Source of the DNA: Winogradskyella jejuensis
GTDB lineage: Bacteria > Bacteroidota > Bacteroidia > Flavobacteriales > Flavobacteriaceae
Direction: 5' to 3'
DNA length: 64,000 bases
Assembly (NCBI RefSeq): GCF_900129745.1
Contig: NZ_FQWS01000001.1
Span: forward strand, 434,001-498,000
Shown: one piece after another, positions 1 to 64,000 of the stretch
How positions within the stretch are numbered: the stretch's first letter is position 1
Layout of the letters: each line of letters begins with the position of its first letter
The notes under the pieces: model-generated
What the model was told of the DNA's origin: nothing
Seen by the model: only the letters and a program-made list of their open reading frames with translations
Databases searched by the model: none
Program-made: the position numbers and the translations under genes

Positions 1-815
1 CGTCTCCAATCATAAATAATTGAAGCTAGAACAATCCACTCTGACATACTAACTATGTAAGCAACATATCGAATCCAAGGTTGTGTGGGTAAAAAGTATG
101 TATGATGTGCCCAACCAAACATAAGATTAGTAAGCCCAAGGAAGTAAAAGAAAAATGCTTTATTGCTTCGACCCATTTGTTCATCTCCTTTAATCTTCGT
201 CATCACATAAATTGATATGCCATAGACCAGCATATTCCAAGAACCCGTAAAAGAACCGTACGATTTCCATTGTACCGCCATATCCTTTGTGAAGTTCATT
301 CTAAATTCTTCGATAAGCCAAAAATGAGCTTCTGATAAATGATAAATCATAAAAACAATACCTGTTCCCCACATCCAATAATAGACTGGCCAGTTTGAAA
401 TACTACTCCATAGTGTTTTAAATAAGTTGATGCCAAACAAAAGCCAACCAAATAATATTGGAATAATCAAAAAAGGAGTGAAAGCTAGATATTCTCTCCC
501 ATCCATATTACCCAGTACATACGAAAAATAGAGTGATATGCCAGTTAATAGATAAAGAGTAAAATGTGTTTTCAATAGTTTAACAGAGTAGAATTTCAAA
601 TTATTTAGGTAGAAATATATACTACCAATAGCGCCGAGAATAATCCAAGATATTCCAGAGGTGACGTGCAGCGGACGAAGCTTGATAAATGGAAGAGCAT
701 TTTTCAAAAACTCTGGATAGATATACTGTAAAGAAGCAACAAGTCCAAAAATAACGCCTAATAACAACGAACCCAATGCAAGTATTATAAAGTATAATGG
801 ATATTTACTATTCAT
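1..815 (-). CDS. NorB/cbb3-like heme-copper oxidase subunit I (partial, 3' end outside window)
   Basis: I translated this from the raw sequence; it starts at the ATG at 815 and runs off the left edge (271 codons seen). It is a multi-span membrane protein with heme-copper oxidase landmarks: RPLHVTSG after the first span (a heme-ligand type Arg-x-Leu-His), GNMDGREY, a WPVYYWMW span followed by YHLSEAH, and WAHHTYF with the paired histidines typical of the heme-copper site. The short N-terminus and the neighbouring NorC-like cytochrome point to the NorB / cbb3 CcoN branch. It would reduce oxygen or nitric oxide in the inner membrane. It overlaps the cytochrome c gene by 8 bp, suggesting translational coupling. 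Whether it is an oxidase or an NO reductase cannot be decided here. Confidence 0.8.
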   Translation of the reverse strand, partial: MNSKYPLYFIILALGSLLLGVIFGLVASLQYIYPEFLKNALPFIKLRPLHVTSGISWIILGAIGSIYFYLNNLKFYSVKLLKTHFTLYLLTGISLYFSYVLGNMDGREYLAFTPFLIIPILFGWLLFGINLFKTLWSSISNWPVYYWMWGTGIVFMIYHLSEAHFWLIEEFRMNFTKDMAVQWKSYGSFTGSWNMLVYGISIYVMTKIKGDEQMGRSNKAFFFYFLGLTNLMFGWAHHTYFLPTQPWIRYVAYIVSMSEWIVLASIIYDWR

Positions 816-1251
816 CTTTATACTTAATTTTTACCCAGCCAGTAGCTTCTATTACGGATTCTTTATTTGGATAAACCCCAGATTGGTCTATTGCTTTTAG
901 ATATTCTATAATTGCTTCCTTTTCGGAGTTTGAAAAGTTATAGACAGGCATACTCTGAACCCCACTATTTAAAAAGGTGCTGATATAATCGGGACCTTTA
1001 TTAGGGTTTGAGTATATGTTGGTAAGGTCTGGTCCTAAATAACCTCCTAATCCATAAATTTGATGGCAAGACCAGCAATTGTTACGCTGCCATAAATTTT
1101 GCCCAGTAATTGCTTTGGGGGATAAGGCGATAGATGGAGTATAGGAATGTGAACTATAAATCAATCGATTGTAGATTACTAGAATTACAATAAGGGATGA
1201 CAGTACAATCAGCTTAATTTGAGTACCTCTATTTACAGACCAGACCAACAC
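808..1251 (-). CDS. Membrane-anchored c-type cytochrome, NorC-like
   Basis: A 147-residue protein with one N-terminal membrane span (about residues 11-30) and a periplasmic monoheme domain. The heme site is CWSCH near residue 59, followed by GLGGYLGPDLTN, and the likely distal Met ligand is in SMPVYN near residue 105. This layout matches NorC and similar electron-donor subunits. The only in-frame start that keeps the membrane anchor is GTG at 1251 (or a nearby TTG); no ATG occurs before the distal Met. It sits between nrdD (14 bp upstream) and the oxidase subunit it probably feeds, with which it overlaps by 8 bp. Confidence 0.85.
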   Translation of the reverse strand: MLVWSVNRGTQIKLIVLSSLIVILVIYNRLIYSSHSYTPSIALSPKAITGQNLWQRNNCWSCHQIYGLGGYLGPDLTNIYSNPNKGPDYISTFLNSGVQSMPVYNFSNSEKEAIIEYLKAIDQSGVYPNKESVIEATGWVKIKYKDE

Positions 1252-1265
1252 AACAAAGCTACCAA

Positions 1266-3131
1266 TTACAATTCTTCATATATTGCCTTCACTAGTGGTT
1301 GCGCCTCTATCTTTTGAAGCAGGCTTACTCTGTGAGTATTTAAAGAAGTATTTTTTGTTTCTGTATGATAATGTCTTAGATGATGTTCCTTTTGTCGCCC
1401 AGAACTAAAATTTGATACGCGTTTTAAATACCCTATAACACGCGTTGCGTGGTCAATATTAGTAGACTCACATTCTTTGCATCTAAATACTGTACTTTTA
1501 TCGATGTGGTCACAATCATTACAAATCGTTATTCTAATATTGAAACAGAAGTAATTACACCCAGCTTTAGCAGTAGCATAAATAAGCTTTATAAATCCTT
1601 CTTTATTAGGAGTTTCTTCTAAATTAAGATGTAGTGCAGAACCTCCATCTAAGTATTTTATAGTCTCGCTGCCGTGCAGTACTATTTTGTCCAAAGAGTT
1701 TGTGGTTTCATCCTCAACTATATAGAAATAGGAATTATAGCAATCTCTATTGACTATTAATCCGTCTTCCATATCCCATTTAGCATTTTTCACGCCAAGA
1801 TTTTCTGCGGGAACAAATTCTGTATTAAACATATATCCGTACTCTAGTTTTCCTGCTCTGTTTTCATCATATATTAGCTTTAGGTATTTATTTACAAAGT
1901 TTTTATATGTTTTATTGTTTCCGACTGTTACGCCTTGACTCTCTGCTGCTTCTACCATTCCATTAATGCCTATTGTCAGGAATTGCTTTTCCAATGATAT
2001 GAATCCAGCACTATAGGCTGGCAGTAATCCCGCTTCATAATATTCTTCCATCAATTTCCTAAAAGCCACTTGATATTTGTGAACTTTTTTAACCTCTTCA
2101 ACAATGTTTGCATTGTTCTGTATAAGCCTATTCATATTTAACGTAATCACATTTATAGAACCTGTGGCCACACCACCAGCACCTAAGGAATAACTGAAGG
2201 TGTTATCACTAATTTCATTACGTAATCGACAGCAGGAAGCTAGACTATCTGCATTTTCAGACTGATAGATAAAAAATGAGTTGCCTTCACTTAGCTCTTG
2301 TGCACACATTTCTGTGAATTCTAAATCTACTGGTTGCCCATCTTTTGTAAGCATCGCTGCAGTCACTACAGGAAATGTAAGAATGGCTCTAGAACGTTCT
2401 TGATTAAACCATTTCATAAAAAACGTCTGTAATTTTTTAACGCTTTTCCATTGAGGTTTGGTCATATCCGGGAAAACAAAATCACCAAACATACTATTGA
2501 AGTACGCTTCATCATATAACGAAATATTCCAAAACACAGATTGATAGCCTCTTGCAGCAGCAGGCTGATTTATTGCATAAACGACGTGTTGTAAATGATT
2601 TTCAATAAGTTTTTGATTGGTATTTAAATAATCTTCTCCATAATCTACAGATGCAAAATGGTCAAAGTACATTAGAAACTCTACCGTAGCAAGGGCACCT
2701 GCGAATTGTGAGCTTATCGCGAAAACGAGATTTACAAACTCACCACAGAAACTTTCAAGATGCTTTGGGGCACGACTTTCGCCACCGAGCTTAGTAAGTC
2801 CATCTAGTAAAAAAGGATACATACTTATAGATGTGCAGTACGGCTTAAGAGAAGTCTCGTCGTGAACATAGATTTCGTGAGACTCTATTTGTCGTATATA
2901 TTCATTGGCGAGCTCTTCTCCATAAAGAGCATTTATTTTCTGTTTTATTAATTCACGATTTACCTGAATATTGACATCTTTGTTTATCTCAGCTTCCATA
3001 GTAGCGATATTTTTTGAGGTAACATTAGCGTTAGCGTCTACTTTAGAGCCATCAGCAGCATTTGCTGAGTTAAGATATTGCTTGATGAAATCTATTTTTT
3101 TATCAATTTGTTCTTGGGTTAATCGTATCAT
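1266..3131 (-). CDS. nrdD: Anaerobic ribonucleoside-triphosphate reductase (class III)
   Basis: A 621-residue glycyl-radical enzyme that makes dNTPs without oxygen. Visible landmarks: active-site cysteines in KPYCTS (about residue 98) and SCCRLRNE (about residue 300), a four-cysteine zinc site CNDCDH...CKEC near residues 538-555, and the glycyl radical loop RVIGYL with Gly567. It lacks the N-terminal ATP-cone found in the longer E. coli enzyme, so activity-site allostery is probably absent, as in Thermotoga-type NrdD. About 54 residues follow the radical glycine, a longer tail than in E. coli. The activase gene nrdG lies 3 bp upstream on the same strand, so the two are surely one operon. Confidence 0.95.
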   Translation of the reverse strand: MIRLTQEQIDKKIDFIKQYLNSANAADGSKVDANANVTSKNIATMEAEINKDVNIQVNRELIKQKINALYGEELANEYIRQIESHEIYVHDETSLKPYCTSISMYPFLLDGLTKLGGESRAPKHLESFCGEFVNLVFAISSQFAGALATVEFLMYFDHFASVDYGEDYLNTNQKLIENHLQHVVYAINQPAAARGYQSVFWNISLYDEAYFNSMFGDFVFPDMTKPQWKSVKKLQTFFMKWFNQERSRAILTFPVVTAAMLTKDGQPVDLEFTEMCAQELSEGNSFFIYQSENADSLASCCRLRNEISDNTFSYSLGAGGVATGSINVITLNMNRLIQNNANIVEEVKKVHKYQVAFRKLMEEYYEAGLLPAYSAGFISLEKQFLTIGINGMVEAAESQGVTVGNNKTYKNFVNKYLKLIYDENRAGKLEYGYMFNTEFVPAENLGVKNAKWDMEDGLIVNRDCYNSYFYIVEDETTNSLDKIVLHGSETIKYLDGGSALHLNLEETPNKEGFIKLIYATAKAGCNYFCFNIRITICNDCDHIDKSTVFRCKECESTNIDHATRVIGYLKRVSNFSSGRQKEHHLRHYHTETKNTSLNTHRVSLLQKIEAQPLVKAIYEEL

Positions 3132-3134
3132 AGT

Positions 3135-3584
3135 TTATTGTTTTAGGAATAAGTGGTTCAGTTTTTTATTAGTGGCGACTTCGACAAAAAGTTGGTTGGT
3201 GGTAATACTATCAAGACCTCCTTTTTTATAGTCCCAACGACCTGTTTTAAGCCAAGTAAGATGCTTTTTAACTTCTAAGTCAATTGTTTCCTCACCAGTG
3301 TAAAGACAAGTTTTATAACCCTGTGCTTGAGCGTATTTCAACTTTGCGATAAGTTCTTTTTTATGCCATTCTCCACCCATAAAAACCACACAAGAAGCAA
3401 AGCCGAAATATCTGTAAAGAATTGCTCTGTAAGCACTATTTGTCAATTTTGCACCACTTCCTTCTTTCCAAAGGAAAGGAGAATGACACCCTTTACATCT
3501 TAATGGACAGCCTGAAATAGTAAAACATAAACTTATCTCCCCCGGAACTTCTTGTAAAACAACGTGAAAATCGTAACAATGCAT
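3135..3584 (-). CDS. nrdG: Anaerobic ribonucleotide reductase activating protein (radical SAM)
   Basis: A 149-residue radical-SAM activase that installs the glycyl radical on NrdD. The 4Fe-4S site is the CxxxCxxC motif in GCPLRCKGCH near residues 26-34, followed by SPFLW as in other NrdG proteins; a short glycine-rich stretch FMGGEW near residue 70 fits the SAM-binding GGE motif. It is the first gene of the nrdGD operon, with nrdD starting 3 bp after its stop. The 180-bp gap upstream is AT-rich; I found no convincing FNR-type palindrome in it. Confidence 0.93.
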   Translation of the reverse strand: MHCYDFHVVLQEVPGEISLCFTISGCPLRCKGCHSPFLWKEGSGAKLTNSAYRAILYRYFGFASCVVFMGGEWHKKELIAKLKYAQAQGYKTCLYTGEETIDLEVKKHLTWLKTGRWDYKKGGLDSITTNQLFVEVATNKKLNHLFLKQ

Positions 3585-3764
3585 AATTTAAGTATTAAAA
3601 GACCTTTTAATCTTTTATAAAGATATTTTTTTATCGCACTTATTTTAAAATTATGTTTTGTAGTTATTAAAAGGGTTATTAACAATCCTTAAATACAGGC
3701 ATAATCGCACAGAATTATATCCTTCTTAAGACGATATTATTTTATAAGATAGCTCTGAGCCACA

Positions 3765-4604
3765 TCAAATCTTTACAGTAAGTACAGGTTTCATAGAATG
3801 GTTAGCTACATCTTCACTAATACTTCCGTGTAATAGATGCGATAAGCCTTTTCTTCCGTGAGTAGGAATTGCAATAATATCTGCTGAAGATAAATGTGAA
3901 TAATTATTGATTCCCTCTTCGATAGAAAAGTCTGCATAACGATTTACCATTTTAATAGCGGCTACTGGGTCTGGATGTTCAGCTTTCTTAAAAAAGGCGA
4001 ACAACGTTTCATCCATTTGCTTTGTACTTTTAAAAGATTTCCCAGGTAAATTGATATATAAAAAGTCCATTTTAGCATTAAGCATTTTCGCTACAATGGA
4101 TATACGTTTAAAAGCATCGACACTTTCCTCCTTGAAATCACTGACAAATAAAACATTTTCTGACGAAAAATGAATTCCATTTTTTTTGACTACTAAGAGA
4201 GGAACACTTGAGTTTCTCACTACTTTTTCTGTATTACTACCAGTAGTTATTTCGGAAATACCTTTACTACCATTAGAACCCATTATTATCATATCAGCCG
4301 AAATCTCTTCAGCCATTGTACTAATACTTTTAAAGTCGATATGATTTTGCAGTACAGGCTCAACTATTATGTTTTCAAGAAAATCCTTATCGAGAAATTC
4401 ATCAAATCTTTTTGATGTAAGCTTAGAATAGTAAATTCTCTTTGTCATCGTATCTACCGGTTCGTGAGTCAACGAGACATCATCAAACTCCGTCATATGG
4501 GTTAAAACTAGTTTAGCCGATATACGTTTTGCAATACTAGCTCCTACGGTGAGCGCTTGTTCCGATTCTTTTGAAAAATCTACAGGAATAAGAATTGTTT
4601 TCAT
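3765..4604 (-). CDS. Universal stress protein, tandem UspA domains
   Basis: A 279-residue cytoplasmic protein made of two UspA (adenine-nucleotide alpha hydrolase fold) domains. The first ends with the full ATP-binding pattern G-x2-G-x9-GS (from MGSNG, about residues 110-125). The second, near residues 248-263, keeps G-x9-GS but has Pro where the first Gly should be (IPTHG), so it may bind nucleotide less well. Tandem Usps of this type in Bacteroidota and Proteobacteria are often induced under oxygen limitation; the FNR-like palindrome 50 bp upstream and the anaerobic genes downstream fit that. Start is the ATG at 4604, directly followed upstream by nested repeats described separately. Confidence 0.9.
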   Translation of the reverse strand: MKTILIPVDFSKESEQALTVGASIAKRISAKLVLTHMTEFDDVSLTHEPVDTMTKRIYYSKLTSKRFDEFLDKDFLENIIVEPVLQNHIDFKSISTMAEEISADMIIMGSNGSKGISEITTGSNTEKVVRNSSVPLLVVKKNGIHFSSENVLFVSDFKEESVDAFKRISIVAKMLNAKMDFLYINLPGKSFKSTKQMDETLFAFFKKAEHPDPVAAIKMVNRYADFSIEEGINNYSHLSSADIIAIPTHGRKGLSHLLHGSISEDVANHSMKPVLTVKI

Positions 4605-4620
4605 TTGAGTAAATTATATA

Positions 4621-4641
4621 ACTCAAAAGTAACTTTTGAGT
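4621..4641 (-). promoter_or_regulatory. Perfect 10-bp inverted repeat just upstream of usp, overlapping a -7-like box
   Basis: ACTCAAAAGT and ACTTTTGAGT flank a single central base, a 21-bp near-perfect palindrome ending 17 bp before the usp start. Read on the minus strand, bases 4631-4624 are TACTTTTG, an exact match to the Bacteroidota -7 consensus TAnnTTTG. A third copy of the half-site (ACTCAAA on the minus strand, 4610-4604) runs into the start codon. This could be a repressor operator over the promoter or an RNA switch. The function is inferred; the repeats are directly visible. Confidence 0.6.
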
Positions 4642-4652
4642 ATGCTATAAAA

Positions 4653-4668
4653 GATGATATAAATCATC
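4653..4668 (-). promoter_or_regulatory. FNR/CRP-family-like palindrome upstream of usp
   Basis: GATGATATAAATCATC has 6-bp arms around ATAA; its core TGAT-N4-ATCA is the FNR-type half-site pair (consensus TTGAT-N4-ATCAA), with the outer T/A replaced by A/T. Its centre is about 40 bp upstream of where transcription would begin if the -7-like box at 4624-4631 is used, which is the usual class II activator position. A Crp/Fnr regulator is not encoded in the window. Confidence 0.55.
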
Positions 4669-4770
4669 ACTCTAAATGGAGCCTTGACCCAAAGAAGAAT
4701 ATTATTAGCATAATTATACCAAATGAATCTAAAACACTATAAATTTTAAGATGTAGAGTGAAAAAAAAAC

Positions 4771-4792
4771 TATTCTGTACTTATTCTGTACT
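4771..4792. repeat. Two tandem copies of an 11-bp sequence
   Basis: TATTCTGTACT occurs twice head to tail with no gap, about 50 bp past the 3' end of the initiator tRNA gene. Purpose unknown; it could be a small tandem duplication, a binding site or the trace of an integration event. No integrase gene is nearby. Confidence 0.6.
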
Positions 4793-4799
4793 ATATGTA

Positions 4800-4830
4800 A
4801 AAAAGAAAGACTTCACATTTCTGTGAAGCC
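4800..4830 (-). terminator. Rho-independent terminator after tRNA-fMet
   Basis: A 7-bp stem CTTCACA / TGTGAAG (4811-4828) with a 4-nt loop, followed on the minus strand by a U-rich run (4800-4810), lies 16 bp past the tRNA 3' end. Confidence 0.75.
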
Positions 4831-4843
4831 TTGTCTTTACTAG

Positions 4844-4916
<73 letters not shown>

Positions 4917-4989
4917 ATATAAATCTAAATTGATTAATCTTAGCTTTTAACTTTCGGTTCATAATGCCGACTCAATCATTTTAGGACTG

Positions 4990-4997
4990 CAAAGATA
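4990..4997 (-). promoter_or_regulatory. -7-like promoter box for tRNA-fMet
   Basis: On the minus strand the sequence is TATCTTTG, an exact TAnnTTTG match about 74 bp upstream of the mature tRNA 5' end. No good TTTG -33 element is seen at the usual spacing, so the promoter call rests on this box alone. Confidence 0.5.
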
Positions 4998-5026
4998 ATA
5001 CTTTATTTTACTTTTAAAAGTTTTAT

Positions 5027-5061
5027 CAAAAAAATAACCTTCAAAATTTGTTGAAGGTTAT
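5027..5061 (-). terminator. Terminator after the LRR gene
   Basis: A perfect 11-bp stem ATAACCTTCAA / TTGAAGGTTAT with a 6-nt loop (5034-5061), followed on the minus strand by seven or more U residues, lies 25 bp past the LRR stop codon. Confidence 0.85.
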
Positions 5062-5086
5062 CAAAATTATCTTCTGTTTTTATTCT

Positions 5087-5932
5087 CTAGTTATCGCCAT
5101 CAACGAATTCATCTAAAGTTACAAGCTGGCCTTTACGATTTTCATCGTCAATATCAAATGTTTTGATGTTTGGCATCTGCTCTTGAAGCTTTGCAAAGTT
5201 ACCCGTAAAACTGTTGTTGCCTAACAATAATGTGTTTAGATTATTTAACCGCGCTAAGCTAGAAGGCAAACTACCATAAAAACTATTGTTAGATAAAACC
5301 AATTCTTCAAGATTGGCTAAATTACCTATATCACTTAGAAGGTTTCCGAATAATTTATTATCAAAAACACTAAGAACTTTTAGATTCTTTAATTTGGATA
5401 AACTGGTTGGTAACTTGCCTGTAAGCTGGTTGCTACTTAAAATTAAGTCTTCTAGATTTGATAAGTTTCCTATAGATTCTGGAATCTCACCAATAAAATC
5501 GTTATTGTAAATTTCTAATGATTTAAGATTAACTAGTAAACCAATACTTCTAGGGATAGTTCCTGAAATCCTATTGGAATAAAGTCTTAGAGACTCTAGT
5601 TGCTTTAGTTCTGTAATTTCTTGAGGTAACTCACCTCCAATAGCATTAAATGATAAGTCTAGAATTTTTAGATTTTTAAGACTCTTAATACTTTTTGGTA
5701 ATTCTCCCTTTAAATTATTAAACATCAATTTAATGCCTACAACATTATCGTTCTTGATAGTAACTCCATACCATGAAGATACAGGAGCAGATAAATCCCA
5801 CTTGTTTTTCCAGTTATCACCATCAGTAGAATTATATAAATCGATGAGAGCGTCCTTTTCTGTTTTTGAAATATTTGCAAATGAAATTGCAGTTACAAAA
5901 AGACATGATAAGAAAAAGTAAAACGTTTTCAT
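5087..5932 (-). CDS. Secreted leucine-rich repeat protein
   Basis: From ATG 5932 the protein has 281 residues; an upstream in-frame ATG at 5968 would only add a stretch ahead of the clear signal peptide (MKTFYFF...). A -7-like box TATATTTG (minus strand, 5978-5971) overlaps the upstream candidate's reading and supports the shorter start. The mature part begins with a plant-LRR type cap (KDALIDLYNSTDGDNW and SSWYGVT) and then holds about eight 24-residue repeats of the form L-xx-L-xx-L-x-L-xx-N-xx-GxIP. It probably works as a periplasmic or surface binding module. No type IX sorting domain is visible at the C-terminus. It is a single-gene unit. Confidence 0.85.
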   Translation of the reverse strand: MKTFYFFLSCLFVTAISFANISKTEKDALIDLYNSTDGDNWKNKWDLSAPVSSWYGVTIKNDNVVGIKLMFNNLKGELPKSIKSLKNLKILDLSFNAIGGELPQEITELKQLESLRLYSNRISGTIPRSIGLLVNLKSLEIYNNDFIGEIPESIGNLSNLEDLILSSNQLTGKLPTSLSKLKNLKVLSVFDNKLFGNLLSDIGNLANLEELVLSNNSFYGSLPSSLARLNNLNTLLLGNNSFTGNFAKLQEQMPNIKTFDIDDENRKGQLVTLDEFVDGDN

Positions 5933-6060
5933 ATTTGGTTGATTTGGGCGAGGGAACCGTTTTAACAACTCAAATATATAAGAAAATCACTTTATTACCG
6001 ATAAAACAATCTGTTTTTTCGATGAAATGCACGCTATTTAAATAGTTCTTGGGAGAATCC

Positions 6061-6243
6061 TTACTGTTCTATGCTGTTTGCGTCTACATATTCTACAACA
6101 GTTCCGTCAGTAACTGCTGTAACTTGAATTGGATTACAACACACTTCGCAATCTTCTATGTAGGTTTGATGAGTAACAGAAACGTCAATTAGCATTGAAA
6201 TTTCTTCCCAGCAATACGGACATTGAAAAAAATACTCTTCCAC
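6061..6243 (-). CDS. CPXCG motif-containing cysteine-rich protein
   Basis: A 60-residue zinc-ribbon protein with two cysteine pairs, CPYC at residue 9 and CEVCC near residue 34, the latter followed by NPIQV as in the CPXCG family. Function is unknown for the family. The gene starts 11 bp after the TolC gene, so it is probably the last cistron of the efflux operon, though a link in function is not established. Confidence 0.85.
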   Translation of the reverse strand: MEEYFFQCPYCWEEISMLIDVSVTHQTYIEDCEVCCNPIQVTAVTDGTVVEYVDANSIEQ

Positions 6244-6254
6244 GTTTTTATTGA

Positions 6255-7568
6255 TTATAATTCGACATTAAGTAACTCTCCACTAATCTGAAGCACGATA
6301 ATCTCAGCCAATTTAGCATCGTACTTCGCTTGATTTTTACTTAAAACAGCATTGAGAAGATTAAGCTGCGCTTGTCTAAACTCGATTGAAGTCACTTGTC
6401 CTAATTTGAATTTCTCCTGCGTGCGTTCAAAATTGTTTTTTGCAGTTTTAATATTATCCTCTTGCACTTCGTAGATGCGCAACTTATTCTTATAGTCGTC
6501 CCAAGCATTGTTAAAGTTACGCTCGATTTCAATTTTAAGCTGTTCTTTCTGAAGTTTTTGATTTTCGAGGTTTATTCGGGCATTTTTTACTCGGGTAATT
6601 GTACCGCCACCGTCGAATAAATTCCAAGTTAGATTAATTCCAGCGGCAACATTAGTGCTTGTATTTTGCAATACAAAAGCCAAAGGGCTATTATTGTTAG
6701 ACTCATTCCAGCCATAAGTACCAGTAAGACCAATGGTTGGGAGATATCCAGATTTATTGGCCTTGAGTGTAAACTCGTTAATAGCAATATTTTTCTCGTT
6801 CTGAATTAACCTTACATTATTTGAATAGAGCTTGTTTAACAAGTCTTCTTTGTTAAGTTGAAATAGAAAATTAACTGTGGTATCGACTTCAAATTGATTT
6901 GAAATTTTATTGCCAGTAACTAGGTTTAAATCGCGTTTTAGATTAATTAAATTTTGTCTGGAGTTAATAATACTTATACTATCATTATTGATATCAACCT
7001 CGGCATTTAAAACATCTAATTTGGTGTTTTGTCCATAATCAAACTGATACTCACTTCGTGTAAGTCTATCTCTAGAGATTTCGATGGTTTCTTCAAAAGA
7101 TTTTAAATTTTCACTTTGCCGCGCTACATTATAATACACGGTGAGTAATTGAACCATCGTGTTCTCAATGGTTTCTCTCGCTTGTAGCTCAGACAAATTA
7201 TATTCTTCTTTTAATCGCTTATAATTATAGTATCTCCCTAATCCATCAAAAAGCGTGTAATTAAGGTTTATCGATGCATTGTAACGTCTTGTCTCTGCGC
7301 CTTCTGCAACTCTAGTATCACCGTTTGCCAATTGTCCTTCGGCATTCTGGCGGTCTATATTTCCACCAGCGTTTCCTGTCAACGTTGGTAAGTAACCAGA
7401 GTTTAAAATCGCTTTATTATTTTCCGCAACTTCAACATTGTTATTTGCTATTTGAATACCATAGTTGTGTTCTAAAGCCAATTGAACCGCATCCGATGGT
7501 TTTACAACTTGTTGTGCGTTAGCAAGGTTAAAAACGAGTAATAATAGTATTATTTGTAATTGTTTCAT
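6255..7568 (-). CDS. TolC-family outer membrane efflux protein
   Basis: From ATG 7568 the protein has 437 residues with a signal peptide (MKQLQIILLLLVFNLANA). An in-frame ATG 18 bp earlier would add six residues before the signal and is less likely. The body shows the duplicated alpha-helical and beta-strand pattern of TolC/OEP proteins: a helix with LALEHNYGI near the mature N-terminus, internal repeats around NLNYTLFDGLGRYYN and INLTWNLFDGGGTITR, and long coiled helices. It forms the outer membrane channel for the RND pump encoded just upstream; only 23 bp separate the two genes. Confidence 0.93.
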   Translation of the reverse strand: MKQLQIILLLLVFNLANAQQVVKPSDAVQLALEHNYGIQIANNNVEVAENNKAILNSGYLPTLTGNAGGNIDRQNAEGQLANGDTRVAEGAETRRYNASINLNYTLFDGLGRYYNYKRLKEEYNLSELQARETIENTMVQLLTVYYNVARQSENLKSFEETIEISRDRLTRSEYQFDYGQNTKLDVLNAEVDINNDSISIINSRQNLINLKRDLNLVTGNKISNQFEVDTTVNFLFQLNKEDLLNKLYSNNVRLIQNEKNIAINEFTLKANKSGYLPTIGLTGTYGWNESNNNSPLAFVLQNTSTNVAAGINLTWNLFDGGGTITRVKNARINLENQKLQKEQLKIEIERNFNNAWDDYKNKLRIYEVQEDNIKTAKNNFERTQEKFKLGQVTSIEFRQAQLNLLNAVLSKNQAKYDAKLAEIIVLQISGELLNVEL

Positions 7569-7591
7569 GTGTTTTATTCTGAACAAATCAT

Positions 7592-10500
7592 TTATACCTT
7601 TTCGTAACTAGATGCTTGTTCTATTTTGGGTATTCCTGCTTCAAAATGGCCAAGCTCTTTTTGTTCTTTTATAGCTCTTTCCACTTCTTCTTTAGTCACC
7701 TCTTGATTGGTATACAACCACTTTGCATTTAGTTTTATAAAATTTCCGAAGGCTAAAAATATTGGTAAAACGATAAGAGTCAAAACCGTTGCAAATCCTA
7801 TACCGTAAGCAATAGAAACTGCCATAGGAATTAGGAATTGCGCTTGGCGACTTTCTTCAAAAATTAAAGGCGTAAGACCGGCAACTGTTGTAATAGACGT
7901 TAGAAATATAGCTCTAAAACGCGAACGACCTGCTTCGTACAGTGCTGTATCAAAAGACATACCTTCTTTTAGGTTGGTATTGAATTTTGAAATAAGTACT
8001 AAGCCGTCATTGACCATTATCCCTATTAAGGCTATAATTCCTAAAAGTGATAATATATTAAGGGGAAAATCGTGAATCCAATGTCCCCAAGCCACCGCAG
8101 GTAAACTTAGAGGAATAATTAACAGAAGAATTAAAGGTTGACTATAGCTTCTGAACGTAAAGGCAATAACCACATAAATTAAGACTAAGATAACCAAACC
8201 AACAGGTCCCAAAGAGTTTGTTAATTTTAATCGCTCTCTGTTTTGTCCTTCGTAAGATGGTGTTACGGTTGGATATTTAGAAAGAATTTCTGGCATGACT
8301 TCATCTTTAATTTCTAACATGATATCTGCTGTGCTTGTTTTCTTAGCATCTTTTACGTCTGCAGTAACCTGAATCTCTCTCCTACCTTCTAAATGATTTA
8401 TAGCAACGTCGCCACGCTCTATGGTATAATCAGCAATTTCCCTTAACGGAATACGATTGCCTTGAGGCGTTACAATGCGCATATCATCGAGATTATTTAT
8501 AGAAGACCTACTCTCTCTATTATATCTAACCCATACTCTTATCTCGTCTTGACCTCTTTGGAAGCGTTGCGCCTGAGCACCAAAAAAAGCAGCTCTTACT
8601 TGGCTCATTACGGTTCTTAAATCCAAGCCTAATGCATAAGCACTTTCCTTCAATTTTAATCGTATTTCTTTAATACCTGCTGGGTCGTTGTCCGCTACGT
8701 CTTTGAGTAATGCATTATTCTCTAGGTAATCTTTAAGTTCTTTTTTTACTGCTTTTAAGTCGGCTATATTATTACCCAAAAGTGAAACAGATACTGGATT
8801 ACCACCAAAATTTCCGCCGCCACCATAGACCAAACTTTCCACTCCTAAAACTGGACCTACACGCTCGCGTAGTCTGTTAGTCACTAGTTGTGTTGTAATT
8901 TCGTTAGGACGCTCTTCACCAGGTAATAAATTGATTTCTAAACGTGCCGTAGAAGAGCCAGGACCAATTGTCTTTATCATGTTCTCTACCAAGTACTTTT
9001 CAGAATCTGCTCCAAGATACTCGTCATTAATTTCCTTTGTCACTTCTATTGCCTTCTCTTCGATAAATGAAATAATGCTATCTGTTACGTTTTCGTTGGT
9101 TCCGTTCGGCATGTTTAAATCTACAGCCACCCTATCACTTGCTATTTGAGGAAAAAATGAAACTCTAATAATTCCACCACCGATACTAGAAAACGTGAGT
9201 ATCATAAAAACCACAAAAAAGGAGAAGGTCAAGAACTTGTACTTAAGCGAGAATCTAAGACAAGGACTGTAAAGGTTATCCCTTAGCCAGTTCATTATTC
9301 GTTCACCAAACGTGTTAATATAACGTAACTTTGAAAATGCACGTTGAAAAAATCCAGCAATACCAGTTTTTTCCTTTTTACTTTCTGCACGCAAGGCTTT
9401 AGAGTGTGCTAAATGTGCCGGTAAAATAATTAATGCTTCAACTAAAGACACCACCAATGTTAAAATAACAACCACAGAAACCTCTCCGAAGAATTCCCCT
9501 ATTCGCCCATCGAGGAATAGAAATATACCAAATGCTAAAACTGTAGTTAGGATTGCAGAAATTATAGCTGGTAGCACTTCCATTACACCATCTATTGCAG
9601 CTTGCTCTGGCGACTTTCCCTTCTCGTAGTGTTGATATATATTTTCGGCAATAACAATGCCATCATCTACCAAAATACCAATAACGATTATCATCCCAAA
9701 GAGCGATAATACATTGATGGTTACATTAAAATAACCTGCAAACATAAACATTCCCAAGAATGCTATAGGTAATCCAAAAGCCACCCAAAATGCCAGCCTG
9801 GTATTTAAGAATAAGGACAGAAATATGAGTACTAAAATAATCCCTGCAACTGCGTTTTCCGCTAGAAGTTGTGTACGCTGAACTAATGTCGTTGATAAAT
9901 CTCTTACCACATTAAGTTGTACATTTTCGTACTTCTGATTAAACTCTTCGATATAGGCTTTGGTCTTATCTGCTGAAGAAATTAAATCTTCGGAATTGGT
10001 ACTTGTAATAGTTACAGATATAGACAGATTATTATCGTAAAAATTAGCGTTTGGCGTTTCCGAAAATTGGTCTCTAACGTTTGCTATATCTTTCAGCTGA
10101 ATTTTACGACCAGATGGGTCTGATTTTACAATGAGGTTAGATAATTCGTCTGCATAATACGAGCGGTTGTTAGCTCTTATTAAATATTCTTCAGCGTCTG
10201 TTTTTATAGTTCCGCCTGTGGTTATAAGACTAGCCTGATTAACCGCTTGTGCTACTTCCGTAAACGTTAGATTATAAGCTAGTAAACTATTCTCGTCTAC
10301 AGCAATTTCTATTTCTTCTTGTGGGTAGCCCGAAATTGAAATTTGAGATATGCCATCTATACCTCTTAAATCATTTTCGACCTGTCTTCCTATTTGTTTT
10401 AAGGTCGCTAGAGGAATGTTACTACCGCTAATAGCAAAGGTAATTGTAGGTCTTAAATTTTCTTGCTTAGCAACGATTAAGGGTTCCATTCCAACAGGAA

Positions 10501-10855
10501 ATGATGGTACACGGTCAACCGCATTTTTCACCTCTAGAAGCATAAAATCGATATCTCTTCCTTTTTCGATTTCTACATTTATCGTTCCGCTATTTTCTCT
10601 AGACGTTGAAGTGACACGCTCAACACCATTAAGCCCTTTCAGGTTGTCTTCTATTTTAAGCACTATACCTTCTTCGACTTCTTGTGGAGAAGCACCTGGA
10701 TAGGTCACATTAATACTTATGTTTTTAGAATCGACTAATGGAAAAAAAGAGGATTTAAGTTTTGAAGCTCCAAAAATTCCGAATATCAAAAAAGCAAAAA
10801 TCACCACATTTACGGCGACGCTGTGCTTAATAAAATATGTTATCAGCTGTCTCAT
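7592..10855 (-). CDS. RND efflux transporter permease (AcrB/MdtB-type)
   Basis: A 1087-residue inner-membrane proton-driven pump. It has the two-fold RND layout: a first span followed by a large periplasmic loop (from about residue 35), spans 2-6 around residues 335-480, a second periplasmic loop, and spans 8-12 around residues 880-1030. The proton-relay pair in TM4 is present in GILVDDGIVIAENIY; the TM10 counterpart reads GIMVNDGLVLISK, with Asn-Asp rather than the Lys of AcrB. The middle gene of adaptor-pump-channel, 3 bp after the adaptor. Substrate cannot be told from sequence; drugs, bile-like compounds or lipids are all possible. Confidence 0.94.
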   Translation of the reverse strand: MRQLITYFIKHSVAVNVVIFAFLIFGIFGASKLKSSFFPLVDSKNISINVTYPGASPQEVEEGIVLKIEDNLKGLNGVERVTSTSRENSGTINVEIEKGRDIDFMLLEVKNAVDRVPSFPVGMEPLIVAKQENLRPTITFAISGSNIPLATLKQIGRQVENDLRGIDGISQISISGYPQEEIEIAVDENSLLAYNLTFTEVAQAVNQASLITTGGTIKTDAEEYLIRANNRSYYADELSNLIVKSDPSGRKIQLKDIANVRDQFSETPNANFYDNNLSISVTITSTNSEDLISSADKTKAYIEEFNQKYENVQLNVVRDLSTTLVQRTQLLAENAVAGIILVLIFLSLFLNTRLAFWVAFGLPIAFLGMFMFAGYFNVTINVLSLFGMIIVIGILVDDGIVIAENIYQHYEKGKSPEQAAIDGVMEVLPAIISAILTTVLAFGIFLFLDGRIGEFFGEVSVVVILTLVVSLVEALIILPAHLAHSKALRAESKKEKTGIAGFFQRAFSKLRYINTFGERIMNWLRDNLYSPCLRFSLKYKFLTFSFFVVFMILTFSSIGGGIIRVSFFPQIASDRVAVDLNMPNGTNENVTDSIISFIEEKAIEVTKEINDEYLGADSEKYLVENMIKTIGPGSSTARLEINLLPGEERPNEITTQLVTNRLRERVGPVLGVESLVYGGGGNFGGNPVSVSLLGNNIADLKAVKKELKDYLENNALLKDVADNDPAGIKEIRLKLKESAYALGLDLRTVMSQVRAAFFGAQAQRFQRGQDEIRVWVRYNRESRSSINNLDDMRIVTPQGNRIPLREIADYTIERGDVAINHLEGRREIQVTADVKDAKKTSTADIMLEIKDEVMPEILSKYPTVTPSYEGQNRERLKLTNSLGPVGLVILVLIYVVIAFTFRSYSQPLILLLIIPLSLPAVAWGHWIHDFPLNILSLLGIIALIGIMVNDGLVLISKFNTNLKEGMSFDTALYEAGRSRFRAIFLTSITTVAGLTPLIFEESRQAQFLIPMAVSIAYGIGFATVLTLIVLPIFLAFGNFIKLNAKWLYTNQEVTKEEVERAIKEQKELGHFEAGIPKIEQASSYEKV

Positions 10856-10858
10856 TCG

Positions 10859-12007
10859 TTAGTTTTCTGAAGATGCGTTAGTTGAAGCACTTTCAGTAGT
10901 AGTTTTATATGGTTTTACAGACATACCCGCGTATGCCCCAGGAACAGGCTTAGACAATATCACTGTTCCGTTAGGCACATCTTTTAGTACTGCTTTTGTA
11001 TCCGAAAAATAGACAGGATTGACATCAATGATATCTAAAATACTATCTCTAACAACAAAAATTCTATTACCATCTAGCACTAGACTTCTGCTTACCTCAA
11101 TAGCATTAGCTTCGGACTTCGCATTTAGATTTGCCTCTAAATACATACCTTCTTTTAGGTCGTTACTTTTTACCTCGATATAGGCATTAATCGTTTGTGT
11201 TGTGGCATCAATACTTCCATTTACTCTAGAGACTTTTCCGGTGAAAGTTTCTGTTTTTTCAAGATTATTCAAAGCAACAGTTTCTCCAACCTTTAATAGA
11301 TTGGCATAGCTCTTACCTAGTGCAACTTCCATTTCGTAAACCGTTGGGTCTATATATTCTCCTAGTTTTTGTCCGTTTCTAATTAATGAGCCTTCAGTAA
11401 CTAAAGCCTCTGTTAATATTCCTGAAAATGGTGCACGAATGTTGAATTTTGATAACCGTTGTTCTAAATTTTTAACCGTGTAGTAATTAGTAACAATACC
11501 TCGACCTGTAATAAAATAGTTTTCCTTTTCTGAAGTCATTTCAGGAAGCTTAGGTGTGGTTTTATCTAAATTAAACCCGTTGAGATAGTTTTGCCATTTA
11601 GGAAAAACCTCAGGAAAATCAAGCCTTAAATCTGGCATTATAGCCGCAATAGAATTATACAACACACTCTTTGCAGACTGTACGCTAGCATAATACTCTG
11701 TAGCATCTACTTTTATTAGCGTTTGTCCTTGTTTGTATTCTTGACCAGGTCGAAATAATTTTCCTGTTGATCTAAAAACACCTTGAACTTCGGAATATAG
11801 TTCTACACGTCTTTTAGCTACCAAATTACCATTAGTTGATATAATAATTGGAACCGTGCTATTGACTACTGTATCTGTAAAAACTGTTTTTACAACTTTA
11901 GCCGGAACTGGCCTTTGTTTCTTTTTGCTATTAGCAATTTCTTTTCCAATAAAAATGGCACCTATAATAAGAACTACGCCCAAGACGGAAAGGATAATAT
12001 TACGCAT
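10859..12007 (-). CDS. RND efflux periplasmic adaptor (membrane fusion protein)
   Basis: A 382-residue adaptor with an N-terminal membrane anchor (about residues 4-24). It has the split lipoyl/barrel-sandwich halves (YSEVQGVFRS...GQTLIKVDATEYY and FNIRAPFSGILTE) separated by a helical hairpin with an unusually Pro- and Lys-rich insert, then beta-barrel and membrane-proximal domains. It links the RND pump and TolC channel encoded downstream and is the first gene of that operon. A -7-like box TAAATTTG lies on the minus strand at 12034-12027, 20 bp before the ATG; no well-spaced -33 element was found. Confidence 0.92.
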   Translation of the reverse strand: MRNIILSVLGVVLIIGAIFIGKEIANSKKKQRPVPAKVVKTVFTDTVVNSTVPIIISTNGNLVAKRRVELYSEVQGVFRSTGKLFRPGQEYKQGQTLIKVDATEYYASVQSAKSVLYNSIAAIMPDLRLDFPEVFPKWQNYLNGFNLDKTTPKLPEMTSEKENYFITGRGIVTNYYTVKNLEQRLSKFNIRAPFSGILTEALVTEGSLIRNGQKLGEYIDPTVYEMEVALGKSYANLLKVGETVALNNLEKTETFTGKVSRVNGSIDATTQTINAYIEVKSNDLKEGMYLEANLNAKSEANAIEVSRSLVLDGNRIFVVRDSILDIIDVNPVYFSDTKAVLKDVPNGTVILSKPVPGAYAGMSVKPYKTTTESASTNASSEN

Positions 12008-12068
12008 TCGATGGTTATTTAGGTCACAAATTTACCTATAACCAAAGGTGGGCTTCGTTAAAATAATC

Positions 12069-13988
12069 TTAATTGTTAAAATTGAGTGTATCTATTGACT
12101 CTTGTACGTTCTCCCAATCTTCCATAAGTTGGTCCAAGTCTTTCTTTTTAGATTGATATGCATCAAAGAAATCAGGATTAGCAGCTGTTTCGTCATAATT
12201 TGTAGCTAATGCCAAATCGTCTTCTTTTATCGCTTTTTCCAAGGCATTAATTTTAGACTCGATATTACTCAACTTGTTGTTTAAAGATTTTAGCTTCTTT
12301 TGCTCTTCGTAACTCTGCTTGTTGTCTTTTACTTTTTCAGCTTTAGCAACTACGGTTCGCTTTTCCGCTTCGCGGAGATTTTGCAAATTACGTTGTTCTA
12401 GATAGTAATCAATATCTCCTAAATACTGCTTTATTTTCTGGTCTTTAAACTCGTAAATTGTTTGGGTTAATCCTTGCAAAAAATCTCTATCGTGAGATAC
12501 TAAAATTAATGTCCCTTCAAACTTTTTCAAAGCGTCTTTTAAAACGTTTTTCGATTTGATGTCTAAGTGGTTTGTTGGCTCATCCATAATGAGGACATTC
12601 AACGGCTGTAATAATAATTTGGCTAAGGCCAATCGGTTTCGTTCGCCACCAGAAAGCACACGAACATATTTATCTACCTCTTCGCCTCGAAACAAAAACG
12701 AACCCAAGATATCTCTTACCTTGGAACGATTTGTCTCGTTTGCAGCATCAATCATCGTATCTAAAACGGTTTTACTTCCGTCTAAATATTCAGCTTGATT
12801 TTGGGCAAAATAGCCTATTTGCACATTGTGCCCCAAAGTAAGTTTCCCACTATGCTCAATTTCGCCAACAATAATTTTAGCCAACGTAGATTTACCTTGA
12901 CCATTCTGACCGACGAAAGCTGTTTTAGTATCTCTTGGGATGCTTAAACTTACATTATGAAGCACTTGTAAATCGCCATAATGTTTAGATACATTTTCGA
13001 CCTCAACCACTACCTTTCCAGGAACAACAGAGACTGGAAAATTAAGCGTCATTACCGCATTGTCCTCCTCATCGACCTCAATACGGTCCATACGCTCTAA
13101 CTTCTTAATTAAAGATTGTGCCATTGTTGCTTTAGAGGCTTTAGCACGGAATTTTTCTATAAGCTTCTCGGTTTGCTGAATTTGCTTTTCTTGATTCTTT
13201 TGCGTGGCTAATTGCTGTTCTTTTATTTCTTTTCTAAGCTCTAAAAACTTTGTGTATGGCTTATTATAATCGTAAATACGCCCCAATGAAATTTCAATGG
13301 TACGATTAGTCACATTATCTAAAAACATCTTATCGTGCGACACAATAACGACCGCTCCTGGATAGTTTTTTAAAAAATTCTCTAACCAAATAATAGACTC
13401 AATATCTAAATGGTTTGTAGGCTCATCTAACAATAACAAATCGTTATTTTGAAGGAGAAGTTTTGCCAACTCAATTCGCATACGCCAACCACCAGAAAAG
13501 GTATCGGTAAGTTTATCAAAATCTTCGCGCTTAAAGCCAAGACCTTGCAAAATCTTTTCGGTTTCGCCTTGATAATTGTAACCTCCTAAAATTTCGTATT
13601 GATGCTGAATCTCGTTTAAATCAATCATCAACTGATTATACGATTCGCTTTCATAATCTGTGCGTTCTGCTAATTGGGTGTTTATAGTTTCGAGTTGATT
13701 TTCTAGCGCTTTAATTTCTTTAAAAGCTTCGTAAGATTCTTCAAGTACCGTTTTTCCGAAATCGAAATCAATATCTTGCTTAAGAAATCCAATTTTTAAA
13801 TCTTTATCAGCAGCTATTTGCCCCGTATCTGCTTCCTGCTCTTTAGACAAAATTCTAAGCATGGTTGATTTCCCAGCTCCATTTTTTCCTATAAGTCCTA
13901 TGCGGTCTCCATTTCCTAGTTTAAATGTGATATCTTCAAAAAGGTATTCGCCTTGAAAAGAAATAGAGAGATTATGAATATTGAGCAT
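12069..13988 (-). CDS. ABC-F family ATPase (Uup/YbiT-like)
   Basis: A 639-residue soluble protein with two fused ABC ATPase domains and no membrane spans. Domain 1 has Walker A GKNGAGKST (residue 36 on) and signature SGGWRMR; domain 2 has Walker A GQNGQGKST and signature LSGGERNR, with a basic linker helix between them (about residues 240-310, Lys/Gln-rich) and a C-terminal coiled coil rich in Lys and Glu (about 540-635). ABC-F proteins act on the ribosome as translation factors or confer antibiotic protection. Nothing here marks it as a resistance-type member; a housekeeping role is more likely. Confidence 0.92.
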   Translation of the reverse strand: MLNIHNLSISFQGEYLFEDITFKLGNGDRIGLIGKNGAGKSTMLRILSKEQEADTGQIAADKDLKIGFLKQDIDFDFGKTVLEESYEAFKEIKALENQLETINTQLAERTDYESESYNQLMIDLNEIQHQYEILGGYNYQGETEKILQGLGFKREDFDKLTDTFSGGWRMRIELAKLLLQNNDLLLLDEPTNHLDIESIIWLENFLKNYPGAVVIVSHDKMFLDNVTNRTIEISLGRIYDYNKPYTKFLELRKEIKEQQLATQKNQEKQIQQTEKLIEKFRAKASKATMAQSLIKKLERMDRIEVDEEDNAVMTLNFPVSVVPGKVVVEVENVSKHYGDLQVLHNVSLSIPRDTKTAFVGQNGQGKSTLAKIIVGEIEHSGKLTLGHNVQIGYFAQNQAEYLDGSKTVLDTMIDAANETNRSKVRDILGSFLFRGEEVDKYVRVLSGGERNRLALAKLLLQPLNVLIMDEPTNHLDIKSKNVLKDALKKFEGTLILVSHDRDFLQGLTQTIYEFKDQKIKQYLGDIDYYLEQRNLQNLREAEKRTVVAKAEKVKDNKQSYEEQKKLKSLNNKLSNIESKINALEKAIKEDDLALATNYDETAANPDFFDAYQSKKKDLDQLMEDWENVQESIDTLNFNN

Positions 13989-14054
13989 AAATTTTGAATA
14001 TATCTAGATAACAATAAACGTTACAATTGTTACAGTACCATACCTGCTAAAAAT

Positions 14055-14062
14055 TATCTTTG
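14055..14062 (+). promoter_or_regulatory. -7-like promoter box for the DUF983 gene
   Basis: TATCTTTG matches TAnnTTTG exactly and lies 38 bp before the ATG at 14100. An ATTG about 25 bp further upstream is a poor -33 candidate. Confidence 0.5.
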
Positions 14063-14099
14063 CATAGTATTGAAAAACGCAAAAGTAAAGGTTTTATAT

Positions 14100-14489
14100 A
14101 TGTTTGGAAAAGGAAATAAGATTTATAGCATTATTACTGGCGCATGCCCTAAATGTCATCAGGAATCTATGTATGTGGAGAAAAATCCATATATCATATC
14201 TGATACATTAAAAATCCATGATAATTGCTCCCATTGCCATACAAAATATAGAATGGAGCCTTCGTTTTTTTTCGGTTCTATGTATGTAAGTTATGGTGTT
14301 GGTATTGCCTTTGCGGTGGCCACTTTTATTATTAGTTATGTACTTTTAGAATCTTCACTATTAACAGCGTTTATAGTAATAGTTGTAACATTACTCATAT
14401 TAACACCCATTATTATGCGCCTTTCACGTAATATTTGGATAAATCTGTTTATGAGCTATGATGAATCTTTAGTGAAGAAAAAAAACTAA
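14100..14489 (+). CDS. DUF983 family membrane protein
   Basis: From ATG 14100 the protein has 129 residues; a TTG start 30 bp earlier is less likely. The N-terminal part carries a zinc-ribbon-like pair, CPKCH and CSHCH, separated by about 30 residues, followed by two hydrophobic spans (about residues 65-90 and 95-115). This is the DUF983 layout; its role is not known. It is convergent with the FAD oxidoreductase gene and their stop codons overlap by 4 bp. Confidence 0.85.
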   Translation: MFGKGNKIYSIITGACPKCHQESMYVEKNPYIISDTLKIHDNCSHCHTKYRMEPSFFFGSMYVSYGVGIAFAVATFIISYVLLESSLLTAFIVIVVTLLILTPIIMRLSRNIWINLFMSYDESLVKKKN

Positions 14490-15541
14490 GATACTTCATC
14501 TTTGAATCTGTTGATATTTATTTCGGAATCTAAAGCCATATCTTTTTCTATAAAGTTGAATAGCTTTTTGGCCACATAAGGACCTATCATAACGCCTCGG
14601 GTTCCTAAACCATTAAGCACATATAGATTTTTATGTTCAGGATGCCTTCCTATCAACGGTCGTCTATCTTTTACCGTTGGTCTAATACCTGCCCGATGGT
14701 CAACAACCTCAAAATCGCAAGTAATAAAAGTCTTGAGCTTAGTTATAATCTCTTCCTTAGCCTTTTCTGTTGGTTGATTAGTTTTATCTGTCCATTCGTA
14801 AGTAGCGCCTACTTTGTACAAATCATTCCCTATAGAGATAATGAAAACTGAAGACTTTACTGCGGAGTCAAATTTCAGTTTCGGAGCTTTTATAGTTATA
14901 ACTTCGCCTTTAGTACCATTAAGTGGAATATGATTAAAATATGGGTTCTTTTTTACGCCAAAACCTTCTGCAAAAACGATATGATTGGCATTGATATCTT
15001 CATAAGATATTATAGCTTCAGATAACTTGAGCTTACTATAATCGAAACGTTCTTCTCTAAGACGTTTAGTTTCCTTAAGCTTATTTTTGTAACTTGAAAT
15101 TAGATGCTCTGTATCTACTCTTCCTGCATGGAGCACTTCTCCTAAGCCAAATGGTGCATCTATATATGGATTTGTATTCTTCCTTATGCGTGTAGACAAA
15201 AAGATCTCTAAGGATTTTTTATCTGAAGCTGTAAACCATAAATTTTGTTCTTCTATAGAGTTAAAACGTCTGTAAATGGGATGCTGGTAATCTACTTTTG
15301 TATTTAGTTCTTCTTCAATTTTAGCATATGTTGGTAAAGCAATATCTAACTGCTCTTTAGCTTTCCAAACCTCTGAAAAACGCTTTAAAATTACTGGATT
15401 ATATAAGCCCGCTGCGACTATAGATGATTGTTGAGAAGCATCATCAAAGACTACAAAGTGCTTGTTATTTGCTTTTAATACTTCGCAAAACGAAATACTA
15501 GCTAAGCCACAACCAACAATAATATAATCTACATTTTCCAT
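14486..15541 (-). CDS. FAD-dependent oxidoreductase (DAO/ThiO-like)
   Basis: A 351-residue flavoprotein with an N-terminal Rossmann fold (YIIVGCGLAS, glycine-rich loop at residue 8-12) and the DAO-family C-terminal part with HRAGIRPTVKDRRPLIGRHP and GLGTRGVMIGP, which closes the FAD site as in glycine oxidase and MnmC. The substrate is probably an amine, but which one is open; no thiamine or tRNA-modification gene is adjacent. A -7-like box TAACTTTG (minus strand 15553-15546) ends only 4 bp before the ATG, so the transcript may be leaderless. Confidence 0.85.
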   Translation of the reverse strand: MENVDYIIVGCGLASISFCEVLKANNKHFVVFDDASQQSSIVAAGLYNPVILKRFSEVWKAKEQLDIALPTYAKIEEELNTKVDYQHPIYRRFNSIEEQNLWFTASDKKSLEIFLSTRIRKNTNPYIDAPFGLGEVLHAGRVDTEHLISSYKNKLKETKRLREERFDYSKLKLSEAIISYEDINANHIVFAEGFGVKKNPYFNHIPLNGTKGEVITIKAPKLKFDSAVKSSVFIISIGNDLYKVGATYEWTDKTNQPTEKAKEEIITKLKTFITCDFEVVDHRAGIRPTVKDRRPLIGRHPEHKNLYVLNGLGTRGVMIGPYVAKKLFNFIEKDMALDSEININRFKDEVS

Positions 15542-15560
15542 TAGGCAAAGTTATGAAAAA

Positions 15561-15586
15561 GGTCTCGACCGCGTTCGACCTGACAC
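15561..15586. repeat. Half-copy of a Flavobacteriaceae-type intergenic TCGAC/CTGACA repeat
   Basis: GGTCTCGACCGCG followed by TTCGACCTGACACC resembles half of the GC-richer palindromic elements scattered between genes in this family (compare the full element at 25824-25904). It sits between the gldN terminator and the oxidoreductase start. The call rests on base composition and resemblance, not on a second exact copy in the window. Confidence 0.4.
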
Positions 15587-15610
15587 CAAATTCAGAAAAC
15601 AAAATCAATA

Positions 15611-15640
15611 AAAAACGCCCACTAAAAGTGAGCGTTTTTA
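15611..15640 (-). terminator. Terminator after gldN
   Basis: A 10-bp stem AACGCCCACT / AGTGAGCGTT with a 3-nt loop (one G:U pair in the minus-strand RNA), then a U run on the minus strand, 19 bp past the gldN stop. It closes the gldKLMN transcript. Confidence 0.85.
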
Positions 15641-15658
15641 TTTATTGTCAACATAGAA

Positions 15659-16558
15659 TTAATAATTCCACATGTCTTGTTCGAAATTTCGAATCTTATC
15701 TTTAATACGTTGAGATTCCATAAGTTGCATTAGCGCATTGTCCTTAATGTAATCTTTAACTTCACGATCGCCATATACGTTTTCTTCTTTGTACATATAT
15801 CCGTTAAATCGTCTTGAATTTAAGATATGATCAAACGATATTGGCATAGCACTATTTTTATTATTGAATGCTTTGGCCTCATGTAATATACCTCTGGCTT
15901 CAGGATAAAATACCCAAAATAATGGTACAGGCTCATTATTAGCCTCATCATCAGAATCAATATAATTAATGTCTGGTGCTGCAGGGCCAATAGCTAATAA
16001 ACGATATTTCATTTCGCCTTGACGCTTATCAAAATACCATAATCCCTTCATGAGATAGGCCTTGATATCGTATGCTTCAATATCACGTTTTGTAATATAC
16101 TCTGGGTCTACATATCCATCTGCATTGAATTGATCAAAACCAATATCTAAGGTATCTATTTTTTGCATTGACTGTCTTAGCTCTTCATAAGTACGCTCTT
16201 GAGAGAAGTAAGAATCTGCATATACTTTAGGAATATCTCCAGACTTTACTGCATTCCATAATACATGAAATAACGATCGACGATCTGGACCAATATTATT
16301 GGTGTCTACTGGATAATAAAGCGGAAAGTTAACACGCTCATCTAAAACCACTTTTTCCCAAGTCATTTTAGAATATAAACGGTCTCTATCGTCTACATAT
16401 CCATACTCTAAAGGTTCGTCATTATCTAAAAGCAACTGCTCTTCAGTTTTGACACCTATTTCTTCAGGAATCTTAGCATTAAGGATGTTTGCTTGTGCAA
16501 ATACTCCACTGAACGAAAGTACTCCTAGAGTTGTTAATAATAATTGCTTTAATTTCAT
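15659..16558 (-). CDS. gldN: Type IX secretion / gliding motility protein GldN
   Basis: A 299-residue periplasmic protein with a signal peptide (MKLKQLLLTTLGVLSFSGVFAQ). Family landmarks include DDRDRLYSKMTWEKVVLDERVNFPLYYP near residue 55 and LFHVLWNAVKSGDI near residue 95. GldN (PorN) forms rings with the lipoprotein GldK at the outer membrane in the type IX secretion system, needed for gliding and export of CTD proteins. It is the last gene of gldK-gldL-gldM-gldN, 58 bp after gldM, and is followed by a strong terminator. Confidence 0.95.
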   Translation of the reverse strand: MKLKQLLLTTLGVLSFSGVFAQANILNAKIPEEIGVKTEEQLLLDNDEPLEYGYVDDRDRLYSKMTWEKVVLDERVNFPLYYPVDTNNIGPDRRSLFHVLWNAVKSGDIPKVYADSYFSQERTYEELRQSMQKIDTLDIGFDQFNADGYVDPEYITKRDIEAYDIKAYLMKGLWYFDKRQGEMKYRLLAIGPAAPDINYIDSDDEANNEPVPLFWVFYPEARGILHEAKAFNNKNSAMPISFDHILNSRRFNGYMYKEENVYGDREVKDYIKDNALMQLMESQRIKDKIRNFEQDMWNY

Positions 16559-16616
16559 GTGTATTAGTTTTAAACGTTTGAGGCTAATTTTAAAACGTAT
16601 ATAGCGTCAATATATT

Positions 16617-18191
16617 TTAGTTTGCTAACTCAATAACAACTGGTGTTACAGTCTTAATACGTATTGGGTTATTTGGTGCTTTCGCTTTGATATTAATAAA
16701 TTGAACGATATCACCTCTTCTTGCTGAACGTAATGCATTTTTAGCAGCAGAATTAAGTCTGTTACCTGTACAATTTACAGATGGCTTACCAGGTACTTTC
16801 ATAGTAAATGAAACTACGTTTAATGGTAAACTAAAATCGAAATCGTCACCAAAGTCAGCAGAAATTTTACCTATCTCTACATTATTTCTTGGCAATTTAG
16901 CATTACCTACTTGACCGTTAAATGACCCAATAGGCTTTGGTAAATCTTTAATCCTAAATACTTTACTGTCTGTCGCTGTAGAACCGTCATCAAGAGTACC
17001 AGTTACATTAATCTTAACTTCTCTACCTGATTGAGGCTTCATAACATATTTTCCGCCAGAACCAGAAAGACCAGGAGCAGATGCTCTTACTTTATTATCT
17101 GGAACACCAGCAAAAGAAATAGTCATTGGATTTGACACACCACGGTATACCACATTCATTTTATCTGCAGAAATTGTTGCAGAGTTTGGTCTTGGTACAA
17201 CTACGTAGTTAGCATCGATGATAGGAATTTCTAATTCTTCTCCATTCTCTAAGAACGTAAACTTACCCTCAATTTTGTGCTCTCCAACGTTACCAACATT
17301 AAAGTCTAAACGAGCAGCACCTGTGGAGTCAATTACTTTAGATACATCATACTTCTTACCATTTACCTCGAGAGCTGTTGGTGGTACATTGGCATATTTA
17401 CCAATTACTACTCTACCTTGGAACTTCTCTCCTGCAAAGAAAGCTGATTTGTCAGCTAATACAATAGCCTTGTACTTATCTAAAGATGTAGCTTCAACAG
17501 CTGCATTTCCTAAGAATAAGTTATTTAAATCTGCTTGAGTTACTTTAACATCATTTTGCATCGCTGTAAGCTTAGTGTAAGATGCAATAGAAGGGAATCC
17601 CTTGAAATGGTAGTCTAACCATTTTTTAGTTACACCTTCACTATCTTTCACCTCAGATATATCAAACTTTTTTTCAAAATTTTCAATAAACTTTGTGTAA
17701 TATTGGTCTACTCCTAAGATATCTTTTATTTCTTTTTTGTATTGCTCAATAGCAGCAATAACTTTGTCTCCTTCTTTAGTTAGACGATCGCCTGTAAACC
17801 ACTTCTCGTCAAGTTTATCACCTTTTTTCATTTTCTCAAAAGGTAATCTTCCTGTTGTTTCGTCAGCTTCGTAACCGCCCATTCTTAGAATATCATTTTT
17901 CTGAGCTTCAATGAATTTGTAAAACTTGTCAGAAGCAATACTCACTTGCTGAGCCTTGTTTGAAGCTGCTGCAAATTCTTTTGGGTTTTCTTTTCCTTTA
18001 GTTTCTAAATTAGCTAGTAATTTAGCATTCATGTCTGTTGTAACCTCGTTAGCTTTCTCAAACTTTTCTTCCATCAACCCAAAGGCTGATAAAACTTCTG
18101 GAGCTACCGTCATTGCCATAATAGCAATAAACACGAGGTACATTAAATTAATCATTTTCTGCCTTGCAGATATTTTACCTGATCCTGCCAT
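16617..18191 (-). CDS. gldM: Type IX secretion / gliding motor protein GldM
   Basis: A 524-residue protein with a short cytoplasmic start (MAGSGKISARQKM), one membrane span at about residues 14-34 and a large periplasmic region. This matches GldM (PorM), whose periplasmic domains D1-D4 reach across to the GldKN rings while its single span joins the GldL spans to form the proton-driven motor. The conserved ISARQKMINLMYLVFIAIMA start is present. It follows gldL by 42 bp. Confidence 0.96.
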   Translation of the reverse strand: MAGSGKISARQKMINLMYLVFIAIMAMTVAPEVLSAFGLMEEKFEKANEVTTDMNAKLLANLETKGKENPKEFAAASNKAQQVSIASDKFYKFIEAQKNDILRMGGYEADETTGRLPFEKMKKGDKLDEKWFTGDRLTKEGDKVIAAIEQYKKEIKDILGVDQYYTKFIENFEKKFDISEVKDSEGVTKKWLDYHFKGFPSIASYTKLTAMQNDVKVTQADLNNLFLGNAAVEATSLDKYKAIVLADKSAFFAGEKFQGRVVIGKYANVPPTALEVNGKKYDVSKVIDSTGAARLDFNVGNVGEHKIEGKFTFLENGEELEIPIIDANYVVVPRPNSATISADKMNVVYRGVSNPMTISFAGVPDNKVRASAPGLSGSGGKYVMKPQSGREVKINVTGTLDDGSTATDSKVFRIKDLPKPIGSFNGQVGNAKLPRNNVEIGKISADFGDDFDFSLPLNVVSFTMKVPGKPSVNCTGNRLNSAAKNALRSARRGDIVQFINIKAKAPNNPIRIKTVTPVVIELAN

Positions 18192-18233
18192 AATTAGTTT
18201 TTTAGTTAATTAAATCGTTATACTTAAAACTAA

Positions 18234-18866
18234 TTAGTTCTTGTTCATTGCAGAAAGCATACCTCCATACACACCATTTAATGATGATAAGTTAGATGCT
18301 AATGATTGCATTTGTTCTTTAAGCTTAGTTGCATTCTCTACAGCTTCTTCGTTGATTGCTGCTTGACGGTTTGCACTTTCCATTTGTACTTTATACAAAC
18401 TGTTTAAAGATTCCATTTGTGCTGCAGCTAAAGACATTTCTTCGCTGTATTTTTTCTGAGCTTGCATAGAATCTACAGTTGGGTTAAGGTTTTTTGCCGC
18501 ACCTTCGAAGTTCTTAATACTATCGCCTAAGCTTGCCATTAACTCACCGTCAATTTTAGCTTCTTTTAATAAGTTATCTAACTTCTTAGATAATAATCCT
18601 TCAGCATCTTTAGGGTCTTCTTTAGCTTTTTTAGCTTTTGCAGCTCCACCTTCTAACTCAGGATATACAAGAGACCAATCTAAATCGTCTTCTTGTCTTT
18701 CAAAGGCTGACCAAGCAAATACTAGTGCTTCTACAACCATACCAATTGTTAGTAAAAGACCTCCATAAGGCCAGTTTTGAATTTTAAATAGTGCTCCAAC
18801 GATTACTACTGCAGCTCCCATTCCATATACAAAGTTTGTTAACGTACGTTTTCCTTTTTGTGCCAT
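18234..18866 (-). CDS. gldL: Type IX secretion / gliding motor protein GldL
   Basis: From ATG 18866 the protein has 210 residues; an in-frame ATG-like start 30 bp earlier falls in the leader. It has two membrane spans near the N-terminus (about residues 11-29 and 35-55) joined by a short loop NWPYGG, and a long cytoplasmic helical tail (from about residue 60). A buried Glu in span 2 (MVVEALVF, about residue 46) fits the proton-carrying glutamate of the GldLM motor. It lies between gldK and gldM in the standard order. Confidence 0.95.
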   Translation of the reverse strand: MAQKGKRTLTNFVYGMGAAVVIVGALFKIQNWPYGGLLLTIGMVVEALVFAWSAFERQEDDLDWSLVYPELEGGAAKAKKAKEDPKDAEGLLSKKLDNLLKEAKIDGELMASLGDSIKNFEGAAKNLNPTVDSMQAQKKYSEEMSLAAAQMESLNSLYKVQMESANRQAAINEEAVENATKLKEQMQSLASNLSSLNGVYGGMLSAMNKN

Positions 18867-18941
18867 AATTTTAAGTTTTAAATTTAGTTGAGTCAAAGCA
18901 TGCTCAACAAGTAGGTTATTGTTTTAGTTTATAGTTTTCTT

Positions 18942-20294
18942 TTAGTTATTCTTTGCATTCTTAGTTACTTCTGTACCCATGTAATCTTGTACAGTTCTGA
19001 AACCAATGTAACTTCTTGCTGAGTCAGCATATTCGTAATCTCTAGAACTTACCTGTAAATAGTAAGCAACATCTTTCCAAGAACCACCACGAACAACTTT
19101 ACGTTGGTTGTTCTTATCATTTACACTTGGGTTAATGCTAGACATAAACTCATATGATGACGTAGAATATGAACTGTTTACCCATTCTGACACATTACCT
19201 GCCATGTTATAAAGGTTAAAGTCATTAGGCTCAAAAGCATCCGCTTCAACAGTATACAATGCTTGGTCTGCTGCATAGTCTCCTCTAAGTGGCTTAAAGT
19301 TAGCCATGAAACATCCTCTATCATTTAAAGTATAGTTATTACCCCAAGGAAATGTTGCGCCTTGTAATCCACCGCGAGCAGCATATTCCCACTCCGCTTC
19401 ATTTGGTAATCTGTATACGTTAACAGGTTGTCTCTTTTTAGTTTTTTGATATTTGTTATGGTAGATTGTTCTCCACTGACAAAATGCTTTTGCTTGATCC
19501 CAAGACACTCCGACTACAGGATAATCTCCGTAAGCATCATGCCAAAAATAATCGTTGTGCATTGGCTCGTTGTAAGAATAAGCAAAATCACGAATCCAAA
19601 CCGTAGTATCTGGATATACCATTATCTCTTTTTGCTCAATAACGTCTGAACGCTTTAGAGAGGGATCTTTGGCAGCCGCTTGAATATCCATCTCTGAATA
19701 TTTGAATATGAATTGAGACACATCCCAAGAACGCTGACCATTATATGACTCCTCCAAAGGTAAGTACATGCCATCCATTACTTCTGCATACAATTCGTCT
19801 GGATAATCTTCGGTATCAAGATACAAATCTATATCCTCATTAAGCTCGCGTTGGTCGTTACCATAAGTATTAATCATATACTTTTGATATGGATTAAGGT
19901 TAGCAGTGTCTGCATCTTTGTATGCAAATTCTCCTATGTCACCATTTCCTGGAACTTTACCTTCAAGATCAGCCATTTCAGCAAGTTTCTCTCTGATAAT
20001 TTTGTTTCTGACGTCCTCAACAAACTGTCTATACTCACTATTAGTGATTTCAGTTTCATCCATATAGAATGCTCTTACAGTAGCTGTTTTAGTAGGCGCA
20101 TCTTGCATACCTGCTAAATCGTCATCAGACTTACCCATAATAAATGCGCCTCCTGGAATTAGGGTCATTCCGTAGGGCTTTTCAGGGTGCCATCGTTTAC
20201 CTTTTACGCCGACAACTTGTCCGCGGTCTCCAGAGTTACAGCTTACCATAAAAGCTAACACTGTGATTAGTAAAACAAGCTTATTAATTTTCAT
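18942..20294 (-). CDS. gldK: Type IX secretion / gliding lipoprotein GldK
   Basis: From ATG 20294 the protein has 450 residues and a lipoprotein signal ending FMVSC (Cys about residue 19); a longer start at 20342 would put extra residues ahead of this signal. The rest is a formylglycine-generating-enzyme/sulfatase-modifying fold: IPGGAFIMGKSDDD early, YRLPNEAEWEYAARGG near residue 300, NVSEWVNS, VVRGGSW and IGFRTV at the end, as in GldK/PorK. It lacks a catalytic role in the known family and forms the outer-membrane ring with GldN. First gene of gldKLMN; a pair of 12-bp direct repeats lies upstream. Confidence 0.95.
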   Translation of the reverse strand: MKINKLVLLITVLAFMVSCNSGDRGQVVGVKGKRWHPEKPYGMTLIPGGAFIMGKSDDDLAGMQDAPTKTATVRAFYMDETEITNSEYRQFVEDVRNKIIREKLAEMADLEGKVPGNGDIGEFAYKDADTANLNPYQKYMINTYGNDQRELNEDIDLYLDTEDYPDELYAEVMDGMYLPLEESYNGQRSWDVSQFIFKYSEMDIQAAAKDPSLKRSDVIEQKEIMVYPDTTVWIRDFAYSYNEPMHNDYFWHDAYGDYPVVGVSWDQAKAFCQWRTIYHNKYQKTKKRQPVNVYRLPNEAEWEYAARGGLQGATFPWGNNYTLNDRGCFMANFKPLRGDYAADQALYTVEADAFEPNDFNLYNMAGNVSEWVNSSYSTSSYEFMSSINPSVNDKNNQRKVVRGGSWKDVAYYLQVSSRDYEYADSARSYIGFRTVQDYMGTEVTKNAKNN

Positions 20295-20383
20295 AAAACT
20301 ATAGGTTAAATTAGTGTCCTTAAATTTTGAGTTCGTAAACATATTTCAATTAATCGGAAAAAACAACTTTTTTCCAATTTTTT

Positions 20384-20416
20384 TTGCATTTCATCCTTAT
20401 AAAATTGCATTTCATC
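20384..20416 (-). promoter_or_regulatory. Two 12-bp direct repeats, 21-bp period, upstream of gldK
   Basis: On the minus strand GATGAAATGCAA occurs at 20416-20405 and again at 20395-20384, a spacing of exactly two helical turns, 90-122 bp before the gldK ATG and within the 159-bp gap after the formimidoylglutamase-like gene. Same-face direct repeats of this size are typical of response-regulator sites. Which protein binds is unknown. Confidence 0.5.
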
Positions 20417-20453
20417 GATAAAACAAGCGCTAAACATCGACGAACTGTAATTT

Positions 20454-21620
20454 TTAGAAGTTATTCTTCCTGTAGGCTTTATACCATCTTTCTGGTATTT
20501 TCCCTGAGGTAGCAGCTTTGTAATCCTCATGCGCGCATGGTAATAACGTGTGCTTTTTTAATTTATTATTAAGATTTGTTAAAAAAGGGATTTCTATCCA
20601 CCAACGTCCAGTCTTTATACTTTTGAAGAAAATTAATTCGTCCTCGTCGATGAGAACATTATATTTTTGGTAGATATTTGGATTTGTGAAGTCATCATCT
20701 TTTACACGACAATTAACACCTTCTACAAAATACCAAATCATCTGTGCAACTAACATCGCTGTAATGGTATCTTTTGGTGCATAATGGTATTCGTATATAC
20801 CAAAGGAGGATACTTTATTACTTATACCTGCATAACGTGTAATGGCGCAAATTTCTTTACCATCTAAACCATTGGGTGTAAACTTTAGGCGCTCCCCTAC
20901 TTCTGCAGCTCTAACTGATTTTAAATCTACAGTTACTATATGAGCATCACGCATTACAGGCTCAACACTATTAATATTATTTGAAATTTCACCCAACCTA
21001 TAAGCTTCAAAATACAAACGCTCCATGAGGTCTATCTCGTCTTGGGAATTGAAATAGGTCTGGTATCCAATTGTTGAGTAGTTAAACAAATTATAAGGTT
21101 CGTCTAATACTATCTTACCAACATAACTATTATTCTTGATTGGTAAATTAGTATCACCCAAATCGAAATTGGTGTCTACATTAACAATGTTAACCATTGG
21201 TTGTAGATTGTCATAAGCTCTATAATTGGCATAAGTCAAATCTTGACTCCCTCCTAATATAATAGGTATGATTTTTTTTTCGACAAGAAGTTCTACTGTA
21301 GTACGTAACGCAAAATAACTATCCTCTACAGATTCTCCGGGTTCAATATCTCCTAAATCTGCTATGGTTGTATGCCAGTTTCCAGGATAAAGGCTATAAA
21401 AGGTTTTTCGGATGTCATCAAAATTGAGTTCTGCACCTATATAATTGATGTCATTCCTGTTTTCTTTAACTCCAATGATGGCCATTTGCACATCATCGAT
21501 ATCTGGCATGCCGTGTTGTTCGGAATGTATTTTTAATTTTCTACCTAGTGTTTGTTGAGATAATAATTCGTTGTGGGCTAATACTGAATCTGAAACTGGT
21601 GATAGAAAATTAAAGTTCAT
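20454..21620 (-). CDS. Formimidoylglutamase-like (arginase-fold) protein with lost metal ligands
   Basis: A 388-residue protein of the ureohydrolase fold, of the kind annotated as formimidoylglutamase beside gldK in Flavobacteriaceae. The family's metal motifs are recognisable but altered: GGxH is GGSQ (Gln126), DxHxD is DTNFD (Asn151) and SxDxD is VDLK (Lys234), so three of the six expected manganese ligands are gone. About 60 extra residues at the C-terminus follow the fold. Loss of ligands argues against hydrolysis of formimidoylglutamate; no other hut gene is in the window. It lies 6 bp after topA and 159 bp before gldK, so a role tied to secretion or a non-catalytic binding role is conceivable. 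Confidence 0.8.
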   Translation of the reverse strand: MNFNFLSPVSDSVLAHNELLSQQTLGRKLKIHSEQHGMPDIDDVQMAIIGVKENRNDINYIGAELNFDDIRKTFYSLYPGNWHTTIADLGDIEPGESVEDSYFALRTTVELLVEKKIIPIILGGSQDLTYANYRAYDNLQPMVNIVNVDTNFDLGDTNLPIKNNSYVGKIVLDEPYNLFNYSTIGYQTYFNSQDEIDLMERLYFEAYRLGEISNNINSVEPVMRDAHIVTVDLKSVRAAEVGERLKFTPNGLDGKEICAITRYAGISNKVSSFGIYEYHYAPKDTITAMLVAQMIWYFVEGVNCRVKDDDFTNPNIYQKYNVLIDEDELIFFKSIKTGRWWIEIPFLTNLNNKLKKHTLLPCAHEDYKAATSGKIPERWYKAYRKNNF

Positions 21621-21626
21621 TTAGTG

Positions 21627-24137
21627 CTACTTTTTTGCTGCAGGTTTCTTTTTGGTTGTTTTCTTTTTTGTTGCTTTTTTCTTGGGTGCGTTCTTTTCTA
21701 GAATTGCTTGTGCTTCTTCGAGCGTCATATCTGTAACATCATGCGTTTTTGGCAATTCTACTTTTTGCTTACCTTTAATTACATGGTGTCTACCCCATCT
21801 TGCTTTTTCAACTCTTATGCCTTCTTCTTCCCAAACATGAATAAGCTTATCCTTTTCTTTCTGGATTTTATCTTCAATCAAAGTAACGATATCCTCTTCA
21901 GATAAATTATCCCAATCATATTTTTTATTAACATTAATAAACATATTGTTCCACTTTATGAATGGCCCAAAACGTCCTTTTCCTTTTTGCACATCTAATC
22001 CTTGATAAGTATATATAGGTGCATCTGCTTTTTCTTTCTCCTTAATATATATTAAGGCTTGCTCATAATCTACACTTAGAGGATCAACACCTTTTGGTAA
22101 GGAAACAAATTTCTTCCCAAAACGCACATAAGGACCATAACGTCCGTTATTAACTTCAACTTCTTCTTCATTATAATGACCTAAGGACTTTGGAAGCTTA
22201 AATAAATCCATAGCTTCCTCATAAGTAATAGAACTTAATTGTTGGTCTGGTGATAGACTAGCAAATTTTGGTTTTTCTTCTTCATCTACAGTACCAATCT
22301 GAACCATTGGTCCAAATTTACCCAAACGCACACTCACTTGCCTACCACTTTCTGGGTCAACACCTAAAACTCGTTCACCAGATTCGCGCTCAGCATTTTC
22401 TTGCACATCTTCTACTTGCGGATGAAAGCCTTTGTAAAAGTCTTTCATCATAGCACGCCAGTCTTCTTTACCTTCTGCTATGTCATCAAAACTTTCTTCA
22501 ACTTTTGCTGTGAAATTATAATCGAGAATGCTTTCAAAATGATTAACTAAGAAATCAGTAACAATCATTCCTATATCTGTTGGCACTAATTTTCCTTTAT
22601 CAGAACCTACTTTTTCTGTCAGCTGTTTTTCGTTAATTGATTGATTTTCTAAAACCAATTGCGTGTAGTTACGCTCAGTACCATCTACAGTCCCTTTTTC
22701 TATGTAGTTTCTATTCTGAATAGTAGAAATTGTTGGCGCGTAAGTCGAAGGACGACCAATACCTAATTCTTCTAACTTTTTTACCAAAGCTGCTTCAGTA
22801 AATCGTGCTGGCGGTCTTGTGAAGCGTTCTGTAGCAGTAATATAGATATTATCTAAATTGTCAGACACTTTTAAATCTGGCAACAATCCTGATTGTTCTG
22901 TATCTTCATCATCCGTTCCTTCTAAGTATACCTTTAGGAAACCATCAAATGTGATGATTTCTCCATTGGCTGTAAATAATTCGCTTACAGGTTCCGAAGC
23001 ATTTACTTTAATTTTTACATTGGTACGCTCCAATTTTGCTTCACTCATTTGAGATGCGATAGCGCGCTTCCAAATTAAATCGTACAATCTAGCCTGATCA
23101 CGCTCCGCACTAACCGAGTGGCTCGCAAAATTTGTTGGTCTTATAGCTTCGTGAGCTTCTTGAGCACCTTTACTTTTACCTTTGTAATTCCGTGGCTTAC
23201 TATATGACTCTCCATAAGCAGCTATAATCTCATTTTGAGCACCTTGCTTAGCTTCATCAGATAGATTAACGCTATCTGTTCTCATATAAGTAATAAGACC
23301 TGCTTCGTATAAACGCTGAGCATTACTCATCGTACGACTTACAGAAAAGCCTAATTTACGAGACGCCTCTTGCTGTAATGTTGAAGTTGTAAAAGGCGGT
23401 GCTGGTGATTTTTTTACTGGCTTCTTTTCCAGATTAGCAACTTCGTATGACGCTGCAATATTTTTATTCAAGAAGGCTTGAGCCTCTTCTTTAGTTTCAA
23501 AGTTCTTAGGTAATTTCGCCTTAAATGCAGAACCGTCTGCCGTCTTAAACTCAGCGTCTACTCTATAAGATGCTTCAGGATCAAATTTCTGAATTTCTCG
23601 CTCACGCTCAACAATTAAACGTACTGAAACGGATTGTACACGTCCTGCAGATAAGCCACCTTTTACTTTGCGCCATAGCACTGGTGATAATTCATAACCA
23701 ACAATTCTATCAAGCACACGTCTTGCTTGTTGCGCATCTACTAAATTATAATCTATACTACGTGGATTCTCAATAGCCTTTTGGATGGCACTCTTTGTAA
23801 TTTCATGAAAAACAATTCGCTTGGTTTTTTCAATATCCAAGTCTAATGTTTCTGCTAAATGCCATGCAATAGCCTCTCCTTCTCGATCCTCATCACTAGC
23901 TAGCCAAACCGTTTCTGCTTTCTTAGCTAAATCCTTAAGCTTCTTTACAACATCTTTTTTGTCTTTAGAAACCTGATATTTAGGTTTAAAGTCTCCATCA
24001 ACATCAACACCTAGTTCCTTCGATGGTAAATCGGCAATGTGTCCAAAACTAGATTCGACCTTATAGTCTTTTCCTAGAAATTTTTCTATGGTTTTTGCTT
24101 TTGCAGGTGACTCAACTATGACTAAATTCTTCGGCAT
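21627..24137 (-). CDS. topA: DNA topoisomerase I (type IA)
   Basis: From ATG 24137 (MPKNLVIVESPAKAKT) the protein has 836 residues; an upstream ATG at 24290 would add 51 residues of unrelated sequence. TOPRIM motifs are visible (VESPAKAKT and LASDEDREGEAIAWHL), as is the active-site Tyr region GLITYMRTDS. In place of the E. coli zinc fingers the C-terminal third carries topoisomerase C-terminal repeats with GRYGPYVRFG and GRFGPFIKW, then a Lys-rich tail (KKKATKKKTTKKK). It relaxes negative supercoils. A promoter-like pair is seen upstream at 24158-24185. Confidence 0.95.
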   Translation of the reverse strand: MPKNLVIVESPAKAKTIEKFLGKDYKVESSFGHIADLPSKELGVDVDGDFKPKYQVSKDKKDVVKKLKDLAKKAETVWLASDEDREGEAIAWHLAETLDLDIEKTKRIVFHEITKSAIQKAIENPRSIDYNLVDAQQARRVLDRIVGYELSPVLWRKVKGGLSAGRVQSVSVRLIVEREREIQKFDPEASYRVDAEFKTADGSAFKAKLPKNFETKEEAQAFLNKNIAASYEVANLEKKPVKKSPAPPFTTSTLQQEASRKLGFSVSRTMSNAQRLYEAGLITYMRTDSVNLSDEAKQGAQNEIIAAYGESYSKPRNYKGKSKGAQEAHEAIRPTNFASHSVSAERDQARLYDLIWKRAIASQMSEAKLERTNVKIKVNASEPVSELFTANGEIITFDGFLKVYLEGTDDEDTEQSGLLPDLKVSDNLDNIYITATERFTRPPARFTEAALVKKLEELGIGRPSTYAPTISTIQNRNYIEKGTVDGTERNYTQLVLENQSINEKQLTEKVGSDKGKLVPTDIGMIVTDFLVNHFESILDYNFTAKVEESFDDIAEGKEDWRAMMKDFYKGFHPQVEDVQENAERESGERVLGVDPESGRQVSVRLGKFGPMVQIGTVDEEEKPKFASLSPDQQLSSITYEEAMDLFKLPKSLGHYNEEEVEVNNGRYGPYVRFGKKFVSLPKGVDPLSVDYEQALIYIKEKEKADAPIYTYQGLDVQKGKGRFGPFIKWNNMFINVNKKYDWDNLSEEDIVTLIEDKIQKEKDKLIHVWEEEGIRVEKARWGRHHVIKGKQKVELPKTHDVTDMTLEEAQAILEKNAPKKKATKKKTTKKKPAAKK

Positions 24138-24157
24138 TATTCTTTTTTTTGAGGGTA

Positions 24158-24185
24158 CAAATGTATACCAAAAAAAATATACAAA
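24158..24185 (-). promoter_or_regulatory. Promoter-like pair for topA
   Basis: On the minus strand TTTG (24185-24182) and TACATTTG (24165-24158) are 16 bp apart, close to the Bacteroidota TTTG/TAnnTTTG pattern, 20 bp before the chosen topA ATG. This supports the shorter topA start. Confidence 0.55.
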
Positions 24186-24282
24186 CCTAATATTCCCATA
24201 ATTCATCTTGTTTTTAAGACATTTTAACGCGACTAAAAACAATCGATTATTAAAAGAATTATACACAAATTGATACTGCCAC

Positions 24283-24315
24283 TTTGTCATAAGACTAAAA
24301 ATAATTCTATCTTTG
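24283..24315 (+). promoter_or_regulatory. Promoter for miaB
   Basis: TTTG at 24283-24286 and TATCTTTG at 24308-24315 with a 21-bp spacer fit the Bacteroidota sigma-70-type promoter; the miaB ATG is 58 bp downstream. Confidence 0.65.
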
Positions 24316-24373
24316 CATGCTTATTGAGTTTTAAGTAACAACAAAGAGATTATCCGTTTTACGGACATTGAAT

Positions 24374-25822
24374 ATGGAAAAGATTATTGACGAAAATAAA
24401 CAAGGTGAAAGCCTTAACCTTAAATCTAAAGATGGTAATACCAGAAAACTTTTTATAGAAAGTTATGGCTGCCAAATGAACTTTAGTGATAGTGAGATTG
24501 TAGCTTCAATATTATCTAAAGAAGGTTTTAATACTACCAAAGAACTTGAAGAAGCAGATTTAGTTTTAGTAAACACTTGTTCTATTAGAGACAAGGCTGA
24601 GCAAACGGTTCGTAAACGTTTAGAAAAATATAATGCCGTAAAAAAAGATAAGAATCCAAAAATGAAAATTGGAGTTCTAGGCTGTATGGCAGAACGTTTA
24701 AAGAGCAAATTTCTTGAAGAAGAAAAAATGGTTGACCTCGTGGTTGGGCCAGATGCATACAAAGACCTACCAAATCTTATTAGTGAAGTTGATGATGGCC
24801 GTAATGCTATTAATGTTATTCTATCTAAAGAAGAAACCTATGGAGATGTTGCGCCTGTACGTCTAAATAGTAATGGCGTAACTGCATTTGTATCTATTAC
24901 ACGCGGATGCGATAACATGTGTACATTCTGCGTTGTACCGTTTACCAGAGGTCGAGAGCGTAGTAGAGAACCACAATCTATCATTGAAGAAATTAATGAT
25001 TTAGCCAATAAAGGCTTTAAAGAAGTAACGCTTCTTGGACAAAATGTAGATAGTTATTTATGGTATGGTGGTGGCTTAAAGAAAGATTTCAAAAAAGCAA
25101 CAGAAATGCAAAAAGCAACAGCAGTAAACTTTTCTATGCTTTTAGATATGTGCGCCAAAGCTCAGCCAAAAATGCGTTTCCGTTTTTCTACATCTAATCC
25201 TCAGGATATGACATTAGATGTTATTGAAACTATGGCAAAGCACAGAAATATTTGCAAATACATACACTTACCAGTACAAAGCGGTAGTAACCGTATTCTT
25301 AAAGAAATGAATCGCTTACACACGCGTGAAGAATACATGGAGCTCATAGACAATATTCGTCGTATTATTCCAGAAGTAGCTATTAGTCAAGATATGATTG
25401 CGGGGTTCCCAACAGAAACCGAGGAAGAACACCAAGACACATTAAGCCTAATGGAGTACGTGAAGTACGACTTTGGATTTATGTTTGCTTATTCTGAACG
25501 CCCAGGCACTCTAGCCGGACGCCGCATGGAAGACGACATACCTGCTGATGTAAAACAGCGTAGGCTAAATGAAATTCAGGCACTACAACGTAAACACAGT
25601 CATTACAATACACAAAAACAAGTTGGGCAAACGCAAGAGGTTTTAATCGAAAAAAGCTCTAAAAAATCTGACGCGCATTGGTCTGGAAGAAATACTCAAA
25701 ATACAGTTGTAGTCTTCCCAAAAGAGCATTATAAAGTTGGTGATTTTGTGAATGTAAAAATTACAGATTGTACTTCGGCAACCCTAATTGGTGAAGCTGT
25801 CGGGTATTCAGATAATAATTGA
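24374..25822 (+). CDS. miaB: tRNA-2-methylthio-N6-dimethylallyladenosine synthase
   Basis: A 482-residue radical-SAM methylthiotransferase; the ATG at 24374 is preferred over a TTG 6 bp earlier. The N-terminal UPF0004 domain has three cluster cysteines (SYGCQMN, NTCSIRD, GCMAER), the radical-SAM site is [10 protein letters not shown] near residue 177-186, and a TRAM domain closes the C-terminus. It adds the methylthio group to A37 of tRNAs reading UNN codons. First gene of a plus-strand run that continues with the sigma-54 activator after a 162-bp repeat-rich gap. Confidence 0.96.
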
Positions 25823-25984
25823 CTTCGACTACGCTCAGCCACCAGAATCTAGTTTTTTTTAATTCTAATAATTTGGTCATTGAGCGGAGTAGAAATGACA
25901 ACTATAAAAATTAAAGAGAAAAAAATATAGAAATTAGAAAATAGATGTCTCATATCTCTCGTCTAATTTCTAAAATCTAATTAT
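25823..25984. repeat. Intergenic palindromic repeat elements between miaB and the sigma-54 activator
   Basis: Two separate inverted repeats fill this gap. The first (about 25824-25900) pairs TTCGACTACGCTCAGCCACC with an imperfect reverse copy GGTCATTGAGCGGAGTAGAA. The second pairs TAGAAATTAGA (25928-25938) with TCTAATTTCTA (25962-25972), 11 perfect base pairs around a 23-nt loop. Both are more GC-rich or more ordered than the surrounding AT-rich DNA and resemble dispersed REP-like elements of Flavobacteriaceae. No second full copy of either lies in this window. Confidence 0.6.
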
Positions 25985-27253
25985 ATGGAATCAGTACAAG
26001 CCATAAAACAACGTTTCGGGATTATTGGTAACGACGCCAAACTCAATCGCGCTATAGAAAAAGCGATACAAGTAGCGCCTACCGATATTTCTATTTTAGT
26101 AACAGGAGAAAGTGGTGTTGGTAAAGAGAGTATTCCAAAAATCATACACCAATTATCTCATCGCAAACACGGAAAATATATTGCCGTAAACTGTGGTGCT
26201 ATTCCAGAAGGCACAATTGATAGCGAACTATTCGGGCATGAAAAAGGAGCTTTCACAGGAGCCACACAAACACGTTCTGGATATTTTGAAGTTGCTGATG
26301 GCGGAACCATTTTCTTAGATGAAGTTGGTGAACTACCGTTAACTACTCAGGTGCGTTTATTACGTGTTTTAGAGAATGGTGAATTTATAAAAGTAGGTTC
26401 TAGTAAAGTTCAAAAAACAGATGTACGTATTGTAGCTGCTACAAACGTAAATATGTTTGAAGCTATTAAAAAAGAAAAGTTTCGCGAAGATTTATATTAT
26501 AGACTTAGCACTATAGAAATTAACCTTCCTGCATTGCGCGAACGTAAAGAAGACATTCACTTATTATTTAGAAAATTCGCCAGTGACTTTGCTCTAAAAT
26601 ATAAGATGCCAACAATAAAGTTAACAGACGAAGCTGTACAATTGCTTTTACGCTACCGTTGGAACGGAAATATTCGTCAATTGCGTAACGTTGCCGAGCA
26701 AGTTTCTGTATTAGAACACAATAGAACAATTAGTGCTTCTACGTTGCAAGGTTATCTTCCAACTGGCGCTGGCCAAAACTTACCAGCAGTTATCAAAGAC
26801 ACTAAATCCGAAAGTGATTTTAGTACAGAACGTGAGATATTATATAAGGTATTATTTGATATGAAGAGTGATTTGAATGACCTCAAAAAACTCACCATGG
26901 AACTTATGAAGAGTGGCAATGCATCAGATGTACAAAAAGACAACGAAGGCTTAATTCAAAAAATATACGGAAATGATGATACTTCAGATTTTGAAGAAAC
27001 CGTAGAAGACCTCTCCGTTTTAGCCATCCCAGAACACAAAGAAGAAACTCCCGAAATTATATCTAGTAACGAAGATAAGTATCACTTTGCTGAAGAGATT
27101 GAAGAAGAAGAAACCTTATCACTGCATGATAAAGAACTAGAATTAATTAAAAAATCACTTGAACGTCATAACGGAAAGCGTAAATTAGCCGCTGCAGAGT
27201 TGGGCATTAGCGAACGTACGTTATATAGAAAGATAAAGCAATACGATTTATAA
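25985..27253 (+). CDS. Sigma-54-dependent transcriptional activator (no receiver domain)
   Basis: A 422-residue bacterial enhancer-binding protein. The AAA+ domain starts almost at residue 1: Walker A GESGVGKES at 41-49, the sigma-54 contact loop GAFTGA near residue 86, Walker B TIFLDEVG near 110 and an arginine-rich sensor. The C-terminal helix-turn-helix is Fis-like (KLAAAELGISERTLYRKIK). There is no N-terminal receiver, GAF or PAS domain, so control must come from expression level or a partner; an acidic linker (about 310-375) replaces it. It lies 27 bp before lptE and likely begins this gene run. Confidence 0.93.
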   Translation: MESVQAIKQRFGIIGNDAKLNRAIEKAIQVAPTDISILVTGESGVGKESIPKIIHQLSHRKHGKYIAVNCGAIPEGTIDSELFGHEKGAFTGATQTRSGYFEVADGGTIFLDEVGELPLTTQVRLLRVLENGEFIKVGSSKVQKTDVRIVAATNVNMFEAIKKEKFREDLYYRLSTIEINLPALRERKEDIHLLFRKFASDFALKYKMPTIKLTDEAVQLLLRYRWNGNIRQLRNVAEQVSVLEHNRTISASTLQGYLPTGAGQNLPAVIKDTKSESDFSTEREILYKVLFDMKSDLNDLKKLTMELMKSGNASDVQKDNEGLIQKIYGNDDTSDFEETVEDLSVLAIPEHKEETPEIISSNEDKYHFAEEIEEEETLSLHDKELELIKKSLERHNGKRKLAAAELGISERTLYRKIKQYDL

Positions 27254-27280
27254 TTCGTTCGTTTTAGTAAAAAAACAGCA

Positions 27281-27781
27281 ATGAGAGTATACAAATTCAT
27301 TTTTATTTCAATATTATGTTTAAGCCTTTCTGGTTGTTGGCGTTATAGTTTTACAGGAGTAACTGAAGCTCCTGAAACTTTTCAAGTTAATTTCTTTCAG
27401 AATAACGCACCTTTAATTGAGCCGGGTTTAGATATTCAGTTTACTAACGCACTTCAAGACCTAATCCAAAACCAAACAAGCTCTAATCTAGTTACTTCAG
27501 GTGGTGAAGTCATTTTTGAAGGAGAAATTGTAGAATACAGAATTAGTCCTACAACAGCGACTTCAAACAATACAGCTGCTCAAAATAGGCTCACCATAGG
27601 CGTTAATGTAAGATATACAGATACAAAAGATGACGAAAAGAGTTTCGAACAACGCTTCTCTTTCTTTTTTGATTACGAAGGCAGCCAACTTTTAACTGGA
27701 GGTCAACGCGACACCGCGTGGGAAGAAATTTTTGAACGTATAACGCAAGATATTTTTCAAGCAGCATTTGCAGATTGGTAA
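27281..27781 (+). CDS. lptE: LPS assembly lipoprotein LptE (Bacteroidota type)
   Basis: A 166-residue outer-membrane lipoprotein with lipobox LSGC (Cys about residue 19) followed by WRYSFTG. The pattern GLDIQFTNALQDLIQNQ and the regularly spaced beta strands match the LptE family, the plug partner of LptD in LPS insertion. Position between a sigma-54 activator and a TPR gene followed by secG is the usual Flavobacteriaceae order. The next gene starts 1 bp after its stop. Confidence 0.85.
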   Translation: MRVYKFIFISILCLSLSGCWRYSFTGVTEAPETFQVNFFQNNAPLIEPGLDIQFTNALQDLIQNQTSSNLVTSGGEVIFEGEIVEYRISPTTATSNNTAAQNRLTIGVNVRYTDTKDDEKSFEQRFSFFFDYEGSQLLTGGQRDTAWEEIFERITQDIFQAAFADW

Positions 27782-27782
27782 T

Positions 27783-28658
27783 ATGCAATTACAAGAACTC
27801 ACTCACATATTGCAACACCCAGAAATGCTTAAGCCAGAACAAATTACTGAGCTTAAGTCGCTAGTTGATACTTACCCTTATTTTCAGCCTGCACGCGCAC
27901 TTTATCTTAAAGCTCTAAAAAACAAAGACAGTTACAAGTATAACAATGCTTTAAAGGTCACCGCAGCACACACCACAGATAGAAGCATTTTATTCGACTT
28001 TATTACTTCAGAAGTTTTTAATCAGAATGAAATTTCTGAGCAAATCAAACAAAACTCAGAGTATATAAAAGCTATCGAAGTCAATGCTGTTGATGATATT
28101 TCTATAAACAGAAGCGTTACTATTGATGATGCTTTAAAACAACAAGTTGAAGCTACCGAAGGTGTTTTAGACCCCAATCTTTTTAAACAAAAAGAGCAAA
28201 CACAACAGAATTTTGAGACTTTTGAAAAACCAAACCTTGAAGAAAAGCTTCAAATTGGTAAACCTTTAGAATTTTCGAATTCAGAAACACATTCGTTTTC
28301 AGAATGGTTAAAAATTACGAGTTTTAAACCTATAGACAGAAGCCAAGATAAAGCGCAACATCAAGCACCTTTGATGGGCAAGTTAGACACAATTGATAAA
28401 TTCATTACTGAAAATCCTAAAATAAAACCCACAGTAAATACCCCAAAACCAAAGCTAGTTAACAATGAAGATAGTATTGAAGACAGCCTAATGACAGAGA
28501 CTTTGGCGCGTATTTACCTTGAACAAAAGAACTACGATAAGGCAATTCAATCTTACCGAATTTTAAGTTTGAAATATCCAGAAAAAAGTAGTTTCTTTGC
28601 AGACCAAATTAAAGCGGTAAAAGAATTAAGAGAACGAAATAACACAGACAATGACTAA
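27783..28658 (+). CDS. TPR-containing protein of unknown role
   Basis: From ATG 27783 the protein has 291 residues. It begins with a helical segment (HPEMLKPEQITELKSLVDTYPYFQPARALYLKALK, a TPR-like hairpin), has a charged, probably disordered middle part, and ends with a clear TPR unit (ETLARIYLEQKNYDKAIQSYRILSLKYPEKSSFFADQI). No signal peptide is seen, so it is likely cytoplasmic. It overlaps secG by 8 bp and follows lptE by 1 bp, which suggests shared expression; its job is unknown. Confidence 0.75.
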   Translation: MQLQELTHILQHPEMLKPEQITELKSLVDTYPYFQPARALYLKALKNKDSYKYNNALKVTAAHTTDRSILFDFITSEVFNQNEISEQIKQNSEYIKAIEVNAVDDISINRSVTIDDALKQQVEATEGVLDPNLFKQKEQTQQNFETFEKPNLEEKLQIGKPLEFSNSETHSFSEWLKITSFKPIDRSQDKAQHQAPLMGKLDTIDKFITENPKIKPTVNTPKPKLVNNEDSIEDSLMTETLARIYLEQKNYDKAIQSYRILSLKYPEKSSFFADQIKAVKELRERNNTDND

Positions 28659-28989
28659 GTTTACAATATTTTTAATATTAATCGTAGTAGTAGCCTTTTT
28701 ACTAGTCATAGTAATTATGGTACAAAACCCTAAAGGTGGTGGATTATCATCTTCTTTTGGAGGTGGTGGCACTCAGCAATTAGGTGGTGTAAAAAAGACA
28801 GGAGACTTCTTAGATAAGAGTACTTGGTTTTTAGCAACTCTTTTAATTGCCTTAATTTTATTATCTAACATAACTATTGAAGGTGCTGGTGGTGTAAGCG
28901 ATTCTAAAGCATTAGATACTGAAGAAACAACACAACAGCCAGTAACGCCTCCTGCGACAACGGACGATTCAACAGATAGCGGAAACTAA
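28651..28989 (+). CDS. secG: Preprotein translocase subunit SecG
   Basis: A 112-residue membrane protein with two spans (about residues 3-22 and 55-74) flanking a Gly-rich cytoplasmic loop (QNPKGGGLSSSFGGGG), the SecG signature. It stabilises the SecYEG channel. The C-terminus is a Thr/Pro-rich tail. Overlaps the upstream TPR gene by 8 bp and is followed by a terminator, closing the run before groES. Confidence 0.93.
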   Translation: MTKFTIFLILIVVVAFLLVIVIMVQNPKGGGLSSSFGGGGTQQLGGVKKTGDFLDKSTWFLATLLIALILLSNITIEGAGGVSDSKALDTEETTQQPVTPPATTDDSTDSGN

Positions 28990-29010
28990 TCTTGCTATTC
29001 AACAATATTT

Positions 29011-29036
29011 AAAGCCAACTCCTGTAGTTGGCTTTT
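29011..29036 (+). terminator. Terminator after secG
   Basis: A perfect 10-bp stem AAAGCCAACT / AGTTGGCTTT with a 5-nt loop and a following T run, 21 bp past the secG stop. Confidence 0.9.
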
Positions 29037-29066
29037 TTGTTTTAGATGGGCATTTTCTGAAACTTT

Positions 29067-29113
29067 GTCAGTCTATTTGACTTGGCATAATTTTCGAATT
29101 ACGCGAAGCGTAA
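29067..29113 (+). promoter_or_regulatory. groESL control region: GTCA/TGAC pair, sigma-54-like box, hairpin
   Basis: Three elements lie in line upstream of groES. GTCA-N7-TGAC (29067-29081) is an inverted half-site pair. TGGCATAATTTTCGAA (29083-29098) resembles a sigma-54 promoter (TGGCAC-N5-TTGCA) but its -12 part is TCGAA rather than TTGCA. TTACGC-GAA-GCGTAA (29099-29113) is a 6-bp hairpin 31 bp before the ATG. No CIRCE element (TTAGCACTC) is present. The control mechanism is an inference. Confidence 0.45.
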
Positions 29114-29144
29114 ATTTAATTTTTAATAACAAAATATATAACAA

Positions 29145-29420
29145 ATGGCTTTAAACATTAAACCTTTAGCAGATCGTGTTCTAGTAGAACCGTCAGCTGC
29201 TGAAACAAAAACAGCATCTGGAATTATTATTCCTGATAACGCAAAAGAGAAACCACAAAAAGGAACTGTTGTGGCTGTAGGTAATGGTAAAAAAGACGAA
29301 CCTTTAACTGTCAAAGTTGGTGATGTTGTACTTTATGGAAAGTATGGTGGCACCGAGCTTAAACTAGAAGGTAAAGATTATTTAATGATGCGCGAGAGTG
29401 ATATTCTTGCAATTGTTTAA
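29145..29420 (+). CDS. groES: Co-chaperonin GroES
   Basis: A 91-residue co-chaperonin (GroES fold) with the typical start [12 protein letters not shown], a mobile loop around [16 protein letters not shown], and the C-terminal [15 protein letters not shown]. It caps GroEL during folding. Located 21 bp before groEL in a bicistronic unit with its own control region. Confidence 0.97.
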
Positions 29421-29429
29421 TTAGAATAA

Positions 29430-31073
<1,644 letters not shown>

Positions 31074-31140
31074 ACGGTCAGCGACTGCAGGCAACGAATT
31101 CACTGTCGTGTGAATATCTTTGTCTGAATTACAAGCTTAA

Positions 31141-31172
31141 AAGCCTTTGATGAAAATCAGAGGCTTTTTCTT
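31141..31172 (+). terminator. Terminator after groEL
   Basis: An 11-bp stem AAGCCTTTGAT / ATCAGAGGCTT (one G:U) with a GAAA loop, followed by a T run. It ends the groESL transcript. Confidence 0.88.
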
Positions 31173-31213
31173 TTGCATTTTTATTTTTTAAATTTAAACA
31201 AAATCGAGTGATT

Positions 31214-31861
31214 ATGTCAAAACTTAAAAAGAAGTTTAAATACGCCTTCGGTGAAATTCTTATTGTTATTATTGGTATTTCATTAGCCTTTGCAATGAAT
31301 AAATGGGGTGAAAACACATCAAACAAAGCTGAGAAAGAACAATATATTGCAAACTTAAAACTAGATATTACCTCAGACAAAAAGCAATTAGAATCTAATC
31401 TAGATATTATCCTCCAAAAAATAAAACAAGCAGAAGACGTTATTTCTATTCTAGGAAAAGACGCGAAAAATAAAAATCAACGGTTAAGGTCTATATACAA
31501 TATTGCCAACCTTACGAGCTTTACACCAAAAGACTATACACATCAAACACTTATAAACTCAGGCGATTTAAAACTTATGAATGATTTTGAGCTTAAAACA
31601 GCTATACAAAAACATTATTCTGATTATGAAAAAATTCTTAACGCATACGAGCGGCAAGAAATTATTAACCGAGATTATATAGGAAATTATTTTATCTACA
31701 ATACAGATTACGATTTAGTTCGTGAAGGTAAATCACCTTTTAAGGATGAGAAATTATTAAAAAATATTATGCAAAGTGCAAGAGGTTCTTTGATGTATAA
31801 AAGAGATGCAACAATAAATGGTATTAAAAGTTGTGATAGTATTTTAAAATTTCTTAATTAA
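31214..31861 (+). CDS. DUF6090-like membrane-anchored hypothetical protein
   Basis: From ATG 31214 the protein has 215 residues; a GTG 6 bp earlier is a less likely start. A basic N-terminus (KLKKKFKYAFGE) precedes one membrane span (ILIVIIGISLAFAMNKW), then a helical soluble domain with NKAEKEQYIANLKLDI. This start is typical of the DUF6090 family in Bacteroidota, which has no known function. It stands alone between two terminators; the downstream one is a 46-bp palindrome covering its stop codon. Confidence 0.7.
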   Translation: MSKLKKKFKYAFGEILIVIIGISLAFAMNKWGENTSNKAEKEQYIANLKLDITSDKKQLESNLDIILQKIKQAEDVISILGKDAKNKNQRLRSIYNIANLTSFTPKDYTHQTLINSGDLKLMNDFELKTAIQKHYSDYEKILNAYERQEIINRDYIGNYFIYNTDYDLVREGKSPFKDEKLLKNIMQSARGSLMYKRDATINGIKSCDSILKFLN

Positions 31862-31900
31862 TAAAAAGCCCAAATTTAAATTTGGGCTTTTTATTAATTA
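31855..31900. terminator. 46-bp perfect palindrome, bidirectional terminator
   Basis: Two 23-base arms centred on AAATTT/AAATTT are exact reverse complements with no spacer. The core GCCCAAATTT / AAATTTGGGC is flanked by A and T runs, so a hairpin followed by U residues forms on either strand. It covers the stop codons of the DUF6090 gene and the HMA gene that converge here. Confidence 0.9.
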
Positions 31901-32244
31901 TGTGCTTTTACCACATCTTCATCTCTATACTTACAACAAGGATTAACAGAGTTGTAAGCTTCATCTGTTGCTTTAACAGCTTTGGTATCATGACCAACTG
32001 CGGCTAAGTTTTTGGAAATCGTTTCCACATTAGTTTTACGCTCGTCAAAAATGAGTTTTAACTCGTGGGTTTTTACATTCCAAATGGCCGACTTTACACC
32101 TTTAGTGCGTATCGCTGCTTTTTCAATACGTTCTTTACACATCATGCAAACACCATCAACTTCAATGATTTGCTTTGCGTTTTTGTTTTGTGAGAATGCT
32201 AAAAAACCTATTAGCATTACTGAAAGTGTTATTAGTTTTTTCAT
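31894..32244 (-). CDS. Secreted heavy-metal-associated (HMA) domain protein
   Basis: From ATG 32244 the protein has 116 residues with a signal peptide (MKKLITLSVMLIGFLAFSQ). The HMA metal site is the CMMC pair in DGVCMMCKERIEKAA, and a second pair, CC, lies near the C-terminus (NPCCKYRD). It probably binds copper or a similar soft metal in the periplasm. An upstream in-frame ATG at 32346 would bury the signal. It starts 1 bp after the TonB receptor's stop, so the two are likely one operon. Confidence 0.88.
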   Translation of the reverse strand: MKKLITLSVMLIGFLAFSQNKNAKQIIEVDGVCMMCKERIEKAAIRTKGVKSAIWNVKTHELKLIFDERKTNVETISKNLAAVGHDTKAVKATDEAYNSVNPCCKYRDEDVVKAHN

Positions 32245-32245
32245 A

Positions 32246-34483
32246 TTATTTAATTTTATAGCGTAGGCCTGCATAATACATGCTTCCAAATATTGGGCCA
32301 TACACAAAGTTACTATCAAAATTTGAACCAAAAGGATTATCTGCACTAATAATTGGATTAGGCTGCCTTACATTGGTCACATTTTCGCCTCCGACATATA
32401 TTTCAAACTTTGGCGAGAATACTTTAGTTACCTGTAAATTCAAAGTCCCTACAGTTGTCGACTCTACTGGTAATTGAAATTGTGGTGCACTTAAACTAGT
32501 ATCCGGGAAACGTTGCTCACTCAACCAATTGTATGTCGCATCAAACTTCCATTGTGAGCCATTATCTTTTCGTTTTGTTTCGTAAGCGGCATTTACAAAA
32601 AAGCGATGACGTGGTAACAATGGTTTTTGCAATCGGCCAGAATTGTAATCGGTTTTAATATCATAAAACTTATAGGCTGTCCGCAAATCAAAACCTTCAA
32701 ACGCATTGTAATTTAACTCTACTTGAAAACTATTAGCGTAACTTTTTCCATTAAGATTGTAGAAATTAATCTCAAAAGGGTTTTCCCAATCTACAACGAC
32801 TTGATTTTGAAAATTGGTTCTGTAATAATCTAAAGTGATATCGCCTTTTCTACCAAATAAGTGAAATCCTTGTAAATAGCTCACGCCATAATTCCAAGCA
32901 ATTTCGGGGTCTAATCCATAGATTTTTCCACCAGAGTTTGTGATATTAATTTGTCTCGAGCTTGAAAATAAGTTCTGGTTTTCAGCAAAAATATTTGCAC
33001 TTCTTATGCCTCGCCCTGCTGATACCCTGAATGCTGATTTTTCCCAAGGCGTGTAACGCAAATGAAAACGCGGCGTTACAAAAAAGCCAAATCGGTTATG
33101 CTGGTCAGCACGAATACCTGCTGTTAATGTTAGATTCTCTAAGTCATCATATGCGTATTCAAAAAAGCCACCGATAGAGTTTTCTGTTCGCTCATATGTA
33201 TCCGTATTAACACCCTCATCATAATGGTCTAACGTAAAGCTTACTCCTGTTTTTACCTTATGTCGGGAATCTGAAATAATACTATTATAGACAAGATTTG
33301 AGTAGAAACTATTATGGACTATATCATAAGTATTCAAACCAAAATAAGAATCTTGGTTGTGATGACTGAATGAGGTTTGGAATCCCAAACTTTGCCAAGG
33401 CACTTCAGGGTTAACATAACCTAATTTTGCAGTAATATCGAAACGCTCAGTATCGATTTCACTTCCCCAGTTGTTTGTAGTTCCTCTATCCGTATCGGGA
33501 TTAAAATTGAGTTGTCCAGCTTGTTTTTCATCATTTAAATAACGAACATTTATAAAACTTACAATCCCCTTTTCACCATCAATATATTGCCAACGATTCA
33601 TCACGTTAATTTGATTGTAAAGTGGCATATCTAGGAAGCCATCGTTATTGACATCGTGCTTTTGCTGTAATGTATTACCATGAAGATATAGACCTGTGCT
33701 CCACTTCTCACCTATTTTAGTATTGAAGTGTGTGTTGAGTTCTAGACGTTCGCTTGTTGCGGCATACAGATTAACAAACAACTTATTATCTGTTGATGGC
33801 TTTACCAATTCGGCATTAATTTGGCCAGCAATACTTTCGTATCCATTGATAACGCTCCCAGCACCTTTAGTAATCTGAATACTCTCTACCCACGTCCCAG
33901 GTATAAAACTCAATCCATAGGTTTGAGCTGCACCTCGAACAGTTGGTACGTTTTCGTTAGTGATTAATATGTAAGGAGATCTTAGACCTAACATCTTAAT
34001 CTGCCTTGCTCCTGTAACCGCATCAGCAAAATTAACGTCAATGGACGGGTTGGTTTCAAAGCTTTCAGAGAGATTACAGCAAGCTGCTTTTAATAATTCG
34101 TCACTACTTACAGTAAAGGTATTTGTAGCCTTTAAATAAGACTTGGCTGTTGCTAATTTTCGAGATGTAATGGTGACCTCATCTAAACTTGATGTGGATT
34201 GCAATACATGTCTGATTGCATTGTTAGAAGTAATCGTCAATGTATCGGTTTTAAAACCAACATAGCTGATGACTAATTTTGAATATGAACTTTCGTATGG
34301 GATTGAGAATTTACCATCTTCGTCTGTCATCGTACCAATAGTTGTGTTTAGCCAATATACGTTAGCGCCTGGCAGAGGCAGCTCTTTATTTTCAACGGAT
34401 TCCAAAACAATTCCGTTTAACGTTTCTTGAGATAAAATTGTGCTTGAAACTAGTAATGCACAAAAAAATATATAGATTTTCAT
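32246..34483 (-). CDS. TonB-dependent receptor (metal-associated locus)
   Basis: A 745-residue outer-membrane receptor: signal peptide, an N-terminal carboxypeptidase-like beta-sandwich (GIVLESVENKELPLPGANVYW), a plug domain (about residues 105-220; SFETNPSIDVNFADAV, IKMLGLRSPYILI) and a beta-barrel ending in the aromatic ...GLRYKIK. No SusC-type extended N-terminus is present and no SusD gene is nearby. The neighbours, an HMA protein and a HYC_CC_PP protein, suggest metal or metal-chelate import. Confidence 0.9.
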   Translation of the reverse strand: MKIYIFFCALLVSSTILSQETLNGIVLESVENKELPLPGANVYWLNTTIGTMTDEDGKFSIPYESSYSKLVISYVGFKTDTLTITSNNAIRHVLQSTSSLDEVTITSRKLATAKSYLKATNTFTVSSDELLKAACCNLSESFETNPSIDVNFADAVTGARQIKMLGLRSPYILITNENVPTVRGAAQTYGLSFIPGTWVESIQITKGAGSVINGYESIAGQINAELVKPSTDNKLFVNLYAATSERLELNTHFNTKIGEKWSTGLYLHGNTLQQKHDVNNDGFLDMPLYNQINVMNRWQYIDGEKGIVSFINVRYLNDEKQAGQLNFNPDTDRGTTNNWGSEIDTERFDITAKLGYVNPEVPWQSLGFQTSFSHHNQDSYFGLNTYDIVHNSFYSNLVYNSIISDSRHKVKTGVSFTLDHYDEGVNTDTYERTENSIGGFFEYAYDDLENLTLTAGIRADQHNRFGFFVTPRFHLRYTPWEKSAFRVSAGRGIRSANIFAENQNLFSSSRQINITNSGGKIYGLDPEIAWNYGVSYLQGFHLFGRKGDITLDYYRTNFQNQVVVDWENPFEINFYNLNGKSYANSFQVELNYNAFEGFDLRTAYKFYDIKTDYNSGRLQKPLLPRHRFFVNAAYETKRKDNGSQWKFDATYNWLSEQRFPDTSLSAPQFQLPVESTTVGTLNLQVTKVFSPKFEIYVGGENVTNVRQPNPIISADNPFGSNFDSNFVYGPIFGSMYYAGLRYKIK

Positions 34484-34537
34484 TTTAGAATTTAAATATA
34501 GTTAATACTCCTTTTATTATTAAAAAGGTGAACTATA

Positions 34538-34942
34538 TCAAATTAAAAAAACATCATCCAAGAGTTGGATGTCGTAAACCAAGTTTGGTGGTGAGTAATC
34601 TTTATGCGGAATAATCTGCTTTGGCAGACTCTCATATAATAGCGAAAATGAATATACATACGCCGTAATAAATGTTTGAGATTCAAAATCTAAATCATCA
34701 AAAGTTACAGATTGCAATTCATCTTGCCCTTCAATAATATCAACCGTGTCTTTACAACAAGACTTTTTCATAGTCATTTTTGAGGGCATTTCCATTCCAC
34801 AGCCTTGAGCTTCAGAAAAAATTGCAACATCAACCAGACGATTACCACAATAGTGCTTTTCAACCGTAAATGAAAAGGTTGAAAACAACACCAAAACTGA
34901 TAGTGCTACTGAAAAAATCTTATGTGATAGCAAATATTTCAC
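34538..34942 (-). CDS. HYC_CC_PP family protein
   Basis: A 134-residue secreted protein carrying the three motifs that name the family: HYC (KHYCGN), CC (KSCCKD) and PP (YSPPNLVY), after an N-terminal hydrophobic signal. Family function is unknown but it recurs beside metal-related TonB receptors. The start codon is GTG at 34942; a -7-like box TAACTTTG (minus strand 34954-34947) ends only 4 bp upstream, so the mRNA may be leaderless. The TonB receptor gene follows after 54 bp. Confidence 0.85.
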   Translation of the reverse strand: MKYLLSHKIFSVALSVLVLFSTFSFTVEKHYCGNRLVDVAIFSEAQGCGMEMPSKMTMKKSCCKDTVDIIEGQDELQSVTFDDLDFESQTFITAYVYSFSLLYESLPKQIIPHKDYSPPNLVYDIQLLDDVFLI

Positions 34943-34991
34943 ATTGCAAAGTTAATCAAAAACACACAACTAGATGAAGTTTACAACTTCC

Positions 34992-35420
34992 TTAACGTTT
35001 TAGTTTATAATAATATAACGCAGGAAGCAATAGAAGTAACAATATTGGTTGGATTAAAAATCGACGTACATTAAAAAACAAATAATAGTCTTCTTGGCGG
35101 GGATTAATCACGAAGTATAAAAACGGAACTAAAAAGCACAAATAAGCAACAGCATATATGATTATTGAAAATTTTATCATTTGCTTATCCTTAAAGGCGC
35201 AATAGATAATACCTAAAGACAACAGGGTATTTATAAGATAGCGTAAGGATGTAAAAAACACCAATTTGGCTACCTCACGTCTTGGACTGTCTATGTAGAG
35301 ATAATCGTTCTCAAAAAACAGCAAATAAGGATCATAGAATAGCACATCTTCAAAAGCACGAACCAAAATAAGCAACACCAAAAGTACTGCAGCAATGCTA
35401 TATGAAAGCGCTTTAGACAT
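34992..35420 (-). CDS. Exosortase F-associated membrane protein
   Basis: From ATG 35420 the protein has 142 residues; a start at 35486 would overlap xrtF far more. Four hydrophobic segments are visible, and the conserved FEDVLFYDPYLLFF near residue 25 and RYLINTLLSLGIIY near 80 match the small partner of exosortase F in Flavobacteriaceae. Its role is unknown. It overlaps the 3' end of xrtF by 8 bp, implying coupled translation. Confidence 0.85.
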   Translation of the reverse strand: MSKALSYSIAAVLLVLLILVRAFEDVLFYDPYLLFFENDYLYIDSPRREVAKLVFFTSLRYLINTLLSLGIIYCAFKDKQMIKFSIIIYAVAYLCFLVPFLYFVINPRQEDYYLFFNVRRFLIQPILLLLLLPALYYYKLKR

Positions 35421-35967
35421 TTGCTGTTTTAACTTTTTTAGAAAAATGATTAACCCAAAACATCCATAGCAAAAAAACCATACCATAAATAGCTAATGGA
35501 AAAATAACTTCGTGCATAACCTCACTTCGCCAAGGGTAATGGTGTAAGCCAATAGTTAACAGAACTATCCTTATAAGATTTACTGCATAGATTAACACAC
35601 TACCTGCTAGTATAAACAGAAAGGTTCGCTTAAAGGTATCTGAAAATGCCACAACAAAGGCAATAAAAAGAATAATTACACTCATTCCATTACAACCCTC
35701 AATAACTCTAGCGATATATTTTTGCTCAACAAAAACCATTAGAGAAGGCTCATCGTAATGTGGCACAATATTCGTCCGGTAACCAAATGAATTTAAAACA
35801 GCTTCGGTTTGCTTACCAACTAAATTGGTTATGTAGTCTGGATAATGCTTAGAACCATCAGAAAAATCTAAGTAAAACTTATAGCCAATAGACAAAATAC
35901 TATACACCAAAACAAAGGTGAGTATAAAGCGAATAACAAGTTTGTATTTTGTAAGTAATGACCTCAA
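35413..35967 (-). CDS. xrtF: Exosortase family protein XrtF
   Basis: A 184-residue polytopic membrane protein with the exosortase/archaeosortase catalytic triad candidates in order: Cys92 in EGCNGMS, Arg133 in NLIRIVLL and His152 in VMHEVIF. These enzymes cut and sort PEP-CTERM-like proteins at the membrane. It is transcribed together with its associated protein, which overlaps it by 8 bp. No gene in the window shows an obvious tripartite sorting tail, so its substrate is unknown. Confidence 0.9.
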   Translation of the reverse strand: MRSLLTKYKLVIRFILTFVLVYSILSIGYKFYLDFSDGSKHYPDYITNLVGKQTEAVLNSFGYRTNIVPHYDEPSLMVFVEQKYIARVIEGCNGMSVIILFIAFVVAFSDTFKRTFLFILAGSVLIYAVNLIRIVLLTIGLHHYPWRSEVMHEVIFPLAIYGMVFLLWMFWVNHFSKKVKTANV

Positions 35968-36059
35968 AAGAAGACTTATGTTAGCGTGCTGTTAAATTTA
36001 TAGAATTGGAATTTGAAAGTAGCACTTTTTAGATATTTTTACCAAAATTTTTATTGCAA

Positions 36060-36515
36060 ATGACTTTTAGCGAATTAAAACCTGAAATAACCAACATAAC
36101 ATCAAACTCCTTAACTTCTGTTGACAAGAAACTTCTAAAAATCTGTGAGCTTCTTGAGGCACATATAGATTATTACAATTGGGTTGGGTTTTATTTTAAA
36201 AACGGTGACAAACACGAACTTAAACTAGGTCCTTATGTTGGTGAGCCAACAGACCACACTATTATTCCTTTTGGGAAAGGGATTTGCGGACAAGTAGCTG
36301 TAAGTAATCAAAATTTTGTTGTGCCAGATGTGAAAGCTCAGGACAACTACATAGCGTGTAGTATAACCGTTAAAGCTGAAATTGTAGTCCCAATTTTTGT
36401 AAATGGTGAAAATATTGGCCAAATAGATATTGATTCTAACACCGCTGACCCATTTACCGAAGCAGATGAGCGCTTTTTAGAGTTTGTTTGTAAAGAGGTA
36501 GCTAAAATTCTTTAA
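36060..36515 (+). CDS. GAF domain protein, free-methionine-R-sulfoxide reductase-like
   Basis: A 151-residue single GAF domain; ATG at 36060 preferred over a TTG 6 bp earlier. It aligns with the fRMsr pattern: FGKGICGQVAV, VVPDVKA, NYIACS and AEIVVPIF. Two of the three redox cysteines seen in the E. coli enzyme (the GIC and IAC ones) are present; the middle one is missing and the Asp after IAC is Ser. Reduction of free Met-R-O is therefore possible but not secure. Confidence 0.7.
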   Translation: MTFSELKPEITNITSNSLTSVDKKLLKICELLEAHIDYYNWVGFYFKNGDKHELKLGPYVGEPTDHTIIPFGKGICGQVAVSNQNFVVPDVKAQDNYIACSITVKAEIVVPIFVNGENIGQIDIDSNTADPFTEADERFLEFVCKEVAKIL

Positions 36516-36521
36516 GAAAGT

Positions 36522-37775
36522 TTACATTCCTGTTCTAATTGCTTCAACCGGATCAAGTCTAGACGCTCTACGTGCTGGAATAACTCCAGATATTAACCCT
36601 ATTATTGAGGAAATTGTAAAGCCAATAAGCATATTCTTTGGTGATAAGACAAAATCAAAATCTTCAGTTAGTCCATCTGCAGCGAGAGTTCCTAACCAAA
36701 CCATTATAAGACCAACAATACCGCCTACAATAGCTAATATTACTGCTTCAAACAAAAACTGAAAAAGAATAAATCTATTTTTTGCACCAAGTGATTTTTG
36801 TATACCTATAAGATTGGTTCGCTCTTTTACACTCACAAACATAATATTGGCAATGCCAAAACCACCAACCAAAAGCGAGAATAAACTAATCATCCACCCT
36901 ATAAAATTCATACTTCCAATAATACCATCAATCGCATCCTTGAGCCCAGAAATAACACTTATAAAAAAAGTATTTATTTCATTTGGTTTTAAACCTCGAC
37001 GATTACGCATAATTTGAGTGACTTCAGCCTTCAATTCATCAATATCAGCATCAGGTTTAGGCTTTATTATTACTATGTTATTGATATTACGGTTATTGTC
37101 GCCATAACGATTTCTCACAAAATTTGCAGGAAGAAAAATAGACACATCATTACTATCTCCGAATAATCCTGAACCTTCTTTCTTTACCACACCAATCACC
37201 GTAAACTTTTGACCGTAAAGTCGAATACGTTTTCCGATGGGTTCTAAATCGCCGAAAAGCGAATTGGCTATTTCATCTCCAATGACAATAACTGGTTTTC
37301 CTGAATTTGATTCGGATTCATTATAAAAACGTCCTTTAGAGAATTCTAAAGTTTGTATGTCTGCAAATTGATGTGAGACCACTACTGTATTAACGTTACT
37401 AACAACTTCAGATTCGTATCGCACACTTTCTGGTCGTACAAATAATTGGTAAGCTACATGTTCTGCTCCCGATAGGTTGTCTTTAAGATAATTGTATTCA
37501 TTAAAATTAACCTTATCAAATTGCTGACGCTTCCAACGAGGTACATCAGTTGGCCCAAATGAGAAACGCGCCAAATACATAGTGTTACTATCTAAAGCAC
37601 TTAGTTGAGACTTAATATTCTTGTCTAAAGAATCTACCGCCGCGAGTACAGCAATGATTGAAAAAATACCAATAGTTACACCAAGAAGCGACAAAAACGT
37701 GCGCAACTTATTATTACGTAATGCATTAAAAGCAAAAGCAAAACTTTCTTTTAAAAGTCTTAAGTAAACAAACAT
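36522..37775 (-). CDS. MacB-like ABC transporter permease (copy 1)
   Basis: A 417-residue inner-membrane protein: N-terminal span (about residues 22-47), a large periplasmic MacB-type domain, then three C-terminal FtsX spans (about residues 285-400). It ends in the conserved SRLDPVEAIRTGM. Closely related to the next gene upstream; the block GWMISLFSLLVGGFG to FILFQFLFEA is identical in both. No ATPase gene is adjacent, so its MacB-type partner must be elsewhere. Likely acts in lipoprotein or peptide mechanotransmission across the envelope. Confidence 0.9.
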   Translation of the reverse strand: MFVYLRLLKESFAFAFNALRNNKLRTFLSLLGVTIGIFSIIAVLAAVDSLDKNIKSQLSALDSNTMYLARFSFGPTDVPRWKRQQFDKVNFNEYNYLKDNLSGAEHVAYQLFVRPESVRYESEVVSNVNTVVVSHQFADIQTLEFSKGRFYNESESNSGKPVIVIGDEIANSLFGDLEPIGKRIRLYGQKFTVIGVVKKEGSGLFGDSNDVSIFLPANFVRNRYGDNNRNINNIVIIKPKPDADIDELKAEVTQIMRNRRGLKPNEINTFFISVISGLKDAIDGIIGSMNFIGWMISLFSLLVGGFGIANIMFVSVKERTNLIGIQKSLGAKNRFILFQFLFEAVILAIVGGIVGLIMVWLGTLAADGLTEDFDFVLSPKNMLIGFTISSIIGLISGVIPARRASRLDPVEAIRTGM

Positions 37776-37858
37776 TGGCGATTGATTTATTAAAGATTTA
37801 AAGATAAAATCTCCAAATCAAAAAACTGTTACAGAAAGCCTAAAAAAGAAGCAGAAAT

Positions 37859-39109
37859 TTACATTCCGGTTCGGATAGCCTCTACTGGGTCTAAACGTGA
37901 CGCTCTTAAAGCTGGTAAAACTCCAGATATTAACCCAATAACTGTTGATAATGAAAAGCCGAGAAGCATGTTCTTTGGTGATAATACAAATTCAAAATCG
38001 TTTGCCATACCAGAGGCCACAAAGGTTAATATCCATACTAGGCCTAAGCCTACTAAACCTCCAACTACAGCTAGGATTGTAGCTTCAAATAAAAACTGAA
38101 AAAGGATAAATCTATTTTTTGCGCCTAACGATTTTTGAATACCGATAAGATTAGTCCGTTCTTTAACACTAACAAACATAATATTGGCAATACCAAATCC
38201 ACCAACGAGTAAGGAGAATAAACTAATCATCCACCCAATACCATTCATCACACCAATAATACTATCTACAGCTGCAACAAGACCTGATAGTTTATTTACA
38301 AAAAAGTCATCTTCTTCATCTGCTTTGAGTCCACGATAAACTCTAAATTTTTGCCTTAAAACGCTTTCGAAAGCCGCAATATCTACTCCAGCTTTTGGTT
38401 TAATTACTACAGCACCTGGAAGACCATCTGCTCCACCATTTCTAAATTGACGTACGAAATTTGCTGGCACAAAAGCTTTTACGTCTGGTGAGTCTCCAAG
38501 CCCATCACCATATTTATCTAATACGCCTATAACAGTAAGTTTACGACCATAAACTCTAATTTGTTTTCCCATAGGAACATCTTCTCCAAATAAATTTTCG
38601 GCTAAGGTGTAACCTAGAACTATGACTGGGGCTCCAGTTTCGGATTCTAATTCTGAATAGAAACGCCCTTGGGAAATTTTTAGATTATCTATTGTATAAA
38701 TACCTTCAGAGATTGGCGTCACCTCAACATTGGTTAATGTTTCAGCTTGATATCTTATAGTTTCGCCACCACCAAAAATTACGTAAGCAGAAGCTTCAAT
38801 ATCTGCAATATTGCGTCTTACGAATTCAAAATCATCATATTCAACTTGTGGGTATCGTTCGCGTTTCCAACGTGGCACTTGTGTAGGACCAAATGAGTAT
38901 TTGGTTAAATATATCGTATTTTTATCCAGTCCATCTAAACTGTCTTTAATGTTACGGTCTAAAGAGTCTACCGCAGCTAAAACTGCAATAATTGAAAATA
39001 TACCAACCGTAACGCCAAGAAGTGACAAAAATGTTCTTAGTTTATTATTTCGCAACGCATTTAGTGCAAACGAAAAACTCTCTTTAAACAAACGTAAATA
39101 AACAAGCAT
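37859..39109 (-). CDS. MacB-like ABC transporter permease (copy 2)
   Basis: Taken from ATG 39109 (MLVYLRLFKESF, matching the start of copy 1); an ATG 30 bp earlier is in frame but breaks that match. 416 residues with the same topology and C-terminal end (SRLDPVEAIRTGM) as copy 1. The N-terminal span and last three spans are nearly identical to copy 1, whereas the periplasmic domain (about residues 70-270) differs widely, which suggests different periplasmic partners. First gene of the pair, 83 bp before copy 1. Confidence 0.9.
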   Translation of the reverse strand: MLVYLRLFKESFSFALNALRNNKLRTFLSLLGVTVGIFSIIAVLAAVDSLDRNIKDSLDGLDKNTIYLTKYSFGPTQVPRWKRERYPQVEYDDFEFVRRNIADIEASAYVIFGGGETIRYQAETLTNVEVTPISEGIYTIDNLKISQGRFYSELESETGAPVIVLGYTLAENLFGEDVPMGKQIRVYGRKLTVIGVLDKYGDGLGDSPDVKAFVPANFVRQFRNGGADGLPGAVVIKPKAGVDIAAFESVLRQKFRVYRGLKADEEDDFFVNKLSGLVAAVDSIIGVMNGIGWMISLFSLLVGGFGIANIMFVSVKERTNLIGIQKSLGAKNRFILFQFLFEATILAVVGGLVGLGLVWILTFVASGMANDFEFVLSPKNMLLGFSLSTVIGLISGVLPALRASRLDPVEAIRTGM

Positions 39110-39254
39110 TGACCTCTTGGTTTCTGTAAATATAACCATAAGACGTTGTCAACAATTATATGTTACAAAAAACTTAAACAAAGTGTCTTTTATCGTCTTC
39201 TTTTTTTGGAGTAATCTGTATTTTTATGCCTTTTAAATTTCACAACACAACAAC

Positions 39255-40784
39255 ATGAGCAACAAAACCATTTCATCAGCGCTAATTTCAGTATTTAGTA
39301 AAGATGGATTAGAACCTATCGTAAAAAAACTTAATGACTTTGGCGTGATCATTTACTCTACTGGAGGTACCGAAAAATTCATCAAAGATTTAGGTATTAA
39401 TGTCGTACCTGTAGAAGATGTAACGTCTTATCCATCTATACTTGGAGGGCGTGTAAAAACGTTACATCCAAAGGTCTTTGGCGGCATATTGAATCGTCAA
39501 AATCATGAGGGTGATGTAGCTGAATTGCAAGAATTTGATATCCCTCAAATAGATTTGGTTATTGTTGACTTATATCCGTTTGAAAAAACCGTCGCATCTG
39601 GCGCAAGCAATCAAGACATTATCGAAAAAATTGATATTGGTGGTATTTCTTTAATTAGAGCAGCTGCCAAAAATTATGCAGATGTTACTTGTGTATCTTC
39701 GGTTGATGATTATTCTGAATTTTTAGAACTTTTAAACACTAAAAACGGAGAAACTTCTGAAGAAGATAGAAAACGTTTTGCGGCAAAAGCTTTTAATGTT
39801 TCGTCTCATTACGATACAGCGATTTTTAATTATTTTAATAAAAATCATGAAGAAGCTGTACTGAAAATAAGCGAGACTAATGGAAAAGTGCTTCGATATG
39901 GAGAAAATCCTCACCAAAAAGGATTTTTCTTCGGAGATTTTGATGCTATGTTCACTAAACTTCATGGTAAAGAATTAAGCTATAACAATCTTTTAGATGT
40001 TGATGCTGCCGTAAATCTTATTTTAGAATTTAAGGGCGAAGCACCAACATTTGCTATATTAAAACATAATAATGCTTGTGGTTTTGCACAACGTAATACT
40101 GTTCACCAAGCGTATGTAGATGCATTAGCTGGTGACCCAGTATCTGCATTTGGTGGCATACTAATTTCGAATACTGAAATTGATAAAGCTACTGCCGAAG
40201 AAATTCATAAACTATTCTGTGAGGTGGTTATTGCTCCGTCATATAGTGCAGATGCTTTAGAAATTTTAAAAGGCAAGAAAAATAGAATTTTATTGATTCT
40301 TCATGATATAGAATTACCAAAAACAACGGTTAGAACCTGTTTAAATGGTGCTTTAGTCCAAGAAAGAGATGCTAAGACAGATAGACCTGAAGATTTAAAA
40401 TCTGTAACCAAATTATCTCCAAATCTCACAGAAATTGAAGATTTAATTTTTGCTTCGAAGATTTGTAAGCACACCAAATCTAACACCATTGTTTTGGCAA
40501 AAAACAAACAATTATGCGCTAGTGGCACAGGACAAACAAGTCGTGTTGACGCTTTAAATCAAGCTATTCATAAAGCAAAATCTTTTAATTTTGATTTAGA
40601 TGGTGCGGTTATGGCAAGTGATGCTTTTTTCCCATTCCCAGATTGTGTAGAGATTGCAGATAATGCAGGAATTAAAGCTGTAATCCAACCAGGAGGCTCT
40701 ATCAAGGATGAATTAAGTATCAACTATTGTGACGCTAATGACATGGCAATGGTGTTCACTGGGACGCGTCATTTTAAGCACTAA
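39255..40784 (+). CDS. purH: Bifunctional AICAR formyltransferase / IMP cyclohydrolase
   Basis: A 509-residue enzyme for the last two steps of IMP synthesis. The N-terminal MGS-like cyclohydrolase part has STGGTEKF and GGRVKTLHPKVFGGIL; the C-terminal transformylase has LKHNNACG (catalytic Lys-His), DPVSAFGGI and AIQPGGSIKD-like sequence (VIQPGGSIKDE). Divergent from the MacB-like pair, alone in its unit. Confidence 0.97.
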   Translation: MSNKTISSALISVFSKDGLEPIVKKLNDFGVIIYSTGGTEKFIKDLGINVVPVEDVTSYPSILGGRVKTLHPKVFGGILNRQNHEGDVAELQEFDIPQIDLVIVDLYPFEKTVASGASNQDIIEKIDIGGISLIRAAAKNYADVTCVSSVDDYSEFLELLNTKNGETSEEDRKRFAAKAFNVSSHYDTAIFNYFNKNHEEAVLKISETNGKVLRYGENPHQKGFFFGDFDAMFTKLHGKELSYNNLLDVDAAVNLILEFKGEAPTFAILKHNNACGFAQRNTVHQAYVDALAGDPVSAFGGILISNTEIDKATAEEIHKLFCEVVIAPSYSADALEILKGKKNRILLILHDIELPKTTVRTCLNGALVQERDAKTDRPEDLKSVTKLSPNLTEIEDLIFASKICKHTKSNTIVLAKNKQLCASGTGQTSRVDALNQAIHKAKSFNFDLDGAVMASDAFFPFPDCVEIADNAGIKAVIQPGGSIKDELSINYCDANDMAMVFTGTRHFKH

Positions 40785-40942
40785 AATAATGTTTTTATTT
40801 GCATAAAATTTCAAATAGAAAATTTATTCAAAAAAAACTGAGCATTAAACATCTAGAGTCATAGAAATAACGTATAATTTACTACATTTACCGTTAAGCG
40901 ACATTTTAAGAGAATACACACCCCAAAATACAAGAATAACAC

Positions 40943-41971
40943 ATGGGATTTTTTGATTTCCTAACAGAAGAAATAGCCATTGATTTAGGTACCGCAAACA
41001 CTTTAATTATACATAACGATAAAGTTGTAGTCGACAGTCCATCGATTGTCGCTAGAGATAGACTTACTGGAAAAATAATTGCAGTTGGTAAAGAGGCTAA
41101 CATGATGCAGGGAAAAACCCATGAGAACATCAAAACTATTCGACCACTTAAGGATGGCGTAATTGCAGATTTTGATGCTTCTGAGCAGATGATTAATCTT
41201 TTTATTAAAAACATTCCTGCACTTAAGAAAAAATTATTCAATCCTGCATTACGTATGGTGGTTTGTATTCCTTCTGGAATTACAGAAGTAGAAATGCGAG
41301 CGGTAAAAGAATCTTGTGAGCGCGTTAACGGTAAAGAAGTATATCTTATCCACGAGCCTATGGCAGCTGCTATAGGTATTGGTGTAGACATTATGCAACC
41401 AAAAGGAAACATGATTGTTGATATAGGTGGTGGTACTACAGAGATTGCCGTGATTGCCCTTGGTGGAATTGTCTGTGATAAATCTGTAAAAGTGGCTGGT
41501 GATGTATTTACCAACGACATCATCTATTATATGCGTACGCAGCACAATTTATACGTTGGTGACCGTACTGCAGAAAAAATTAAAATTCAAATCGGTGCTG
41601 CTACTGAAGATTTAGATTTACCTCCAGAAGACATGAGTGTTCAAGGACGTGACTTACTTACAGGAAAACCTAAACAAGTTCAAATATCATATCGTGAAAT
41701 TGCAAAAGCTCTAGATAAGTCAATCTTACGTATTGAGGATTCTGTAATGGAAACCCTATCGCAAACACCTCCAGAATTAGCAGCGGACATCTACAATACT
41801 GGTATATACTTAGCCGGTGGTGGTTCTATGTTAAGAGGTCTTGACAAGCGTCTATCGCAAAAAACTGATTTGCCAGTTTACATTGCAGAAGACCCATTAC
41901 GAGCGGTTGTAAGAGGTACCGGAATTACCCTCAAAAATTTAAACAAATACAAAAGCGTATTGATTAAATAG
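40943..41971 (+). CDS. mreB: Rod shape-determining protein MreB
   Basis: A 342-residue actin homologue with ATP-phosphate loops IDLGTANTLI (residue 13 on) and DIGGGTTEIAVI (about residue 160), and the C-terminal GGGSMLRGLDKRL. It forms filaments that direct wall synthesis along the cell side. First gene of mreB-mreC-mreD-mrdA-rodA; mreC starts 10 bp after its stop. Confidence 0.97.
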   Translation: MGFFDFLTEEIAIDLGTANTLIIHNDKVVVDSPSIVARDRLTGKIIAVGKEANMMQGKTHENIKTIRPLKDGVIADFDASEQMINLFIKNIPALKKKLFNPALRMVVCIPSGITEVEMRAVKESCERVNGKEVYLIHEPMAAAIGIGVDIMQPKGNMIVDIGGGTTEIAVIALGGIVCDKSVKVAGDVFTNDIIYYMRTQHNLYVGDRTAEKIKIQIGAATEDLDLPPEDMSVQGRDLLTGKPKQVQISYREIAKALDKSILRIEDSVMETLSQTPPELAADIYNTGIYLAGGGSMLRGLDKRLSQKTDLPVYIAEDPLRAVVRGTGITLKNLNKYKSVLIK

Positions 41972-41981
41972 GAATTAAATA

Positions 41982-42803
41982 ATGCAACAAATTTTCAATT
42001 TTGTAATTAGAAACAAAACATTTTTATTGTTTTTATTACTCTTTGGCATTGCATTATCCATGACTATTCAATCTCATTCCTATCACCGTAGTAAATTTAT
42101 AAACTCAGCCAATAGTCTTACCGGTGGTGTTTATGGCACTGTAAATAGCGTGGGGCAATATTTTGATTTAAAAGAGCAGAATTTAATATTAGTCGAAGAG
42201 AATAAACAACTCAAAGAACAACTTTTAAACTCAACAAAAACTACCGAAACAGTATCTATAGATTCAACATTTACTGAAAAACGTTTTAGTATTATTCCTG
42301 CTGAAGTTTATAAAAACAGTTATAATTCGCCTAACAACTACTTGACTATAAATAGAGGTAAACGTGATAGTATTCAGCAAGATTTTGGTGTGATTACCTC
42401 AAAAGGTATAGTTGGTATAATTGACAACACATCCAATAAATTCTCCACCGTTCTATCTATTTTAAGTAAGAAAAGTAGAATTAATGCTAAATTGAAAAGC
42501 TCTAATCAAAGTGGTTCCCTTACCTGGGATACTAAATCTCCGTATCTGGCACGACTAGAAGATGTTTCTCAATTTGCAAAAGTTAATGTGGGTGATACTA
42601 TTGTAACTGGTGGTCAATCTGCAATTTTCCCAAAGGGAATTGGCATTGGTACAGTTGAAGAATTTAAAACAGATGCCACTGGCGATACTTACACCATCCA
42701 AGTGCGATTATTTAATGATATGACAACTCTTCAGCATGTATATATCATTAAAAACAATGATATTGAAGAACTGAAAAGCCTAGAAGCGCAGAGTGATGAA
42801 TAG
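41982..42803 (+). CDS. mreC: Rod shape-determining protein MreC
   Basis: A 273-residue protein with one N-terminal span (about residues 11-29), a coiled-coil stretch (about 60-85, EQNLILVEENKQLKEQLL) and the beta-rich periplasmic MreC domain (LTINRGKRDSI, GIVGIIDNTSNKFS, DTIVTGGQSAIFPKGI). It scaffolds the elongasome in the periplasm. mreD overlaps its end by 8 bp. Confidence 0.95.
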   Translation: MQQIFNFVIRNKTFLLFLLLFGIALSMTIQSHSYHRSKFINSANSLTGGVYGTVNSVGQYFDLKEQNLILVEENKQLKEQLLNSTKTTETVSIDSTFTEKRFSIIPAEVYKNSYNSPNNYLTINRGKRDSIQQDFGVITSKGIVGIIDNTSNKFSTVLSILSKKSRINAKLKSSNQSGSLTWDTKSPYLARLEDVSQFAKVNVGDTIVTGGQSAIFPKGIGIGTVEEFKTDATGDTYTIQVRLFNDMTTLQHVYIIKNNDIEELKSLEAQSDE

Positions 42804-43299
42804 CGTACTAGCTTCAAATACTATTAGATTCTTTGCACTGTTACTAGTGCAAGTTACTATATGCAGTAACATTAATTTTTTAGGGTACATCAATCCTTTT
42901 ATTTACATCATTTTTATCTTACTATTTCCAGTTAAGAGTAATCGACCACTTTTTTTATTATGTGCTTTTAACATGGGGTTAATTGTAGATATGTTTTTAG
43001 ACTCGGGAGGTGTGCATGCTGGAGCTTCTGTATGTTTGGCTTTTGTAAGACCTATATTTTTAAAATATGCTTTCGGTACCTTGTACGACCACCAAATTTT
43101 AAAGTTTAATAAACTACAACTCAATGAACTCGTTGTCTACATTTCGTTTATGACCCTCTTTCATCATTTTGTTGTTTTTAATCTCGAAATTTTTAACATT
43201 TCTCAAATACTTCTCATACTAAAAAAGACGTTAATTTCTAGTCTTTTTACTGTAGTTTTAAGCACCTTACTTATTTTATTATTTAAAGCTCGCAAATGA
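42796..43299 (+). CDS. mreD: Rod shape-determining protein MreD
   Basis: From ATG 42796 the protein has 167 residues with about five hydrophobic spans and the MreD-like GLIVDMFLDSGGVHAGAS. It is the small membrane partner of MreC. Overlaps mreC by 8 bp and mrdA by 4 bp, so translation is coupled along the operon. Confidence 0.9.
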   Translation: MNSVLASNTIRFFALLLVQVTICSNINFLGYINPFIYIIFILLFPVKSNRPLFLLCAFNMGLIVDMFLDSGGVHAGASVCLAFVRPIFLKYAFGTLYDHQILKFNKLQLNELVVYISFMTLFHHFVVFNLEIFNISQILLILKKTLISSLFTVVLSTLLILLFKARK

Positions 43300-45227
43300 G
43301 AAAATTATTACTCTTAGCTCTGGTAGTTCTGGTAGGCTTTGCCTTTATAGGCCGTTTGTACTATTTGCAAGTTTACGATTCAGCATCATACAATCCACTT
43401 AACGATAGTGCTGTCCGTAAAGTATTTACTTATCCTAAGCGTGGTTATGTTTACGACAGAAATGGCGAGCTTTTAGTAGCTAATCAGCCTTCATATGATG
43501 TGATGGTCATACCTCGTGAAGTCGAAGAATTTGATATTTCAGAATTTTGCGCTCTATTAAAAATTACAGAAGAACAATATCACAAAACTCTCGATAGAGC
43601 CAGAGCGTATTCACCTAGACTACCTTACGTTTTTCTTTCAAATTTATCTAAAGAAGATTATGCTTTTCTTCAAGAAAAAATGCGAAAATATGATGGTTTT
43701 TACATTCAGAAACGTTCTATTAGAACCTATCGAAAAACTATAGGCGCCAACGTTCTTGGTGACATTGGAGAGGTAAATCAAGCTATTATCAACAAAGACC
43801 CATACTACAGTAAAGGCGATTTAATTGGAAAGCAAGGTGTAGAAAAAACATATGAGAAAATACTAAGAGGAACTAAGGGTATAAAATTTATTCAGAAAGA
43901 TAGATTTAATAGAGACTTAGGTCCCTTTAAAAATGGTGAGCACGACACTATTGCCAAACCAGGAAAAGACATCACCATTACCATAGACTCTAAACTCCAA
44001 GAATATGGTGAGTTGCTAATGACCAATAAACGTGGTGGCATTATTGCCATTGAACCAAGTAGTGGTGAAATCTTAGCAATGGTATCTGGCCCAACGTATA
44101 ATCCCAATCTTCTCGTTGGAAGAGAGCGTTCAAAAAACTTTAACAAACTTTATAATGATAGTCTTGCACAACCTTTATTTGATAGAGGTCTTCAGGCCAT
44201 GTATCCGCCCGGCTCTCCTTTTAAAACCATTAATGCACTAATAGGCTTACAAGAAGGCGTAGTTACACCTCAAGATAAATTTAGGTGCAATCTAGGTTTT
44301 AATTACGGAAACCGGAAAATGGGTTGCCACGTACATCGCAGTCCTGCGGATATGAATCTTGGTATTTACGAATCCTGCAACGCTTATTTTGCAAACGTTT
44401 ATCTCAAAATAATGAATAAATACGATTCTCCAGCAAAATCTATGGATGTTTGGAGTAATCACGTCAAAAGTTTTGGATTAGGGAATTATTTAGGCAACGA
44501 CTTATCTGTTGGCCAACCAGGTAAAATACCTACAGCCAATACATACAATAGAGCTCATGGAGAAGGAAGGTGGTACCCAACATTTACATTATCTAATGCC
44601 ATTGGTCAAGGAGAAGTGCTAGCTACTCCAATTCAACTGGCAAACATGGCAGCAGCCATTGGTAATCGTGGTTATTATTATACACCTCATATTATAAAAG
44701 AAATTCAGGATGATACAATTCCTTCTAAATATACAACACCAAACTACACATCAATAGATGAAAAATACTTTGAACCTGTGGTTCAAGGCATGTTCGATGT
44801 TTACAACAAAGGTACTGCAGATATGGTTCAGATTCCTGGAATTGAAATCTGTGGAAAAACAGGAACCGCTGAAAACTTTGCCATAATAGATAGTGTAAAA
44901 ACGCAGCTAACTGATCACTCGATTTTTGTAGCATTTGCCCCAAAAGACAATCCGAAAATTGCGATTGCAGTTTTTATTGAGAACGGTTATTTTGGAAGTC
45001 GTTTCGCAGGAAAAATGGCAAGTTTAATGATTGAAAAATATCTTAAAAATGAAATTACAAGAACAGATTTAGAAAACTTTGTTTTAAGATATTCTCTAGA
45101 ACACGAATACAAAAAACCTTTTTCTGGAGAGCCTTTTGGTATAAATAGAGAAACCATCCTAGACCCAATTTCAGATGAGGAGTTTGAAGCCTTGCAACGT
45201 AAAAAACGAAGAATAGACAGTAAATGA
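43296..45227 (+). CDS. mrdA: Penicillin-binding protein 2 (elongasome transpeptidase)
   Basis: A 643-residue class B PBP with an N-terminal span and a dimerisation domain (about residues 40-220). Transpeptidase motifs are in order: SxxK in PPGSPFKTI, SxN in ESCNAYF and KTG in CGKTGTAEN. It crosslinks peptidoglycan with RodA, whose gene overlaps by 4 bp. The C-terminal tail is basic (KKRRIDSK). Confidence 0.96.
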   Translation: MRKLLLLALVVLVGFAFIGRLYYLQVYDSASYNPLNDSAVRKVFTYPKRGYVYDRNGELLVANQPSYDVMVIPREVEEFDISEFCALLKITEEQYHKTLDRARAYSPRLPYVFLSNLSKEDYAFLQEKMRKYDGFYIQKRSIRTYRKTIGANVLGDIGEVNQAIINKDPYYSKGDLIGKQGVEKTYEKILRGTKGIKFIQKDRFNRDLGPFKNGEHDTIAKPGKDITITIDSKLQEYGELLMTNKRGGIIAIEPSSGEILAMVSGPTYNPNLLVGRERSKNFNKLYNDSLAQPLFDRGLQAMYPPGSPFKTINALIGLQEGVVTPQDKFRCNLGFNYGNRKMGCHVHRSPADMNLGIYESCNAYFANVYLKIMNKYDSPAKSMDVWSNHVKSFGLGNYLGNDLSVGQPGKIPTANTYNRAHGEGRWYPTFTLSNAIGQGEVLATPIQLANMAAAIGNRGYYYTPHIIKEIQDDTIPSKYTTPNYTSIDEKYFEPVVQGMFDVYNKGTADMVQIPGIEICGKTGTAENFAIIDSVKTQLTDHSIFVAFAPKDNPKIAIAVFIENGYFGSRFAGKMASLMIEKYLKNEITRTDLENFVLRYSLEHEYKKPFSGEPFGINRETILDPISDEEFEALQRKKRRIDSK

Positions 45228-46504
45228 TAAGAGAAAATCAAAGACGTTTTGGTTTCGATTGGCTAACTATAATTATCTATGTATTGTTAGTTGGTTTTGG
45301 CTATATCAATATAATGTCTGCTTCTCATAATGGAGAAATCACCAACTACTTTGATATGAGTCAACCCTACGGAAAACAACTCATTTTCATGGGACTTTCT
45401 ATAGTACTAATTATACTAACACTTTCTGTTGAAGCCAAATTTTACGAACGTTTTGCTAGTATTATTTATATTGTTGCTATACTATCTTTACTTGGACTTT
45501 TTGTTTTTGGTAAAGACGTAAATGGCGCCCGCTCTTGGTATGGAATAGGCAGTATGACCATACAACCTAGTGAGTTTGCCAAATTTGCCACAGCATTAGC
45601 CGTTGCAAAGTACATTAGCGATATACAAACCAACCTAAAAACAATTAAAGACCAACTCAAAGTTGCTGCTATAATCATTTTACCTGCATTACTCATCTTG
45701 CTTCAAAATGATGCCGGAAGCACTTTAGTTTATGCTTCTTTTTTCTTTGTGTTTTACAGAGAAGGTTTACAACAAGTATATATTATTATTGGATTTTCGT
45801 TAGTTGTATTAGCAGTTTTAGCTTTAAAATTTGGATTAACTGCAACAGGGTTAATTGCAGCTTTAATCATATTTGGACTTTTCTTTTTTAGACGAAAAAA
45901 GAGAGCCTCGATATTACAACCTATACTGATTTTGATTGTATCCTTGGTTTTTGCTTTTGGTGTAAAACTCTTTTACAATAACGTTCTAAAACCTCATCAA
46001 CAAAACAGAATTAGTCTTTGGCTACGGCTTGAGAAAGACCCAGCTAAATTAGAACGCATGAAAAAAGCTGAAGCCTATAATCTTATTCAATCGGAGGAAG
46101 CAATTGGCGCAGGTGGATTTTGGGGAAAGGGTTTTATGGAAGGTACACGTACTACTGGAAAGTTTGTACCAGAACAACATACTGATTATATTTTTAGTAC
46201 TGTTGGTGAGGAATGGGGTTTCTTAGGTTCTGCGTCTGTTGTTGTACTTTTTACATTATTGATTATAAGAATACTCTATTTGTCAGAGCAACAAAAGTCT
46301 CAATTTAGTCGTGTTTATGGCTATGGTCTAGCCTCAATTTTATTTGTGCATTTTACAATAAATGTTGGTATGGTCATGGGTTTAATCCCTACGGTAGGTA
46401 TACCTCTACCCTTTTTTAGTTATGGTGGCTCTGGACTTTGGGCATTTACCATTTTACTATTTATCTTTATTAAGCTTGATAGTAATAAGATTAATGAGTG
46501 GTAA
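45224..46504 (+). CDS. rodA: Rod shape-determining peptidoglycan glycosyltransferase RodA
   Basis: A 426-residue SEDS protein with about ten spans. SEDS signatures present are QPSEFAKFATAL near residue 122, EQHTDYIFSTVGEEWGF near 320 and GLIPTVGIPLPFFSYGGSGL near the end. It polymerises glycan strands for cell elongation together with PBP2. Last gene of the mre/rod operon; a short terminator follows its stop codon. Confidence 0.96.
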   Translation: MIRENQRRFGFDWLTIIIYVLLVGFGYINIMSASHNGEITNYFDMSQPYGKQLIFMGLSIVLIILTLSVEAKFYERFASIIYIVAILSLLGLFVFGKDVNGARSWYGIGSMTIQPSEFAKFATALAVAKYISDIQTNLKTIKDQLKVAAIIILPALLILLQNDAGSTLVYASFFFVFYREGLQQVYIIIGFSLVVLAVLALKFGLTATGLIAALIIFGLFFFRRKKRASILQPILILIVSLVFAFGVKLFYNNVLKPHQQNRISLWLRLEKDPAKLERMKKAEAYNLIQSEEAIGAGGFWGKGFMEGTRTTGKFVPEQHTDYIFSTVGEEWGFLGSASVVVLFTLLIIRILYLSEQQKSQFSRVYGYGLASILFVHFTINVGMVMGLIPTVGIPLPFFSYGGSGLWAFTILLFIFIKLDSNKINEW

Positions 46505-46530
46505 AAAAAAACAGACTTTTCAGTCTGCTT
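46505..46530. terminator. Terminator between rodA and icd
   Basis: A 6-bp stem CAGACT / AGTCTG with a 4-nt loop (46512-46527). The A run before it (nine A in the plus strand) gives a U tail on the minus strand, so it best ends icd; on the plus strand it is followed by only a broken T run. Confidence 0.75.
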
Positions 46531-46553
46531 TCTTCATTTGTAACTTATTCGAT

Positions 46554-47990
46554 TTATTGACCTTGACCTAAGGAATAGCCTCGTTTTCCATCAAACGTAT
46601 ATAGGTTTTCAGTCTTGATAATATCTATGTTATGTTCTAAACCTGCTTGTAATATTTCTACGATTTTTCCCTTATCTAATAGCACATCATCTTTAGCTGC
46701 ATAACGACAACGCCAGTGGTCTGTACAAAATGTTTCTTTAAAGCCATGTGGCCATACCTTTACGCCTCTATTTGTTATCAAGACCAATTCTAAAGCATCG
46801 TTGTTTAGTTTTTGTAAAATAGCACCCAACTCCTTCGCATCTTCGCCGTGCCAATCTACAAAAACATCTACACCTACAATCTTTTTATCTTTAGCTGGTC
46901 TACGCTGATATTTTGGCAAGACTAGAGGTGTACTTTCTTCATAAACAACCGATGGTAATTGTTTTGGCAATTCACCAAGATTGGCTATAACAGCTTCAGC
47001 AAATTCTTTAGTTCCCACTTTTTTGGTACTCATAATGGGGTCGTAAATATCCGCCGTATGGACACCATCTTCTATTGTACGCAACCAAGCATTATGAATT
47101 TTCTCTGCTACTTTATTCTTTCCTACGTGATTTAGCATCATTATAGACGCATTAATTAAACCTGAAGGATTAGCAATATTCTTTCCAGCAATATCTGGTG
47201 CGGAGCCATGAATAGCTTCGAACATAGCACATTCTTGACCTATATTGGCCGAACCTCCCAAACCTACTGAACCAGCAATCTGAGCGGCAATATCGGACAT
47301 AACATCTCCGTAAAGATTAGGCATTACAATAACATCGAATCGTTCTGGAGAATCCGCCAACAAAGCGGCACCGATATCTACAATCCAATGCTCTATTTCT
47401 ATTTGGGGATACTTCAATGCTACTTCGTTAAAAACTTCGTGAAACAATCCGTCTGTCTGCTTCATAATATTGTCCTTGGTAAAACAAGTCACTTTTTTAC
47501 GACCGTTTCTTATAGCGTACTCAAATGCGTAAGTAATTATTTTTTCGCAACCAGGACGACTAATTAGTTTAAGACACTGAACAACCTCATCTGTCTGCTG
47601 GTGTTCGATGCCAGCATATAAATCCTCTTCATTTTCACGAATAATCACAACATCCATATCAGGATGTTTGGTTTGCACAAAAGGATGCATACTTGTACAT
47701 GGTCTTATATTAGAATATAAGCCTAGTGTTTTGCGCATAGTCACGTTTAAACTTTTGTATCCGCCACCTTGAGGTGTCGTGATTGGGGCTTTAAAAAGAA
47801 TTTTATTCGTTCTAATTGTTTCCCAAGCGTCGTCAGAAATTCCTGTTGTATGACCATTGAGATACATTTTTTCGCCCACCTGAATTTCTTCGAAAGTTAT
47901 ATCTGCATTTGCAGCATCGAGAATACTTAACGTGGCATCCATAATTTCTGGACCTATACCATCTCCTTTTGCTAATGTTACTTTTATCAT
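46554..47990 (-). CDS. icd: NADP-type isocitrate dehydrogenase, Thermus-like long form
   Basis: A 478-residue TCA-cycle enzyme. The isocitrate/isopropylmalate dehydrogenase core is clear (GDGIGPEI at residue 9, IIRENEEDLYAGIEH, NLYGDVMSDIAAQIAGSVGLGGSANIG and AMFEAIHGSAPDIAGK). After the core there is an extra domain of about 140 residues (VGVDVFVDWHGEDAKELG onward), the extension seen in Thermus-type enzymes and absent from the E. coli one. Substrate and cofactor are inferred from that likeness. A single-gene unit with a terminator after it. Confidence 0.9.
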   Translation of the reverse strand: MIKVTLAKGDGIGPEIMDATLSILDAANADITFEEIQVGEKMYLNGHTTGISDDAWETIRTNKILFKAPITTPQGGGYKSLNVTMRKTLGLYSNIRPCTSMHPFVQTKHPDMDVVIIRENEEDLYAGIEHQQTDEVVQCLKLISRPGCEKIITYAFEYAIRNGRKKVTCFTKDNIMKQTDGLFHEVFNEVALKYPQIEIEHWIVDIGAALLADSPERFDVIVMPNLYGDVMSDIAAQIAGSVGLGGSANIGQECAMFEAIHGSAPDIAGKNIANPSGLINASIMMLNHVGKNKVAEKIHNAWLRTIEDGVHTADIYDPIMSTKKVGTKEFAEAVIANLGELPKQLPSVVYEESTPLVLPKYQRRPAKDKKIVGVDVFVDWHGEDAKELGAILQKLNNDALELVLITNRGVKVWPHGFKETFCTDHWRCRYAAKDDVLLDKGKIVEILQAGLEHNIDIIKTENLYTFDGKRGYSLGQGQ

Positions 47991-48101
47991 ATTCGTAATT
48001 TTAAGTGTTGAAAATTAATAATACTGCAAAGGTGAATAGAATTTTTCATATATTTTCATATATGTTTCTTATGATAAGTATAACTAACACTTATGTATAA
48101 C

Positions 48102-48130
48102 AAAAAAACGCCACATAACTGTGACGTTTT
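48102..48130 (-). terminator. Terminator after valS
   Basis: A stem CGCCACA / TGTGACG-type (one mismatch or G:U) with a 4-5-nt loop, then seven U residues on the minus strand, 25 bp past the valS stop. Confidence 0.8.
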
Positions 48131-48154
48131 GAATATGATATTACTGTTATTTAA

Positions 48155-50785
48155 TTACTGAAGCGCTTTTAAACTGGCACTAATAGTTTCGATTTTTGCG
48201 AGAGCATCAGCTTCTTTCTTTTTTTCTGAAGCTACGACTTGCTCTGGCGCATTGTTTACGAAACGCTCGTTAGAAAGTTTTTTCTGTACCGATTTTAAGA
48301 AACCTTGCGTATAGCTTAACTCTTCGGTAAGTTTCTTAATTTCCTCTTCAACATTAATTGTACCTGCGACAGGAATAAAGTATTCGTTAGATTTTACTCT
48401 AAACGTTAATGCGCCTTCAATTGGTTCTGTAACTATCCGAAGATTAGAAATATTACCCATTTTAGCAATAACACTATTAAAGGATGCATCTAAATTTTCG
48501 TTATTTATAATTGAAAGTTCAATAGCATCTTTAAAAGCAATATTCTTTTCTTTTCTTATAGTTCTAATACCCGAAACTGCTTCCTTTACCAATTCAAAAT
48601 CCTCGATAAGTTTTGAATTATAAGACTCTAATTCTGGATATTTTGAAATAATTAAAGCTTCTTCTGGCGTTCGCTCTGCCATATACTGCCAGATTTCTTC
48701 AGTTAAAAATGGCATAAATGGATGTAAGACTTTAAGATTATCCTCGAAAACTTGTATAACGGCATTAAATGTTTTTGCATCTATTGGCTTACCATAAGCG
48801 GGCTTAACCATTTCTAATAGCCATCCGCAAAAATCATCGTATATTAATTTATAGCTTGTCATCAACACGTCGGACAAACGATATTTACAGTAATTATTTT
48901 CTGTATCGGCTAATGCTTTTTGGAATCTAGCTTTATACCAATCTATGGCAATTTTAGAAGATTCGGGCTGCTCTATATCTGCAACATCCCAGCCTTTTAC
49001 CAAACGAAAAGCATTCCAAATTTTATTGGCAAATGATTTTCCTTGGTTACATAATTCTTCATCAAACATTAAGTCATTACCAGCAGCAGAACTCAACAAT
49101 AAACCAACACGTACACCATCAGCGCCATAATCTTCAATAAGCTTTAATGCATCCGGAGAATTACCTAGAGATTTGGACATTTTACGACGTTGCTTATCTC
49201 TAACCAACCCTGTGAGATATACATTCTCAAAAGGACGCTGTCCTTTAAACTCATAACCCGCAACAATCATACGCGCCACCCAGAAGAATAAAATATCTGG
49301 TCCTGTTACCAAATCGTTTGTAGGATAGTAGTAGTTTATTTCTTCGTTTTCAGGATTTCGTATGCCATCAAACACGCTAATTGGCCATAACCAAGAGCTA
49401 AACCATGTATCTAATGCATCAGAATCCTGACGTAAATCATTAGTGGTTAAAGCATTGTTATTTGTTTTTTGCTTTGCTAATTCTAGGGCATCTTTAATAT
49501 TTTCTGCAACAACAAAATCTTCTTTTCCATCACCGTAATAATACGCTGGAATTTGCTGTCCCCAACGTAATTGACGAGAAATATTCCAATCGCGGATATT
49601 TTCCATCCAATGACGATACGTATTGTTAAAATGTTTTGGATGGAGCTTAATCTCTTCCGTCTCTAAAACTGCTTTAATAGCAGGTTCTGCCAAATCTTTC
49701 ATTTTTAAAAACCATTGATCCGACAGGCGTGGCTCTATAATGGCCTTTGTACGCTCTGAAATACCAACACGATTCGTATAGTCTTCAATCTTAACAATAG
49801 CGCCGAGCTCTTCAAGCTCTTTAACAATTTCTTTACGCACAACGAAACGGTCTTTGCCTTCGTAATGCAAACCATAAGAATTTAAAGTGGCGTCTTCATT
49901 AAAGATATCAATCACATCAATATTATGCTTTTCACCAAGCATTTTATCATTCTCATCGTGAGCTGGTGTTACCTTAAGGCAACCTGTACCAAATTCTAAA
50001 TCAACATATTCATCCTCAATAATAGGAACTACTCTATTATTAATCGGAACAATAGCCTTCTTTCCTTTTAGACTAAAGTATCTTTCATCATTAGGATTGA
50101 TGCAAATAGCAGTGTCTCCCAATAAAGTTTCTGGCCTTGTTGTAGCGATGGTTAAAACCTCATCAGAACCTTCAATTTTATAATTGATATGATAGAGTTT
50201 TCCCTGCTTTTCAACATATTCAACTTCCTCATCAGACAAAGTTGTTTTTGCTTCTGGGTCCCAATTTACCATACGATATCCACGGTAAATCATTCCTTTA
50301 TTATATAAATCAACAAAAACCTTGATAACCGCTTCGGACATATCATCATCCATGGTGAACTTGGTTCTATCCCAATCGCAAGAGCATCCTAGCTTCTTTA
50401 GCTGTTCTAAAATAACGCCTCCATATTCTTCAGTCCATTCCCAAGCATGTTTCAAAAATTCTTCTCTAGACAAATCATTTTTGTCTATACCTTGCGCTTT
50501 TAGTTTTGCCACAACTTTTGCTTCTGTAGCAATAGATGCATGGTCAGTCCCAGGCACCCAGCATGCATTTTTACCTAGCAATCTTGCACGACGAATTAAT
50601 ACATCCTGAATCGTATTATTAAGCATATGTCCCATGTGTAATACTCCCGTAACATTTGGCGGAGGAATTACAATAGTATAAGGCTCTCTTTCATCTGGCG
50701 TGGAATGAAAATAATTATGCTCCATCCAGTAATCGTACCACTTACTCTCTACACTTGAAGCACTATATTTTGAAGGTATTTCCAT
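48155..50785 (-). CDS. valS: Valyl-tRNA synthetase
   Basis: An 876-residue class Ia synthetase with the HIGH-type motif in [13 protein letters not shown] near residue 40, editing domain CP1 ([17 protein letters not shown]), KMSKS at [13 protein letters not shown] near residue 540, and a C-terminal coiled coil (about residues 805-875), all typical for ValRS. A -7-like box TACTTTTG lies on the minus strand at 50822-50815, 30 bp before the ATG. Confidence 0.97.
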
Positions 50786-50913
50786 GTTTTGGTATCGTTT
50801 TTGCTAATAACTGACAAAAGTACTTATATTTCTTTTTTTAGGGAATAAATGCGAACATAATGTGCTAAAAAAGTATGATTATTGTTAAATAGAGTGCATT
50901 ACAACGTATTAAT

Positions 50914-50944
50914 TTTGCAGAGAACGAAAAAGTACATAATTTTG
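50914..50944 (+). promoter_or_regulatory. Promoter for the DUF1573 gene
   Basis: TTTG at 50914-50917 and TAATTTTG at 50937-50944 with a 19-bp spacer are a full match to the Bacteroidota promoter consensus. The ATG follows 28 bp later. A second TAATTTTG at 50910-50917 overlaps the -33 element. Confidence 0.7.
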
Positions 50945-50972
50945 GTAGACTAATTTTTTAAAAATTAAAGTG

Positions 50973-51401
50973 ATGAAAAATATAATTACAATTTTATTTA
51001 TTGGAGTCATGAGTTTAGGTTTAACGGCTCAAGACAAGAAGGTTGCAAAAATTGAATTTAAAACAGACGTAATAGATTACGGCACTATAGAGAAAGGCGC
51101 TAATGGCGTTCGTACGTTTGAATTTACTAATACTGGAGATGCTCCTTTGATTATTTCAAGTGTTAAATCTACATGCGGATGTACTGTTCCTAAAAAACCT
51201 AAAGGACCTATAATGCCTGGAGAAACTGGCGAAATCGAAGTAAAATACGATACTAATAGAGTAAACCCAATTAGAAAAACAATAACAGTAATTTCTAATG
51301 CTGATACTCCAACAGTAGCTTTAAAAATTAAAGGTTTAGTCATTGACCCTGGTAAAACTAGTGTATTAGACAAAAAAGGAAAAAGCTCAGTAGAGCAATA
51401 A
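50973..51401 (+). CDS. DUF1573 domain secreted protein
   Basis: From ATG 50973 the protein has 142 residues (a GTG 3 bp before is possible). A signal peptide (MKNIITILFIGVMSLGLTAQ) is followed by one DUF1573 Ig-like beta-sandwich: DYGTIEKGANGVRTFEFTN, APLIISSVKSTCGCTVP and EIEVKYDTNR. The paired Cys (CGC) is typical. DUF1573 proteins are periplasmic or surface-exposed with no assigned role. Single gene with its own promoter and terminator. Confidence 0.88.
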   Translation: MKNIITILFIGVMSLGLTAQDKKVAKIEFKTDVIDYGTIEKGANGVRTFEFTNTGDAPLIISSVKSTCGCTVPKKPKGPIMPGETGEIEVKYDTNRVNPIRKTITVISNADTPTVALKIKGLVIDPGKTSVLDKKGKSSVEQ

Positions 51402-51422
51402 AAATTAATAAATTTATTTAAT

Positions 51423-51450
51423 TAGAGCCTTCAATTTGAGGGCTCTTTTT
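51423..51450 (+). terminator. Terminator after the DUF1573 gene
   Basis: AGAGCCTTCAA pairs with TTGAGGGCTCT (one G:U) and is followed by eight T. The hairpin overlaps the stop and last codons of the convergent protease gene. Confidence 0.82.
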
Positions 51451-52783
51451 TTTTGAATACATCATCAAGGGCAAATTTGAAAAAAAATGGGGTACCATCT
51501 CTATCTACTCTAACTCTTAAAACTGTACCTTTTCGATTATAAAAAAACTCATTGACTTGTTGTAAAGTCAGTTCGCTTGTTTGCTTTCCATTTATAGACA
51601 GAATAATGTCTCCTAACTTTATACCAGCAGCCTTTGCGTTAGAATTTTCTCTTAATTCTACCACTTGGAATGAAGGTTTAAGGACAAACTTATAACGATC
51701 AAAAAGATCTATACCATTACCGCCCTCTAATTTCCTACCATAACCATCCATTCTGTTTTTCTGCTGGCGTTCTTTAACAACTCTAAGCCCACGTTGCTCA
51801 AGTACAATACCACTATTGTTATAATAAAAGGAAGCATTAAAATTATTGTTTTTCTTCAACCACATTTGTTCTCCCTTATAATCAAATAAGAAGTTAAAAC
51901 GCTTAAGGATATTTCCAGAAACGCTTCCATTTCTTAATTTATTTTGCCTAGCTATACTTAAATAAATAGAATCAGGATAAGCAACGTTAATATTACTAAG
52001 CTTAAAATTATCTAGAGCAAATGATGTCAGTTTGGAACGTTTACCGTAAACTGCTCCACTTAACCCTTTACCTAAAAAATCATCAAAAAACATGTTTTGG
52101 GAAGATTTTATATTTTGATGGCTACCTTCAAATAACCAGAGTGCATCACTACTCCCCGTGTCCATTAATAGTTTTACTGGTATGTTTTTTAAACCATAGT
52201 TTATCTCTGCGTTGAGATAAGGTTTTTTATCTATGATCTCTATTGGTAGCTTTTTCCATTTAGAAGATTTTTTAGGTCTAAAAAAACTCCTTTTATGTAA
52301 CCTAATATATTTTCCACTATAGTTAAGTTCAACCACAAAATCTTTAAAAATATCAAATCCTATTATTCCATGAACAGCAACACCGAGTCTAGGAGTAAAG
52401 TTTATGCTAGGATCAAAAACCAATGAAACTTCTGTATTAAAAGCTATAGCTTCACCAATTTTAATAGTATTCCCTTTTGATTTTACAGCTTGAATAGACC
52501 CGTTACTACCAAGTCCTCTCAAATACGAACGCTCTGTATTTTTAATCTGTAAAGAGTCCATGTTTACTAAGTTGAATAGTATTGGTCTACTAACACCTGT
52601 ATCTAGAACAAACGATAGTTTAACACCATTAAGCTCTACTGGCATTACTATAATATTGTTAATTAGCTGAAATCTAATTTTGGAGCTCTTACTTTTTGAA
52701 AGATTAAATTGACTTTGTCCTGAAGACAAAAAGCCAACACACAAAAAAAGACTTAAAAATAAATATTGAAGTATAATTTTCAT
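51431..52783 (-). CDS. Secreted retropepsin-like aspartyl protease with PDZ domain
   Basis: A 450-residue protein with a signal peptide. It has two aspartyl protease motifs: DTGVSRP near residue 62 and DTGSSDA near residue 209, each followed by a strand and a later hydrophobic-Gly pattern (GIIGFDIFKDF after the first, GNILKRFNF after the second), which suggests a two-lobed pepsin-like arrangement from two retropepsin-type units. The C-terminus is a PDZ domain (AAGIKLGDIILSINGKQ). Probably a periplasmic protease. Its divergent neighbour is the aminotransferase. Confidence 0.85.
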   Translation of the reverse strand: MKIILQYLFLSLFLCVGFLSSGQSQFNLSKSKSSKIRFQLINNIIVMPVELNGVKLSFVLDTGVSRPILFNLVNMDSLQIKNTERSYLRGLGSNGSIQAVKSKGNTIKIGEAIAFNTEVSLVFDPSINFTPRLGVAVHGIIGFDIFKDFVVELNYSGKYIRLHKRSFFRPKKSSKWKKLPIEIIDKKPYLNAEINYGLKNIPVKLLMDTGSSDALWLFEGSHQNIKSSQNMFFDDFLGKGLSGAVYGKRSKLTSFALDNFKLSNINVAYPDSIYLSIARQNKLRNGSVSGNILKRFNFLFDYKGEQMWLKKNNNFNASFYYNNSGIVLEQRGLRVVKERQQKNRMDGYGRKLEGGNGIDLFDRYKFVLKPSFQVVELRENSNAKAAGIKLGDIILSINGKQTSELTLQQVNEFFYNRKGTVLRVRVDRDGTPFFFKFALDDVFKKKEPSN

Positions 52784-52875
52784 TGTAATTAAAAATACAA
52801 TTCTACTTCTAATAGCTTAATTTTGTATTAATTTTTTAAATAAAATTTAAGATTTAATAAAAACTCAGATTAGCT

Positions 52876-54066
52876 ATGCCTAAAATTTCTGAAAAAGGCC
52901 ACAAAATGCCTTCATCACCCATAAGAAAATTAGTCCCTTATGCTGAACAAGCAGAAAAAGACGGAAAAACTGTATACTATCTCAATATAGGTCAACCAGA
53001 CATTAAAACACCACAGATTGCCCTTGATGCCGTTAAGATACACTCTCTAGATATCTTAGCATATACACGCTCTGAAGGTTCGGAAAATTACAGAAAAAAG
53101 ATTGCTAACTATTATGATAAAAACCATATTAGTGTATCGCATAATGATATAATTGTAACAACAGGTGGTAGTGAAGCACTTTTATTTGCTTTTGGAAGTA
53201 TTATGGATGCAGATGACGAAATTATTATCCCTGAACCATTTTATGCCAACTATAATGGTTTTTCTACAGCCTCTAGCGTGAATGTCGTTCCAGTAATTTC
53301 AAAAATTGAAGACAATTTTGCATTACCTCCAATCGAAGATTTTGAAAAACTTATCACACCAAAAACAAAGGCAATTTTAATCTGCAATCCAGGTAACCCT
53401 ACTGGCTATTTATATTCAAAAGCGGAAATTAAAAAATTAGCTGAGCTAGTAAAAAAGCACGATTTATTTTTAATAGCAGACGAAGTGTACAGAGAGTTTG
53501 CCTATGATGGTGTAAAACACTATTCAATACTACAAGAAGATAGCCTAAAAGAACACGCCATTGTGATAGACTCCGTGTCTAAACGCTACAGCATGTGCGG
53601 TGCAAGAATAGGGTATCTAGTTTCAAAAAATAAAGAATTTATTCAAACGGCTTTAAAATATGCTCAAGCCCGTTTAAGCCCACCAACTTTAGCTCAAATT
53701 GCTAGTGAAGCTGCATTAAGTACTCCTGATTCTTATTTTACGGATGTCACTGAAGAATATGTACAACGAAGGGACCTTTTAATTTCTGAATTAGAAAAAA
53801 TAGATGGCGTAAAAGTTGCCAAGCCTAAAGGTGCATTTTACTGTATAGCAGAGTTACCAGTAAAAAATTCTGATAATTTTGCGCAATGGCTCTTAGAGTC
53901 TTTTAGCTATGAAAATGAGACAGTTATGGTTGCGCCAGCTGCAGGATTTTATTCCTCTCCAAATGTAGGTCTAAACCAAATTAGAATTGCATACGTACTT
54001 AATAAAGAGAGCCTTAAAAAAGCCGTTAAAATCATAGCAGAAGCTTTAAAAGTATATAAAGATTAA
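52876..54066 (+). CDS. Class I/II PLP-dependent aminotransferase (aspartate-type)
   Basis: A 396-residue fold-type I aminotransferase. PLP lysine is in SVSKRYSMCGARIGY near residue 235; other conserved residues are NIGQPDIKTP, TGGSEALLFA, NPGNPTGYLY and ADEVYREF. Similar proteins are called AspC/AspB; the amino donor range is not certain. A -7-like TAATTTTG lies 50 bp upstream (52818-52825). murB begins directly after its stop. Confidence 0.9.
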   Translation: MPKISEKGHKMPSSPIRKLVPYAEQAEKDGKTVYYLNIGQPDIKTPQIALDAVKIHSLDILAYTRSEGSENYRKKIANYYDKNHISVSHNDIIVTTGGSEALLFAFGSIMDADDEIIIPEPFYANYNGFSTASSVNVVPVISKIEDNFALPPIEDFEKLITPKTKAILICNPGNPTGYLYSKAEIKKLAELVKKHDLFLIADEVYREFAYDGVKHYSILQEDSLKEHAIVIDSVSKRYSMCGARIGYLVSKNKEFIQTALKYAQARLSPPTLAQIASEAALSTPDSYFTDVTEEYVQRRDLLISELEKIDGVKVAKPKGAFYCIAELPVKNSDNFAQWLLESFSYENETVMVAPAAGFYSSPNVGLNQIRIAYVLNKESLKKAVKIIAEALKVYKD

Positions 54067-55080
54067 ATGACTGTAGAAAAAAACGTATCATTAAAATCCT
54101 ACAATACATTTGGTATTGACGCCAAGGCAAACCGTTATATCAATATTAAAAGTATTGAAGATTTAAAAAACGTTTTAAAAACTGAAGCTTCTTATCCGCT
54201 ATTTGTTTTAGGTGGTGGCAGTAATATGTTACTAACTCAAGACATCAAAGCTTTAGTAATTCATCTTAATCTTAAAGGTATTTCTATTGTTAGAGAAGAT
54301 AAGGACCATGTTGTTTTAGAAGCAATGGCTGGAGAAAACTGGCATGAATTTGTTCTTTACTGCATAAATAACAATTACGGCGGAATTGAGAACATGTCTC
54401 TTATTCCAGGGAACATTGGCACAGCTCCAATACAAAACATAGGTGCTTATGGCGTAGAGCTTAAAGATGTATTCCATTCTTGTAAAGCTATAAATATTAC
54501 AACCCAAGAAGAAGTTCACTTTACTAAAGAAGATTGTAAGTTTGACTACCGTGAGTCTGTTTTTAAACAAAACTTAAGAGGTAAATACATTATAACAAGT
54601 GTATGTTTAAAATTAACCAAACACAATCACAAATTGAGTTTGGATTATGGTGCTATAAAAGATGAACTTGAAAAGCTTAAAGTAGTAAACCCTACAATAA
54701 AAGATATTTCTAATGCTGTAATTTCTATTAGACAAAGTAAACTCCCAGACCCTGCAAAGATTGGTAATAGTGGAAGTTTCTTTAAGAATCCAGTAATTTC
54801 AGTATCAGAATTCAAAAAATTGCAAATGGATTTCCCCAATGCTCCGCATTATGTAATTTCAGAATCCCAAGTTAAGGTGCCTGCTGGTTGGTTAATAGAA
54901 ACCGCTGGGTTTAAAGGAAAGCGTTTCGGAGACTATGGTGTACATAATAAGCAAGCCTTGGTACTCGTTAACTATGGAAATGCATTAGGGAAAGACATAT
55001 ACAATCTTGCGCAATTAATTCAGCAGACCATTTTACGAATATTCAATATAAAAATAGAGACTGAAGTAAATATTATTTAA
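54067..55080 (+). CDS. murB: UDP-N-acetylmuramate dehydrogenase
   Basis: A 337-residue flavoenzyme that forms UDP-MurNAc from UDP-GlcNAc-enolpyruvate. FAD-binding (LGGGSNMLL), YGVELKD after IGAYG, and the catalytic-Ser region GNSGSFFKNP are present; length suits type I MurB. It begins 1 bp after the aminotransferase stop. Confidence 0.96.
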   Translation: MTVEKNVSLKSYNTFGIDAKANRYINIKSIEDLKNVLKTEASYPLFVLGGGSNMLLTQDIKALVIHLNLKGISIVREDKDHVVLEAMAGENWHEFVLYCINNNYGGIENMSLIPGNIGTAPIQNIGAYGVELKDVFHSCKAINITTQEEVHFTKEDCKFDYRESVFKQNLRGKYIITSVCLKLTKHNHKLSLDYGAIKDELEKLKVVNPTIKDISNAVISIRQSKLPDPAKIGNSGSFFKNPVISVSEFKKLQMDFPNAPHYVISESQVKVPAGWLIETAGFKGKRFGDYGVHNKQALVLVNYGNALGKDIYNLAQLIQQTILRIFNIKIETEVNII

Positions 55081-55122
55081 TTTTAGATTATTGCCCCTAA
55101 CGCTAAACTAAATTAAAACACA

Positions 55123-55653
55123 TTGAGCCAAAGTATAGAACAACGCATTATTAAGCTACTGCAACGCCAAGACCAATACGCGTTAAACCTGTTGTACGAA
55201 AATTATTCGGATAGCTTGTATGGTGCTATACTCAAGGTTACGAAGAACGAAGAAATAGCTGAAGACGCGTTACAAGAAACATTTATAAAAGTTTGGAAAA
55301 ATGCTCATAAATACGATGCCTCAAAAGCAAAGTTATTTACTTGGTTGTTTAGAATTGCAAGAAATACGGCAATTGATAAACTGAGAAGTTTTAATAACAG
55401 ATTTCATAAAGAAGTCCAAATAGATAAATCTAACGTATATATCTTACCTGGCACTAAATTGAATCAAGATGTCATAGACATTAAAGAGCATGTTGCAAGG
55501 TTAGAAGAAAAATATCAAATTGTGCTTAATGCCTTGTTTTTTGAAGGTATGACGCAGCAAGAAGCGAGTGATGAGTTGGATATTCCGCTTGGCACCGTTA
55601 AATCTAGACTCAAAATTGGCTTAAGAGAGCTTAAAAAAGTTTACGATTTTTAA
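55123..55653 (+). CDS. ECF-type RNA polymerase sigma factor (with TTG start)
   Basis: A 176-residue ECF sigma with region 2 (QYALNLLYENYSDSLYGAILKVTKNEEIAEDALQE split at the usual helices) and region 4 (GMTQQEASDELDIPLGTVKSRLK). There is no in-frame ATG before region 2 and a stop lies 9 bp upstream, so TTG at 55123 is the best start. The next gene, 10 bp on, is its anti-sigma factor. Candidate for envelope-stress or metal control. Confidence 0.93.
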   Translation: MSQSIEQRIIKLLQRQDQYALNLLYENYSDSLYGAILKVTKNEEIAEDALQETFIKVWKNAHKYDASKAKLFTWLFRIARNTAIDKLRSFNNRFHKEVQIDKSNVYILPGTKLNQDVIDIKEHVARLEEKYQIVLNALFFEGMTQQEASDELDIPLGTVKSRLKIGLRELKKVYDF

Positions 55654-55663
55654 ATAATTAATT

Positions 55664-56446
55664 ATGGAAGAAAAACTACATTCTTTTTTACAATCAGGCT
55701 TACTAGAGCGTTATTTAGTAGGTGATACTTCCATTGCAGAAAATCTGGAAGTAGAACACCAAATGGATAATCATCCTGAAATTGCTGAAGCTTTTGAAAA
55801 GCTACAAACAAACTTAGAGATTGTAGCTAAGGCTAATGCTGTTGAAGCACCTCTGGGTGTATTAAATAAGATTTTAGAATCTACAAAACAAGAACCTAAA
55901 GTCATAACAATTCCTCAGCGTAAAACACCTTGGTATAGCATTGCTGCTAGTATAGCGGCTTTTGCTTTTGCCACATGGAGTTTTGTTTTATACCAAAAAA
56001 ATCAGGCTTTAAATAGCGAAAACAACGTGGTTGTTGATGAAATCTTTGACCTTAGAGAAGATATAGACAAAAACAACTCTAAATTAGATGCATTGGCGCT
56101 TCAGCTAGAAAAACTGAACAATCCAGACTCTAGAAAGTATGTTTTAGAAGGAAATGAGCGTGCAAAGAATCTTAAAACTGTAGCATACATTAATCCAATT
56201 GAAAAAACATCTATGATTGATGTAGTTTCATTACCAAAACTCCCTGAGAATCAATATTACCAATTAAGAGCAGAGCTCGAAGACAAAATGGTAAGTTTAG
56301 GTTATTTAGAAGACTATCAGCGTACGTTAAAACCTATTCCGTACATGGAAGATGCACTAGCCTTGAGTATAGTCATCCAAAACCGAAACGGTGACCCTAC
56401 TACGGAAGACAAGGAAGTTGCTGAAATTTCGCTTAGAGATAATTAA
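55664..56446 (+). CDS. Anti-sigma factor (RskA-like)
   Basis: A 260-residue protein: a cytoplasmic helical N-terminus with LERYLVGDTSIAENLEVEHQM, one membrane span (about residues 90-107, YSIAASIAAFAFATWSFVL), a coiled coil and a periplasmic RskA-type domain (SMIDVVSLPKLPENQYYQLR, KPIPYMED). It lacks the zinc HxxxCxxC of ZAS proteins. It should hold the upstream sigma factor inactive. Followed by a terminator. Confidence 0.9.
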   Translation: MEEKLHSFLQSGLLERYLVGDTSIAENLEVEHQMDNHPEIAEAFEKLQTNLEIVAKANAVEAPLGVLNKILESTKQEPKVITIPQRKTPWYSIAASIAAFAFATWSFVLYQKNQALNSENNVVVDEIFDLREDIDKNNSKLDALALQLEKLNNPDSRKYVLEGNERAKNLKTVAYINPIEKTSMIDVVSLPKLPENQYYQLRAELEDKMVSLGYLEDYQRTLKPIPYMEDALALSIVIQNRNGDPTTEDKEVAEISLRDN

Positions 56447-56470
56447 AGCAAATTTAGATATACAATGTAA

Positions 56471-56502
56471 AAGCCCGCTTCAGTTCTAAGTGGGCTTTTT
56501 TG
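56471..56502 (+). terminator. Terminator after the anti-sigma gene
   Basis: A 10-bp stem AAGCCCGCTT / AAGTGGGCTT (G:U) with a 7-nt loop, then TTTTTTG. Its tail provides the -33 TTTG of the next promoter. Confidence 0.85.
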
Positions 56503-56531
56503 TTTTTAATAACTCAAAAGCAGTATCTTTG
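56499..56531 (+). promoter_or_regulatory. Promoter for the 67-residue Cys-rich protein gene
   Basis: TTTG at 56499-56502 and TATCTTTG at 56524-56531 with a 21-bp spacer; the ATG is 26 bp downstream. Confidence 0.65.
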
Positions 56532-56556
56532 CCTAAATTTATAATATTTTTCATCT

Positions 56557-56760
56557 ATGAAGTTATTAATCATCACCTTAGGGCTTTTACTCCTAGCAGT
56601 AGCTGGAATAGCTATTAAAATCTGGGCAAAAAAAGATGGAAAATTTGCTGGCACATGTGCTAGCCAAAACCCAATGCTAAACCAAGAAGGAGAAGCTTGT
56701 GGTTTTTGTGGAAAAACACCAGACCAATTCGACTCGTGTTCAGAACCACAACACTCCTAA
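56557..56760 (+). CDS. Small membrane-anchored Cys-rich protein
   Basis: A 67-residue protein with one N-terminal span (about residues 2-24) and a short soluble part holding four cysteines: GTCASQ, ACGFCGK and FDSCSE. The spacing could bind a metal or form disulfides outside the inner membrane. I do not recognise a function. It has its own promoter and is followed 9 bp later by the glycosyltransferase gene. Confidence 0.75.
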   Translation: MKLLIITLGLLLLAVAGIAIKIWAKKDGKFAGTCASQNPMLNQEGEACGFCGKTPDQFDSCSEPQHS

Positions 56761-56768
56761 GTCTGTAA

Positions 56769-57881
56769 ATGGCTATTTTATCAATATTATTTTATTGTTT
56801 TATTGCCATTGCAATTATTCAAATCCTATACTACATAGGTTTTCTTAGTTTCTTTTCATTTCAAAAGCCTGAAAAAGGCAAAGCTTATGATATAGCCATT
56901 TCTGTAATTATTTGTGCTAAAAACGAAGCTGAAAACTTAAAACAGAATCTTCCTAAAATCCTTGAACAAGATTATAGAAATTTTGAAGTTGTCTTAATCA
57001 ATGATAGTTCATGGGACGACACTCTAGAGGTTATGGAAGAATTTGCTGAAAAGCATGACAATATTAACCTTGTAAATGTAAAATCTATAGAACCTTTTTG
57101 GGGCAATAAAAAATACGCATTGACTTTAGGTATTAAAGCTGCTAAAAACGAATTCTTGATTTTTACTGATGCCGATTGTATGCCTGCATCAAAACAATGG
57201 CTCAAACAAATAAGTGCTCATTTTAGTAACGAGAAATCTGTCATTCTTGGTTATGGCGCATATAAAAAAGTGAAGTATTCATTACTAAACAAATTGATTC
57301 GTTTTGAAACGTTAATGACCGCCATTCAATATTTCTCTTACGCTAAATTAGGGTTACCTTATATGGGCGTAGGAAGAAATCTAGCTTATAGAAAAGAACA
57401 GTTTTTTAATAATGGCGGATATATGAATCATATGTCTATTAAATCTGGTGATGATGATTTGTTTATCAATGAAGTGGCTACCAAATCTAACACCGCTCTT
57501 TGCTATACAAAAGATAGTTTTACCATATCAGAACCAAAAAAAACGTTCAAAGATTGGATAATACAAAAGCGAAGACACGTAAGCACAGCTAATCATTATA
57601 AATTTTCCCATAAGCTTTTATTAGGGATTTTTTATTTCAGCCAGCTTTTATTTTGGGTACTTGCTGCTATTCTACTCTCCTTTTTATTTCAGTGGCAAAT
57701 AGTTTTAGGCATCATAGCTTTTAGAATTATATTACAGTTTGTAGTCATTGGGACTTCTGCCAATAAATTAGAAGAAAACGATGTGATTATTCTAGCTCCT
57801 TTTTTAGAAATTTTCTTAATTATTTTCCAATTAGTTATCTTTAGTGCTAATCTTATTTCAAAACCAAAACATTGGAAGTAA
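56769..57881 (+). CDS. Family 2 glycosyltransferase, membrane
   Basis: A 370-residue inner-membrane GT2 enzyme: an N-terminal span, GT-A domain with ICAKNEAENL, NDSSWDDT and the metal-binding TDADCMP, then QKRRH (a QxxRW-like site), and three to four C-terminal spans. It adds sugars to lipids or chains; acceptor unknown. Its stop overlaps the second ECF sigma gene by 10 bp. Confidence 0.88.
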   Translation: MAILSILFYCFIAIAIIQILYYIGFLSFFSFQKPEKGKAYDIAISVIICAKNEAENLKQNLPKILEQDYRNFEVVLINDSSWDDTLEVMEEFAEKHDNINLVNVKSIEPFWGNKKYALTLGIKAAKNEFLIFTDADCMPASKQWLKQISAHFSNEKSVILGYGAYKKVKYSLLNKLIRFETLMTAIQYFSYAKLGLPYMGVGRNLAYRKEQFFNNGGYMNHMSIKSGDDDLFINEVATKSNTALCYTKDSFTISEPKKTFKDWIIQKRRHVSTANHYKFSHKLLLGIFYFSQLLFWVLAAILLSFLFQWQIVLGIIAFRIILQFVVIGTSANKLEENDVIILAPFLEIFLIIFQLVIFSANLISKPKHWK

Positions 57882-58426
57882 AAAAAGCTATTGAACTAGC
57901 AAAAGAGAATAACCAAGCTGCATTTAAATTCTTATTGGACAGTTACTGGAATGATGTTTATGGTTTTCAATTAAAGCGAACAGAAAATGAAAACGATGCA
58001 GAAGACATTACCATCCAAACCTTTTCTAAAGCTTTTGATAAAATTGATACTTACAATGATAAGTATGTTTTTAAAACTTGGTTAATTACCATTTCAAAAA
58101 ATATTCATATTGATTTGGTTCGCAAGCATAAGTCATCCATAATTAGTAAAATAAATTCTAAAGATGATGCTATTGTTTATGACATTCCAGATGAGTCTCC
58201 AACTCCTGAAGACAAAATTATCCGTGAGCAAAACTTGGCTAAATTGCTACGCGACATTAAAAAACTAAAGCCGCATTATCAAGAGGTCATTAACTTAAGA
58301 TACTTTCAAGAATTAAGCTATAAGGACATATCTATTCAGCTTGACGAACCCATTAACAACGTCAAAGTAAAACTCTTGAGAGCAAAAAAATTACTAGCTC
58401 AAATACTTACAAAACCTAATGCTTGA
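57872..58426 (+). CDS. ECF-type RNA polymerase sigma factor, second (TTG start)
   Basis: A 184-residue ECF sigma with region 2 (FLLDSYWNDVYGFQLKRT, DAEDITIQTFSKAF) and region 4 (HYQEVINLRYFQELSYKDISIQLDEPINNVKVKLL). The whole frame contains no ATG codon in the region shown, so the TTG at 57872, inside the end of the glycosyltransferase gene, is the only fitting start. No anti-sigma gene follows; the next gene is an Nramp-like transporter overlapping by 8 bp. Confidence 0.9.
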   Translation: MEVKKAIELAKENNQAAFKFLLDSYWNDVYGFQLKRTENENDAEDITIQTFSKAFDKIDTYNDKYVFKTWLITISKNIHIDLVRKHKSSIISKINSKDDAIVYDIPDESPTPEDKIIREQNLAKLLRDIKKLKPHYQEVINLRYFQELSYKDISIQLDEPINNVKVKLLRAKKLLAQILTKPNA

Positions 58427-59660
58427 TGCCATAAAAAAATTAGGCCCAGGATTATTATTTGCTGGTGCAGCAATTGGTGTATCTCATTTGGTACAATCTA
58501 CACGTGCAGGTGCAGATTTTGGTTTTGGTTTAGTTTGGGCATTACTCCTTGTCAATATTTTTAAATATCCTTTTTTTCAATACGGACCAAGATACGCTAT
58601 GGCTACTGGAGAAAGCCTCATTGACGGATACAGAAGATTAGGAAAAGGAATTTTGGTGATTTATTTTCTCCTCACTTTCGCAACCATGTTTACCATACAA
58701 ACAGCCGTAACCATAGTCACTGCCAGTTTAGCGTCTTACGTTTTGTATGAATTCGAAACTATTGCATTCGGCAATCTGCTTTTTACAAGTGTACAAATTT
58801 GGACAGTAATTATTCTTTTAATTTGCACTGCTATTCTTACTTTAGGGCGTTATAAATTGCTAGACCAATTGATGAAGGTAATTGTCCTAACATTAACAGT
58901 TACTACAATTATAGCGGTTTTTGCGTCTTCATTAAATTCCGAAAGCTCTGTTAGTTTTTCGCAAACGTTCCCTGTAAAGTCTCAATGGGTTTTTCTTATT
59001 GCTTTTATGGGATGGATGCCTGCTCCACTTGATATTTCTATCTGGCATTCAGTTTGGTCACTTGAGAAGAAAAAAAATAGTAAAGAATTTGATACAAAAT
59101 CATCTCTTTTCGATTTTAATATCGGTTATATAACCACTATAATACTTGGACTTGGGTTTCTAACACTTGGCGCATTAGTTTTTTATAATTCCGGTGAAGT
59201 TTTAAAAACTTCTGCTGCTGGGTTTTCCTCTCAACTCATCCAGATGTACACAAGTAGTTTAGGAGATTGGGCATATCTTATTATAGGGATGGCAGCAATT
59301 ACAACAATGTTTAGCACAACGTTAACCACCTATGATGCCTCACCTAGAGTTATGGAACGTACCACAACGCTGTTGTCTAATTTCAAAATCAAAAAAAGCT
59401 ACATAATTTGGCTGACCGTCTTATTTATTGGCACATTAATCATCTTTTTCTTTTTGAGTGCTAATCTAGGAAAGCTGGTTGAGGTTGCCACAATTTTATC
59501 ATTTTTAACAGCTCCTTTTTACGCTATTGTTAACTACAAGCTTATTAATTCCAAACATGTTCCAGAACAATGGCGACCAAAGAAATTTATGCGGTTATTA
59601 AGTTGGCTTGGTATTATATTTCTTATTGGTTTTGGCATTTGGTTTGTAACCACACTTTAG
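58419..59660 (+). CDS. Nramp-family-like transporter lacking canonical metal-site residues
   Basis: A 413-residue membrane protein of the APC superfamily with about eleven spans, in the Nramp/SLC11 branch ([16 protein letters not shown] in span 1). The span 1 metal motif DPGN is GVSH (residues 20-23) and the span 6 MPH motif is MPAP (residues 200-203), so the Asp, Asn and His usually present are gone. Transport of Mn or Fe is therefore doubtful; a related organic or Mg-like substrate is possible. It overlaps the sigma gene by 8 bp and precedes lipA. Confidence 0.85.
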
Positions 59661-59683
59661 TATTCTTTTAAGTTTTTACTTCG

Positions 59684-59691
59684 TATCTTTG
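59684..59691 (+). promoter_or_regulatory. -7-like box for lipA
   Basis: TATCTTTG fits TAnnTTTG exactly, 21 bp before the lipA ATG. No well-placed TTTG was found upstream. Confidence 0.5.
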
Positions 59692-59712
59692 CTTGTCGAA
59701 AAAAGTAATCGA

Positions 59713-60585
59713 ATGGAGACTCAAACAGCATCAAATATACTTCCAGAACGTAAACCAAAATGGTTAAGGGTTAAACTTCCTACAGGAAAAAAATATACAG
59801 AACTAAGAAGTCTAGTTGATAAGTATAAGTTAAATACGATTTGTACGTCTGGTAGCTGCCCGAACATGGGTGAATGTTGGGGAGAAGGAACAGCTACATT
59901 TATGATTCTAGGTAATGTTTGCACACGCTCTTGTGGATTCTGTGGCGTAAAAACTGGTCGTCCCGAAACCGTAGATTGGGATGAACCTGAAAAAGTAGCA
60001 CGCTCAATAAAGTTGATGAATATTAAACATGCTGTATTAACTAGTGTAGACAGAGACGACTTAAAAGATATGGGGAGTATCATGTGGGCAGAAACGGTTA
60101 AAGCTGTTCGCAGAATGAATTCAGAAACAACTCTAGAAACACTTATCCCAGATTTTCAAGGTGTAGAGAGACATATCGATAGAATTATTGAAGTTGCACC
60201 AGAGGTTGTATCGCATAATATAGAAACTGTAAGACGACTGACGAGGGAAGTAAGAATTCAAGCTAAATACGACCGTAGCATGGGCGTCCTCAAATATTTA
60301 AAAGCCCAAGGACAGCGAAGAACTAAATCTGGCATTATGCTTGGTCTAGGAGAAGCTCGAGAAGAAGTAATCCAAACTTTGCACGATTTACGTGAAAACG
60401 ATGTAGATGTTGTAACCATTGGGCAATACTTACAGCCTAGTAAAAAACATTTACCTGTACAACGTTTTGTGAATCCAGATGAATTTGATGAATACAAACA
60501 AATTGGTTTAGACCTTGGATTTAGACACGTAGAAAGTAGCGCATTGGTACGCTCATCATACAAAGCGCAAAAGCACATTAATTAA
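59713..60585 (+). CDS. lipA: Lipoyl synthase
   Basis: From ATG 59713 the protein has 290 residues; a TTG 24 bp earlier precedes it. It carries the two iron-sulfur sites: the auxiliary [12 protein letters not shown] and the radical-SAM CTRSCGFC, plus the C-terminal RSSY (VRSSYKA). It inserts sulfur into octanoyl groups on lipoyl domains. gap overlaps its last base. Confidence 0.96.
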
Positions 60586-61601
60586 TGATTACTGTTGCTA
60601 TAAACGGTTTTGGAAGAATAGGCAGACGCTTTTTTAGACTGGCCTTAAACCATCCAAAAATTAAAATCGTTGCTATTAATGATTTGGCGGATACCAGAAC
60701 ATTAAGTCATCTTCTTAAATATGATAGTATTCACGGTGTTCTCAATCATAATATATCTTATTCTGAAAATGAAATTATAATTGACGATGTATCAATTCCG
60801 CTTTCTAACGAAAGTGATATTTCAAAACTAAACTGGAGAGATTCTCAACCAGATTTCGTGATTGAAGCTACAGGTAAATTTAAAGAGAAGAAACACTTAC
60901 TAAATCACATCAATAATGGGGCAAAGCAAGTTATCTTATCTGTACCGCCATTAGAAGATGATATAAAAACGATTGTCTTAGGTGTAAATGACGATATCTT
61001 AGACGGCACTGAGACAATAATTTCTAATGCATCTTGCACAACAAATAATGCAGCACCAATGCTAAAATTGATGCATGAAAATTTTGAAGTCAAACAAGCC
61101 TACATAACTACAGTACATAGCTATACAACTGACCAAAGCCTGCATGACCAGCCACACAGAGATTTACGTCGCGCAAGAGCTGCTAGTCAGTCTATAGTTC
61201 CAACTACAACAGGAGCGGCAAAAGCACTCACCAAAATATTCCCAGATTTAGCAGATTTTATAGGTGGTTGTGGTATAAGAGTTCCTGTAGCTAATGGCTC
61301 CTTAACGGATGTTACTTTTAATGTTAGGAAAGAAGTTTCTATAAAAGAAGTAAATGCAATATTTAAAAAAGCAGCTGAAACACAGTTAAAAGGTATACTT
61401 CAATATACAGAAGACCCAATCGTCTCCATTGATATTGTTGGAAATTCTCATTCTTGTATTTTCGATGCACAGATGACTTCAGTAATAGGAAACATGGTAA
61501 AAATCATAGGTTGGTACGATAACGAAACAGGATATAGCCAACGTTTAATTGATTTAATATGCAATTTATCGGACAAAAACACACTTTTATCGAATAAATA
61601 A
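60585..61601 (+). CDS. gap: Glyceraldehyde-3-phosphate dehydrogenase, type I
   Basis: A 338-residue enzyme with NAD loop INGFGRIGRR, INDLAD, the catalytic Cys in ASCTTNNAAP and the later GAAKALTKIFP. The second Cys usually after CTTN is Asn, as in several Bacteroidota copies. Central glycolysis or a paralogue of it. Its ATG shares one base with the lipA stop codon. Confidence 0.93.
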   Translation: MITVAINGFGRIGRRFFRLALNHPKIKIVAINDLADTRTLSHLLKYDSIHGVLNHNISYSENEIIIDDVSIPLSNESDISKLNWRDSQPDFVIEATGKFKEKKHLLNHINNGAKQVILSVPPLEDDIKTIVLGVNDDILDGTETIISNASCTTNNAAPMLKLMHENFEVKQAYITTVHSYTTDQSLHDQPHRDLRRARAASQSIVPTTTGAAKALTKIFPDLADFIGGCGIRVPVANGSLTDVTFNVRKEVSIKEVNAIFKKAAETQLKGILQYTEDPIVSIDIVGNSHSCIFDAQMTSVIGNMVKIIGWYDNETGYSQRLIDLICNLSDKNTLLSNK

Positions 61602-61602
61602 T

Positions 61603-61610
61603 TATATTTG
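61603..61610 (+). promoter_or_regulatory. -7-like box before the hybrid kinase gene
   Basis: TATATTTG fits TAnnTTTG and ends 19 bp before the ATG at 61630, which gives the gene its own promoter candidate and a very short leader. Confidence 0.5.
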
Positions 61611-61629
61611 TTTGCTAAAATATGTTTTA

Positions 61630-63861
61630 ATGTCCCAGATTAAACACCTCATATTCATTTTTTTAATGTCACTTGGACTATCCATTAGTGCCCAAACAGA
61701 CGGCATTATAAACCAAGAGGAATTAGAATTATCTCTCCAACAAGAATTAGAACAATCTAGAATATACACGGAACGTGGTGATTATTTTAACGCTAAAGAC
61801 AATCTTGAAAAGGCCTTATCCATTGCTCAAAAGATAAAAGACCAAAAAACTGAAGGTGTAATTTATACCAAAATTGCAAAGCTACAGTATTTGGTTGAAG
61901 AACCAGATAAAGCTCTTTCTTCTCTTAATAAAGCTATGAGTATTCAGCGTGAGATAGAAGACTACGTTAACTTAGGTCTCACTTACAATATTAGGGGTGT
62001 TATACACAGTAATTTAAAAGAATACCCAACAGCTCTAGAATTTTTTGGTTATGCACTAGATAACTTTCAAGAGCCAAATGCAGAAAAATATCAAGCTGAA
62101 GTTAATCTTAACGAAGCACGTGTATACCTCAAAATTAATCAAATAGATAATGCCAAAAGCAAATTAGAACGTGCTATAGTTGTGGCTAAAAAACATGAGC
62201 TCAATAGAGTTTTAAGCAGTAGCTACATACACAATGCAAAAGCGTACTATGCCAAATCCGAGTACAATTTGGCATTAGACCAAGCTAAAGAAGGTTTGGA
62301 TATAGCACTAGAAGATAAATCTATAGAAAATATTAACGATGCCTATCTGACTTTGAGTAAAATTTACCAAAGCAAAAATCAGTACAAGTCAGCAAACCTT
62401 TACCTCAACAAGCATTTACATTTGTCAGACTCAATACTCAATATTCAAAGAGAAAGTATGTCTTCTGAGAAAAATGCAAAATTTGTATCAGCTTATCAAA
62501 GTGCAGAAAACCAACAATTACAAAACCAAATTACTGAAGCTGATGCAGATACTAATTTAGCGAGGATAACTACTATTTTAAGTATCTCGTTAATTACAAT
62601 TCTGTCTCTGTTAACGCTTTCGTTATACAAAAACAATAATATTAGACTGCGCACAAATAATATGCTTCAGATTAAAAACGACGAGCTTATTGTTGCTAAA
62701 GAAAAAGCTGAATTAGCTTCAAAAACAAAAGCAAACTTCCTATCTACAGTAACGCACGAGCTGCGTACACCACTTTATGCTGTTACGGGATTAACAAGTC
62801 TTCTGCTAGACGAAGACCCTAAAGAAAAGCAAATTCCGCATTTAAAATCATTAAAATTTTCTGGAGATTATCTATTAACCTTCATTAATGACATTCTTCA
62901 AATCAATAAGATTGAAGCTAACAAAGTGGAGTTAGACCCAGAAGATTTTAATCTAAAAACCAAGATTGAAAATGTCGTTGCTGCTTTAAACAACTCTGCA
63001 AAAGACAACAACACTAATATTCATTTTGAATATGAAGAAGGTCTCCCTGAAAACTACATTGGTGATCAGTTAAAAATATCTCAGATACTTATTAATCTTC
63101 TTGGTAATGCTATAAAGTTTACTAAAGACGGTGATATTTGGGTAAGAGTAAAAAAGAAATCTTCTAAGAAAGAACTTTACCAACTCTTATTTGAAATAGA
63201 GGATAATGGTATTGGTATTTCAAAAGAAAAACAAGAACAGATGTTCGAGAGTTTCTCTCAAGGCTCAATACAAATCAATAGAAAGTATGGTGGCACAGGT
63301 CTGGGACTTTCAATTGTTAAAGGATTAATGAAAATTCTAAACGGTAAAATTTCATTAAAAAGTCAACTAGGACAAGGAACCACATTCTTCTTCGAGCTGC
63401 CACTTAAGTATGTTGAAGCCAAGAAAAAAATAGAACCAAAAGAAAGTAAACACATAGAAAACATTAAAGCATTGGACTTAGAGAACATCAAAATTTTAGT
63501 AGTTGAAGACAACAAAATCAACCAAATGATTACTAAGAAAATTCTAACCAAAATGGGGCTTACCTGTGACATAGTAGACAATGGTGAGGATGCTGTTGAG
63601 AAGGTTAGAAATACTGAGTACAATGTTGTTTTAATGGATATTCATATGCCAGGAATAAGTGGCTTAGAAGCTACAAAGCGCATTAGAGGATTCAATAAAG
63701 AATTGACCATATTTGCGCTTACGGCCGTGACACTAGAGGATAAGATGCATGAATTTGATGAGGCTGGTTTTGATGATATTATTTCCAAACCTTTCAAACA
63801 AGAAACCTTTGAGAAGAAACTTTACGCAGCACTTTCTGGTAAGGCTGAAGCAACAACTTAA
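61630..63861 (+). CDS. TPR hybrid histidine kinase / response regulator
   Basis: From ATG 61630 (SQIKHLIFIFL signal) the protein has 743 residues; a TTG 18 bp earlier is less likely. Domains in order: signal peptide, periplasmic TPR region of about six repeats (residues 25-300), a membrane span (about 312-332), HisKA with H-box VTHELRTP, HATPase (LGNAIKFTKDG, DNGIGI, GTGLGLSI) and a C-terminal receiver with the phosphorylatable Asp in VLMDIHMPG. No HPt or DNA-binding domain is present, so it needs a partner. Convergent with lpxK, overlapping 4 bp. Confidence 0.93.
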   Translation: MSQIKHLIFIFLMSLGLSISAQTDGIINQEELELSLQQELEQSRIYTERGDYFNAKDNLEKALSIAQKIKDQKTEGVIYTKIAKLQYLVEEPDKALSSLNKAMSIQREIEDYVNLGLTYNIRGVIHSNLKEYPTALEFFGYALDNFQEPNAEKYQAEVNLNEARVYLKINQIDNAKSKLERAIVVAKKHELNRVLSSSYIHNAKAYYAKSEYNLALDQAKEGLDIALEDKSIENINDAYLTLSKIYQSKNQYKSANLYLNKHLHLSDSILNIQRESMSSEKNAKFVSAYQSAENQQLQNQITEADADTNLARITTILSISLITILSLLTLSLYKNNNIRLRTNNMLQIKNDELIVAKEKAELASKTKANFLSTVTHELRTPLYAVTGLTSLLLDEDPKEKQIPHLKSLKFSGDYLLTFINDILQINKIEANKVELDPEDFNLKTKIENVVAALNNSAKDNNTNIHFEYEEGLPENYIGDQLKISQILINLLGNAIKFTKDGDIWVRVKKKSSKKELYQLLFEIEDNGIGISKEKQEQMFESFSQGSIQINRKYGGTGLGLSIVKGLMKILNGKISLKSQLGQGTTFFFELPLKYVEAKKKIEPKESKHIENIKALDLENIKILVVEDNKINQMITKKILTKMGLTCDIVDNGEDAVEKVRNTEYNVVLMDIHMPGISGLEATKRIRGFNKELTIFALTAVTLEDKMHEFDEAGFDDIISKPFKQETFEKKLYAALSGKAEATT

Positions 63862-64000
63862 TTTACAAAGTCAAGAATTAATTTATTAAATTCTGAAGAC
63901 TTATCTATGACAGTTTCTATAGCAATATAGAAGAGTTTATCCTGTAGACTTTCAACCACCAATAAACGCATATAATCTTTCTCTGTAGTGATAATAAGGT
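63858..64000 (-). CDS. lpxK: Tetraacyldisaccharide 4'-kinase LpxK (C-terminal fragment; 5' part outside window)
   Basis: Translated from the raw sequence: 47 codons from the right edge to the stop at 63858. It shows the LpxK end ITTEKDYMRL followed by an LFYIAIE segment, the TTEKD...L...FYLPI pattern of the kinase's C-terminus. It phosphorylates the lipid A precursor. It overlaps the hybrid kinase's stop codon by 4 bp on the opposite strand. Confidence 0.75.
   Translation of the reverse strand, partial: LIITTEKDYMRLLVVESLQDKLFYIAIETVIDKSSEFNKLILDFVN

Follow-up and report, generated by a model that had tools for sequence, protein, structure and literature searches.

Gene X and its surroundings in the window

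The DNA analyzed here, a 64,000-nucleotide stretch of Winogradskyella jejuensis (the window; contig C4 of a 3.03-Mb genome), carries, on the reverse strand and in this order, topA, a gene that we call X, and the gldK, gldL, gldM and gldN genes of the type IX secretion system (T9SS). Gene X (20454-21620, from the ATG start to the stop codon) encodes a pseudo-ureohydrolase of 388 amino acids, and topA, for DNA topoisomerase I (21627-24290; TIGR01051, 723.8 bits against a cut-off of 456.4), lies 6 bp upstream of it. Downstream comes gldK, whose frame has its first ATG 111 bp past X, for the T9SS ring lipoprotein (18942-20342; TIGR03525, 575.4 bits against a cut-off of 350), followed by the genes for the motor proteins GldL (18234-18896, an open reading frame with a TTG start; TIGR03513, 225.4 bits) and GldM (16617-18191; TIGR03517, 418.3 bits) and for the ring subunit GldN (15659-16606, a stop-to-stop frame; TIGR03523, 267.9 bits), the last three also scoring above their cut-offs. 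The placement of X between topA and gldK, proposed in a first-pass annotation of this DNA, is thus borne out by the open reading frames and by the profile scores of its neighbors.

The closest named relatives of X are Winogradskyella proteins with 78% identity. In the three closest relative pairs, dN/dS is 0.056, 0.08 and 0.059, so that X, which is under purifying selection, does not look like a decaying gene; of all 1711 pairs, 139 have a dS below 1.5, and their median is 0.27.

The gap between X and gldK contains a direct repeat, GAAATGCA-N13-GAAATGCA (20385-20413, reverse strand), which is the single match in the genome to the pattern GAAATGCA-N10-15-GAAATGCA. With one site only, a regulon element is ruled out, and the repeat is a possible candidate for a local operator of gldK; at least two copies of AAATGCA within 260 bp past X were found in 4 of 78 named relatives. 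The pattern TTG-N17-23-TAnnTTTG, which we take to be the Bacteroidota-type promoter, occurs in 4 of 78 X-gldK gaps (shuffles: mean 1.24, maximum 5), and a scan for sigma-70-type promoters before gldK returned 20 against a mean of 16.4, which is near background.

A ureohydrolase fold with an additional C-terminal domain

X matches the Pfam Arginase family with 48.9 bits (cut-off 22). Its AlphaFold model (pLDDT 89, pTM 0.91), built from 59 rows, namely, the window and 58 named loci titled nearly all as Flavobacteriaceae, is most similar to the formiminoglutamase of Trypanosoma cruzi (2a0m, Z 33.8, and 4mxr, Z 33.7; 277 residues and an rmsd of 2.3 each), with 17% identity over the 277 residues aligned with 2a0m. 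Further matches are the formimidoylglutamase of Bacillus subtilis (3m1r, Z 32.0) and the metformin hydrolase subunits (Z 30-31), metformin hydrolase ranking first in the Foldseek search. A Pfam score above the cut-off combined with the same fold places X in the ureohydrolase superfamily, in agreement with the arginase-type fold assigned to it at the outset.

The ureohydrolase-fold domain, delimited by VIA alignment with 2a0m, spans residues 20-306 (20703-21563, reverse strand), and the arginase-fold matches listed end at about residue 306-311. Beyond that point lies a domain specific to, and conserved within, the X family (approximately residues 306-388; 20457-20705, reverse strand), which consists of four strands and two helices and includes W340 and C362. 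Predicted alone, residues 300-388 reach a pLDDT of 73; they yielded no Foldseek match below E 1 (best 1.1) and a best VIA Z of 3.5, which does not prove a new fold, and a search of the genome for a second copy of the domain returned only a match with E 0.16. Of 296 genomes searched across the phylum, 134 matched X. Because, outside the class, none of the matches listed reaches beyond X residue 322, and those that we read are enzyme-like, the C-terminal domain looks confined to the class on the present sample.

Degradation of the metal site across the family

In arginase numbering, as we take it, His101, Asp124, Asp128 and Asp232 bind the A metal, whereas Asp124, His126, Asp232 and Asp234 bind the B metal. 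The equivalents in X are Q126, D149, D153 and D232 for the A metal and D149, N151, D232 and K234 for the B metal, and the columns of Q126, D149-T-N151-F-D153 and D232-L-K234 match, in the alignment, GGEH/GGDN, DAHSD/DAHHD and SVDMD of agmatinase and formimidoylglutamase of known structure. Three of the six ligands are therefore replaced, at precisely the residues given in the first-pass annotation: Q126 (21243-21245, reverse strand; His in 18 of 20 enzyme-like relatives), N151 (21168-21170, reverse strand; His in 20 of 20) and K234 (20919-20921, reverse strand; Asp in 20 of 20). The change from GGxH to GGSQ, listed there as one of the three lesions, is real in that Q126 is present but weak as evidence when taken alone: true formimidoylglutamases carry Asn at this position, namely, 3m1r and the T. 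cruzi enzyme, whose wild type has Asn there because 4myn is titled 'N114H variant'.

We compiled a family set of 64 X members (the window and 63 others) and an alignment, A3, of 59 rows, both including the window. Among the 64 members, residue 149 is D in 59 and S in 5, residue 153 is D in 55, S in 5 and N in 4, and residue 232 is D in 58, N in 5 and G in 1, with Asp at all three positions in 55. Residue 126 is Q in 40, H in 17, N in 6 and D in 1; residue 151 takes nine forms (K24, R14, L7, I5, Q4, N3, H3, F3, T1), Lys or Arg accounting for 38 members, and residue 234 takes twelve (N17, S10, G9, R5, A5, D5, K4, T4, Q2, H1, Y1, C1). The three substitutions are, accordingly, not fixed across the sampled family, a point that the first-pass annotation had proposed to survey. 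Conversely, the full six-ligand set, named beforehand as the counter-case to a dead enzyme, occurs in 0 of the 64 members and 0 of the 59 A3 rows; H151 and D234 are never found together (0/64), and 16 members have an intact A-site set of H126, D149, D153 and D232. The position of Glu277, by which we mean the catalytic or substrate-binding Glu, is E in 23 members, including the window, N in 22, G in 17, D in 1 and S in 1. D149, D153 and D232 have been lost in five members of family f2 (families, genomes and loci are given by our working labels), and the GGxx segment is missing from the alignment in two f5 members. The 20 enzyme-like relatives, some of them from X-bearing genomes, read HDHDDD in 17 cases, with Asn at 126 in 2 and Asn at 153 in 1, and all 20 keep Glu277 along with H151 and D234. 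From these ligand counts, compared with those of the enzyme-like relatives, we judge the B-metal site to be destroyed across the whole sampled X family and the A-site Asp cluster to be mostly retained. The binuclear metal site of catalytic ureohydrolases, characterized by H or N, D-x-H-x-D and D-x-D, is found complete in 17 of the 20 enzyme-like relatives and not in X, which, by the superfamily fold combined with family-wide ligand loss, is a pseudo-ureohydrolase and would presumably function without catalysis.

One family, conserved outside the metal site

In a maximum-likelihood tree, 19 X rows, all with broken ligand sets, are split from 20 enzyme-like rows by a 100/100 branch, and the X family is one separate group, a clade provided that the tree is rooted within the enzymes; the tree does not include the most divergent f5 members, and the genome's agmatinase, the HutG-like paralog L002 and the f5 member L067 have long end branches. 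A 26-row alignment (A1) contains 21 invariant columns, including R55, R71, Y75, D88, Q187, F204, E220, P221, R224, G251, W296, W340 and C362, many of which map outside the metal site.

In the diverged f5 family, Q187, G251, W296 and W340 are kept in 5 of 5 members, E220-P221-R224 and C362 in 4 of 5, and F204, G274 and others are lost in some. The eight invariants located before residue 130 are kept to varying extents (5 in L067, 4 in L070, 2 in L071, 1 in L069 and 0 in L068). The diverged X genes of L068 (5996-6829) and L069 (5954-6784) encode proteins of about 278 amino acids that have the C-terminal domain and lack the N-terminal catalytic segment; both genes adjoin murF, near gldJ and a porP-type gene.

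Relationship to formimidoylglutamase

An ordinary formimidoylglutamase, HutG, is what database matches would call X, given that TIGR01227 (hutG) is its best NCBIfam match and formiminoglutamases are its nearest solved structures. However, the score of 60.7 bits is far below the equivalog cut-off of 229.15, the ligand set is broken, and the only HutH match in the genome (612.5 bits) is on contig C9, so that X is not beside hutH. The remark in the first-pass annotation that there is no other hut gene here holds for hutH within the window but not for the genome. The genome has two other PF00491 genes: one, for an agmatinase, shares the contig with X at a distance of about 112 kb, and the other, HutG-like, is on a different contig (L002, 1465-2520). 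The latter has all six ligands, although its substrate is also uncertain because it reaches 78 bits to TIGR01227, again below the cut-off of 229. Failing on score, ligands and gene context, X is extremely unlikely to be an ordinary HutG, despite sharing with HutG enzymes (TIGR01227; 3m1r, 2a0m, 4mxr, 1xfk) the fold over residues 20-306, and its additional C-terminal domain sets it further apart. In Mariniflexile litorale, a formiminoglutamase is reported as the sole enzyme of histidine degradation (PMC11278836); this protein may be a homolog of X.

Gene order in relatives

Of 80 named loci, 78 have X flanked by topA and gldK, and the remaining two stop at a contig edge; the same placement is seen in all 30 genomes sampled from the window's own family (29 loci, L005-L033, and the window). 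Across the class, among the matches listed, X precedes gldM by 2.1-5.1 kb, without exception on one strand with it, in 40 of 68 genomes and is unlinked in 28. We read 17 loci chosen from the 40 gldM-linked ones, outside the window's family: X-porP-gldK-gldL-gldM-gldN is present in 17 of 17, topA precedes X in 16, and miaB lies beyond in 12. Because loci from other families of the class share X-porP-gldKLMN, mostly with topA, the topA-X-porP-gldKLMN arrangement is old. By the same token, given that 16 of the 17 clusters from other families carry topA, the closeness of X to gldK is not independent of its closeness to topA. In 60 of 78 named loci, topA and X overlap or are at most 9 bp apart, and in the 78 the gldK frame has its first ATG 79-699 bp past X, so that X looks to be transcribed with topA.

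Elsewhere the arrangement is looser. In family f2, topA is near X and gldK is absent in 5 of 5 loci; conversely, L044 and L176 hold X-porP-gldKLM(N) with topA absent; and in f3, f4, f8 and f9 neither topA nor gldK was found near X within the stretches read (about 13 kb each). In f5, X resides in a murF-gldJ neighborhood in 3 of 5 genomes, two of these with a porP-type gene; these neighbors were named by profile model in L068 (GldJ, 410 bits, below the cut-off of 458) and by similarity in the other two.

In L184 (genome G002; 6677-11600), the T9SS cluster is rearranged, with gldL-gldM on one strand and gldN and gldK on the opposite strand. In L161 (G443; 7401-14000), GldK/PorK is at the end of a 2885-aa open frame, in 2200 aa of which Pfam detects an FGE-sulfatase domain only; this may be a fusion or an assembly effect.

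Co-occurrence of X with GldJ and GldM in the Bacteroidia sample

Co-occurrence was assessed, with counts by eye, in 278 genomes with completeness of at least 90% and contamination of at most 5%, out of 325 drawn from Bacteroidia; GldM was scored as present at E up to 0.001, and GldJ at a best E of at most 1e-30. X is present in 264 of the 278. X and GldM agree in 267 genomes (261 genomes with both, 3 with X only, 8 with GldM only and 6 without either), and X and GldJ in 272 (both in 262, X alone in 2, GldJ alone in 4, neither in 10), with Fisher p values of 4e-7 and 1e-13, which ignore descent, and phi of 0.52 and 0.76, respectively. The 10 genomes lacking both X and GldJ come from five families (f11, f98, f107 and two small genomes), so the counts of joint loss, uncorrected for descent, boil down to a few clades.

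The X model found no match in the sampled genomes of f11 (5), f98 (2), f107 (1) and f10 (2), of which those of f11, f98 and f107 are also without GldJ. In one genome each from f107, f98 and f11, GldM scores 481-690 bits to 7cmg against 120-134 to 6ys8 and is thus PorM-like; we take these two structures to be the proteins of Porphyromonas gingivalis and Flavobacterium johnsoniae, respectively. X as a strict core part of the T9SS is therefore rejected, being missing from 8 of 269 GldM-bearing good genomes, including the PorM-type f11, f98 and f107. Evidence against a strict dependence of X on the T9SS comes, in turn, from one genome, G517 (99% complete), in which X is intact, with all 21 invariant residues (L160, 6243-7433), and matches to GldM, GldB, GldD and, at the level required, GldJ are missing; its X neighbors match those of the sister genome G002, which has X and GldM and no GldJ-level match.

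GldJ is present and X was not found in G311, G408, G190 and G249, although in G408, a fragmented f94 genome, X may have been missed, two sister genomes matching X at only about 1e-17. Genomes with a short GldJ (about 1e-33 to 1e-46) were counted as GldJ-bearing on weak scores, GldK itself reaching 1e-33 in G249; in G049, G166, G190 and G249, the short GldJ is a second locus separate from gldK. The X model returned no match on the cluster stretches of G492, G388, G311, G443, G332 and G349, of which G332 and G349 have X elsewhere. A hidden X in f10 was sought in the genes of about 240 aa adjoining gldJ in L154 and L155, which match neither the X model nor the f5 model and, by motif, resemble what we take to be ComF-type phosphoribosyltransferases.

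A panel of 45 genomes was selected for conflicting presence of X and GldM, a choice that favors GldJ; in it, GldJ differs from X in 5 and GldM in 11. The 14 X-less genomes of this panel include 12 with a GldB match and 7 with a GldD match, which rules out the notion that X follows the whole gliding set. On this sample, then, the spread of X parallels that of GldJ but not that of the complete gliding set.

Discussion

Here, we describe a family of ureohydrolase-fold proteins that is nearly class-wide in Bacteroidia, has lost part of the metal site throughout the sample, bears a domain of its own and, in many genomes, is encoded in the gene cluster of a secretion motor. Pseudo-ureohydrolases are a known kind of protein, of which, to our knowledge, few have been described so far; a family with this spread, an added domain and a place in a motor gene cluster is new. 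The arginase-like protein of Trypanosoma brucei (4rhm) likewise has the ureohydrolase fold without a Mn cluster, with ligand positions replaced, and the title of its structure, an S149D/R151H/S153D/S226D mutant, indicates that the natural protein has Arg where one of the His ligands would be, at what we take to be the position of X residue 151, where the family so often has Lys or Arg. By contrast, the titled Asp ligands of the T. brucei protein became Ser, whereas X keeps three Asp in 55 of 64 members; we know of no role for that protein and of no genomic link between it and a motor. A text search of the literature, mostly outside the subscription journals and liable to miss a passing mention, returned nothing pointing to X or to a gliding or secretion mutant of X; among locus tags, Fjoh_1854 is named in two papers, and the search found none for Fjoh_1852 or Fjoh_1851.

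The first-pass annotation had suggested a structural or regulatory role in gliding and type IX secretion. The family-wide degradation of the active site and the topA-X-gldK order in 78 of 80 loci bear out part of its reading; the role itself is suggestive at most: plausible, not proven. Our favored reading, held tentatively and with somewhat less than even confidence, is that X is a cytoplasmic, protein-binding pseudo-ureohydrolase that serves the gliding-type, that is, GldJ-bearing, T9SS. Under this scenario, a fold of the formimidoylglutamase/agmatinase type would have lost its binuclear metal site long ago and been retained as a protein-binding module, the working parts of which would probably be Q187, E220-P221-R224 and W296, in the C-terminal half of the fold, together with W340 and C362 of the C-terminal domain, rather than the old pocket. 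We infer that the conserved residues form one surface and that this surface would bind a partner protein, perhaps a component of the motor. X is probably cytoplasmic, as judged by hydropathy, because it has no hydrophobic N-terminus (the best 19-residue mean among windows starting in the first 22 residues is 0.47), and it would therefore act on the inner side, perhaps by helping to assemble, stabilize or control the GldLM motor.

GldJ and GldK are envelope lipoproteins. GldJ therefore differs from X, for which hydropathy indicates no signal sequence, although the two have a similar spread, which GldB and GldD do not share. The C-terminus of GldJ has been reported to set motor direction, and an effect on GldLM was suggested (PMC12239597); a further factor that co-occurs with GldJ is of interest for this reason. 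There is a real, though less than even, chance that X is an overlooked cytoplasmic component or regulator of the gliding-type T9SS on the GldLM side, an enzyme fold minus the metals plus a tail domain, masked until now by its likeness to formimidoylglutamase; such a component would mark the gliding (GldJ) type of T9SS as opposed to that of P. gingivalis.

Several observations weigh against a role in the T9SS: the tight spacing to topA, the 28 of 68 genomes in which X is unlinked to gldM, genome G517, the f2, f3, f4, f8 and f9 loci, and the distribution of GldB and GldD. A different reading, almost as likely as the gliding-T9SS one and, in our estimate, a real possibility short of an even chance, is that X, still a pseudo-ureohydrolase, has a housekeeping or regulatory task in the topA transcription unit, such as that of a metabolite sensor or an adaptor, and that its nearness to gldK reflects an inherited block. 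A gap of at most 9 bp to topA in 60 of 78 loci, compared with at least 79 bp to gldK, the f2 loci that combine topA and X without gldK, the retention of X in G517 without T9SS markers and its presence in nearly the whole class all speak for a topA unit. Yet X was not found in the f11, f98, f107 and f10 genomes, which presumably have topA and, in the first three families, are without GldJ too; L044 and L176 keep X next to porP and gldKLM(N) where topA is absent; and the f3, f4, f8 and f9 stretches that we read contain no topA near X.

Two further readings retain a link to catalysis. X might be an enzyme still, re-tuned to bind just one metal where the A metal used to sit (H/Q126, D149, D153 and D232) or to work with a metal-free pocket, to which the Asp triad of 55 members and the complete A site of 16 would lend themselves; we consider this improbable, seeing that H151 and D234 never co-occur, that Lys or Arg occupies residue 151 in 38 of 64 members, that the Glu277 position is split among E, N and G as opposed to E in every enzyme-like relative, and that some f2 and f5 members have dispensed with D149, D153 and D232 or with the GGxx segment. 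More remote is an analogy with metformin hydrolase (MetCaCb/MfmAB), to which X is structurally akin and in which one subunit without a metal cluster, with MetCb as the precedent, binds its active cognate (PMC11271267). It is very unlikely that X is such a non-catalytic subunit activating a ureohydrolase, because, unlike that pair, X has no ureohydrolase gene next to it, the agmatinase gene and the HutG-like gene being distant, and bears an extra domain of its own.

Whichever role holds, a 'formimidoylglutamase' label on X would mislead pathway reconstructions. Should X belong functionally with topA, a gene conserved across almost the entire class would still be without an assigned function. 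If it serves the gliding motor, as we tentatively prefer, a cytoplasmic factor of that machine would have been missed.
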